The notes under the pieces were generated by a model. The model was given only the letters and a program-made list of their open reading frames with translations, made no database searches and had not been told where the DNA came from. Below are positions 1-39,847 of a stretch of DNA of 39,847 nucleotides, one piece after another (position 1 is the first letter of the stretch; every line of letters begins with the position of its first letter). The position numbers were made by a program, and so were the translations under genes. Source of the stretch: a virus. The stretch is taken from positions 1-39,847 of IMG/VR virus record IMGVR_UViG_3300021963_000273; one strand, given 5' to 3'.

Positions 1-1615
1 CCATGTTCAACTCAATAAGTAAAGAACCATTTTCAGTTGTTTCGGCATCTAATTGATTCCCCTCACTGTCTTTCTGACCTCTTAAATCTTCAGCAATTTC
101 ATTATTTTTCTCTGATACTTTTTTTTTCAAATTAGATTGATACTCAGGATCATCTTTTTGTTTTTGTTTTAGAATATCGTTCTTTCTTTTAAATGCTTTA
201 GCTTTTGCTATATCCTGAGCGGATACCGATGGGTCATTTAATATTTTATCATAATCAGTTTTAGGATCTGGTTTATTCTCTTCTTCATATTCCTTCTCCT
301 TTTTTGCCAATTCATCTTCAGCAGTTTTCATAAGGGCATCCTGATCTGTATCACCTGCATTTCCTCCTTCAAATTCTTCTTTTTCCTCAGGTGTGATAGG
401 TCTCAGATTTCCTTTATCGTTTTTGAATTCAGCTTCACCTCCTTGTTTAGAAGAATAAAATCCTCCGCCTAAATGGAATTTACCAGGAAATTGTGTTGAT
501 TCTCCTTCACTTTCTTCTTTAATCAAATAAGATAATAGTATCTCATCTAACGAAATGTTTTCTGATTGAGTATCAGTTGGATTCTTAGCATTAAAACTAT
601 CAACCATTTTATCCATCATTTCAGGTGTGATTTCCATATTCTCTAGTCTATCAGCAACCGCATCCATAAAATCACTTAACAATCTTTCATCATTACCATC
701 TGAACTTGCGAACAAAGATGCTCTACCAACACCTAATACAATTGTTTCAGCAACTGCGTGTGGAACTAATTCAACTGCAACGTGTTTTGCAAAAGCAGCT
801 ACACCATGTGCCAATCCACCTCCTGCCGCTGCAAACAATGCAGTACTTGCTACCTTAATACCAACGGATATTAATGCTTTCTTTTCTTCTTTCTCTAAAC
901 TTCTAAATCCTCCTGGTTCACTAAATACTTTTCCAACAGCCTTCGCAGCAGTTTTGAAAGTATGAACTTCATGTTGAAATCCATGCTTTATTGCCTGAGC
1001 CGCTCCCTTTACTTTATCTTTTAGGGCCTGAGCAAAGGTTCTTCTTGTTTCAGATCCAGGTTTATCCTGTCCCTTATTAAAAAATTCTTTTTCTTTTTCA
1101 CTCCATTTTTCTATTTTTTGTTTTATCTTATCCTTAGAAATTGGGAGTTCAACTTTTGGTTGAATGGGAGTTTGCGCAGATGGTTCTGCAGATGGTTGTT
1201 GTTTTGGTTCAACTTCCGCAGATTTAGGTTCTTGTGTTTTTGGGGTTTCCTTTTTATCAGGTGCACCCTTAGAATCGAATTTGGCTTTCTCTTCTGGAGT
1301 TACGGGTCTTAAATTACCCTTATCATTTTTAAATTCCGCTTCTCCTCCATCTTTAGATGAATAGTATCCCCCACCCAAATGATATTTTCCAGGAAAGTCT
1401 TTGGATTCTCCCTCTTTACCGGTTTCAGCTTTTTTTACAGGTTCCGCTTCTATTAAAAAATACTCAGATATGATACTCGCATATTCACCATATCCTAACT
1501 TATAACAACACTCTATCATATTCTCTACCTGCTCTCTTTCTTCTAATGAAGGGATTGGGTATTTTTGAGAGTGTTCTAATAAAATTTCATCTATTATTTT
1601 ATTAATATCAATCAT
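1..1615 (-). CDS. Large protein with duplicated 40-residue motif, probable virion protein (3' end outside window)
   Basis: Reading leftwards from the ATG at 1615, the frame stays open for 538 codons and runs off the window, so the C-terminus is missing. I do not recognise the family. Visible parts: an acidic helical N-terminus (1-73); motif copy A (74-113); a Pro/Glu/Lys/Gln-rich linker (about 114-160); a basic stretch (161-245); a hydrophobic Ala/Gly/Val-rich segment (about 247-303) that could sit in or on a membrane; an acidic helical region; motif copy B (376-415); and a highly charged Lys/Glu/Asp tail (420-538). Both motif copies follow a short leucine-rich, then Glu-rich approach. It lies 8 bases downstream of the 131-residue gene, so it is probably cotranscribed with it. 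A structural role is inferred only from position. That the frame is coding is well supported: it is long, stop-free and contains conserved repeats. Confidence 0.8.
   Translation of the reverse strand, partial: MIDINKIIDEILLEHSQKYPIPSLEEREQVENMIECCYKLGYGEYASIISEYFLIEAEPVKKAETGKEGESKDFPGKYHLGGGYYSSKDGGEAEFKNDKGNLRPVTPEEKAKFDSKGAPDKKETPKTQEPKSAEVEPKQQPSAEPSAQTPIQPKVELPISKDKIKQKIEKWSEKEKEFFNKGQDKPGSETRRTFAQALKDKVKGAAQAIKHGFQHEVHTFKTAAKAVGKVFSEPGGFRSLEKEEKKALISVGIKVASTALFAAAGGGLAHGVAAFAKHVAVELVPHAVAETIVLGVGRASLFASSDGNDERLLSDFMDAVADRLENMEITPEMMDKMVDSFNAKNPTDTQSENISLDEILLSYLIKEESEGESTQFPGKFHLGGGFYSSKQGGEAEFKNDKGNLRPITPEEKEEFEGGNAGDTDQDALMKTAEDELAKKEKEYEEENKPDPKTDYDKILNDPSVSAQDIAKAKAFKRKNDILKQKQKDDPEYQSNLKKKVSEKNNEIAEDLRGQKDSEGNQLDAETTENGSLLIELNM
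371..490 (-). repeat. Motif copy B (40 residues) within the large truncated protein
   Basis: Residues 376-415 match copy A (residues 74-113) at 34 of 40 positions. The shared core includes the HLGGG, GGEAEF and NLRP segments followed by TPEEK. The two DNA copies differ at many third codon positions, so protein sequence, not DNA, has been conserved. Confidence 0.85.
1277..1396 (-). repeat. Motif copy A (40 residues) within the large truncated protein
   Basis: Residues 74-113 form the first copy of the Gly-rich motif that begins FPGK and ends in TPEEK followed by a Phe three residues later. The six differences from copy B are mostly conservative (Tyr/Phe twice, Val/Ile). Confidence 0.85.
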
Positions 1616-1623
1616 TTTTTCTA

Positions 1624-2019
1624 TTAATTGAATTCAATCTTTTGGAATATTCTTGTTGGAATTTTTCTTATCCCCGTCGCTCCTGTTAGGATTATACAAT
1701 TTTTATATTTCTCCCAATCCAAAGGAAAATTTGTATCCAATACTCCACCATTTTCTTCTTTTATTAATTGGTTCAATGCGTTAATTGTATAAAGAGTGTT
1801 TGATTGTTTTTTACGATGTACTAATATCGTATTTTCTAATTGAATCGGGGGTCTAAATTCCACATCAATATTATAAGTAATATATAATTCTTCTATATTC
1901 GTTTTATTTTGTAAGACGTAAATGTAGTTATATACAATTTTATAATTCTCTCTTACTTTTTGAAGAATATCCTGCAAATTATCTGTCTCCGCAAAGGTAC
2001 ATAGTAACTGTGTCTTCAT
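1624..2019 (-). CDS. Hypothetical protein, 131 residues
   Basis: The ATG start at 2019 follows an A/T-rich leader. The protein is mixed alpha/beta, with many Tyr, Ile and Asn residues, no signal peptide and no evident membrane segment. It contains a short TGATGIRK stretch near the C-terminus (about 114-121), but this is not a complete P-loop (no GK[ST]). I do not recognise a family. It lies between the polymerase-like gene (37 bases upstream) and the large truncated gene (8 bases downstream). A late-type motif at 2049-2057 could drive both. Confidence 0.75.
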   Translation of the reverse strand: MKTQLLCTFAETDNLQDILQKVRENYKIVYNYIYVLQNKTNIEELYITYNIDVEFRPPIQLENTILVHRKKQSNTLYTINALNQLIKEENGGVLDTNFPLDWEKYKNCIILTGATGIRKIPTRIFQKIEFN

Positions 2020-2048
2020 TTAAAATATTTTAATACTTTTTTCTCCTA

Positions 2049-2057
2049 TATAAGTAT
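2049..2057 (-). promoter_or_regulatory. Candidate late promoter motif (ATACTTATA)
   Basis: Coding strand reads ATACTTATA, one base from the ATATTTATA motif found before most virion operons. It overlaps the stop codon of the polymerase-like gene and lies 30 bases before the ATG at 2019. Confidence 0.35.
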
Positions 2058-3298
2058 TAAATATTTCCATAAGTCTTATTCCTGCTCATCTCTGTCGGTG
2101 CAATTCCATCTAAAATGGTTTTAATTTCATCTAAAACCGATTCTTCTTCGGTATCTAAATCAAATAAAAATGAATCGTATGTGTATAAAACTAATTTTGT
2201 TTTACTTCCTTCCAACAATTGGTTTATTTTTTTAATCACCATCACATTCGTTTCAGTTTCTAATGCCTGTAAATAATAGTTGAATACCTTTTGGGGATTG
2301 TGGTTATCTATTTTTTGAAATGGAATTCGTTTTCCAACCTTAGTTTCTAAGTATCCATTGATTAGAAATCTTTTATACATCTCTCTAATAAATTCATCAG
2401 TCTTTTTGAAGAATGAAATTTCTAAATTTTCTACATCTACCCCACCATATAATTGTTGGAATGTTAGCTTCTTACTATTAAGGTAATCCTCATCACTTAA
2501 TACGGTCTTCCCAAAGTATTGTTTACCCAACCATTCATGTGCAGAATCTTCGGGTATGGATTCTCCTACTAATTTAGCTATCAGACGGACGTGGTATCCA
2601 TCAAAGTCGAACTGAACCAAATCACCACCCTTAGAAACGATATAATCCCTACTGCCATCGGATTTATTTAGTGCCGAATAGTTTACCCCTCCAAAAGTAT
2701 TTGAAGGTCGCCCTGTGGTTGTAAAGTTGTTGTAGAGGGAGTATTCATTTCCATAGGTTGTAGGTATCCCATTACTCTCAATTTTTTTGAACTCCGGAAG
2801 GACTAAGGAATTGTAGAAATCGTAACCCCCAACCCCCTCAGTATTCGCATACTTTAGGTTTTCATTTACAAAATCTACTACAATCTTAGTTATGGTCGTT
2901 ATTGGAATCCATCTTAAATCATCCTTACCCCTATACCCCCTTGTAAAAGAGTTATATATCATATCGTATTCGTAAGGTTTAAACTGACTGAGATGATATA
3001 AAACATCAACACTATGGGTGTTAGGTAATTCAATCTGATGTGGAAACCATTTGCTATCAAAAATAAATTTAGGGGAATCTCCTTTTTGTAAAACTTCTAG
3101 AGGAACATCTAAGCAATCATTATGTCCATTCATAAGAACATAACAATCCTCTCCAATAAAAACAAAAGCACCCAATAGTTTATTTACTATGGGGTGCTCT
3201 TTTCTATTTTGGAATAGTGGAAATATTACACTTTTTTCAGTAGTGTATTTTCCTAAGAATTCTTTTCCGCTATCTTTGTTCTCTACGAATTTTACCAT
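2057..3298 (-). CDS. Short family A DNA polymerase-like protein
   Basis: From the ATG at 3298 the product is 413 residues; the frame also extends to an upstream TTG. Residues about 190-380 carry the palm and fingers motifs of DNA polymerase I. TGRPSN (195-200) corresponds to the TGR-x-S motif. Motif A is QFDFDGYHVRLIA (229-241), with the probable metal ligand Asp231. Motif B has Lys276, Phe280 and Tyr284 in K-x3-F-x3-YG spacing. Motif C is YTYDSFLFD (372-380), with Asp375. Departures from Pol I: the motif A Glu is His236, the Arg four residues before the motif B Lys is Tyr272, and the motif C HDE is YDS. The N-terminal 160 residues may be a degenerate exonuclease-like domain, but no DEDD motif is clear. 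T4 itself replicates with a family B enzyme, so this is either a substitute or an accessory polymerase. A host-type promoter lies directly upstream. Confidence 0.75.
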   Translation of the reverse strand: MVKFVENKDSGKEFLGKYTTEKSVIFPLFQNRKEHPIVNKLLGAFVFIGEDCYVLMNGHNDCLDVPLEVLQKGDSPKFIFDSKWFPHQIELPNTHSVDVLYHLSQFKPYEYDMIYNSFTRGYRGKDDLRWIPITTITKIVVDFVNENLKYANTEGVGGYDFYNSLVLPEFKKIESNGIPTTYGNEYSLYNNFTTTGRPSNTFGGVNYSALNKSDGSRDYIVSKGGDLVQFDFDGYHVRLIAKLVGESIPEDSAHEWLGKQYFGKTVLSDEDYLNSKKLTFQQLYGGVDVENLEISFFKKTDEFIREMYKRFLINGYLETKVGKRIPFQKIDNHNPQKVFNYYLQALETETNVMVIKKINQLLEGSKTKLVLYTYDSFLFDLDTEEESVLDEIKTILDGIAPTEMSRNKTYGNI

Positions 3299-3304
3299 AG
3301 GAAA

Positions 3305-3335
3305 CAAATATACGAAATATTTTTAAGAATTCCAA
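3305..3335 (-). promoter_or_regulatory. Host-type promoter before the polymerase-like gene
   Basis: On the coding strand TTG (3333-3335) is followed after exactly 20 bases by TATATTTG (3305-3312), a full match to the Bacteroidota -7 element TAnnTTTG with its -33 TTG. Transcription should begin within a few bases of the ATG at 3298, so the mRNA may be nearly leaderless. Confidence 0.6.
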
Positions 3336-4105
3336 TACTTTTCTACCAATGGTTTTAAATCAATTGGTTCTCTTTTCATGTGAGAACCTTGATTAAAGAA
3401 TGCTCCTTTTTTAAGGTATCCTCCTAAAAAGTTTCTACGAAATCTTTGAGAGTTATTTGGCTCTGAACCATGCACACAATGTGAATGTAAAAGTACAACC
3501 TGTCCCTTTTTAAGAACTCCTTCTACTTTACGAAAATCATGTCCCTCTGGCATTACACAAGGTTTACCTCTTTCATTTCTCCAAAATGATGGGTTAGTTT
3601 TAGTTCTTTCCTCATCAACTTCAATCGGTAAAGTTGGTAAACGATGCGAACCTTCATAGTTCCATACCGCTCCGTTACCCGCATCGTGGTTATCTAACGC
3701 TAATGCAGTATTAATAATCTCATTATGACCACAACCTGTGTAGAATGCGTTTTGGTGCATATCTCTTCCTAATTGTCCAGGTGGTTTGAAGTATGCCCAA
3801 GTCTGCATACCTACAATTTCACCTTCCATAAGGAATTCACACGCTTCAATAATTTTCGGGTGAACAAATAATTTTTCTAACTTCTCAGAAATTTTATGAG
3901 GGTAAGCAAATGGATCCCATTCTCCCCAATCTTTACCATCTGGAGTAAGAGTTCCTTTTCTTTCCTGTCTTAATCTTTCTAATTCATCATTTACTTCATC
4001 ACATTCTTCCTCTGTGAGTAAATCTAAAGTTGTAAAACCTCTATACCTCCAATCGAAGGTCATTTGTTGGATTTCTAAATCCGATAAGTGTTTAAAATTT
4101 GCCAT
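3323..4105 (-). CDS. PhyH-type Fe(II)/2-oxoglutarate dioxygenase family protein
   Basis: The 260-residue protein has the layout of phytanoyl-CoA dioxygenase (PhyH) family members. There is a proximal His at 117 in the MHQNAFY motif, then a DNHDAGNGAVW segment and an EGSHRLP turn (151-157), a distal His region HSHCVHGSEPNNS (207-219), and Arg223/Arg224 placed to bind 2-oxoglutarate. The usual proximal HxD reads H-Q-N here (Asn119; codons CAC CAA AAC), so one iron ligand is changed. It may therefore have altered chemistry or be inactive; the substrate is unknown. PhyH-like genes are common in T4-like phages of aquatic bacteria. It lies just after the baseplate genes and ends 24 bases before the polymerase start. 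Confidence 0.75.
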   Translation of the reverse strand: MANFKHLSDLEIQQMTFDWRYRGFTTLDLLTEEECDEVNDELERLRQERKGTLTPDGKDWGEWDPFAYPHKISEKLEKLFVHPKIIEACEFLMEGEIVGMQTWAYFKPPGQLGRDMHQNAFYTGCGHNEIINTALALDNHDAGNGAVWNYEGSHRLPTLPIEVDEERTKTNPSFWRNERGKPCVMPEGHDFRKVEGVLKKGQVVLLHSHCVHGSEPNNSQRFRRNFLGGYLKKGAFFNQGSHMKREPIDLKPLVEKYWNS

Positions 4106-4127
4106 ATAACTTTGTGTTTGTTTATAA

Positions 4128-4508
4128 CTATACTAATCTATGAAATTGTTTTGTATTTACCAAATATAAATTTATCTCTGGTAATACTTTTTCTGCTTCT
4201 CTAATTTCTAATGAATTTACTGTGTGAACCGATGGTATGAACTCACCTTTTTCAGTATATTTATCCTCTAAATCTCCTTTAATTTTCCAATTTAATTGAA
4301 CACCTAAATAATAATCAGTATTAGAATAATCTCTAAATACTTCACTGTTTACTTCAAAAATTGGTGCACCTGATGTTCCTCTCATTTGAGTAAAATATCT
4401 TGTTATGTACCCCCTATCATAATCGGTTTGATTAGGTTTTGGAAAAAATGTTTTAGGAGGTATATTCTTAATATTTACTGATTTTAGATTTTTATAATTT
4501 TCTATCAT
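4128..4508 (-). CDS. Conserved-looking hypothetical protein, baseplate operon
   Basis: The frame is open from 4574, but the ATG at 4508 is preferred. It sits 4 bases past the hub gene's stop, whereas the upstream ATG would overlap the hub gene by 62 bases. This gives 126 residues, soluble, with Lys/Asn-rich ends and a central YFTQMRGTSGAPIFEV segment. I do not recognise a family. Tight packing after the hub gene suggests a tail or baseplate role or a late accessory function. Confidence 0.7.
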   Translation of the reverse strand: MIENYKNLKSVNIKNIPPKTFFPKPNQTDYDRGYITRYFTQMRGTSGAPIFEVNSEVFRDYSNTDYYLGVQLNWKIKGDLEDKYTEKGEFIPSVHTVNSLEIREAEKVLPEINLYLVNTKQFHRLV

Positions 4509-4512
4509 TTTT

Positions 4513-6621
4513 TTAATCTTTATAAAATGGTCTAAACTTAGCCTTAACTTCGGTAGTCCATTGTTTAGAATCAATCTTATGGGTTACTTCTTCAATTTGA
4601 AATGCTCCCTTTCCACTCACATATTGAGGTGGTAAACCAGCTACATTAAATAAATGACCTACCTGAAATCCACTCATACCTAAGACTGTAAAACTAAACT
4701 CTACTGGTGCAGGCCTTCCATTATACACTTCGCCTCCTCCATCATACAAATCTCCTTTACGCTGGTCATTGAAAACTCTTTTGTTTAAAAAATGAGAATA
4801 AATACACCACTCTGCCATATTACCATCACCAATATCTGATTTTGAAACATATTTTGGGTTTATTGCAATTCTTATATTTCTTCTAAATTCTATCCATAAT
4901 CTTTCTTCCCATTCGGTTTGAGTGGGTGCGGGTTGTGCTCTTCCTTTTTCTGCCTGTAATTCTGGAAGTAAAACATTATCAACTTTATTAGAAAATAACC
5001 CTCTAGTAAGAGTATCGGTTGATTTAAGATTTGGATTTGTTTTTTCCATAACAATCATACTCATCATTTGTTTTGGAATATCTAATCCAAAATTTGCATC
5101 TAAAAAGAAACTATCTGATCCGAACATATTAAAAGTTTCGATAGTAGTTCCACTTCTTTGATTTCTTAAATTACTATCTGTTATTCTTAATTTTAAAGAA
5201 TCCCCAGTTCCATTTTCAACAATTTGAAATGACCATAATCCTTCAACAGCCGCTTCAATTCTTTGCAAAACACTATCCAATACCTCTTTTATAGATGCCG
5301 TTTGATTTTCTAATGCATCCATTGCAATACTATTTTCAATATATAAATCCCCTATCCAACCATGTGTATATGCGGGAAGTGTAAATGTTTCTTGATCTGC
5401 AGTTACCGTTGTTGAGCTTGTTCTTACAAAACTTCTACCATTCACAGAGTTATCAAGAGTTTTATTTATTGAACTACCAACCGCAGTAGCTAATAATCCT
5501 ATATCACCTAAAAATCCTCTACATTCTTTATTTGGAATAAAAACTGATTCATCGGTGGAAAACATACCTTTAAACGCTCCACAATAAGAGTTACTTATAT
5601 CTATATTTGGATTGATTCCCTTATTTACAAACTTTATTCTAGTCATATTTAAAAGCTTACAAAAGGCTTCAAAACTTACATATTTACAAGATGTAATTGG
5701 GCTTTCCGCATCTATCGCTTCTATCGTTAAAGCAGGATTTGATTGGATTGTTAAATCTCCGCTAAACCATCCACTTGTTGTCTCAGATTTAGCTTCTTCA
5801 ATTAATGATTCATTGTAATTTATAAAATCACTATCAAATTTAAATTCCTTTTCCATTGCTAACAATTCAGGAGTTCTCAATGAATCAGGTAACTGATCGA
5901 AAAAATATGCGAAATTAACTGCCGGACTTTTGCCTGCCAAATATAGATTTATTAAATTAACCGGATAGTTAGTTGGTTCTATTTTAGTTTCATCATCTTG
6001 TGCAGCATCTCGCGGTAAACCCATCAAAACTTCTCCCAATGAAACCATTTTTATACTAATATCAAATTCATTTCCACTTATCGTAGAATCACCACCACTT
6101 ATAATTCCAAAAAAATTATCATAACAACCATTGTTTGCTTCTCTAATAGCATTTAAATTAGCTGGTTGTCTATAATATTCTATACCCGATTCATTATTTG
6201 GGCCAATTGCTTTTTTTCCACTTACTGAATAATTCCAACCCCATTGGATGTAACAAGATATTCCAGGTTCTAAAAAGTATGTTTGAACTTTAGTTAATTG
6301 ATCAGGTGAAAAACATTTTATTTTAAGAGTAGCTCTTCTAAGAGTTCCTCTACTAGCAAAATCTATTGAAAAATCAGTTATAATAGGATTAGGTCGGTAT
6401 TTCCATTGAGACCCCGCCATATTAGCGTATGCATCATTACCACCTCCATTAAATAAAGATGAATATGTTCCACTCTCTAATGAATATTTTTCACCTAAAT
6501 TAGATACCGCCTTAATCCACGGAACTAATTTTGATAACTCAACATTATTATTAGAAGTTCTAGCTCTTAATTCGGTTGTAATATAAGAATCTATTGATTT
6601 ATAAAAAGGAAATGCCCCCAT
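4513..6621 (-). CDS. Baseplate hub protein (gp27-like, probable)
   Basis: The 702-residue protein starts at an ATG that overlaps the previous stop (TAATG). Near residues 75-130 a beta-rich block includes ITDFSIDFASRGTLRRATLK and the ending CYIQWGWN, a pattern typical of hub and tube-like proteins in T4-like phages. The C-terminus (GFQVGHLFNVAGLPPQYVSG, then FQIEEVTHKID and KQWTTEVKAKFRPF) resembles the end of gp27/VgrG/gpD-type hub proteins. It follows the LysM wedge and tube-initiator-like genes, the expected place for the hub. T4 gp27 is 391 residues, so about 300 additional residues are inserted or appended. I infer that it forms the central trimer beneath the tail tube. Confidence 0.6.
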   Translation of the reverse strand: MGAFPFYKSIDSYITTELRARTSNNNVELSKLVPWIKAVSNLGEKYSLESGTYSSLFNGGGNDAYANMAGSQWKYRPNPIITDFSIDFASRGTLRRATLKIKCFSPDQLTKVQTYFLEPGISCYIQWGWNYSVSGKKAIGPNNESGIEYYRQPANLNAIREANNGCYDNFFGIISGGDSTISGNEFDISIKMVSLGEVLMGLPRDAAQDDETKIEPTNYPVNLINLYLAGKSPAVNFAYFFDQLPDSLRTPELLAMEKEFKFDSDFINYNESLIEEAKSETTSGWFSGDLTIQSNPALTIEAIDAESPITSCKYVSFEAFCKLLNMTRIKFVNKGINPNIDISNSYCGAFKGMFSTDESVFIPNKECRGFLGDIGLLATAVGSSINKTLDNSVNGRSFVRTSSTTVTADQETFTLPAYTHGWIGDLYIENSIAMDALENQTASIKEVLDSVLQRIEAAVEGLWSFQIVENGTGDSLKLRITDSNLRNQRSGTTIETFNMFGSDSFFLDANFGLDIPKQMMSMIVMEKTNPNLKSTDTLTRGLFSNKVDNVLLPELQAEKGRAQPAPTQTEWEERLWIEFRRNIRIAINPKYVSKSDIGDGNMAEWCIYSHFLNKRVFNDQRKGDLYDGGGEVYNGRPAPVEFSFTVLGMSGFQVGHLFNVAGLPPQYVSGKGAFQIEEVTHKIDSKQWTTEVKAKFRPFYKD

Positions 6622-6902
6622 TAGTATAAATTATTTAATATATCAAATTTATTTTTAGGAATTCTTAATTGGATACCTGGTTCCAATCCTATATTTACAC
6701 CATTTATATTATTTGCGTTTGCGATAATCCACCAAAGAGTGCTATCACTATAAAACTCATGCGCTAATAAATCCAATCTATCACTTTCTTGTGTGATAAT
6801 ATATATATCATCATCTTTTTTTGGTATATGTTTAAGTATTGACATTTTTAATACTTTCTTACCATCCGCCAATCTTTTAGTATTTTTAGTATTATATCTC
6901 AT
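6621..6902 (-). CDS. LysM-domain baseplate wedge protein (gp53-like)
   Basis: The 93-residue protein has a LysM-type fold across about residues 31-85. A DRLDLLAHEFYSD segment is followed by STLWWIIANANNI, then by LEPGIQLRIP. This Asp/Leu ... LWW-IA-ANN ... GxxLRIP pattern is that of small LysM baseplate proteins, including the T4 gp53 family. It overlaps both neighbours by one base-step (TAATG at each end), so it is translationally coupled to the tube-initiator-like and hub genes. T4 gp53 is about 196 residues; this one is little more than the LysM part. It probably joins wedge to hub. Confidence 0.7.
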   Translation of the reverse strand: MRYNTKNTKRLADGKKVLKMSILKHIPKKDDDIYIITQESDRLDLLAHEFYSDSTLWWIIANANNINGVNIGLEPGIQLRIPKNKFDILNNLY

Positions 6903-8902
6903 TATTCAATTTTTTTACCGTATCCATAAAGATTATAATCAGTAGTATTCTTTGTCTCTATAAATGTCAATCCTACTGAAGCGTTTATAAATTTAGGAAG
7001 TTTGTATTGATCCATATTATAGTTACCCTGACTTACTTTCGTTTCCCTATTATATTCTTCTAAATTAGTAACCTTTAAATTTTTATTGTAAATAGTGTTC
7101 TCACCTTCTTTAATTCTATTTGCCTTTGTATTAAACACACCAGTTGATGATTGAGCGACACTTAATTTGCCTTCAGATACTGTTGCACCTACTCCGTTTT
7201 CTCTTGAATTTTCTTGTCCATTTTGTTGTGAAGCATAAAATACATTATTAAATGTATTTTCAAAAGTTCCCTCTTTTGTTTTCAGTAAACCTCCTCCAAT
7301 TTCCCAAAGGTTCTCAGCATCCTCAATTGAATATGTTAAACTATCTAAGAAACATGCCTTTTTATTATATACACTACCTAATGTAAAATATAAAAGTGTA
7401 GGTTCAACAATTCCTTGATTATATTGATATGGATAAGCACAATGTGCTAAAAATTCTATTCTTCTCCACATCATAACCAATTCGGCTTGAGACATTGCGT
7501 ATAATTTCATACTGAATGTTAATTTTCTCTCAACTGAAGTGTAGTTATAAAAGTTAAATGGAGAACCTAACATTCTACTACTTTCCCAAGAAGGAGAAAA
7601 CTGCTCACTAAATCCACTTATAATTGAACGAAAAAATACGACAGCGTTATCATTCACTCTTTGAAACTTCAATGGTATTAAATCTACTTCATCTAATGTT
7701 TTCCCATTATATTTTAGATTAGCAACTTCTCCAGCGGCCATTCTACCAGTTTGATTTATTACATCCCTATCTGAAAATAAGCCTCTACGATTTTCTAATT
7801 TATTATCATAAACAGTTTCAGTATTATTATGATAAGTTTTTGTTGTATTATCAGTTGAATATCTATCTTTTTTCCAATTTGCTCTTTGCAATGATTTTGG
7901 TTTGATGAATTCTAAAATAGGATTGGTTTTCAAACTACCACTTACCGCAGTTTCCGGATTTTCCTGTGAGTATGTGGCATTAAATGAATTAAATTGTATA
8001 AGTTTATCAACGGTTGGTTCACCTTTTTTCTGATGACGAGTTCCGTCTGATAATTGAAATCCATAATTTACCTCTCTATTTGCAAACCTTCTAGGTGTAC
8101 CAAATAAATTTCCATTAGCAGTTCTATCTAAACCAAATACAGGTGATACCTTTGAAATATCGAATGATTGTTTTGCATCTCCGATGGTTAAGTCTTTCAT
8201 CGAATAGGTATATGTACCTGTATATAAATCATCTTTTGGATAATAATATTTTTGAACAAAATTATCTAAACTACCAGATGTTACAGGTATCATTCTATCT
8301 CCTAAAAGAACGGTTCTAATTGATGTTTTTGCTAAGTTAATACCTTTTCCAAATGATTGTTTTGCTAATTGAGAAGGAGTCCCTGCTCCAGTTTCTTTAA
8401 GAAATCTACCTAATGCAGTTCCTCTAGCATCTTTTCTAATATCACCCAATACAATCATCTTATTAGGTGTTCTAGCTTCTTTAAATTCTTTTGTATTGAT
8501 TACATAAGTTGGAAATACATTTTGAGGAATGCCCAATGTTTTATTTACAAAGTTTACACCCCTCTCTATAAATCTTCCTATCTTCCCTAAACTGATTTGT
8601 TGATTAGGATTTTTAGAAAGTTTCATCGCATCTACGTCCGATGTTTTTTGTGTAGTAATTCTAATGATTTCAGTTCCATATAATGTTGGCGCATTTACCA
8701 ATCTCATAGGCCTCAAACCACTTAATTCTTGTTCTAATGCAGTTTCAGTTAAAGGGTCAAATCTTTTTTCTAATGAATTCCCTAATTTGTTTTGTCTATC
8801 AATAAGAAATTGCCCAGTATCAGCAATATAAGTTGTTGGCTTATTTTGTGGTATTTGTTTTCTCTCTTTTGAAGAATTGAATAATTCTAATAATGTAGGC
8901 AT
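6902..8902 (-). CDS. Baseplate/tail tube initiation protein (gp48/gp54-like, probable)
   Basis: The 666-residue protein lies between the tape measure and the LysM wedge gene, where contractile phages encode the proteins that start the tube on the baseplate. The N-terminal half is basic and loop-rich. The region around residues 425-560 is beta-rich: FFRSIISGFSEQFSPSWESS, ERKLTFSMKLYA, MMWRRIEFLAHCAYPYQY and YFTLGSVYNKKACFLDSLTY. With LPKFINASVGLTFIE near the end, it resembles tube-like domains of such initiators. No transmembrane segment is seen. It is longer than T4 gp48 (364) or gp54 (320), so a fusion of functions is possible. The assignment rests on position and general pattern. Confidence 0.5.
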   Translation of the reverse strand: MPTLLELFNSSKERKQIPQNKPTTYIADTGQFLIDRQNKLGNSLEKRFDPLTETALEQELSGLRPMRLVNAPTLYGTEIIRITTQKTSDVDAMKLSKNPNQQISLGKIGRFIERGVNFVNKTLGIPQNVFPTYVINTKEFKEARTPNKMIVLGDIRKDARGTALGRFLKETGAGTPSQLAKQSFGKGINLAKTSIRTVLLGDRMIPVTSGSLDNFVQKYYYPKDDLYTGTYTYSMKDLTIGDAKQSFDISKVSPVFGLDRTANGNLFGTPRRFANREVNYGFQLSDGTRHQKKGEPTVDKLIQFNSFNATYSQENPETAVSGSLKTNPILEFIKPKSLQRANWKKDRYSTDNTTKTYHNNTETVYDNKLENRRGLFSDRDVINQTGRMAAGEVANLKYNGKTLDEVDLIPLKFQRVNDNAVVFFRSIISGFSEQFSPSWESSRMLGSPFNFYNYTSVERKLTFSMKLYAMSQAELVMMWRRIEFLAHCAYPYQYNQGIVEPTLLYFTLGSVYNKKACFLDSLTYSIEDAENLWEIGGGLLKTKEGTFENTFNNVFYASQQNGQENSRENGVGATVSEGKLSVAQSSTGVFNTKANRIKEGENTIYNKNLKVTNLEEYNRETKVSQGNYNMDQYKLPKFINASVGLTFIETKNTTDYNLYGYGKKIE

Positions 8903-8908
8903 TTTCTA

Positions 8909-11494
8909 TTATGTTACTGGGTTTTTAGATGCAACATTCGCCACCTTTGATGTAACTAATTGACCATCCATATAAACTGCTATTTTACCACTAGCTAAAT
9001 CATTTCTTAGTCCTTTTATTTCTTCTAACATTCCACCTTTTTCTTCTCCTCCTCCGCCACCCATAAGAGCTGCTGCACCACCTGCAACTAAACCTATTGC
9101 AGCTAATACAGGTAGAGCTAGCAATCCCATAGTTGAAACTAAGCCTAATGCAAAAGCTAATGCAGTTAATGCTCCTGCTAAACCAAATATAGGTAAGAAA
9201 TCAATTTGGGCCATTGTACTAATTTGTTCTACTAACAAAGGTAATCCGGATGCTATAGCTGAAAATCCATTACCTACCATTTGTAAACCTGCACCCAATA
9301 CAATTAAAGCTGCTCCTAATGCTAAAAATCCAACAATACCTGCTCCAAATATAATAGCACCTGGCCCTGTTATTAATGCACCCAATCCAAATACAGCTGC
9401 TCCGAATATTATCAATCCTGCTGCTGCCGCTATAACTGAATCTATATCTAATCCTGCGATTAAACTCATAGCAAATGCAAATGGTATTAATGCTATTCCT
9501 AATACTGCAATTGCAAAAGCACCTTTAATCATTTCCTTTTCCGCTTTTCCTAAAACATACGCAATACCTGCTAATCCAGCTATACCAACTAATCCCTTTC
9601 CAACATCTCCCCATGCAACACTTGCAAATTCTTGAAATGCTTTAGCTGATACATAAAGTGCTGCGGCTATTATTAATAATGCCGCTGCTCCTTTAATTAA
9701 ATCGTTGGCTTTTATTTTCCCAAATTTATTAGCTTGATCTGCTCCTCCAGTTGGAGTGGAAGGAGTTGATGGTGTAGTTGGCCCAGTTGGCACAGAAGGT
9801 GCTACACCTCCACCAAATATTCGACTTCCTAACCCTTTTAATTTATCCCCCATTCCACCAAACATACTTGTTCCATTTATGGCTGCGGCGGTCATCTTTG
9901 CTCTAATTAATTCTCCTAAAAAGAATGTTACGCCACTTGCAATAGGCCCACCGAATTTTTCACCTATGGCTCTCAAATAGTCATTTGCCTTGCCAACAGT
10001 TTGTTCAAATTTCCCCGATGCTGTATTAAGGTTTTCCTGATTTGCAACCATTTGTTTTAATTCAGCTACACCTATGCCTAATGCATCTGCTAATGCTTTT
10101 TGTTGATATGGGTCATCTGGAAATTCACCAACTTGATTAAGAATTTCCTTTGTCATTCCTTCTAAATCTCCCGCATAAGCTAATTCTCTTGCTCTACTAA
10201 GATTTATATCTTTGCCTAACATAGCACTTGCCTCTAACTCTTTTTCAATTGATGTCTCAAAATCTAAAAGAGTATCTGCCATTTTAGCGGTATCTGCAAC
10301 TGATATACCTAATTGTGCAGCTTGAATCGCAGCATTTGCAAAATTTTCACCTGTTCCTTTTGAGTACACTGCCATCGCTTCGGTTGCGGCTGCCATATCT
10401 TTCATAGCTTGAGAAGGTAGTACACCTTTCATTCTCGCAGTTGCTCCCATAGCAGAAACCATATTCTCTCCGGTTTCCATTGATTGACCAGATAAATTAC
10501 CAAAAGCATTTACTAATGTAGCGGCCTCTTCTCCTCCAATACCCATACTTGTCGCTAAAACATTAGTATTTAATTGGGACATAAATGTTGCCTTGTTTAC
10601 ATCACCACTCAATTTTGCCATTTGTGATAATGTTCCGGCCGCATCATCAAATACAAAAGATAGTGCTGCAGTAGAACCAATGAACATACCCGTTTGTTTG
10701 TTCACATCTCCCATAGCATCCGCAAATTTACCAGCTGCAGCTGAAGCAGCTACAATCATTGCCTGAGGAGTTTGAAGTGTCATTCGAATTGTATCCAAAG
10801 TTCCACTTACAGTTTTTTTCATTTTATCATAGGCATCAATTTGTGCATCTATCCTTTGCTTAGTTTCGGATGATACGGTAGCATATTCCTCCGCAACTTG
10901 TAAATTTGATTGTTGAGAATTTAATAAACTTGTTAATGCAGTTGCTTGTTCTTGAGTTATTTTATTTTGAGCCAACGCTAATGCTATTTGTCTTTCAACA
11001 TTTGTGACAACACCCTCGTGTTTATCTCGTAAGGAATTTTGTAATTCTAATTGCGTTGAATCACTTTCTGCTATCTTTTGTTGAATAGATTGTAGTTCAG
11101 TAGCTTTACTCGCTATTTGGGTTATTGTATCAACTTGTTCTTGAGATGCGTTTTGTTGTGAAATGATATTTGTTAGTGAAGTACGAGCAGTAGTAATTGA
11201 TAATTTTTGTTTATCAATTAATTTAGAATATATTGCACTAATTGAAGATAACTCACTTAATTGATCTGATAATTGTCCAGTAAGTTCTCCTGCTGCTCTG
11301 TTACCTCTATATTGATTATTTACTCTTCTTTCTTGTAAAGCTAATAAAGCCGTCTCCACGCTTTGTAATCTATTTAAACGATCAAGCCTAGCACTATCTA
11401 GATCCTCCCCTCTAGACTGAAGTTGCACTTGCTCCTGTAACAAAAGATTAATTCTTTCTTGAGCAGCTCTTAATCGTTCTAAATTTTGAGACAT
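8909..11494 (-). CDS. Tail tape measure protein
   Basis: This is the longest gene of the tail operon outside the fibre cassette (861 residues) and shows tape-measure features. Residues about 1-240 are a Gln/Leu/Ala-rich coiled coil (QERINLLLQEQVQLQ and similar). The middle is an Ala/Met/Gly-rich helical segment. A Pro/Thr-rich hinge (SVPTGPTTPSTPSTPTGG) lies near 565. The C-terminal part has a series of hydrophobic Ala/Gly/Leu/Ile helices able to cross a membrane (about 590-820), then a Gly-rich turn and a short hydrophilic end. The length would predict a tail of roughly 120 nm at about 1.5 Å per residue; this is an estimate. It follows the chaperone pair and a 69-residue gene and ends 6 bases before the tube-initiator-like gene. 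Confidence 0.85.
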   Translation of the reverse strand: MSQNLERLRAAQERINLLLQEQVQLQSRGEDLDSARLDRLNRLQSVETALLALQERRVNNQYRGNRAAGELTGQLSDQLSELSSISAIYSKLIDKQKLSITTARTSLTNIISQQNASQEQVDTITQIASKATELQSIQQKIAESDSTQLELQNSLRDKHEGVVTNVERQIALALAQNKITQEQATALTSLLNSQQSNLQVAEEYATVSSETKQRIDAQIDAYDKMKKTVSGTLDTIRMTLQTPQAMIVAASAAAGKFADAMGDVNKQTGMFIGSTAALSFVFDDAAGTLSQMAKLSGDVNKATFMSQLNTNVLATSMGIGGEEAATLVNAFGNLSGQSMETGENMVSAMGATARMKGVLPSQAMKDMAAATEAMAVYSKGTGENFANAAIQAAQLGISVADTAKMADTLLDFETSIEKELEASAMLGKDINLSRARELAYAGDLEGMTKEILNQVGEFPDDPYQQKALADALGIGVAELKQMVANQENLNTASGKFEQTVGKANDYLRAIGEKFGGPIASGVTFFLGELIRAKMTAAAINGTSMFGGMGDKLKGLGSRIFGGGVAPSVPTGPTTPSTPSTPTGGADQANKFGKIKANDLIKGAAALLIIAAALYVSAKAFQEFASVAWGDVGKGLVGIAGLAGIAYVLGKAEKEMIKGAFAIAVLGIALIPFAFAMSLIAGLDIDSVIAAAAGLIIFGAAVFGLGALITGPGAIIFGAGIVGFLALGAALIVLGAGLQMVGNGFSAIASGLPLLVEQISTMAQIDFLPIFGLAGALTALAFALGLVSTMGLLALPVLAAIGLVAGGAAALMGGGGGEEKGGMLEEIKGLRNDLASGKIAVYMDGQLVTSKVANVASKNPVT

Positions 11495-11497
11495 TTA

Positions 11498-11707
11498 TTA
11501 CAAAGTTTTTAAAAATTTTTTAAACTCTTCAGCATCTTTTTCCATTCTCTTCATCCTTTCAACTACCTCAGTTGGAAGGTTTGAGTTTTCTGCTTTTTTT
11601 ATAATTTGATCAGCGGCTCCTTTTTTTAATCTCTCAAAAAAATCACTTGCAAATCTATCAGCCATAGAAAACAACCCTTCGTTTTTTAATGATTTAGTTT
11701 TTTTCAT
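11498..11707 (-). CDS. Small helical protein before the tape measure
   Basis: The 69-residue protein is basic and almost wholly helical, with heptad-like Phe/Leu/Ile spacing (RFASDFFERLKKGAADQIIK) and a Lys/Glu-rich C-terminal half. It is the first gene of the tape measure operon: a late-type motif lies 22 bases upstream and a strong terminator stands just before that. Its stop is 3 bases before the tape measure ATG, so it is probably cotranslated. I do not recognise a family; a chaperone or tape-measure partner is possible. Confidence 0.7.
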   Translation of the reverse strand: MKKTKSLKNEGLFSMADRFASDFFERLKKGAADQIIKKAENSNLPTEVVERMKRMEKDAEEFKKFLKTL

Positions 11708-11728
11708 TTTTGGTTATTATTATACGAA

Positions 11729-11737
11729 TATAAATAT
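11729..11737 (-). promoter_or_regulatory. Candidate late promoter motif (ATATTTATA)
   Basis: ATATTTATA on the coding strand, 22 bases before the ATG at 11707 and just after a terminator, so it is placed to start the tape measure/baseplate operon (11707 to about 3323). There is no TTG at the -33 position. Confidence 0.6.
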
Positions 11738-11749
11738 TGTAATAAAAAA

Positions 11750-11772
11750 ATAAGGGGAAAAATTCCCCTTAT
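11750..11772 (-). terminator. Intrinsic terminator after the chaperone pair
   Basis: Perfect 10-bp stem ATAAGGGGAA/TTCCCCTTAT with a 3-base loop, followed on the minus strand by a run of seven T. The stop codon at 11769 lies inside the stem. Confidence 0.85.
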
Positions 11773-12005
11773 CTCATTCTTACTTTACTGGCACCAGGTG
11801 GTCTAGATCTCTTTGCTTTATCCATTTCCTCCTTTTCTTTTTTCTTTAATTCTACTAACTTTTTGAGATAGAACCTTCTCCAATGTATTGGCATTGTGTA
11901 AACATCTCTCCAAGTAAATCCATTACCGAATTGAACCATACTCCACAACTCTTCATGAAGTTGAGCAGAGTAATTAGTTGGAAGGGTAAAAAAAGTTAAT
12001 CCCAA
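11769..12005 (-). CDS. gp51-like tail assembly chaperone segment, probably made by frameshifting
   Basis: The frame reads to the left of 12005 for 78 codons. The first possible start is a TTG; the first ATG (residue 23) would remove the conserved part. Recognisable segments are LHEELWSMVQFGNGFTWRDV (16-35) and MPIHWRRFYLKKL (38-50), followed by a Lys/Glu-rich helix. Short proteins of this pattern follow gp26 in T4-like phages and are annotated as gp51-like hub assembly catalysts. Here the frame overlaps the end of the gp26-like gene by 32 bases and is +1 relative to it, with a run of seven T in the overlap. I therefore infer a frameshifted gp26-gp51 fusion of about 320 residues, similar in logic to G/GT chaperones of other tailed phages. 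Independent initiation at TTG is the alternative. Confidence 0.7.
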   Translation of the reverse strand: MGLTFFTLPTNYSAQLHEELWSMVQFGNGFTWRDVYTMPIHWRRFYLKKLVELKKKEKEEMDKAKRSRPPGASKVRMR

Positions 12006-12735
12006 AGGGGATATCTAGCGCCTCCGTCTCACCTGTTATATCTGATGTAAATTCGAATTTTAATTCTAAATCTGGTGAAATTTCTTTTACATAGTTTCTT
12101 AATGCTCTACTATCTTGTGCCTTAAAACTATTATTCACCCATTTATTAATAAATGCTCTATCAGTATTACCATTTACTTCCAAAATCATGTGTCTTAATC
12201 TGGTAGTAACATCTGAAGGGTTTGCTCCCTTTGATAATTTATCTAATGCCTGTATTTCAGCAGTTATGTTTTGCTCATCTTTGTGAGTAAGAAATCTAAA
12301 TTTAATTTTTGTTCCATCAGAAGGTAAAGCAAAATCGTATTTATTATCTCTTTTTAATTTTGAGTAATCGATTTCCTTTGTCTTTACTTGCCCTAAATCG
12401 ATATCCACTTCCTGCTTTTCACCGCTAAATGGATCTGTAACTTGTACCTTATAAATTGGGCCATATCCTAAGATTCTTGTTGCTAAGAATATAGCATTTT
12501 TATCACCTAATACTAAATCATCAATAGATATATCTACTATAACTGATTCTAATAACTTATCCAATACAATACCTTTTTTAATTAGGTTTTGAGAAGAAAG
12601 GATGTCTTCCTCTTTTGCGGTCATATATTTGAGTGTAATTTGTCCCTTTGATAATGGGTGACCTTCTGGATAACATAAACCTTGTGATGGTAAATCAATA
12701 ACCTCCGTTGGAAAATCGTATTTTTGTTCTTGCAT
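11974..12735 (-). CDS. gp26-like baseplate/tail assembly chaperone
   Basis: The 253-residue protein matches the T4-type gp26/T4_baseplate family pattern. It has an N-terminal VIDLPSQGLCYPEGHPLSKG, then ITLKYMTAKEEDILSSQNLI (33-52), a KLLESVIVDI helix, and a C-terminal beta-rich DLELKFEFTSDITGE segment. Such proteins act in baseplate hub or tube assembly and are usually followed by gp51. The start at 12735 has an A-rich leader without a Shine-Dalgarno sequence. The last codons read AAC TTT TTT TAC, four codons before the stop, and overlap the next frame. A terminator separates it from the small-gene cassette upstream. Its promoter is unclear: only a TATATATC-type A/T stretch is present. Confidence 0.75.
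   Translation of the reverse strand: MQEQKYDFPTEVIDLPSQGLCYPEGHPLSKGQITLKYMTAKEEDILSSQNLIKKGIVLDKLLESVIVDISIDDLVLGDKNAIFLATRILGYGPIYKVQVTDPFSGEKQEVDIDLGQVKTKEIDYSKLKRDNKYDFALPSDGTKIKFRFLTHKDEQNITAEIQALDKLSKGANPSDVTTRLRHMILEVNGNTDRAFINKWVNNSFKAQDSRALRNYVKEISPDLELKFEFTSDITGETEALDIPFGINFFYPSN
11988..11994 (-). promoter_or_regulatory. Probable programmed frameshift site (run of seven T)
   Basis: On the coding strand the gp26-like frame reads AAC TTT TTT TAC and the gp51-like frame reads ACT TTT TTT ACC. Moving from the first to the second needs a +1 (or -2) shift on the T-run. The position, a few codons before the upstream stop, is typical of recoding sites. Confidence 0.55.
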
Positions 12736-12786
12736 AATAAAACTTTGTTTTGTATATAGATATATATAAACTTTTTAAAAAATAAA

Positions 12787-12812
12787 AAAAGTGATTGGAT
12801 TCAATCACTTTT
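12787..12812 (-). terminator. Intrinsic terminator after the small-gene cassette
   Basis: Stem AAAAGTGATTG/CAATCACTTTT (11 bp) with loop AATC on the minus strand, followed by a T-rich tract. It closes the 13701-12839 unit before the gp26-like gene. Confidence 0.85.
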
Positions 12813-12838
12813 CAAATTATATTGTATTTTAGATATTC

Positions 12839-13117
12839 TTAATCCACAGGATAAAATTTAGTACTCAGTATCACATTATCAGGTTTTGTACTCAATAAAG
12901 CTTCAATATGTGCATTGGCTCGTTCTCTAGCTCCGAAGTGTCCGAACTCCATCACATCGTAGTAACCAAGTGTTACCTTATAGATATGAGTAGGAAACTT
13001 ACCACTACCATAGTGTACCCTATGTTCGATGTTACTGCGTTTTACATTGGGTAGCTTCATCAACGAAGTAATTCGGTTAGAGGAAGCGTTGACGGTGAAG
13101 AAATCGAAGTCGTTCAT
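12839..13117 (-). CDS. Hypothetical protein, 92 residues, host-type promoter
   Basis: The ATG at 13117 lies about 35 bases after a host-type -7 element. The protein is soluble and His/Arg/Tyr-rich, with a central IYKVTLGYYDVMEFGHFGAR segment that suggests a small alpha/beta fold. I do not recognise a family. It is the last gene of a three-gene cassette between tube and chaperone genes, ends 26 bases before a terminator, and has its own promoter. It is therefore likely expressed early, as a host-directed or regulatory protein rather than a virion part. That role is inferred. Confidence 0.7.
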   Translation of the reverse strand: MNDFDFFTVNASSNRITSLMKLPNVKRSNIEHRVHYGSGKFPTHIYKVTLGYYDVMEFGHFGARERANAHIEALLSTKPDNVILSTKFYPVD

Positions 13118-13153
13118 ATTATAGGGGGGTTAGGTTGAACTCTTATTACTTTA

Positions 13154-13185
13154 TAAATGTAAGTAAAATAAATGAGAAATACAAG
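13154..13185 (-). promoter_or_regulatory. Host-type promoter P2
   Basis: Coding strand: CTTG (13182-13185), a 20-base spacer, then TACATTTA (13154-13161), close to the Bacteroidota -7 consensus TAnnTTTG. The downstream bases (GTAATAA) match those after promoter P1, so the two sites are related beyond the core boxes. Confidence 0.6.
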
Positions 13186-13196
13186 CCTTTTCTCAA

Positions 13197-13388
13197 TTAT
13201 TTTTGTATTTTTTCTAAACATTTTGAACACACTAGGTCGGGGTCTTCATCATAGAATTCCATAAACCTTTTAGTATCTAGTACAAATGTACCTCTATGGT
13301 TTCTATGTAGGTGTCTCCCACATTGGGTACGAGATGGGTGAAGTTTCCCATTCCCTATACTTGCGAATATGTGTGCTTTGTAGTTCAT
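13197..13388 (-). CDS. Small putative zinc-binding protein
   Basis: The 63-residue basic protein has Cys23, a His cluster (His26, His28, His31) and a C-terminal CSKC pair (Cys54, Cys57), enough ligands for one zinc site. The C-terminal DLVCSKCLEKIQK resembles the last knuckle of a zinc ribbon. It starts at the ATG at 13388, immediately after the stop of the 103-residue gene (one base between them). The exact family is not recognised. A DNA- or protein-binding role is plausible, but no more can be said. Confidence 0.65.
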   Translation of the reverse strand: MNYKAHIFASIGNGKLHPSRTQCGRHLHRNHRGTFVLDTKRFMEFYDEDPDLVCSKCLEKIQK

Positions 13389-13389
13389 A

Positions 13390-13701
13390 TTAATTCATTA
13401 CTGATTTATATGCTTGGATGAACATTTCGGTGATTTGAGCATCAATCTCTTTATCCCTCTCTCTTTGGTTTGCTCTTCTAATGGAATTTTCCTTTCTTCT
13501 AAGGGAATTTTCTATTCTAACAATTTCGTTAAGAACTTTGATGATGGAGTTTCTATCATCGGCAATCACACCCACTATCCACTCAACCCCATTTATTCTG
13601 AGTTTCTCACCCAACTCTCTATTGAACTTTGATTCGAAGTACTGAACCCCAATCACTCTCTCGTTACTCATTCTTACTAATCCTAGTTTCATATCTCTCA
13701 A
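13390..13701 (-). CDS. Hypothetical coiled-coil protein, 103 residues
   Basis: The first gene of the small cassette starts at the ATG at 13701, 15 bases after promoter P1's -7 element; a second Met follows at residue 4. The N-terminal half is beta-rich (LRINGVEWIVGVIADD). The C-terminal half is a long charged helix, Arg/Glu/Asn-rich (about 55-100). No family is recognised. Its promoter type and separation from virion genes by terminators on both sides argue for an early non-structural role. A plus-strand frame in the same place is a shadow. Confidence 0.65.
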   Translation of the reverse strand: MRDMKLGLVRMSNERVIGVQYFESKFNRELGEKLRINGVEWIVGVIADDRNSIIKVLNEIVRIENSLRRKENSIRRANQRERDKEIDAQITEMFIQAYKSVMN

Positions 13702-13703
13702 TC

Positions 13704-13728
13704 TTTATTACATAGTAAATGTAATAAA
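13704..13728. repeat. Perfect inverted repeat over promoter P1
   Basis: TTTATTACAT, 5-base spacer, ATGTAATAAA. The repeat covers the -7 element and the expected start of transcription of P1. It could be an operator or a 5' hairpin on the mRNA. The left arm is largely shared with P2, but P2 lacks the full symmetry. Confidence 0.6.
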
Positions 13729-13747
13729 AAAATTTGAAAAAAACAAG
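13716..13747 (-). promoter_or_regulatory. Host-type promoter P1
   Basis: Coding strand: CTTG (13744-13747), 20-base spacer, TACATTTA (13716-13723). Identical boxes and spacing to P2. Transcription should start about 10 bases before the ATG at 13701. Confidence 0.6.
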
Positions 13748-13772
13748 TCTTTTCGAAAATATTTTGCAAAAA

Positions 13773-13800
13773 AAAAGGATACCATTTCTGATATCCTTTT
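13773..13800 (-). terminator. Intrinsic terminator after the tail tube gene
   Basis: Stem AAAAGGATA/TATCCTTTT with a 10-base loop, followed on the minus strand by a T-run. It ends the sheath/tube unit. Confidence 0.85.
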
Positions 13801-13819
13801 CAATTTATATTGAGAGTTA

Positions 13820-14311
13820 TTAGAATTCCAAGATTGCGTAATCGTAAGTAAGTGTTAATTCGATTGTCGCTGGGTCAGTAGCATTTGCCCAATCTAACTC
13901 ACCAAAGTTAGCCTGAGAAATAAATGCTCCTTTTAACTTCCATTGTTCAATCTTATCACCTACTGGCCCTAACATATAGAAATCTACATCTTTCTTATAG
14001 AACTCAGCGTATCCATCTCTACCTGTCAAAGATTCGTGAGAAGTTCTAACCCACTCCATTACTGCCTGTGCTCCAGAAGGAACAATTGGGTCATAAAGAG
14101 TAATTGTTAAATCTTGCCACTCACCTTTACCTTTTAACTGTCTTTTGATATTGATGTGGTCTAATGTTACCTTCTCAAACTGAATAGTAGGTCTGTTACC
14201 AGCTTTTACTAAATATGAAGGGATACCGTCAACTTCGAAGATGAAACGGTTTTTCATCTTTGGTTCGAAGTTCGTATAGAACATCTCATTAAATTCTAAT
14301 ACTTCTGCCAT
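13820..14311 (-). CDS. 19: Tail tube protein (gp19-like)
   Basis: The 163 residues equal the length of T4 gp19. The N-terminus (FYTNFEPKMKNRFIFEVDGI), the KVTLDHINIKRQLKGKGEWQ strand-loop and the closing ATIELTLTYDYAILEF match the tube fold shared by gp19, Hcp and related proteins. It polymerises in hexameric rings inside the sheath. It lies directly after the sheath gene, as in T4, carries its own late-type motif 17 bases before the ATG, and is followed by a strong terminator. Both fit the need for high expression. Confidence 0.9.
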   Translation of the reverse strand: MAEVLEFNEMFYTNFEPKMKNRFIFEVDGIPSYLVKAGNRPTIQFEKVTLDHINIKRQLKGKGEWQDLTITLYDPIVPSGAQAVMEWVRTSHESLTGRDGYAEFYKKDVDFYMLGPVGDKIEQWKLKGAFISQANFGELDWANATDPATIELTLTYDYAILEF

Positions 14312-14328
14312 GTTATATTAATCTTTTA

Positions 14329-14337
14329 TATAAATAT
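14329..14337 (-). promoter_or_regulatory. Candidate late promoter motif (ATATTTATA)
   Basis: ATATTTATA on the coding strand, 17 bases before the tube gene's ATG, in the short gap after the sheath gene. Confidence 0.6.
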
Positions 14338-14350
14338 TACCTAATTCAAA

Positions 14351-16651
14351 TTATACATTAAATGTAGCTCCTGTTGGAAGAATGTTGAAATCAATTGTAA
14401 TGAATTCCGCAGTCTTAGCAGGTTGTAAGAAGATAGCTCCAGCTAAAATGTTTCTATCTATTACATCTGGTGTATTATTTGTTTCATCCATAACCACTCT
14501 GAACGCGTATAAACCTTGTCTTTGTTGAACACTCTCCAAATAAGGGTTTACAGTGTTTAAGAATTTACTTCTAGTTTGTGCAGTATTTTGTTCGAATACT
14601 AAGAATCTTGAAGTAGATGCAACAAACTTTTTCAAGTTGATTAACAATCTTCTTACATTGATTCTATCTAATGCAGATGCCTTATCTTGTAAAGTTTTCT
14701 GTCCAAATGCACTAATACCTTGTCCAGGGAATGTTGCAATTGGGTTTACTTTACCTTCGTATAATGTATCTCTTTCAGATTGAGTTAATCTATTAACAAC
14801 CTGAACAGCTCCAGCAATTCCACCTCTATTCAAACCTGCTGGCGCGAACCATTCTGCTCCTAATCTATCGTTTTGTGCGAATGTACCTACCATCAATACT
14901 GAAGGTGGAACTGTCACCAATTTATTTGTATTTACATCAATTGTTTTAATCCAAGGATAGTAAGTTCCAGCATAGTTAGTATCTTCTCCTAATGCCTGTT
15001 CAACTACTTCTGTAATTGTAGCGTCAGCTCCTGCAAAATCAGCGATATAGAATACATCTTCTCTACTTTCACACACATCAATTGCCTTAGTTGTTACATA
15101 AGGATGATATTGTCTTACAATACCAGGAGTTACTAATAGATTGATATCAAATTCATCCTGATTTGAAATAGCGTTTAATGCTTTTGCGTATGCTATTGAA
15201 CCACTAGATGTTGAAGTTGAACAATCGAATCCTTGTGTGTTTGTCGCAGTTATATCTACTCCTTTTTTAATAGGAGTAGTTGGGTTTTGCCCATTCCATC
15301 CACCTTGAAATGCTAATACAAAGTTTCTCATTGCCAATTGATTAGAATCAGATGTTTCAGCTGAACTTAATCCAATATTATATTCATTCGATGCTCCAGC
15401 TGCACTATCTAACGCAAATATTTTATTTGAACCAGATGTTGTGTTTGCAGGAAGTGGTTTGAAATAGTTTTTATTATTTGCAATTGCGTAATCAATACCA
15501 CTTGAGAAAACTGATGAACTAAATGATGCTGATGTGTATGTTACAATTGGGAATCTTGAAGGTGTTGCCACATTAAATGGAACTTCGTATCCAGCGTGTC
15601 CAAATGGAATCGCAGTTAATGGATAAGTTCCTTCTTCTGCTACCTCAACTCTTACATACTTACTTCTATTTGCATAATTTCCGCTTTCAGTTATTTTACC
15701 ATTCTCATCGATTGTTATGGTTCTATCACCGATTCTTCTAGCGATAAAGTTAGGAGAAGCAGGATCCAATGTTAAGTTATTATATTGTTCTAATACAGTT
15801 TTTCTCTTATCGGTATCTGAGTATGCTCTAACCAATAATGAGAATGTACCATAATTTGTACCATCAGAAGATTTGATACTACTGATTTGTATTTTAAATC
15901 TTGTATTTTCTCCTTCACCATCTGCCAAAGTATGAACTTTGAAAAGATTGTATCTTGTTCCACTATAAGTTTGAGATAATACCCAAGGTGTGATTGCTTT
16001 ACTATATGCAGGGTCATCTACAGTTCCTGTGAAATCTTGTGTAGATGCGGATGCAAAACTTAAACTAATTTGTGAAAGTGGTGCTGCTCCAAAAATATCA
16101 TTTAATGCAGAACCAGCTTCTCTGATATCAAAGAAATTGTATGCATATAAATTTTTACCAAAGAATGGAGATTCACCAAATATATCATCAATTGTATTTG
16201 AATCTGCTTTAATGATACTAGCACTCACTGCGGTCAATCCTGTTCCCACTGCTCTGAATGTTCCATTAGTACCACCTTCTAATAAAGGTGCTACATTTAG
16301 CGAACTTGATGCAGGTGCCAAAATAGCTATTGATGCGGATGTTGAACCAAATGATGCAATTACTTCATACGCATTTGTCAATGAATATCCACCCACTCCT
16401 GCTACTCTTACTACGGTTACAGCTCCAGCATCTCTAAGATAGTTCTGAACTGCATAACCAGTATAAAAGTCTTTAGGTGTTCCAAAGATAGCTTCATATT
16501 CAGCCTGTGTTTGGATTAATGTCGGAAGGAATGCTGGCCCTTTTTCGGTTGGCCCAACGACAGCTGCACCTATTTGTGATATACCCTGTGGTAAGAAAGA
16601 AAGGTCGTTTTCTCTCGTAAAAACACCAGGTGATACAATTTTTTCTGCCAT
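14351..16651 (-). CDS. 18: Tail sheath protein (gp18-like)
   Basis: The 766-residue protein begins with the sheath signature SPGVFTREND (7-16). This is followed by AAVVGPTEKGPAFLPTLI, a YEAIFG motif, and AVQNYLRDAGAVTVVRVAG (about 67-85). The C-terminal third has the conserved core (AGLNRGGIAGAVQVVNRLTQ, INVRRLLINLKKFV, AEFITIDFNILPTGATF) of contractile sheaths. T4 gp18 has 659 residues; the difference is probably in the exposed middle domains, rich in Ser/Thr/Ala here. Contraction of this protein drives the tube through the host envelope. It is followed 39 bases later by the tube gene. Confidence 0.93.
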   Translation of the reverse strand: MAEKIVSPGVFTRENDLSFLPQGISQIGAAVVGPTEKGPAFLPTLIQTQAEYEAIFGTPKDFYTGYAVQNYLRDAGAVTVVRVAGVGGYSLTNAYEVIASFGSTSASIAILAPASSSLNVAPLLEGGTNGTFRAVGTGLTAVSASIIKADSNTIDDIFGESPFFGKNLYAYNFFDIREAGSALNDIFGAAPLSQISLSFASASTQDFTGTVDDPAYSKAITPWVLSQTYSGTRYNLFKVHTLADGEGENTRFKIQISSIKSSDGTNYGTFSLLVRAYSDTDKRKTVLEQYNNLTLDPASPNFIARRIGDRTITIDENGKITESGNYANRSKYVRVEVAEEGTYPLTAIPFGHAGYEVPFNVATPSRFPIVTYTSASFSSSVFSSGIDYAIANNKNYFKPLPANTTSGSNKIFALDSAAGASNEYNIGLSSAETSDSNQLAMRNFVLAFQGGWNGQNPTTPIKKGVDITATNTQGFDCSTSTSSGSIAYAKALNAISNQDEFDINLLVTPGIVRQYHPYVTTKAIDVCESREDVFYIADFAGADATITEVVEQALGEDTNYAGTYYPWIKTIDVNTNKLVTVPPSVLMVGTFAQNDRLGAEWFAPAGLNRGGIAGAVQVVNRLTQSERDTLYEGKVNPIATFPGQGISAFGQKTLQDKASALDRINVRRLLINLKKFVASTSRFLVFEQNTAQTRSKFLNTVNPYLESVQQRQGLYAFRVVMDETNNTPDVIDRNILAGAIFLQPAKTAEFITIDFNILPTGATFNV

Positions 16652-16685
16652 ATTAATTCTAATTTAATTTCTGAGTTATTCTTAT

Positions 16686-16694
16686 AATAAATAT
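16686..16694 (-). promoter_or_regulatory. Candidate late promoter motif (ATATTTATT)
   Basis: ATATTTATT on the coding strand, 8 of 9 bases of the common motif, 34 bases before the sheath ATG. Confidence 0.5.
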
Positions 16695-16713
16695 TAAAAC
16701 CAACAACGAAACA

Positions 16714-16968
16714 TTATTCCTCTGTTGGCTTGAACTCTCCGGTGTCTAAATCTATTGTACCATTACCATAAGTTTCTTTTAATTTTTGGAAAACTTCATT
16801 CTCTTTTCCTCTAAGAACTTCTAAACTTTGGTAATAGGATAAACTCTCACCTTCCAATTCTTTAATTTTAACCTGAATCAAACCTATGTTTGAATATAAA
16901 TTGGTATATTCACTTCTGATTTGATTGATTTCTTGTAACTCTTCTTGCGATAACTTTTTGATTTCCAT
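16714..16968 (-). CDS. Small coiled-coil protein
   Basis: The 84-residue acidic protein is predicted to be one long coiled-coil hairpin. An N-terminal helix (KLSQEELQEINQIRSEY), a middle helix with Leu/Ile heptads and a C-terminal helix (KENEVFQKLKETY) precede a short end, GNGTIDLDTGEF. This helical-hairpin plus DLDTGEF pattern resembles small prefoldin-like phage proteins encoded near tail genes, whose function is unknown. It sits alone between the Hint-containing gene and the sheath gene and has its own late-type motif 30 bases before the ATG. Confidence 0.75.
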   Translation of the reverse strand: MEIKKLSQEELQEINQIRSEYTNLYSNIGLIQVKIKELEGESLSYYQSLEVLRGKENEVFQKLKETYGNGTIDLDTGEFKPTEE

Positions 16969-16998
16969 TTTGATTTTTTAGATTATAAAATGTATATC

Positions 16999-17007
16999 TA
17001 TAAATAT
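16999..17007 (-). promoter_or_regulatory. Candidate late promoter motif (ATATTTATA)
   Basis: ATATTTATA on the coding strand, 30 bases before the ATG at 16968. Confidence 0.6.
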
Positions 17008-17068
17008 AGAGTTTTTTTACATAACTCATATTTATATGGTTTTTAAAATCAAATATTTTCAGAATATA

Positions 17069-18355
17069 TTATCCAGTCGCACTACTTCCGTAAGCAGTTT
17101 GTAATCCTGCAAAGTTTAATCTCGCTCTAGCATAAATTGCAGTAGCACTTTTGTAATCATAAGTATTAGTACTATATGATGTTGGTGCTACTAATATAGA
17201 TGCGAATCCTGAATCCGATGCAATTTGGATATCATAAGAATAGTTAGCAGTAATTGCAGTTGAACCTGGAGAGGTTACTGCACTATTCGTTGAAAGTGTT
17301 AATCTTCTATAAGTTTCACCACCAATAGTTACAGTTGAAACTGATACAGTTGGTGTAGCTGAAATTGAATATCCGGCAAATGAGTTAGCACCTTTGTTGT
17401 GAGTTACAAATCCATTTACAATATAGGTATCCACTTCTTCCACGTCAATTGATACAACTTCTATTGTAGTATTTTGAACTTCATTTGTTAATACATTCAC
17501 CTCTTCAATACTTCCATCTAAATTTACTTTAATAAATCTGTCGTTTGGTTGAACTAATCCTAATGGTTTAAATTTATAAACTTCTTCATTAATATCAAAA
17601 ACCATCATAGGGTGTTCACCGTTTCCTTTTACTGAACCACTATCGGTAGTTACAATATTCCATCTATCAACAAATGTATATGCCACATCTTTAACATAGG
17701 AATCAACCATAATACCACCAGGTGTATAGTATGTCCAATCATAGAAGTTGAAATCAGTAAGAGTATCAACATGAGGAGGATAATAAGAACGAACTATATC
17801 TCCTTCTACCAAATCACCTGCCTTTTTAGTTGTTCCATCCGCCATTAATACATCTTCATCTAAATGTAAACACAATCCACTCGCACCCGCATAATCATCT
17901 ACATTGTAAACAGTTTTATCTTTTTGAGTATTATATCCTGTTGCGTGGTCATTAAAGGTATCCCTAAATACAACCGATAATGTTCTTGCAGTTGGCGCTG
18001 ATAAAGTTGTTGAGTTTCCAATTGCCGCGGCAGTTACGGTTGGATTATATGGAGGGCTTGATTGAATTGAGAATTCTGCTCCGGCTGATAAAGACCAAGT
18101 AAAGTTATTAGTTACACTTCCTATTCTACTTAAAAAACGGCTCCCCGCATCAGTAAATCCTAATGTATATGTTTCCCCAGTAGATTCTTTCACATAAGTA
18201 AATCCACTTATTGAATCAACGGAATCAATACCGAATTGAGACATTGCAATTGGCCCCGTTGTTGTTCCTGCTGCGGAGGAGAGTGAACTTGCTGCAGCTG
18301 CGGTTGCCACTTTAAGATTTCCTAACGAAAGCGTATTTCCAGATGTTCTAGGCAT
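17069..18355 (-). CDS. Fibre-like virion protein interrupted by an intein-like Hint domain
   Basis: The 428-residue protein has three parts. Residues 1-160 are Ser/Thr/Ala-rich and fibre-like. Residues 162-320 form a Hint (intein/hedgehog) domain. Residues 321-428 are a beta-rich Ser/Thr-rich segment. The Hint signs are Cys162 followed by a DEDVLMADGTTKKAGDL block A, the block B His248 in NGEHPMMV, and a closing VDTYIVNGFVTHN with His319-Asn320. The residue after Asn320 is Lys, not Cys/Ser/Thr, so standard splicing is not expected. This is the mark of bacterial intein-like (BIL) domains, which cleave or splice unconventionally. There is no homing endonuclease. The ATG overlaps the glycosyltransferase stop by 8 bases, so it is translationally coupled to that gene and to the large fibre upstream. 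A processed adhesin or tail decoration is inferred. Confidence 0.8.
   Translation of the reverse strand: MPRTSGNTLSLGNLKVATAAAASSLSSAAGTTTGPIAMSQFGIDSVDSISGFTYVKESTGETYTLGFTDAGSRFLSRIGSVTNNFTWSLSAGAEFSIQSSPPYNPTVTAAAIGNSTTLSAPTARTLSVVFRDTFNDHATGYNTQKDKTVYNVDDYAGASGLCLHLDEDVLMADGTTKKAGDLVEGDIVRSYYPPHVDTLTDFNFYDWTYYTPGGIMVDSYVKDVAYTFVDRWNIVTTDSGSVKGNGEHPMMVFDINEEVYKFKPLGLVQPNDRFIKVNLDGSIEEVNVLTNEVQNTTIEVVSIDVEEVDTYIVNGFVTHNKGANSFAGYSISATPTVSVSTVTIGGETYRRLTLSTNSAVTSPGSTAITANYSYDIQIASDSGFASILVAPTSYSTNTYDYKSATAIYARARLNFAGLQTAYGSSATG
17396..17872 (-). other. Hint (BIL-type intein-like) domain
   Basis: Codons for Cys162 to Asn320 (159 residues). Predicted cleavage points are before Cys162 and after Asn320. 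Block A, the block B His and the terminal HN are all present; the +1 nucleophile is missing (Lys321). Confidence 0.8.
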
Positions 18356-19361
18356 TGTATATATTTAATAATTTTGTTGTCCAATTTTCACTATCACCAA
18401 ACTTATCTATCAATTGAGATTTGAGTGAATTAAATTCTTCAACTCTCTCTTCATAAGATAATTCTATGATACTCTTATAAATATTTACAAATTCTCTTTT
18501 AGTATCGGCTCTGAATTTATAATTTATTTCAGAACACCAATCTTCACTCAGAATAGGTAATTTTCCCCAATCTACGCTTTGAAATATTGAATAGCCAAAT
18601 GGTTCAGCACTAAAAGCGGAATGAGAAATTCCCCAATCCATCTGATAATATTTTTCACTATATTCACTTTCAAATTGTATTTTTTTTAATTTTGAAAAAT
18701 CTAAATCTAATTCCTTTTTCCAAGTATTTTGAAAAGGTCTTATATTTGTAAACATATAACCTTCTAATCCATCTAAATAATGTGGGTTTTTTCTAACTTC
18801 ACATCTAGATGTAAATCCTATTTTATTTGAGTTAGATAATTCATTGTTTTTTATGAATTTGTAATAAGAAGGTATTGAAACATAATTTTCAAATACATCT
18901 TCGTGCAATTCATATAATCCCACCCAAACCTTATTCTTAGCTTTAACTAAAATTTTATTTTCCCATTCTTTCGAATAGTGCGGTATCCAACCAAATTGTA
19001 AATCCGATAAACCACTTTGAACATAAACTTTTGATAAATCATTATGTATAATATAACTCCATAATTTATCTAAGTTTTCTTCGATTAATTCCAATGGTGT
19101 ATAATGAGCGTGAAGAATATTTACTCGTCTACATTCTTTAAACTTTTGTTCAAAAATATCTTTGTGATTACCATTCTCATCATTGTACCAATAGTGTTCA
19201 ATTGGTATTTCAAAATTAAAATCAATCGGTTTGTTTCTATAAATAAGTAAAACCGGCTGAGTGTCTAAGTTCTTACTTATTTCACTCAACCAGTTATTTA
19301 CCCAAATATCTACTCCAGTATTGATTTTACCTATTCCTGTGGTAAAATATACATCAAACAT
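18348..19361 (-). CDS. Glycosyltransferase (GT-B/GT4-like)
   Basis: The 337-residue protein has features of a GT-B fold glycosyltransferase. The N-terminal domain contains a glycine-bearing TTGIGKINTGVDIW loop (7-20) and a strand ending ILHAHYTP (82-89). A C-terminal nucleotide-sugar domain has GISHSAFSAEPFGYSIFQSV (244-263), where EPFG (253-256) corresponds to the E-x7-E region of GT4 enzymes, followed by GKLPIL. Donor and acceptor are unknown. It lies 3 bases after a giant Ser/Thr-rich fibre gene and overlaps the Hint-containing gene. I infer that it glycosylates one of those virion proteins or, less likely, the phage DNA. Confidence 0.75.
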   Translation of the reverse strand: MFDVYFTTGIGKINTGVDIWVNNWLSEISKNLDTQPVLLIYRNKPIDFNFEIPIEHYWYNDENGNHKDIFEQKFKECRRVNILHAHYTPLELIEENLDKLWSYIIHNDLSKVYVQSGLSDLQFGWIPHYSKEWENKILVKAKNKVWVGLYELHEDVFENYVSIPSYYKFIKNNELSNSNKIGFTSRCEVRKNPHYLDGLEGYMFTNIRPFQNTWKKELDLDFSKLKKIQFESEYSEKYYQMDWGISHSAFSAEPFGYSIFQSVDWGKLPILSEDWCSEINYKFRADTKREFVNIYKSIIELSYEERVEEFNSLKSQLIDKFGDSENWTTKLLNIYNA

Positions 19362-19364
19362 TTA

Positions 19365-22300
19365 TTATAAACCTTTTTGTCTTTTCAAATTCTCAATCTC
19401 AACTTTCATATCGTTGATTTGAATTTGTTGTTCTTTTATACCTTCAATTAAAAGGGCAACTAATTTATCGTATTTAACTGCCTTATACCCATTCTCTCTC
19501 GTTTGAACTAATTGAGGTAATACTTCTTCTATTTCCTGTGCGATTACACCCACATCGTTTCCTTCGTATCCGTGCTCAATTTTATTCTCTTCATTCCAAT
19601 CAAAAGTATTACCACTAATTTTATTAATCTTATCTAATGGTTTTTCAATTGCTTTAATATTATTCTTAAATCTTCTATCTGATGATGAGTAAGCTACGAT
19701 ATCGTTTGTAGCATCTATTCTACCTGCAGTAGCAGATGCCGCCATTCCAACACCTAATGAGTTGAATTGAACATTTGATGATGTTGCTACTGCTTGTCCG
19801 ATAGAGATTGTTACTGCTCCTGTTGCACCACTTACTGTCACACCAGTACCCGCTACATTTGAAGTTACACCGGCATTAGTCAAAGTTATCGATGAACCCA
19901 GCGCCACAGTACCACCGCCACTCATACCTGTTCCAGCGGTTACTGTTACTGATGAGTTAGCTAAATTAGCGTTTGAAATACCAGCAGTTCCACTTAGGTT
20001 AGAGTTTGTTAATCCACTAATTGTGTTTGAAGCCGCTGCAATAGTTTTGTTTGTAAGAGTTTGTACACCGGTTAATGTAGCAACAGTTGAATCAATTGAT
20101 AATGTTCTTGTTGTGGATATATCACCGCCCCCAGTTAAACCTGTTCCTGCGGTAATTGATACTGCAGTATGATCTACGTGTCTATTTGCAGAATATCCGG
20201 TAGTTGAATCATGTGATACTTGTGATGAACCACTAAATGCTCCAATTGCATTACCTATCGTTGCCGCAGTTATAGTTCCACCTAATGATGTAGATTGCCC
20301 CGCGATTGTAATTGAGTTATTTGTCAATGCAATTGTAGGAGTTGCTCCCTCACCACTATTATTTGTAAGTGTAATGTTAGTACCCGCTACTAAACTTGCA
20401 ACATAATCTCCAGATGTATCAGTTCCTAATGCAACTGAATTTGCCTGAATTGTAGCTACACCATTTGATGCGATTACTACATCACCACTTACACCAGAAT
20501 AAACTTGTGAAGAACCTGATATTACTCCTTCTGCGCTTAATTTAGTTTTTACTCTACTATCTAAATAATATTTGTTTGTAGTTCCTTCAGTCAAATCATC
20601 AGTATCTACCGATGGTAAAGTTGTAATTTGAGCAGAACTACTTATTAAAGTAGAGGTTGTTGAAATAACAGAACCAGTAATTTCCAAATTAGAATTTATA
20701 GAAACTTTAGTTCCTGTATCAGTAATATTACTATCACCTAAATGTTTTGCATTTACCGATTTTACAATTCTATTTGTTGTGGGGTATAGTTCTGAACCTA
20801 AAGAATCGTATGATTGAGGCCCCATTAACAATACTGAAGAAGTAATTGCTGCACCAGATACCGCCTGATGAACATATACCCACTGATCATTTATCGAATC
20901 AAATAGTAATGAACCAGATACTTCTGAAGCTGAACCACTATCAATTACTGATAATCCACCGAAACGGATAGATGGATTTAATGCATTTACTTTTATAATG
21001 TTTGTCCCAACATTTAATTGAGATGAACTAATATTTTGAATTGAAGATGAACCAGCAACAACTAAATCTTGTGAAATATATAAAGAACCAGTAATTGTTT
21101 GATTACCTTGAAATATATTACTTCCCGTTGTCGCAAAACTTCCACTCTTTTCTTCAATTGAATTCAATCTACCATTAGCCGATGATGTAAATGAATTTAA
21201 ACTACTTGTCGCAGTATTAACAGACGATGTAAATGTATTGATAATCGAACCAGTTGCTATTACACTTGCACTAAATGAGTTTAGAGATGAAGTTGAAGTA
21301 TTAACTGATGATGTGAAAGTGTTCATTATTGATCCACTCTCTCTAACCGATGCAGAAAATTCATTCAAGCTACTCGTAGAACTATTAACTGAGGAAGTGA
21401 ATGTATTAATAATTGAACCAGTAGCAATTACTGATGCACTAAATGTATTAACACTAGATGTAAAAGTATTAATTATTGATCCGGTAGCAATTACACTTGC
21501 ACTAAATGAATTTAATGAAGAAGTTGCAGTATGAATAGCGGCTACATTTAAATCATTTGATGCGGTATAAGAATTTAAAGATGCAGTAGATGTAAATAAA
21601 GAGGTATTCCTACTATCTTGTGATGATGTGTAAGTATTTAAACTACCAGTTGCGGTTTCAATTGAGTTTAATCTAAGATTTTGTTGATTTTGTGCAGATT
21701 GTTGTGAAGCAGTTGTACTATTAACACTTGCTGAAAAACTTTCCAATCCATCTAATCTTCCATTTTGAGAAGTATTAGTCGTATCGTTTGAAGCAGTGAA
21801 TATATAAAATTCTTGCCCCAATAATATCTTATCTTCATTACCACTTGTTCCAGCTTTCCAATAATCATTTGTAGTATCCCACAGTAAAGAACCAGATGTA
21901 GTAGTCCCGCCAGTCGCATCTCTTACTATAATACCTCCATTTGTAGCACCTGTTCCGTTAAGTGAAATTATATTATCACCGATATCTACGGTTGTTGAGT
22001 TAATTGTAGTTGTAGTTCCTTTAACTAAAAGGTCACCTTTAATTGTTAAGTTAGAGCCTGTAAATTGGATTGCGGAATCAACTGATGCAGAGAATGATAC
22101 TAAACTACCACTTGTTGTTTCCAACGAAGTTAATCTTCCTTCAGCGGATGCAGTATGTGTATTTAAACTACTTGTAGATGTTTCAATTGCATTTAATCTA
22201 CTATTTTGAGTATTATTAGTAGTGTTATTTGAAGCAGTATAAGTGTTGAACGAACCTGAAAAAGTGTTGAATGTTTCATCTAAACTAGCGGTTTTTGTTT

Positions 22301-22865
22301 CTAACGCACCAACTCTTCCATTTAAAGAAGCGGTTGTAGTGTGAATTGCACTAATATTTGTATTGTTAGAAGCGGTATAAGAATTTAATGAATTAATTGA
22401 TTCCGTATTTGAATTCAATGATGTAGCACTTAATGTACTAACTACTGTTCCTCCTGCATTGACAAATTTAATTGAACCAGTTGAAACATATATATCTCTC
22501 CAAAACTTAGCTTCACTACCTAAATCAAATTTATTTGCTTCTGATGGGATTAGGGATGAACTTAAATTTGCATTTACAGCAACGGTGTCAGAAGTTTGGT
22601 CACCAATTGTGATATTACCTCCTAATGTAAGGTTTCCTTTAATTTCAGCATTTGATGTTATATGCAAAGTTGATGCTGATACAAATGTGGAAGCAGAAAC
22701 GCTTAGAACATTTAGTGCCGCTGCATCTCCCACTGTTGCTAAAGTTATATCACCACTACTACCTCCGATTTGTAGAGTTCCTAATGATGTATTTACATAC
22801 GGTTCTCCATAAGCTAATGAACCCGATTTGTCTGCTGTCGAACCTCTTCTAAATTTAAGTGCCAT
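19365..22865 (-). CDS. Giant tail fibre with C-terminal S74 chaperone (1166 residues)
   Basis: The N-terminus, KFRRGSTADKSGSLAYGEPY (4-23), is the particle-binding head seen in fibres of this type. Then comes a long Ser/Thr/Asn-rich coiled-coil region of SLNSFSAS/TSSVNTFSAS units with a Leu/Ile/Phe heptad phase. A globular module (IKGDLLVKGTTTTINSTT to WDTTNDYWKAG, about residues 275-345) is also present in the other giant fibre. Near 575-650 is a diverged second copy of that module. The last ~130 residues are an S74 intramolecular chaperone: NSLGVGMAASATAGRIDATN, then SSSDRRFK, DVGVIAQEIE and YDKLVALLIE. By family knowledge the chaperone helps trimerise and then cuts itself off before Ser1062. 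It is the first gene of the operon with the glycosyltransferase and Hint protein. Confidence 0.9.
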   Translation of the reverse strand: MALKFRRGSTADKSGSLAYGEPYVNTSLGTLQIGGSSGDITLATVGDAAALNVLSVSASTFVSASTLHITSNAEIKGNLTLGGNITIGDQTSDTVAVNANLSSSLIPSEANKFDLGSEAKFWRDIYVSTGSIKFVNAGGTVVSTLSATSLNSNTESINSLNSYTASNNTNISAIHTTTASLNGRVGALETKTASLDETFNTFSGSFNTYTASNNTTNNTQNSRLNAIETSTSSLNTHTASAEGRLTSLETTSGSLVSFSASVDSAIQFTGSNLTIKGDLLVKGTTTTINSTTVDIGDNIISLNGTGATNGGIIVRDATGGTTTSGSLLWDTTNDYWKAGTSGNEDKILLGQEFYIFTASNDTTNTSQNGRLDGLESFSASVNSTTASQQSAQNQQNLRLNSIETATGSLNTYTSSQDSRNTSLFTSTASLNSYTASNDLNVAAIHTATSSLNSFSASVIATGSIINTFTSSVNTFSASVIATGSIINTFTSSVNSSTSSLNEFSASVRESGSIMNTFTSSVNTSTSSLNSFSASVIATGSIINTFTSSVNTATSSLNSFTSSANGRLNSIEEKSGSFATTGSNIFQGNQTITGSLYISQDLVVAGSSSIQNISSSQLNVGTNIIKVNALNPSIRFGGLSVIDSGSASEVSGSLLFDSINDQWVYVHQAVSGAAITSSVLLMGPQSYDSLGSELYPTTNRIVKSVNAKHLGDSNITDTGTKVSINSNLEITGSVISTTSTLISSSAQITTLPSVDTDDLTEGTTNKYYLDSRVKTKLSAEGVISGSSQVYSGVSGDVVIASNGVATIQANSVALGTDTSGDYVASLVAGTNITLTNNSGEGATPTIALTNNSITIAGQSTSLGGTITAATIGNAIGAFSGSSQVSHDSTTGYSANRHVDHTAVSITAGTGLTGGGDISTTRTLSIDSTVATLTGVQTLTNKTIAAASNTISGLTNSNLSGTAGISNANLANSSVTVTAGTGMSGGGTVALGSSITLTNAGVTSNVAGTGVTVSGATGAVTISIGQAVATSSNVQFNSLGVGMAASATAGRIDATNDIVAYSSSDRRFKNNIKAIEKPLDKINKISGNTFDWNEENKIEHGYEGNDVGVIAQEIEEVLPQLVQTRENGYKAVKYDKLVALLIEGIKEQQIQINDMKVEIENLKRQKGL

Positions 22866-22893
22866 CTATTTTTAATTTATTTCTTTTATACTA

Positions 22894-22902
22894 TATAAAT
22901 AT
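22894..22902 (-). promoter_or_regulatory. Candidate late promoter motif (ATATTTATA)
   Basis: ATATTTATA on the coding strand, 28 bases before the giant fibre's ATG at 22865. It would drive fibre, glycosyltransferase and Hint protein. Confidence 0.6.
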
Positions 22903-22922
22903 ATTTTTTGTAACTATTTCCT

Positions 22923-23525
22923 TTAATTATCTAATTGTTTCCAAATACTTCCATTCCAACCATAGAAATGAAAATCAGTTGTGTTAAAATATAACGAACC
23001 CGATTGAGGTGATGATGGAGCCGATGAATGATTTGGTACAGTTATCGCGGATTGAAGTGAGTTTAATCTAGCATCAACTGATTGTGAATAATTCATCACA
23101 TTACCAATACCAACAATACTTCCACTATATCCAGCTGATGTTATCAATCCCTGTTGCTCATCATCAGCAATAATAATTAAACCATTACTTGTTGGGAGAA
23201 GTTGTGTATCACCTTTTGTGTTTCCAAACCAAGCAATTAGACCTGCTGGATCTCCTACTAATTGTTCATTTTTAAAATCAATTAGATAATCAGTTGATGG
23301 GGTTTGAAAATCATTAATAGCGGTAGTGTCAGGAATGTTAAAATCCCAATTATTATCTGGTAACCCATCATCTAAATTAAGATTTGTTAGTCCAGATCCA
23401 TCTCCTTTGAACGAACCGGTAAATGCACTTCCCGAAAAAATAGATGCGGATATCGCACCATCAACTGCTAATTTATTAAGTGAAGCATCCGAACCACTTA
23501 CAATGACTTTTTTCCAATTTGGCAT
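22923..23525 (-). CDS. Short fibre/adhesin protein, 200 residues
   Basis: The N-terminus, PNWKKVIVSGSDASLNKLAV (2-21), is shared with the 430-residue protein encoded at 24020-25312. It is followed by a SGSAFTGSFKGDGSGLTNL motif, common in fibre-type proteins. The C-terminus, SGSLYFNTTDFHFYGWNGSI then WKQL, is a small tip module of the type that often ends phage fibre proteins. The middle is unique. It is probably a short fibre or a tip subunit that shares an attachment domain with its neighbour. The ATG at 23525 has a long leader of about 170 bases behind a late-type motif. Confidence 0.75.
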   Translation of the reverse strand: MPNWKKVIVSGSDASLNKLAVDGAISASIFSGSAFTGSFKGDGSGLTNLNLDDGLPDNNWDFNIPDTTAINDFQTPSTDYLIDFKNEQLVGDPAGLIAWFGNTKGDTQLLPTSNGLIIIADDEQQGLITSAGYSGSIVGIGNVMNYSQSVDARLNSLQSAITVPNHSSAPSSPQSGSLYFNTTDFHFYGWNGSIWKQLDN

Positions 23526-23730
23526 CTAATACTATAATTTGAAAGTTAGTATAGTTGGAAAAAGGGTTGGATAGAATATAAGAATGACACACTATGGGTA
23601 TTCCCCTAAATGAGTCTTTTAAATAAATCTTTTTTCTATCGCGGTTGGTTACAATCACATTGATTGCCCACTTCCCTTTCGGGCCAACAATATCAACAAT
23701 AAATATTAGAATAAATTATTAAACAAAAAA
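23526..23730 (-). other. Leader region without a convincing gene
   Basis: This 205-base stretch lies between the 84-residue gene's terminator and the short fibre gene. A frame is open across it on the minus strand (the only start is GTG, near 23658) and ends at 23476 inside the fibre gene. Its composition does not look phage-structural and the start is poor. More likely it is a long 5' leader; no clear riboswitch fold is evident. Confidence 0.4.
23698..23706 (-). promoter_or_regulatory. Candidate late promoter motif (ATATTTATT)
   Basis: ATATTTATT on the coding strand, the same variant as before the sheath gene, just after a terminator and 172 bases before the ATG at 23525. Confidence 0.4.
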
Positions 23731-23754
23731 AACAACAACCGATTGGTTATTGTT
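23731..23754 (-). terminator. Intrinsic terminator after the 84-residue gene
   Basis: Stem AACAATAACC/GGTTGTTGTT (one G-T pair) with a 4-base loop, followed on the minus strand by a run of T. It overlaps the end of the gene. Confidence 0.75.
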
Positions 23755-24001
23755 TTTTCTCTAAATATCTTTTTTGTAATTTGAGGATGATACTGTAAAT
23801 AATTTCCAATTCTGTCCCCTTAAATGTTGAGTTTTTTATTAAATTAAAGAGATACTCAAACTCTTCTATTGTTAAATCAACTCCACCATTTTGTTTTGGT
23901 TTTTTTGGTTCAACAACTTGTTCTTCTTGCGGTTGAACCTCTTCTTTTTTTGTTTCTAAATCAGTAGGTGCAACCTTTTGGTTTTTTGTAAAAATTCCCA
24001 T
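23747..24001 (-). CDS. Small hypothetical protein, 84 residues
   Basis: The N-terminal half is a Lys/Glu/Gln/Pro-rich linker (KKEEVQPQEEQVVEPKKPKQ). The C-terminal half is a helical hairpin (VDLTIEEFEYLFNLIKNSTF and then ELEIIYSIILKLQKRYLEKK). Such linker-plus-helical proteins are common as small phage chaperones or anchoring factors, but no family is recognised. It follows the 430-residue fibre by 18 bases, and a terminator covers its stop, so it is the last gene of the unit that begins with the 137-residue or the 430-residue gene. Confidence 0.7.
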   Translation of the reverse strand: MGIFTKNQKVAPTDLETKKEEVQPQEEQVVEPKKPKQNGGVDLTIEEFEYLFNLIKNSTFKGTELEIIYSIILKLQKRYLEKKQ

Positions 24002-24019
24002 AACCTATTTTTATTTTAA

Positions 24020-25312
24020 TTAAACATAAATATAAATCTCTCCTGCTTCAACTCTTATGTTTCCAGCTTTTCTATATTCTGCAACATTATCATTTGTTAC
24101 TACTGCTGCAACAAAAGCATCAGGTGTAAATGAAGTTGCAGAAGAATTGAATGAACCACTAAAACCCCATCTTAAATCCCCTGCATCAAACGCAAAAGCG
24201 TGTCCAATTCCGTTACCTTCATCGACAACCAAACCCGCTTCATCTGGATTTGTAGAACCACTATTTAAAAGAATAAACTTATCTTCAACTGCTAAATTAG
24301 CAACATTTAAATAAGTTAATTCACCATTTACAGTCAAATCGCCACTTACGGCCATATTACCATTAGCGGTTACATTTGCACCACTTAATGTGAATACTGA
24401 GTTTCCTGCTGATGATTTAATATCGTTTCCGTTAACTGTTAAATCACCAACAACAGTTACATCTTCCCCGCTAAGTGTTAAAGCGGTTGCAGTAGATGAA
24501 CTAATATCATTTCCTACAACTTTGATATCACCCGCAAATGTTGTTAAAGTATTTGATGTTAAGGTGATGTTGTTATTACCATCTGATGCTTGGATATCAT
24601 TACCCCCAACTTTAATATCTCCAGCAAAAGTAGTTAATGTGTCCGCAGTTAATGTAATATTTACCGCACCATTTGATGCTTTAATATCATTTCCAGAAAC
24701 TTGTAAATCACCTCTTACTTCAACATCTTCGCCACTTAAAGATAATGCAGTTGCGGTTGATGAACTAATATCATTTCCTACAACTTTGATATCTCCAGCA
24801 AAAGTAGTTAATGTATCCGCAGTTAAAGTAATGTTAGTTGCACCGGTTGATGATTTAATATCATTTCCCGTTACTTGCAAATCTCCTCTTACTTCAACAT
24901 TAGTACCACTTAATTCAATTGCAGTATCAGTAGAAGAACTGATTGTATTACCACCGATTGTGATATCACCCGTAATTACAGGATTATCTACTAAACCAAT
25001 AGTTACGGTTTGACCAGAAACAGTAGTGTTAATTTCAGTTCCGACACCGGTAATGGTTAAATTTTGAGTTTTAAGCGCTACCGTACCTGTTGATGCATCA
25101 GAACCACTAATGTTTAATGAGGATACTAAACCTGTTAAACCACTACCTTCACCGACAAATGAACCAGTAAACGAACCGGATAATACGGTGTTTGTTTGAT
25201 CTGTTCCTATTTTATTGTATCCACTTGCACCAACAACTACTGCTAATGATGCTGATACGGTATTTAGTTCAGCTACCGAACCGGATACTATGACTTTTTT
25301 CCAAACTGCCAT
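24020..25312 (-). CDS. Fibre protein with tandem beta-repeats (430 residues)
   Basis: The N-terminus AVWKKVIVSGSVAELNTVSA (2-21) is shared with the 200-residue fibre. An FTGSFVGEGSGLTGL motif follows. The middle (about 118-320) has seven tandem units of 28-30 residues, each beginning GND or GNT plus Ile and ending in GDIKVV or GDLQV, suggesting a stacked beta-structure. The C-terminal module (NGELTYLNVANLAVEDKFIL then DAGDLRWGFSGSF) is a distant version of the globular module in the giant fibres. There is no S74 domain. Repeat DNA is similar between units, so copy number may vary among relatives. It is probably a trimeric fibre or spike. Confidence 0.8.
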   Translation of the reverse strand: MAVWKKVIVSGSVAELNTVSASLAVVVGASGYNKIGTDQTNTVLSGSFTGSFVGEGSGLTGLVSSLNISGSDASTGTVALKTQNLTITGVGTEINTTVSGQTVTIGLVDNPVITGDITIGGNTISSSTDTAIELSGTNVEVRGDLQVTGNDIKSSTGATNITLTADTLTTFAGDIKVVGNDISSSTATALSLSGEDVEVRGDLQVSGNDIKASNGAVNITLTADTLTTFAGDIKVGGNDIQASDGNNNITLTSNTLTTFAGDIKVVGNDISSSTATALTLSGEDVTVVGDLTVNGNDIKSSAGNSVFTLSGANVTANGNMAVSGDLTVNGELTYLNVANLAVEDKFILLNSGSTNPDEAGLVVDEGNGIGHAFAFDAGDLRWGFSGSFNSSATSFTPDAFVAAVVTNDNVAEYRKAGNIRVEAGEIYIYV

Positions 25313-25354
25313 TTTCTTTTATTATTTTTAATTTTTGGGGTCTTCTATAACACG

Positions 25355-25363
25355 TATAAATAT
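25355..25363 (-). promoter_or_regulatory. Candidate late promoter motif (ATATTTATA)
   Basis: ATATTTATA on the coding strand, 42 bases before the ATG at 25312, in a 65-base gap. Confidence 0.6.
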
Positions 25364-25377
25364 ATAGTTAATACGAA

Positions 25378-26010
25378 TTAAATAAAACTTAGGAAAAATT
25401 CATTTGAAGAAGAATAAAACAATCCACCTGGCCTTGCAGTTGGGGTATTTTGCATTTCTAAAATTAAACTTCCGCTTAGTATAACATCACCATTTTTAAA
25501 TATGGTTGTTTGTTTATATAAATAATTATTAAATGAATTTCCAATAACTAATTGAGAGTCTGAACTTTGTGAAGTACTTAATTTATTAAAAATTAATTCG
25601 CTACCACTTACAACTTGTCCGAATATTAATGATGCACTTACCGAACCCGTTACCCAAAGTTTTCCAGTATCATCTAATGATAATAAATCTTTTGTATCGA
25701 AAATTCTAAATGAAGTTCCACCGCTACTTACTGATGCAGTTGTATCTCCACTTGCAATTTGATTAAGTTGTAATCCTACAACTCCTGCAGCAGGTATATT
25801 GATTAATCCCCCTGCATCACCAAAAAAACTTCCACTAAATGAACCAGTATAAGAACCACTAAATGCTTCTAATAAATCTAATCTATCATTTAATGAAGAA
25901 GAAACGGAATTAAATCCTTCTCCTCTTGCTCCTTGAGGCCCCGCAGCAATTACTTTTACAACTTTTGTCGTTGCTTCCTTACTTATAATTACTTTATTAC
26001 TATTATCCAT
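25378..26010 (-). CDS. Fibre protein with short collagen-like start (210 residues)
   Basis: The protein starts with a Lys/Val-rich segment (KVIISKEATTKVVKVIAAGP) leading into GPQGARGEG, a few collagen-like Gly-x-y triplets. A helical segment (SLNDRLDLLEAFSGSY) and an FSGSFFGDAGGLINIPAAGV motif follow, the latter akin to the GDGSGLTNL motif of the neighbouring fibres. The rest is Ser/Thr-rich and beta-prone and contains SASLIFGQVVSGSELIF. It is two bases after the 137-residue gene and cotranscribed with it. Probably a minor fibre or a fibre connector. Confidence 0.7.
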   Translation of the reverse strand: MDNSNKVIISKEATTKVVKVIAAGPQGARGEGFNSVSSSLNDRLDLLEAFSGSYTGSFSGSFFGDAGGLINIPAAGVVGLQLNQIASGDTTASVSSGGTSFRIFDTKDLLSLDDTGKLWVTGSVSASLIFGQVVSGSELIFNKLSTSQSSDSQLVIGNSFNNYLYKQTTIFKNGDVILSGSLILEMQNTPTARPGGLFYSSSNEFFLSFI

Positions 26011-26012
26011 TA

Positions 26013-26426
26013 TTAAATTCTTGTTACTTCTTTTCGGTTAATAATTGTGCCTTCTAATAGTCTATAAACATCATCTCCACTATATAATTCTATATCATAA
26101 AATGCTTCATCAAATGTAAAATTTTTAGTAGTATCGGCATGTAAATAAACTTCTATACTACCACTTATTGATGCAGATGTGCTTACTCCCGCACTACCAC
26201 TAAACCACATATAACTACCAGTACTAATATCAACACTTGAAGTTACATCAAATAAATTTATGGTTGCATATAAAGTATTAGAATTATCCGCGTAATCTGA
26301 ACGGATTTGCATAGATGCATTGTAACCGGATAAATCAATATATGAGCCAGATACATCGGTATATTGGATACCGAACCTGTAAGTTGCTCCTTGCTCTATC
26401 GAAAATGAATGTTTGCCCGCTGCCAT
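26013..26426 (-). CDS. Beta-sandwich baseplate/fibre adaptor-like protein (137 residues)
   Basis: The sequence alternates short strands with Ser/Thr/Gly/Asp turns (FSIEQGATYRFGIQYTDVSG, YNASMQIRSDYADNSNTLYA, FYDIELYSGDDVYRLLEGTI). This is the look of the N-terminal domain of upper-baseplate or receptor-binding adaptor proteins (BppU-like folds), but the family match is by eye only. The pattern 'gA-Y...y-d-sG..-dLsGy-a--qIR' and 'l-eG-i' near the end is frequent in such proteins. It is the first gene of a two-gene unit behind a late-type motif. Confidence 0.6.
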   Translation of the reverse strand: MAAGKHSFSIEQGATYRFGIQYTDVSGSYIDLSGYNASMQIRSDYADNSNTLYATINLFDVTSSVDISTGSYMWFSGSAGVSTSASISGSIEVYLHADTTKNFTFDEAFYDIELYSGDDVYRLLEGTIINRKEVTRI

Positions 26427-26458
26427 TTGAATTAATAAATTATTTAGTGTTTAACTAC

Positions 26459-26467
26459 TATAAATAT
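26459..26467 (-). promoter_or_regulatory. Candidate late promoter motif (ATATTTATA)
   Basis: ATATTTATA on the coding strand, 32 bases before the ATG at 26426. Confidence 0.6.
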
Positions 26468-26492
26468 GAGAAAGAGGATATATTAAATATAT

Positions 26493-29400
26493 TTACTTCC
26501 CTGCTTCTAATTTATCAATTCTTTCCTCTAATTTTTCAATCGTATTTTGTTGTTCTTTGATTGCTTCTATAAGGAGTGCAGTAAGTTTATCGTATTTAAC
26601 GGCTTTGTATCCACTATCTCTTGTCTGGACTAATTCTGGAACCACTGCCTCTATTTCCTGAGCAATTACACCAACATCATGTCCCTCATATCCATGCTCT
26701 AAATTTGGAATCCAATCAAATTCATATCCACCGATTTCTTTTATTTTTTGAATTGGAGAACCAATTCTTACAATGTTTGTTTTAAATCTTCTATCGGATG
26801 AAGAGTACGCCACAATATCATTAGTAGCATCTATTCTACCTGCAGTTGCGCTCGCAGCCATTCCAACTCCTAATGAATTGAATCTAACATCTGAGGTGGT
26901 TAATATAGATTGATTTATATATGTACCAAATCCAGTAGTAGATGCAATAGAAACTTGTGAAGATCCACTTATTACACCATCGGTATTTAATTTATTTTTT
27001 ATCGTAGTATTAATAGATGATGTAAAACTATTTAAACTACTTGTTGCAGTATTAAGTGCAGTTAGATTTGAATTATTAGATGCAGTATAAGAATTTAAAC
27101 TACCTGTCGCGGTATGAATAGCATCTATATTTAATGTATTTGAACTTGTATATGAATTCAAAGATGCGGTTGCAGTATGAACAGCATTTAAATTTAAACT
27201 AAATGATGCGGTAAATGTATTCAAACTTGCAGTTGAAGTATGAATTGCATTTATATTAGTAGTATTCGATGAAGTATATGCACTTAAATTAGCTATAACA
27301 CTATTATTAGATGCAGTATATGAATTCAAACTATTCAATGTAGAATTGATTGAATTAATATTATTTGTATTTGATGCAGTGTAATTGTTTAAACTTTCAG
27401 TTGTTGAATAAATTGAATTAATTTTTCCATCGTTTGAAGATGTGTAAGAATTCAATGTTCCCCTTAAAGCAGTTACATCAGCATCGGTTGCATAGGTTGT
27501 ATCAATTGATGCAGTAAATGATTCTATTGCATTTAATCTATTAACAGCCGAAGCACTAAATGTATTTAAACTTCCTGTTGAAGTGTGAATTTCTGATATT
27601 TTTCCATCAGTTGATGAAGTGTAGGTATTTAATGTACCCCTTAAAGCGGTTACATCGGCATCAGTTGCATAGGCTGTATCAATAGAAGCGGTAAATAATT
27701 CTAATGCATTTAATCTACCATTTGCAGATGATGTGTATGAATTTAATGCACTTTCTAATATAATTTTTTCTTCACCGCCATTTATACCAGCTTTCCAATA
27801 ATCAAGTGTTACATCCCATACTAAAGAACCAGATGTTGTTGTTCCACCCGTTGCATCTCTTACTATGATTCCAGCATTTGATGTACCAGCTGCGTTCAAT
27901 GAAATGATATTATCATCTAATTGAATTGTAGTTGAGTTAATTGTAGTAGTTGTACCTTTTACTAATAAATCACCCTTAATAGTTACTGCAGAACCCGTAA
28001 GTTCAATTGCAGTTTTTAAAGAAGATGTATAGGTATTAAGTGAACCAGATGCAGTTTCTAATGCATCTAATCTACTATTTTGTGCCGAATTAGTTGTATT
28101 ATTAGATGCAGTATATGCATTCAACGATGAGGTTGAAGTATGAATTGCAGTTAATCTATCCTCAACCGATGTAGTATAATATTCAAGTGATGCAGTATAA
28201 TTTTCAAATGTAAATGCATCTAAGAATCCAGTACCAGCAACGAATGAATTTATTCTACTATTAAATGATTGTGATACCTGACTAAACGATGCAGTTATTG
28301 AAGATGCAGATGCAAATAAACTTGCAGTAGCAATATTCAATGAAGAAGTTGTTGCCTCTAATGCACTTAATCTACTATTTTGCGAACCAGTAATTGTATT
28401 AACTGATTGGGTAAATGAGTGTAAAGAACCAGTATATGCTCCAAATTCTATTTCAGAAACAAATGTATTATCTAAAGATGAACTAAAGGATTCTAATGCT
28501 ACTACTCTAGTATTAAATGATGAACTTGCAACAGTGAAAGAAGCGGTATGAGAATTAAAATCATTTCTTATGCTTCCACTTTCAGTTTCGATTGCGGATA
28601 ATCTAGAATTAGCAGAAGATGTATATGAATTGTAAGTTGTTCTAACGCTTCCACTTTCAGTTTCGATTGCAGATAATCTACTATCAGTAGATGCAGTATA
28701 TGAATTTAAACTTCCAGTTGAAGTATGTATTGCATTAATATTTGCAGTATTAGATGCAGTATAAGAATTTAAACTACTTGTTGAAGTATAAATTTCACCT
28801 ATATTAATATCATTAGATGCAGTATAAGAATTTAAACTACCTGTTGCAATATGAATTGCATTTATATTAGTAGTATTCGATGAAGTATATGAATTAATAG
28901 AACCACTATATGTGTGAAAACTCTGGCTTTGTGCCTCTAAACTTTCTCCTCTACTATTAATAGATGAACTAAAAGTGTTATAACGGTTTTCTAAAATTAT
29001 TTGTTCTTCAGCTCCATTAACCCCTGCTTTCCAATAATCATTTGTAGTATCCCACAATAAAGAACCTGAAATAAATGAAGATGCTGTTGCATCCCTTACA
29101 ATCAATCCACCATTTGATGCAGCACTACCATTTAATGAAATAATATTATCTCCTATATCAACAGTTGTAGAATTAATTGTTGTAGTCGTACCTTTAACTA
29201 AAAGGTCACCTTTTATTGTTACATTTGATCCCGTTAATTCAATTGCGTTGTTTAATGAAGATGTGTAAGAATTTACAGATGATGTAAATGTGTTTATTAT
29301 AGAACCAGTCGCAATAACCGATGCACTAAATGAATTTAAAGATGCAGTTGCAGTATGAATACTTTGGCTTGCATTATTTAATGGGTCTAATATACTAATT

Positions 29401-30653
29401 ATTTGAGATGAACCAGATACTACTCCATTTGTTGAGTGTATAGAAGCAGTTAAGCCACCTAATACAATTAAAGAACCTGTGATTTCGGCATTATCTTTAA
29501 CAAAAAGATTATTATCAACCGTTAATCCTTTTCCAAATAAACGAGTATCTCTAAAAATTAATGCATCACCTGCGTTATTACTACTTAATAAAGTACGGTC
29601 TACACCATCTTGTTCAAATACTAATGCTACGCCAGAATCACTTGCCATAAATTTCCAAGCGTTATTTTCAGGCCCAACATCATTATTTCTATATCTTAAT
29701 TCTAAAGTAGCATTCCCAGTAATTGGGTCAAGTGTAGTATGTGTGAAACTCAAAGAACTTGTCAGACTTCCACTTTTAGTTATAGTATTAAATTGTCCAT
29801 TTAATAGTGATAAAGAACCAGTTATAGTTTGATTTCCTACAAAATTATTTGAACCAGTTGTTGCGTATGAACCCGTTACACCTTCTATAATGTTTAATCT
29901 ATTATTAACACTTTGCGTATGAGTGTTAATTATTGAATTTATAGTATTTTGTGATGATGTGTAGGAATTTAAATATACTAAAGATTCTGTTACCGAAGAA
30001 CTAAATGCGTTTAATGATGAGGTTGCAATATAAATTGTACCAATGTTTGTATTATTAGAACTTGTATAAGAATTTAAACTTCCTGTTGATGTTTCTAAAC
30101 TACTTAATCTATTGTTTTGAGTTGTATTTGTACTATCATTAGATGCAGTATAGGAATATAAACTTGAAGTTGCTTCATTTAAACTTGCAAATGATGATGA
30201 AATATCTGATACACTTCCTAAATTGTCAATATTGTCTATTGATGCATTTTGTACAAATATTTTTCTCCATTTATACGCAGAAGAACCGATATCATATAGA
30301 GTTGATTGATCAGGATTAAGAGAACCACTTAAAGTTGCAACAACTGTGATTACATCAGATGTCTGGTCACCAATTTTTATATTTCCACTAACGAAAACAT
30401 TTCCGGCAAAATAAGCGTTAGATGCAGTAATATCTCCAGTTAAAGAAAGTGAACCTGAGTTAGCAAAAGAACCACTCCATTTAGAAGATGAGGTTTTTCC
30501 CCTATTTAATTTAACCAAAGTAATTTCTTCGCTGCCATCACTACCACTAGTCCCGAAAACTATACTCTGACTATCTGCGTTCAAGTAAGGTTCTCCATAA
30601 GCTAAAGTTCCTTTAGCACTACTACCACCTCTTCTTATTTGGAAAGTTGCCAT
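26493..30653 (-). CDS. Giant tail fibre with C-terminal S74 chaperone (1386 residues)
   Basis: The largest gene of the window. The head TFQIRRGGSSAKGTLAYGEP (3-22) parallels that of the 1166-residue fibre. Many repeats of about 21 residues (INAIHTSTGSLNSYTASN-like, three heptads each) form a very long Ser/Thr/Asn-rich trimeric coiled coil. Two copies of the globular module (KGDLLVKGTTTTINSTT to WDxTxDYWKAG) interrupt the shaft. A unique domain near residues 270-420 (HTTLDPITGNATLELRYRNN) may be an additional receptor-facing or structural knob. The S74 chaperone occupies the last ~130 residues, with the predicted self-cleavage before Ser1286 in SSSDRRFK. It follows the 27-residue peptide gene and has its own late-type motif. 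Confidence 0.9.
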   Translation of the reverse strand: MATFQIRRGGSSAKGTLAYGEPYLNADSQSIVFGTSGSDGSEEITLVKLNRGKTSSSKWSGSFANSGSLSLTGDITASNAYFAGNVFVSGNIKIGDQTSDVITVVATLSGSLNPDQSTLYDIGSSAYKWRKIFVQNASIDNIDNLGSVSDISSSFASLNEATSSLYSYTASNDSTNTTQNNRLSSLETSTGSLNSYTSSNNTNIGTIYIATSSLNAFSSSVTESLVYLNSYTSSQNTINSIINTHTQSVNNRLNIIEGVTGSYATTGSNNFVGNQTITGSLSLLNGQFNTITKSGSLTSSLSFTHTTLDPITGNATLELRYRNNDVGPENNAWKFMASDSGVALVFEQDGVDRTLLSSNNAGDALIFRDTRLFGKGLTVDNNLFVKDNAEITGSLIVLGGLTASIHSTNGVVSGSSQIISILDPLNNASQSIHTATASLNSFSASVIATGSIINTFTSSVNSYTSSLNNAIELTGSNVTIKGDLLVKGTTTTINSTTVDIGDNIISLNGSAASNGGLIVRDATASSFISGSLLWDTTNDYWKAGVNGAEEQIILENRYNTFSSSINSRGESLEAQSQSFHTYSGSINSYTSSNTTNINAIHIATGSLNSYTASNDINIGEIYTSTSSLNSYTASNTANINAIHTSTGSLNSYTASTDSRLSAIETESGSVRTTYNSYTSSANSRLSAIETESGSIRNDFNSHTASFTVASSSFNTRVVALESFSSSLDNTFVSEIEFGAYTGSLHSFTQSVNTITGSQNSRLSALEATTSSLNIATASLFASASSITASFSQVSQSFNSRINSFVAGTGFLDAFTFENYTASLEYYTTSVEDRLTAIHTSTSSLNAYTASNNTTNSAQNSRLDALETASGSLNTYTSSLKTAIELTGSAVTIKGDLLVKGTTTTINSTTIQLDDNIISLNAAGTSNAGIIVRDATGGTTTSGSLVWDVTLDYWKAGINGGEEKIILESALNSYTSSANGRLNALELFTASIDTAYATDADVTALRGTLNTYTSSTDGKISEIHTSTGSLNTFSASAVNRLNAIESFTASIDTTYATDADVTALRGTLNSYTSSNDGKINSIYSTTESLNNYTASNTNNINSINSTLNSLNSYTASNNSVIANLSAYTSSNTTNINAIHTSTASLNTFTASFSLNLNAVHTATASLNSYTSSNTLNIDAIHTATGSLNSYTASNNSNLTALNTATSSLNSFTSSINTTIKNKLNTDGVISGSSQVSIASTTGFGTYINQSILTTSDVRFNSLGVGMAASATAGRIDATNDIVAYSSSDRRFKTNIVRIGSPIQKIKEIGGYEFDWIPNLEHGYEGHDVGVIAQEIEAVVPELVQTRDSGYKAVKYDKLTALLIEAIKEQQNTIEKLEERIDKLEAGK

Positions 30654-30679
30654 TTAATGTTTTTATTGTTGAATTCTTT

Positions 30680-30688
30680 TATAAATAT
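30680..30688 (-). promoter_or_regulatory. Candidate late promoter motif (ATATTTATA)
   Basis: ATATTTATA on the coding strand, 26 bases before the ATG at 30653. Confidence 0.6.
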
Positions 30689-30717
30689 ATAAGTTGAAAA
30701 AATAATCACTTCCAACT

Positions 30718-30801
30718 TTATTTTATGTAGGTATAAGTAAGAGAACTACCACTTTGATATGTTTGCCCTGTCGATGGATTTAATGGAAATACTAATGCCA
30801 T
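30718..30801 (-). CDS. 27-residue fibre-module peptide (small gene or fragment)
   Basis: An ATG at 30801, 18 bases past the stop of the 1127-residue fibre, opens a short frame. It encodes MALVFPLNPSTGQTYQSGSS followed by LTYTYIK and a stop. The FPxNPSxGQTYxSG-SxTYTY pattern is the start of a small module common in phage fibre and receptor-binding proteins (it usually continues to a Trp-bearing end). This may be a remnant of a longer fibre cut off by a stop, or a genuine small subunit. The rest of the 166-base gap holds only the late-type motif and leader of the next gene. Confidence 0.5.
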   Translation of the reverse strand: MALVFPLNPSTGQTYQSGSSLTYTYIK

Positions 30802-30819
30802 AATTTTTAAAATATATTT

Positions 30820-33800
30820 TTAATCTATTATAACTATACCATACATTGTACCAGGTGTGTTTGTCGGGTCACAATATATGTGAAGTGAATCAAATGTATT
30901 TAAAGTTAATCCGCTAAATTGCCAAGTTTGAATTGTATTCTGTCCCAAACTTAGAGATGAAGATGTAATCAATGTTGCGGATGAAAATGCGGCTCCATCA
31001 GCATTTTTACCTATACCAACAATAGTTGAATTCGGCCCAGCATTATCTTGTCTTAAATAAACGGTAACTCTACTCAACAAATTTGTTGTAACCATAAATG
31101 CAGAATCTGCTGAAGGTGATGCGGAATCAGATGCAGTACGAGTATTTGCATTAAAGTAAAAAGCTGATGAGTTTGCCCTTTGTGTAGCGATATACAATCT
31201 AACCGTACCTTTTGCAGTTGCACCCGCCGCTGCAACCCAATCACCACTTGCACTACTATAACTTAATAAATATCCATCAGCTGATCCTGTTATTGAATCT
31301 CTTACATCACTTAATTGCCATAATCTAGCTCCCAATGATGCCGATGGTGAAAGATTTAAACTTCCACTTATACTTAAACTTCCTGTTATATAAACTGAGC
31401 CGGTGAAATTATGATTATCATCTAATGAATTTCCGAAGTTTGATGAACCGCTTACCGATGATGCTGTTACATAATAAACTGATGAACTAACTATAAAAGT
31501 TTGTGCAGTAATTGATCCGGTAACAACTAAGTTTCCATTCACTGTCTGATTTCCGCTAAGTGTTTGTGATCCAGTTGTTGCAAATCCTAATGTTGTAATT
31601 TGTGTAGAAGATGATACAATATTAGTTCCACTTAATACCTGTGAAGATCCAGATACAGTTCCAGATGGTAATCCTGCAATTATTTGAGTTGAAGAGGATA
31701 CTATTCCAGATGGAACTCCTGTTAAAGAACCATACGATATACTTCCACTTAATACATTATCGTCATTTAATTTCGTTTTAATCGTAGTATTAATAGAAGA
31801 AGTAAATGAGTTTAAACTACTCGTAGCAGTATTAATACTTGCACTAAAAGGTTGGAAAGATGATGTAGTTACTAACGAAGATGTATCGATGTTTAATACC
31901 GAAGAAGTTGTAGCAAATCCTAAATTAACTATTTGAGTTGATCCCGAAATTGTACCAGTTGGAACTCCTGCTGATACTATTGCATTTATTCTACTATCAA
32001 AACTTCCACTTGCAACTACATAAGATGAAGTGAATGTATTAAATATCGATGCACTTAAAAATGGGGTTACATCAGTTGAGGATGAAATAAATCCTAAATG
32101 AGTTATTTGAGTAGATGATGAAATGATACCACTTTCTCCTAAAACCTGAGAACTTCCGCTAACTAATCCCGAAGGTAATTGTGAACTACCAGAAATTACT
32201 CCATTCGGTAACAATGAAGTTATTTGAGAAGACCCACTTACTATTCCAGATGGTATATTTGTTAGTGATGTATATGATACACTTCCACTTAAAATTCCTC
32301 TACCAGTTGTTTCGAAACTACCACTTGCCGCATATCTTGTATCTAATGAACCCGTAATATAAGGGTTTAACGCTAGTGCAATATTTTGATAATTGTGATA
32401 TTGTGTTACACCATTATTATCAGTTGTTAAAATATATGAACCCGTACCTAGTTGTATTGAACTGCTAAACCAATCAATCACATCAGGATAAAATGTTCCT
32501 GATTGATGTAATGAACCTGTTATAGTTAGGTTTGGTCGTATAGTTAATCCTGAACTTGATATTTGTAGGTTAGGAGTACCATATTGTGCATTCGTATAAA
32601 TGTTAATAGGAGTATCAACTTCATTTCCTATATATGCAGTTCCACTATTGTCTACCCAACCAGCAAATACAGATTGAGTTGAGTTGTAAGTATCATTGAA
32701 AAGTCGTAACCACCACATGCCATCATTAACACCGTGTAAATCTAATACTGAAACACCAAAGCCTGATATAGTTTGGTCACCAATAAAAGTATTAGAACCA
32801 GTGGTTGCTAATCCTAATTCTAATGATGAAGAGTTTGTCCATAATCCACTTCCACTTCTATAAACTAATAGGTCTCCATTCACTACACCATTGATTGCAA
32901 CATTATGCAATTCTTCTAATTCCCAACCATTAGTAATGTTTACATAAATAGAACCATTATTTTGTTGTGCTCTTAATACTTGTCCAATTGTTACTATCTG
33001 CTTTGGTGCTTGTGGTTGTACTCTTGTGAATTGACCTGATGAAGATAAGTAAAGTATATCTCCTGCTACATATCCTAATGCAGGGTCTGTATTTACTCCT
33101 GTCACAATACCATTTACCAATACTTCAACATCTGCTCCACTCGGTGAAGTATTTCTTAATACACCTAATGAGTTTGCTGATAGGGTTTCACTATCAAATG
33201 ATGCAGTATTAAATATTGGATTATCTCCACTTGCTCCTGTGATATGAACTATTGTTCCAGCCCCTAATGTAGATGCATTTCCATTTCTTGCTATTAGCAC
33301 TACATTTCTTGCTTCACTTGCAGTTTGTGAAAATGATGCAGAAGTTGCAAACGATGCACTTGCTACTGTTCCTAATAAGAATGAAGCAGTTTGTGCGAAT
33401 GAAGCACTTAGTACTGTCATCGAACTCGTTTGTGCAGAAGTTATATAAGAGGAAGTAGCCGCATTTAAAGCACTTACTGATTCTGATACTGATGAAGTTG
33501 TTGCAAATCCTAAATTAGTTATTTGGTTTGAAGAACTTACCAAAGATGGTGAATTTTCAATATAATTCCAATCAATAGAACCAGTGAAAGCACTAGCTGA
33601 TACATTAAAAGAAGTTATTATACCTCCATTTGAAACTACTAAATTACTCCCTTGTATTTCAACATTGTTTCCAGGTGTTAATATATAAACACTTCCACTT
33701 AAATTTTGAATTTGTGAAGCGTATATTACATCACTAAAAGTTTGTTTTCCTGTAAAATTATTTGAAGATGTTAAAGCAAATGAACCAGTTTGAGTTTTTA

Positions 33801-34203
33801 ACAAATAACTACCACTATTATTTTCTAAAGATGTTAATCTACTATTTTGAGTAGTGTTAGTTGTATCATTAGATGATGTATAGGTATTAAACGAAGATGT
33901 TGTTAATAATGAAGATGTATTAACACTCTGAACTGATGCCGTATAGGCCTCAAATGATGATGTAGATAATTTTGCATTTACATTTAATATTGAAGCACTT
34001 GCAAAAGCGTTTAAAGAAGAAGTGATTGAAGATGCACTTTGCAATAATTCTATTTCAGTTGCAAAAGTTACATCAATACTCGCACTTACAAACTCAATAA
34101 CTCTTTTTAGAGTAACTTTTTGAGTTTGGTTATCATCAACCACTGGTAAAATACTACTCGTTGATAATTGTGCAATAGTATTTAATGCTGATATTTTTGG
34201 CAT
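30820..34203 (-). CDS. Large fibre/adhesin protein (1127 residues)
   Basis: The N-terminus (PKISALNTIAQLSTSSILPV then VDDNQTQKVTLKRVIEFVSA) is an attachment head different from the two RRG-type fibres. Then come Ser/Thr coiled-coil repeats, a beta domain near residues 290-430 with a ring-like ASGDNPIFNTASFDSETLSA segment, and a series of short GxxSGSSQI/ISSSTQITxLGF units (about 660-950). A C-terminal ~150-residue beta-sandwich-like domain (GTVRLYIATQRANSSAFYFN then LHIYCDPTNTPGTMYGIVII) is a candidate carbohydrate-binding tip. No S74 chaperone is present. It starts one base after the gp15-like gene, so it is expressed with the tail-completion genes. Confidence 0.85.
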   Translation of the reverse strand: MPKISALNTIAQLSTSSILPVVDDNQTQKVTLKRVIEFVSASIDVTFATEIELLQSASSITSSLNAFASASILNVNAKLSTSSFEAYTASVQSVNTSSLLTTSSFNTYTSSNDTTNTTQNSRLTSLENNSGSYLLKTQTGSFALTSSNNFTGKQTFSDVIYASQIQNLSGSVYILTPGNNVEIQGSNLVVSNGGIITSFNVSASAFTGSIDWNYIENSPSLVSSSNQITNLGFATTSSVSESVSALNAATSSYITSAQTSSMTVLSASFAQTASFLLGTVASASFATSASFSQTASEARNVVLIARNGNASTLGAGTIVHITGASGDNPIFNTASFDSETLSANSLGVLRNTSPSGADVEVLVNGIVTGVNTDPALGYVAGDILYLSSSGQFTRVQPQAPKQIVTIGQVLRAQQNNGSIYVNITNGWELEELHNVAINGVVNGDLLVYRSGSGLWTNSSSLELGLATTGSNTFIGDQTISGFGVSVLDLHGVNDGMWWLRLFNDTYNSTQSVFAGWVDNSGTAYIGNEVDTPINIYTNAQYGTPNLQISSSGLTIRPNLTITGSLHQSGTFYPDVIDWFSSSIQLGTGSYILTTDNNGVTQYHNYQNIALALNPYITGSLDTRYAASGSFETTGRGILSGSVSYTSLTNIPSGIVSGSSQITSLLPNGVISGSSQLPSGLVSGSSQVLGESGIISSSTQITHLGFISSSTDVTPFLSASIFNTFTSSYVVASGSFDSRINAIVSAGVPTGTISGSTQIVNLGFATTSSVLNIDTSSLVTTSSFQPFSASINTATSSLNSFTSSINTTIKTKLNDDNVLSGSISYGSLTGVPSGIVSSSTQIIAGLPSGTVSGSSQVLSGTNIVSSSTQITTLGFATTGSQTLSGNQTVNGNLVVTGSITAQTFIVSSSVYYVTASSVSGSSNFGNSLDDNHNFTGSVYITGSLSISGSLNLSPSASLGARLWQLSDVRDSITGSADGYLLSYSSASGDWVAAAGATAKGTVRLYIATQRANSSAFYFNANTRTASDSASPSADSAFMVTTNLLSRVTVYLRQDNAGPNSTIVGIGKNADGAAFSSATLITSSSLSLGQNTIQTWQFSGLTLNTFDSLHIYCDPTNTPGTMYGIVIID

Positions 34204-34204
34204 T

Positions 34205-35095
34205 TTATTCTGCTATTAAATCTTCACCACCTTCGGTTTGTATTGGTAATCCAAATACATCAGGTGATTCAGTTTCAATTACATTACCTAATACCTGTGT
34301 TCCGAATTTCTCCAATGGTTTTTCCAATGATGTGGTTAATCTTCCGTTTAAATCATAACCTTCTCCTCCTTGCAAAACAACTTCATTTGTAACAATAACT
34401 TTTCTAATACTAAATCCTTTTTGAGTTGTAGGTTGATTATCAAATCTCTTAGGTAATAAGTATGCATTAACAGTCAATGTACAAGTTGTTCTTATTATTC
34501 TTTCCGAACCCGCTCCTACATCCTGTTGATTATCAAAATTCCCAACTACTACTCTAAATTTATATCTATCATCTTCTCCCCAATATACTCCATCTGCATA
34601 TTGAAATTGTTCTATGATTTTATTATTATGTTCGGTGTATCCTGTCCAAAACATAACCTCATAAGTTAAGGTTACATAATTTGGCATTCTCACATCATAA
34701 GCCTCAAATCTTCTTTTGAAATCAGGATTTAATAATGAGAATCTATCATAAGCGTGTTTTTGTGAATATTTTTTTACAGTAGGATATGTTACTCTATGGT
34801 CTTTTAAAAATCTCAATGCATCGTTTGATTCAATTGAATTTCTTTTAAACATTATTATAGGTAATTGAATTTTACCTAATTTATCTTTTAAATAACCATC
34901 TCTTTGTGCAGATTTCCATCTTTCGGCATTTCCATAAACTAAAGGCACATTTACCTTATTACCATTTTGTTCTAACTTTGGTATTAAGTGTTGTTCCATA
35001 TAGTTTGCAATAATGGTATCAACATCCAATAAGGATATTTCCAACATTTTGGATTCATCTTGCTTAACTATTTTTGAAAATTCTTTATCTGCCAT
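34205..35095 (-). CDS. 15: Tail sheath stabiliser/tail completion protein (gp15-like)
   Basis: The 296-residue protein has a long first helix, then VNVPLVYGNAERWKSAQRDG (48-67), LPIIMFKR, RRFEAYDVRMPNYVTLTYEV (129-148) with MFWTGYTEHNNKIIEQFQ, and a late RTTCTLTVNAYLLPKR. This order matches T4-type gp15, in which VP-x-Y precedes a YELSIxTRYxxxMxQIIEQ helix and a ring-forming beta core. gp15 caps the finished tail and joins it to the neck. It overlaps the gp14-like gene by one base and lies before the first fibre gene. Confidence 0.65.
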   Translation of the reverse strand: MADKEFSKIVKQDESKMLEISLLDVDTIIANYMEQHLIPKLEQNGNKVNVPLVYGNAERWKSAQRDGYLKDKLGKIQLPIIMFKRNSIESNDALRFLKDHRVTYPTVKKYSQKHAYDRFSLLNPDFKRRFEAYDVRMPNYVTLTYEVMFWTGYTEHNNKIIEQFQYADGVYWGEDDRYKFRVVVGNFDNQQDVGAGSERIIRTTCTLTVNAYLLPKRFDNQPTTQKGFSIRKVIVTNEVVLQGGEGYDLNGRLTTSLEKPLEKFGTQVLGNVIETESPDVFGLPIQTEGGEDLIAE

Positions 35096-35550
35096 TATCT
35101 AACTATTTCTTCTAAATTAATAGATGTGTTTCTTGTTAAGAATGTTTCACATATAACTGAGAATTTACTACCGCCCTGTCCACCAATCCACTGGTCTTCG
35201 TTTACATTTGATACCTCATAATACGAACCATCTAAGTAAATATAATCTCCAATTTCAGGATAAAAATTCTTTTCAATAAGAGTATGGCGATTAAATCTAA
35301 ATCTACTATTTCTACTAGCATCTGAACCGAATCCTTCGTAATTTGCTTCAGTTGGGTCTCTCTCTATTACACAAGTAGTTTCCATCCCTCTATAATACTT
35401 TTTATTTAAAGATTCCCCATATAGATTATATGCAGTTTCTAACACATTTACTTTGAAAAGGGTTACTAATGTTTCAATAACATCATCAACCAATTCAGTT
35501 GAAATCTGCTCAAAAAATCGTATATCTCTAGCTGAATTAAAACGGGGCAT
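35095..35550 (-). CDS. Neck/head-tail connector protein (gp14-like, probable)
   Basis: The 151-residue protein has an N-terminal helical part (about 1-45), a KKYYRGMETTCVIERDP strand, and a beta-barrel-like segment FYPEIGDYIYLDGSYYEVSN (about 97-116) with a following EDQWIGGQGGSKFSVICETF. The 'P..GD.IY...s.YEV..V.E' pattern occurs in neck proteins of T4-like phages at this map position. It is shorter than T4 gp14 (256 residues), so the label is tentative. It starts one base after the gp13-like gene's stop, and the next gene overlaps its end; the three form one translational unit. Confidence 0.55.
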   Translation of the reverse strand: MPRFNSARDIRFFEQISTELVDDVIETLVTLFKVNVLETAYNLYGESLNKKYYRGMETTCVIERDPTEANYEGFGSDASRNSRFRFNRHTLIEKNFYPEIGDYIYLDGSYYEVSNVNEDQWIGGQGGSKFSVICETFLTRNTSINLEEIVR

Positions 35551-35551
35551 A

Positions 35552-36706
35552 TTATCCTATATAAATTGATAGTGGAACTTTTTGTAACATCTCTAAGTGT
35601 TGTTGAGCTTCAGCCGCCTTATTTTCAAATTGAGTTTTTCTACTTACCTCTTCTAAGTTTTCTCTCAATTGAGTAATAAGGTTTTCCTTCTCAGTCGTTG
35701 CCTCTGCTCTAAGTTGCGCACCATCCAAAGTGGTTTCTCCACCAGGTATAGGAATAGTATTATATTTCTCTCTGATAGCACCTAATAGTTCTTTGGATAG
35801 GGCTAATGTATATTTTCGTATCCATTGTCTTCCAACATCATTTATTTTTCTATAAGGTATAAAACTATATCTAATGTTTGAATAATCGGATATTACATTT
35901 GGGGTTGTTGTTATTGAATTTTTTTCGAAATCTTTTTTAACATAGTATTCAAAAAATATATTATGGTCTGCAGTTGGTACAGGAAATATTTGTAATTTAT
36001 TATTTACAATATTAAATGTGTGCGCAGATTTTCTTATCTGGTCATTAAATTCAATAGCCTGAATTCTAAGTAAATCTTCGTAGAATGGCATCAGTACAAA
36101 TTGAGTTGCGGTACTAAATGAACTAAATCCAAATTCTTGCGTAATATTTAAAGTACCCATTCCGCTAATAGAATATGGGTCAAAGAATCTTGATAAAGCT
36201 GGTTTAGGTTCGAAATAAACTTTTGTAATTTCTATTCTACTTCCACTTTCATGTGTATCAGCGAAATCTTTTAAATCATAAGATTGTGTATTAGCACTCG
36301 CTGAAATAGAACCTCTTTTTATATCAGTTCTCCCACCAACTCCAGCCAATGTACCATATGCATCACTTATTCTTACGATTGTCGGAACAAATGAACCATC
36401 GACTAATTGACCTGTATAATTAGTAGATGTACTCTGACCTGAAACAATAGGTAGGTTATTTCTAATATTGAATTGATTTACTTGTGCTGAATATTCTGAT
36501 ACTCCCTCTTCAAAACATGCGAAAAATTGCTCATCGATTAATTCAACATCTATAATGGGATATCCTAATCTTCTTGCACACCATAATGCAACTTTTGGAG
36601 CATCTTCTCCAAATATACTATCATCATCATAAATTCCGAATGGTGTTTGACCTGATTCGAAAGATGATGATCCAGGATAGTGATTTATTGTTGAGTTTAC
36701 GGACAT
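35552..36706 (-). CDS. 13: Neck protein (gp13-like)
   Basis: The 384-residue protein contains EDAPKVALWCARRLGYPIID (34-53) followed by VELIDEQFFACFEEGVSEYS (54-73) and AQVNQFNIRNNLP. This stretch is characteristic of neck proteins of T4-like marine phages. The centre is beta-rich (TEHE-type loops, RIEITKVYFEPKPALSRFFD). The C-terminal ~100 residues are helical (ALSKELLGAIREKYN, then ENLITQLRENLEEVSRK). It seals the portal vertex and provides the tail docking site. T4 gp13 has 309 residues; the extra length lies mainly at the ends. Confidence 0.65.
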   Translation of the reverse strand: MSVNSTINHYPGSSSFESGQTPFGIYDDDSIFGEDAPKVALWCARRLGYPIIDVELIDEQFFACFEEGVSEYSAQVNQFNIRNNLPIVSGQSTSTNYTGQLVDGSFVPTIVRISDAYGTLAGVGGRTDIKRGSISASANTQSYDLKDFADTHESGSRIEITKVYFEPKPALSRFFDPYSISGMGTLNITQEFGFSSFSTATQFVLMPFYEDLLRIQAIEFNDQIRKSAHTFNIVNNKLQIFPVPTADHNIFFEYYVKKDFEKNSITTTPNVISDYSNIRYSFIPYRKINDVGRQWIRKYTLALSKELLGAIREKYNTIPIPGGETTLDGAQLRAEATTEKENLITQLRENLEEVSRKTQFENKAAEAQQHLEMLQKVPLSIYIG

Positions 36707-36723
36707 TTAATTTATATTTGCGG

Positions 36724-37095
36724 TTAAGCTAAATTAACCAATTTATATTTTGTTGAATATAACAGCTTTACTACATTATCCAATTCGTTTTGTATCCAAC
36801 TTTCTTTTAAATTTTCAGCTTTTCTTTCCAATTTTAAGAATGTTATTAATTTATCAAAATATGCAATTATGTTTTCTTTTGATGCATTGTTATCCAATCC
36901 ACTCACTTGCTTATACTGAATTAATCCAAATTGGCCCTGATATGCTTCTATAAGACCATCGATAAGTGGAACTATTTCAGTATAATACTCTTCTAATGCT
37001 TTGTGAATTGCAAATGAACCTGGCCCCGTTACTCTTGTATGAAATTCGTGAGCCTGTGTTCTACTATGTAAAAATATTGATGCTAATTGTTCCAT
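36724..37095 (-). CDS. Ferritin/Dps-like four-helix protein of unknown function
   Basis: The 123-residue protein is almost entirely helical and has a ferritin-like pattern. It starts with LASIFLHSRTQAHEFHTRVT, followed by FAIHKALEEYYTEIVPLIDG (28-47) and LIEAYQGQFG, then two more helices. The 'LH...AH.FH......FA.HKALEEYY..I..LID.L.EAYQG' arrangement echoes Dps-like proteins and a small phage family of four-helix proteins without known role. The putative metal ligands would be His18, His31, Asp46 and Glu50, but this is inferred. It lies before the neck genes and has its own late-type motif 25 bases before the ATG. Confidence 0.6.
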   Translation of the reverse strand: MEQLASIFLHSRTQAHEFHTRVTGPGSFAIHKALEEYYTEIVPLIDGLIEAYQGQFGLIQYKQVSGLDNNASKENIIAYFDKLITFLKLERKAENLKESWIQNELDNVVKLLYSTKYKLVNLA

Positions 37096-37120
37096 TTTTA
37101 AGTTTATGGTTTTTTATATG

Positions 37121-37129
37121 TATAAATAT
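37121..37129 (-). promoter_or_regulatory. Candidate late promoter motif (ATATTTATA)
   Basis: ATATTTATA on the coding strand, 25 bases before the ATG at 37095. It touches the last base of the methyltransferase stop codon. Confidence 0.6.
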
Positions 37130-37776
37130 CATTTTTGAATTAAAAAAGAATTTGGGAATATCTGAACTCTATCTTCTGAAATTTTCTCTTTTTCAATCAA
37201 TTCATTCATAGCTCTCAAAACCGATGGATACGCATCTATATCATCTCCTCCTAAATACCCACCCTTTTGGACTCTACTCCACCAATTATCCATATCCAAT
37301 TTTACTATTTCATAATTATGGTCTCCATCTATATAAACGAATTTGAGAGATTCTTCATCATACCATTTCCATAACCATCTACTATCTCCTATCATTAGAT
37401 TGATGTACTCCTCAACACCACATAATCGATAATGTGCTTTTATTAATTCATCAATTGGAATGTTTGTAAGTTCTTTTGAAAATCTATACTCATAAAAAGA
37501 TTTTGGGTGATCACCCCTCCTCACATCAGCATCAATCTGCCAAAGGGAATCTATGGTATCGAAGTTTATCTTTTTACCACTTTCCTTTATTAAGGATGCC
37601 ATAAAGATTGTTGATTGACCGAAGAATGTACCTATTTCTACAATAGAATCACCATCTTCTAATTTATCGATTATGATTTTGTAAATATCTTCTGCACAAC
37701 CTATCCATCCTGGAACATCTTCGTAAGTCTTAATCTTTCCGATTTCGTACTTATCTTTTATTGTATGTAACCTCAT
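37129..37776 (-). CDS. Class I SAM-dependent methyltransferase
   Basis: The 215-residue protein has the class I methyltransferase order. A gly-rich motif I, SIVEIGTFFGQSTIFMA (44-60), is followed by a FDTIDSL strand (72-78) ending in the acidic position, and a second acidic motif FVYIDGDHNYEIVKLDMDNW (about 146-165) with a GGYLGGDDID loop after it. The pattern fits the Methyltransf_24/cephalosporin-hydroxylase-like group, often linked to sugar or small-molecule methylation. The substrate is unknown. It lies downstream of the capsid gene region, after a terminator, with an A/T-rich leader, and upstream of neck genes; such enzymes occur near capsid genes in other T4-like phages. Confidence 0.8.
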   Translation of the reverse strand: MRLHTIKDKYEIGKIKTYEDVPGWIGCAEDIYKIIIDKLEDGDSIVEIGTFFGQSTIFMASLIKESGKKINFDTIDSLWQIDADVRRGDHPKSFYEYRFSKELTNIPIDELIKAHYRLCGVEEYINLMIGDSRWLWKWYDEESLKFVYIDGDHNYEIVKLDMDNWWSRVQKGGYLGGDDIDAYPSVLRAMNELIEKEKISEDRVQIFPNSFLIQK

Positions 37777-37790
37777 AACTTTAAATATAA

Positions 37791-37818
37791 AAAACCCCCT
37801 AAATTATTAGAGGGTTTT
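37791..37818 (-). terminator. Intrinsic terminator after the 37-residue gene
   Basis: Stem AAAACCCTCTAA/TTAGGGGGTTTT (one mismatch) with a short A/T loop, followed by T-rich sequence on the minus strand. Confidence 0.8.
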
Positions 37819-37843
37819 TGTAATTAGCTAATTTTTCATCATT

Positions 37844-37957
37844 TTACTTTACTAAAAACTTCTTCACAAATGTTACTAAGTGAGGAATTACGAAGTATCC
37901 AACTAATCCACCTACTAAGAAGTGCCAGTTGAATACAAAATCAAAGATTACTTGCAT
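37844..37957 (-). CDS. 37-residue single-pass membrane peptide
   Basis: The ATG at 37957 is preceded by AGAAAGA. The product, MQVIFDFVFNWHFLVGGLVG then YFVIPHLVTFVKKFLVK, is one hydrophobic helix (about 3-30) with a basic C-terminal tail, suggesting an inner-membrane peptide with the tail inside. It stands alone between two strong terminators, so it has its own transcript; an ATACTTATA motif lies 62 bases upstream of the start. Possible roles are holin-like, antiholin-like or superinfection-related, none shown. It is too short to be matched to a family by eye. The frame is supported by isolation, hydrophobic composition and the terminator that follows it. Confidence 0.6.
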   Translation of the reverse strand: MQVIFDFVFNWHFLVGGLVGYFVIPHLVTFVKKFLVK

Positions 37958-38018
37958 ATTCTTTCTGTTTGGTTAAAAATGGTAACTTTTCCATTAACAA
38001 AACAGGCACCTTTGTTAT

Positions 38019-38027
38019 TATAAGTAT
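38019..38027 (-). promoter_or_regulatory. Candidate late promoter motif (ATACTTATA)
   Basis: ATACTTATA on the coding strand (one base from the common motif), just after the capsid gene's terminator and 62 bases before the small membrane peptide's ATG. Confidence 0.4.
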
Positions 38028-38050
38028 TATCTTTTTTTAGATAAATAAAA

Positions 38051-38078
38051 AAAGGGAGAGTATTTCTACTCCCCCTTT
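38051..38078 (-). terminator. Intrinsic terminator after the major capsid gene
   Basis: Stem AAAGGGGGAGTA/TACTCTCCCTTT (one mismatch) with loop GAAA on the minus strand, followed by a T-run. Confidence 0.88.
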
Positions 38079-38123
38079 TAATTTATTCTAATATGTTAGA
38101 ATTTAATTAACTGAATCCGAAGA

Positions 38124-39728
38124 TTACAAGTTAGCTAAATCTTTAACATAAATCTTACCATAGAATTCTGGACGCACGATCTTCTTAGCGTATCTTGTCA
38201 TAACTCCTCTTCTTGGAGTGAAGTTATCTGGGTCGTACACTAATGGAGTCATAATCAATGGTACATATGGTGCATATACTGCTCCTGTCTCCAAGAAGTT
38301 AGCACCTTTGAATCCTAACAATATTTGGTTAGAAGTCATATAAGGGTTCTTGTAAACAGTGTATCTGTTAGAGATTGAACCTACTACTGATACTCCAGCA
38401 GCAAATTGCAATGCATCTTTCTCAGCGTTCACGTGGAATCCTGGGATTGATTCTAAAATTGTAGCTACGTCAGGAGAACATACAATGAAGTTTGCTCCAC
38501 CTCTCATAGTCAATTGGTGAATCTTATTAGATACTTTGTTTAATTTAACACCTAAAGTCTGGAACCAAGTAGCTTTTTGGTATGCTACTGATGAAGTACC
38601 AGCATCCCATACTCCTGTTGATGCATTGTACTCTTCACCAATATTTGTTGACCAGTAATCAACAGTCAATGCGTTTACTTGCAACATATCTAAGATTTCT
38701 AAGTCGATTTCTAAAGAGATGTATTCAGATAACATTGAAGTTAATTCTGCTTCAGCATCAATTGAGTGGTAAGCGTTAAGGTCTTGTGCCAATTCTGGAG
38801 TCCATACTGCTTTCAACTTACGAGTCTTAGCAACGATAGATTCACTCTTCAATTCCAAATCAACTTCTGGAATGTTTAAGTTTGCACCACCATCTGGGCC
38901 ACCTGTGATTGGGTTTCTATCTTCAAAATCTCCTCTATCGTAAGCAACAGGTTGCTTAGGATATACGAAGTTTTGTAAAGATGAAGTGTGTGCAGTAATT
39001 GCGAACAATTCTACACCACTGCCATCATACTTAGCTTTTGAGTAAGCATGGTAGAAATTAACCGCAGAACCAGCAGTTGAACCACTAGTTGCAGAAATTA
39101 ATTTTGCACCTTGTACATCTAAACCATCTAATGATGAAGTTGATACAGTGATTTTCTTCAAAGTATTATCAGCAGCAGATGCAGATAATGCAGAATCAAA
39201 TCCAACTTCAGCCCAAGATGCAGAAGCGAAAGTTACAGCAGCTGTAGCATCAGAACCTGTGCTTACAGTATATCCGAATTTTCCTTCACCATACAAACCA
39301 CCTGTTGCTGCATCAGTTCTACCGAACTTAGCACCAGTACCACCATATAATGATTTGTCAGCAGTTTGTCCACCTCTTGTATTACCATATTTGAAATCCA
39401 TGAAGAAAATCAAACCTGAAGGTAAGTTCATTGGTTGAACTGAAACGAATTCTTTCGCTGCAATTTCACCAAAAATTCTTCTTACCAATGGTAAAGCAAC
39501 ACCAGACCACTCTTCAGAGCCTGCATTTGTACCTGTAGCAGTTGCTTCAGATAATAATTGTTGTGCTTGGTTTTCCAAAAGCACCGCCATAGAATGTTGG
39601 TCTCTTTCTTTTAAGCCTTCTAACAAACCGGTTTTATCCCATTTGCCTTTCAAACCTCTAGTTTGCTCCAACATTACGGCCTGAGGATTTTTTGCCTCTA
39701 ATAATGATTTAACATTAAAGTTTGCCAT
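38124..39728 (-). CDS. 23: Major capsid protein (gp23-like)
   Basis: The 534 residues compare with 521 in T4 gp23. The N-terminus has the gp23 pattern: KWDKTGLLEGL (29-39), HSMAVLLENQAQQLLSEATA (45-64), then GVALPLVRRIFGEIAAKEFV (76-95) and a QPMNLPSGLIFFMDF segment. The C-terminus has VVGSISNRYTVYKNPY, then LMTPLVYDPDNFTPRRGVMT and YGKIYVKDL. T4 prohead protease cuts after L/I-x-E; Leu59-Ser60-Glu61 is at the right place (T4 cuts after Glu65), so removal of residues 1-61 is predicted. The insertion domain near 150-260 is Ser/Ala/Thr-rich. The leader is A-rich without a Shine-Dalgarno sequence, and a strong terminator follows. Confidence 0.95.
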   Translation of the reverse strand: MANFNVKSLLEAKNPQAVMLEQTRGLKGKWDKTGLLEGLKERDQHSMAVLLENQAQQLLSEATATGTNAGSEEWSGVALPLVRRIFGEIAAKEFVSVQPMNLPSGLIFFMDFKYGNTRGGQTADKSLYGGTGAKFGRTDAATGGLYGEGKFGYTVSTGSDATAAVTFASASWAEVGFDSALSASAADNTLKKITVSTSSLDGLDVQGAKLISATSGSTAGSAVNFYHAYSKAKYDGSGVELFAITAHTSSLQNFVYPKQPVAYDRGDFEDRNPITGGPDGGANLNIPEVDLELKSESIVAKTRKLKAVWTPELAQDLNAYHSIDAEAELTSMLSEYISLEIDLEILDMLQVNALTVDYWSTNIGEEYNASTGVWDAGTSSVAYQKATWFQTLGVKLNKVSNKIHQLTMRGGANFIVCSPDVATILESIPGFHVNAEKDALQFAAGVSVVGSISNRYTVYKNPYMTSNQILLGFKGANFLETGAVYAPYVPLIMTPLVYDPDNFTPRRGVMTRYAKKIVRPEFYGKIYVKDLANL

Positions 39729-39765
39729 TTTGTTTTTTATTTTTTAATTAATTTTTAATTACCAA

Positions 39766-39847
39766 TTATTTGATAATACCAGCTAATTTTTTAAATCTGT
39801 CTGCTGCAGAATTATCTTCAGCGATAATTTGTTTTGCAGGTGCAGTA
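39766..39847 (-). CDS. C-terminus of probable prohead core/scaffold protein (gp22-like), partial
   Basis: The last 26 codons of a gene that enters from the right edge. The visible end reads TAPAKQIIAEDNSAADRFKK followed by LAGIIK and a stop. It is charged and helical. In T4-like phages the gene immediately before gp23 encodes the prohead core protein gp22, so this is the expected identity, but the fragment is too short to prove it. There are 37 bases between its stop and the capsid ATG, with no terminator, so the two are probably cotranscribed. Confidence 0.5.
   Translation of the reverse strand, partial: TAPAKQIIAEDNSAADRFKKLAGIIK

Follow-up and report, generated by a model that had tools for sequence, protein, structure and literature searches.

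In class 1 inteins, a thioester is formed at Cys1 and transferred to a Cys, Ser or Thr at position +1, and the intein is released via cyclisation of its terminal Asn. The canonical mini-inteins of phage terminases and replication proteins bear such a +1 residue on a Hint splicing domain; they interrupt conserved enzymes, homologues of which exist without the intein. Hint domains that are devoid of a +1 nucleophile are commonly viewed as broken or cleavage-biased inteins. In Hedgehog proteins (Hog), a Hint domain without the C-terminal His-Asn is followed by a sterol-recognition region. Type A bacterial intein-like (BIL) domains, such as the Clostridium thermocellum BIL (PDB 2LWY), combine the Hint fold, Cys1 and a His-Asn end with the absence of a Cys, Ser or Thr at +1. 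Their ligation has been proposed to occur when a freed amine attacks the thioester (PMC4031507), although cleavage products predominate (PMC4031507; PMC7664689). BIL2 of the Tetrahymena thermophila BUBL1 polyubiquitin locus (PDB 6TMM, 6Y75) is described as forming an isopeptide bond with a Lys side chain and as being able to conjugate its own N-extein to other proteins (PMC8616854).

The window (the whole stretch of 39,847 nucleotides analysed here) contains a gene of a T4-like virus of bacteria, ORF 17069-18355 on the minus strand, whose 428-residue product is a tail-cassette protein with an internal intein-like domain. We put the probability at roughly 0.6 that this product is a virion precursor of the tail cassette, permanently equipped with a BIL-like (type A-like) autoprocessing domain for which Lys321 is the candidate amine. 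Processing of some kind by the Hint domain is quite probable. The translation reproduces the anatomy of the original prediction, which had placed Cys162, His248, His319-Asn320 and Lys321 as below, with 159 residues from Cys162 to Asn320 and flanks of 161 (N side) and 108 (C side) residues.

17873..18355, minus strand: N-extein, the N-terminal module (residues 1-161); conserved family-wide, with a homologous module in a short-tail sister family
17396..17872, minus strand: Hint (intein-like) domain (residues 162-320); limits from TIGR01445/TIGR01443, fold from AlphaFold2 and Foldseek, present in all N-module homologues found
17870..17872, minus strand: Cys162 (Cys1), putative thioester-forming residue by Hint homology; invariant in the 57-sequence alignment and in 101/101 non-redundant members
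17612..17614, minus strand: His248, block B histidine; invariant column of the 57-sequence alignment
17396..17401, minus strand: His319-Asn320, block G; invariant in the 57-sequence alignment, codons varying synonymously
17393..17395, minus strand: Lys321 (+1), with Gly322 next; 100/101 non-redundant members have Lys
17069..17395, minus strand: C-extein, a fibronectin type III-like domain (residues 321-428) plus stop; Pfam fn3 in homologues

The N-module is 45% identical to that of L166, a member of the sister family, in which the C-extein is swapped for a tail of 4-9 residues. Pfam fn3 is matched by 21/57 aligned homologues; the window protein's own fn3 match is not significant. Its block B motif reads N-G-E-H, as opposed to T-x-[ED]-H in most relatives, and the block F histidine is replaced by Asp309, an Asp that is invariant across the 57-sequence alignment.

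Searches with the window protein as a single sequence returned no Hint match in Pfam or among PDB sequences. Its two NCBIfam matches lie slightly under the curated cut-offs and delimit the domain: TIGR01445 (intein N-terminal) starts exactly at residue 162 (E 0.0037), and TIGR01443 (intein C-terminal) ends at residue 320 (E 0.029). Pfam Intein_splicing is matched by 39/57 aligned homologues at E<=0.1 and PT-HINT (PF07591) by 32/57 at the same threshold (best 5.5e-7), the window protein having no PT-HINT match and the individually examined homologues falling under the cut-off. A PDB profile search with the family alignment matched BIL and intein chains. The AlphaFold2 model, built from the 57-homologue alignment (pLDDT 83), has BIL2 of BUBL1 as its top Foldseek match in the PDB (E 5.7e-10), ahead of mini-inteins, the Clostridium BIL and Hedgehog; among viral models, it matches several phage proteins whose names mark them as containing a Hint domain. 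The modelled protein thus combines the predicted fold with Cys1 in block A and the block B histidine, which places the domain in the Hint superfamily. A chance occurrence of the signature can be dismissed, because homologues retain Cys1, the block B His, His-Asn and the +1 Lys, and because the model matches solved Hint domains. Comparison of a modelled structure with Hint folds had been proposed along with the original prediction; since a Hint fold is predicted, an objection on this ground fails. Profiles, predicted fold and family conservation together uphold the Hint/BIL-like reading, and equally the tail-cassette context and two-ended anatomy that had been claimed.

How does this domain relate to the systems described above? 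BIL2 is the best structural match and shares Cys1 and the C-terminal His-Asn; it is, however, eukaryotic, sits between ubiquitin-like domains and is only 17-18% identical. Its nucleophilic Lys is reported to lie in the following ubiquitin-like domain, whereas the candidate here, Lys321, is the +1 residue itself. The idea that BIL2 shares the +1 Lys was not borne out, since in the alignment no Lys of the crystallised chain falls at that position. By analogy, the passing of the thioester to another nucleophile, one outcome in the original prediction, has a close precedent in the Lys isopeptide bond that BIL2 is reported to form (PMC8616854). Type A BILs reside in variable, non-conserved bacterial proteins. 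The window family, in contrast, consists of phage tail-cassette proteins in a conserved gene order, with one fixed site across hundreds of viral sequences and a near-invariant Lys-Gly at +1/+2. Its difference from Hedgehog is the terminal His-Asn, followed by the FN3-like domain or a short tail. Homologous Hint domains also occur in tail, virion or fibre proteins of Erwinia, Dickeya and Yersinia jumbo phages and of phage NCTB ('large intein domain protein'), but these are C-terminal, with tails HN-TDIVAKAEKK, HN-VDLVSKAEKN and HN-APVDQKH, and follow other N-exteins; no glycosyltransferase relative was present in the flanks examined. The literature searched yielded no functional study of these jumbo-phage and NCTB Hint domains, and an isopeptide-specific literature search gave no result.

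Close homologues of the window protein number in the tens. A Hint-level search reached 266 viral contigs, and among the 80 listed a script read Lys-Gly after the terminal Asn in 79; in the odd one (L095) the script had locked onto another His-Asn. A search with the N-module, in which the Hint domain was not used, found at least 80 loci. Among the loci listed, the N-module occurs in 252 frames, each of which also has the Hint domain, with no Hint-free form (0/252, including the 80 listed loci from the N-module search); these are mostly uncultured contigs, partly redundant, and the searches were seeded from Hint-bearing proteins. The sister family has a C-terminal Hint domain ending VHN-KGSNVNPF, VHN-KGSN and similar. 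The N-module had no match in named phages, and the prokaryote genomes searched held no confirmed relative. A mobile intein with empty sites was likewise looked for, and none was found with the N-module alone as query.

Pfam and NCBIfam matches revealed no homing endonuclease, and the 159-residue domain is without spare room for one; many mini-inteins also have none, so that this absence alone does not exclude a canonical intein. A canonical (class 1) intein is ruled out by Lys321 at +1 and by the absence of intein-free alleles among the 252 listed frames. From the constant insertion point, we take the Hint domain to be a fixed domain rather than a mobile intein. Might it instead be a passive passenger, a mobile or decayed intein no longer able to splice? 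The missing Cys, Ser or Thr at +1, the lack of a homing endonuclease and the loss of the block F His would fit such decay. Nevertheless, the active site and the +1 Lys are held across wide divergence despite synonymous codon changes, and Hint-free alleles are absent from the 252 listed frames, which together make this explanation hardly credible.

Conservation is most telling at the +1 residue. Among 101 non-redundant members from the loci listed, Cys1 is present in 101, Lys+1 in 100 and Gly+2 in 98; the Lys is encoded by AAA in 87 members and AAG in 13, and codons vary synonymously at the Lys, the Asn and the His. The lone non-Lys member is a paralogue ending HN-TFHDK, with Thr at +1. The original prediction was correct in that the +1 residue is a Lys and not a Cys, Ser or Thr, but an accidental loss of the splicing nucleophile does not agree with Lys in 100/101 members. 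A viral-collection pattern search blind to the +1 residue served as control: 87 of its 91 Hint ends have Ile, Leu, Val, Ala or Thr at +1, and the four with Lys are all KGSN/KGSD short-tail members of the window Hint family. Thus, Lys+1 appears to be a family trait and no general property of viral Hint domains. It is also seen in a few other lineages (L169, L223, L224, LR756508). On a weakly resolved tree of 41 Hint domains, the Lys label needs five changes, two of them forced by well-supported branches, and the sequences may reflect a single ancestral origin of Lys+1 with losses.

What is the Lys retained for? It is kept even where the C-extein is just a tail of 4-9 residues, so that selection seems to act on a Lys beside the active site and not on the C-extein. 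Likewise, the retention of His-Asn-Lys-Gly in proteins with a C-extein of few residues argues for a role of the Lys in the Hint reaction, not in the C-terminal domain. It could be retained for reasons other than nucleophilic attack, such as steering C-cleavage or fixing the shape of the junction.

Other features of Hint ends in these viruses are recorded here as separate observations. Residue -1 is Leu or Phe in 83/86 members with a long C-extein and Ser, Ala, Thr or Gly in 15/15 short-tail members. A large viral family (L228, L230, L235, L245, L253) has tandem Hint domains, the first apparently without Cys1 and ending VHN-[IL]PP, the second directly after it and starting CFVAGT or CFTGDT; others have short Lys-bearing ends (IPKR, LPPK, LPKK). 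Degenerate Hint-like domains without Cys1, in which a terminal His-Asp replaces His-Asn, are found in L217, L218, L220 and L222.

How might the domain act on its host protein? We infer autoprocessing at both junctions because the residues for thioester formation and Asn cyclisation are all kept, except for the block F His. We envision that an N-S acyl shift at Cys162 would turn its peptide bond with Leu161 into a thioester and that Asn320 would cyclise, cleaving before Lys321 and freeing it; the 161-residue N-module would thereby part from both the Hint domain and the FN3-like piece. Asn cyclisation is helped by the block F His, whose replacement by Asp here means that C-cleavage may be slow or regulated. 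An amine of Lys321, either the new alpha-amine or the side chain, might then attack the Cys162 thioester, and a normal or an isopeptide bond would link the N-module with the C-terminal piece, within the same chain or in a neighbouring subunit. Such Lys-based ligation by the Hint domain is a tentative proposal, which we regard as somewhat doubtful; in the short-tail relatives it would gain just 4-9 residues, an uncertain benefit.

Alternatively, the Hint domain may only cut, at one or both ends, leaving pieces that drift apart or are held non-covalently, with Lys+1 merely tuning cleavage; this would be a maturation step akin to the self-removal of the S74 chaperone. The preponderance of cleavage among type A BILs (PMC4031507, PMC7664689) is in keeping with this scenario, as are the S74 chaperone domain encoded by the neighbouring fibre gene and the C-terminal Hint domain of the short-tail relatives, which could simply be shed. 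Cys1 alone would suffice for such shedding, yet the short-tail forms keep both His-Asn and Lys-Gly. We consider cleavage without joining a serious contender, if with slightly less than an even chance.

The autoprocessing precursor that we favour lies in a cassette whose order is conserved around homologues: S74 fibre, a 337-residue GT-B glycosyltransferase, Hint protein, small protein, tail sheath and presumed tail tube. In the window, its genes next to the Hint gene are:

19365..22865, minus strand: tail fibre protein bearing an S74 (self-cleaving) chaperone domain, one gene upstream of the glycosyltransferase; Pfam Peptidase_S74 8.3e-16, conserved order
18348..19361, minus strand: GT-B-fold glycosyltransferase gene, from AlphaFold2 and Foldseek; 8-base overlap with the start of the Hint gene
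16714..16968, minus strand: small protein gene, next downstream of the Hint gene; conserved order
14351..16651, minus strand: tail sheath; phrog_23 tail sheath 1.6e-74, conserved order
13820..14311, minus strand: presumed tail tube, directly after the sheath; from position only, conserved order

From gene order and resemblance to fibre proteins, the Hint protein is inferred to belong to the virion and its N-module to have a role in the tail. The fibre proteins at 19365-22865 and 26493-30653 are both long and Ser/Thr-rich, and their S74-type C-terminal regions look very similar. Near the structural genes, 3323-4105 is a possible phytanoyl-CoA dioxygenase-like gene, read from sequence alone.

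The glycosyltransferase is marginally detected by sequence profiles, whereas the top Foldseek matches of its AlphaFold2 model (pLDDT 91) are all glycosyltransferases (best E 2.8e-10). The 337-residue neighbour is on this model a divergent glycosyltransferase with a GT-B fold and a predicted activity; its substrate may be the Ser/Thr-rich fibre or the Hint protein. This conserved partner is absent from the original prediction. Among the loci listed whose contig permits the test, the gene is directly upstream of 230/232 Hint frames. Conversely, when loci are picked by the glycosyltransferase alone (at least 80), a Hint gene follows immediately downstream in 79 of the 80 listed, the remaining one being cut by the contig end. 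The sole glycosyltransferase match in 50,697 phage records is LR756508, where 59 bases separate the gene from a Hint gene whose N-extein is unrelated and whose product ends HNKH. This pairing with an unrelated His-Asn-Lys Hint domain argues for a functional link between glycosyltransferase and Hint, part of which is accounted for by conserved gene order. On the other side of the glycosyltransferase, a second Hint gene is present in some genomes, its product mostly ending HN-VHxK; four-residue tails of this form (HN-VHDK, HN-VHAK, HN-VHGK) are seen at L198 430-1491, L357 1130-2173, L425 912-1970 and L427 2874-4016.

The nearly constant presence of the glycosyltransferase beside the Hint gene, and again 59 bases from the unrelated one in LR756508, would also suit intermolecular cross-linking, in which the acceptor of the Cys162 thioester would be a lysine or hydroxyl belonging to another virion protein, or else a sugar from the neighbouring enzyme. 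The reported ability of BIL2 to conjugate its N-extein to other proteins (PMC8616854) points the same way. However, Hedgehog-like transfer needs no C-terminal Asn, which is conserved in the window Hint family, and the linkage of the two genes may be plain conserved gene order, the acceptor being putative. We therefore regard cross-linking as unlikely, and for attachment to a host surface, as originally suggested, no evidence was found. Within the autoprocessing reading, a specific version is similarly improbable: Lys+1 splicing in a tail Hint-glycosyltransferase module, in which the +1 Lys would be the acyl acceptor and an isopeptide bond would connect the N-module with the C-terminal piece or with an adjacent subunit as a step of virion assembly.

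A large phage family thus keeps the active-site residues and a near-invariant Lys+1 across wide divergence, which means that the Lys probably takes part in the reaction itself. With small proteins, Lys-based acyl transfer by a Hint domain becomes directly testable, and it is a possible source of new protein-ligation tools. The adjoining glycosyltransferase suggests that the two modifications, glycosylation and Hint processing, may be linked, and together with the conserved Lys it hints at an unstudied lysine-dependent cutting or covalent joining of phage proteins. If this is true, phage tails would undergo a covalent step of maturation during their assembly.
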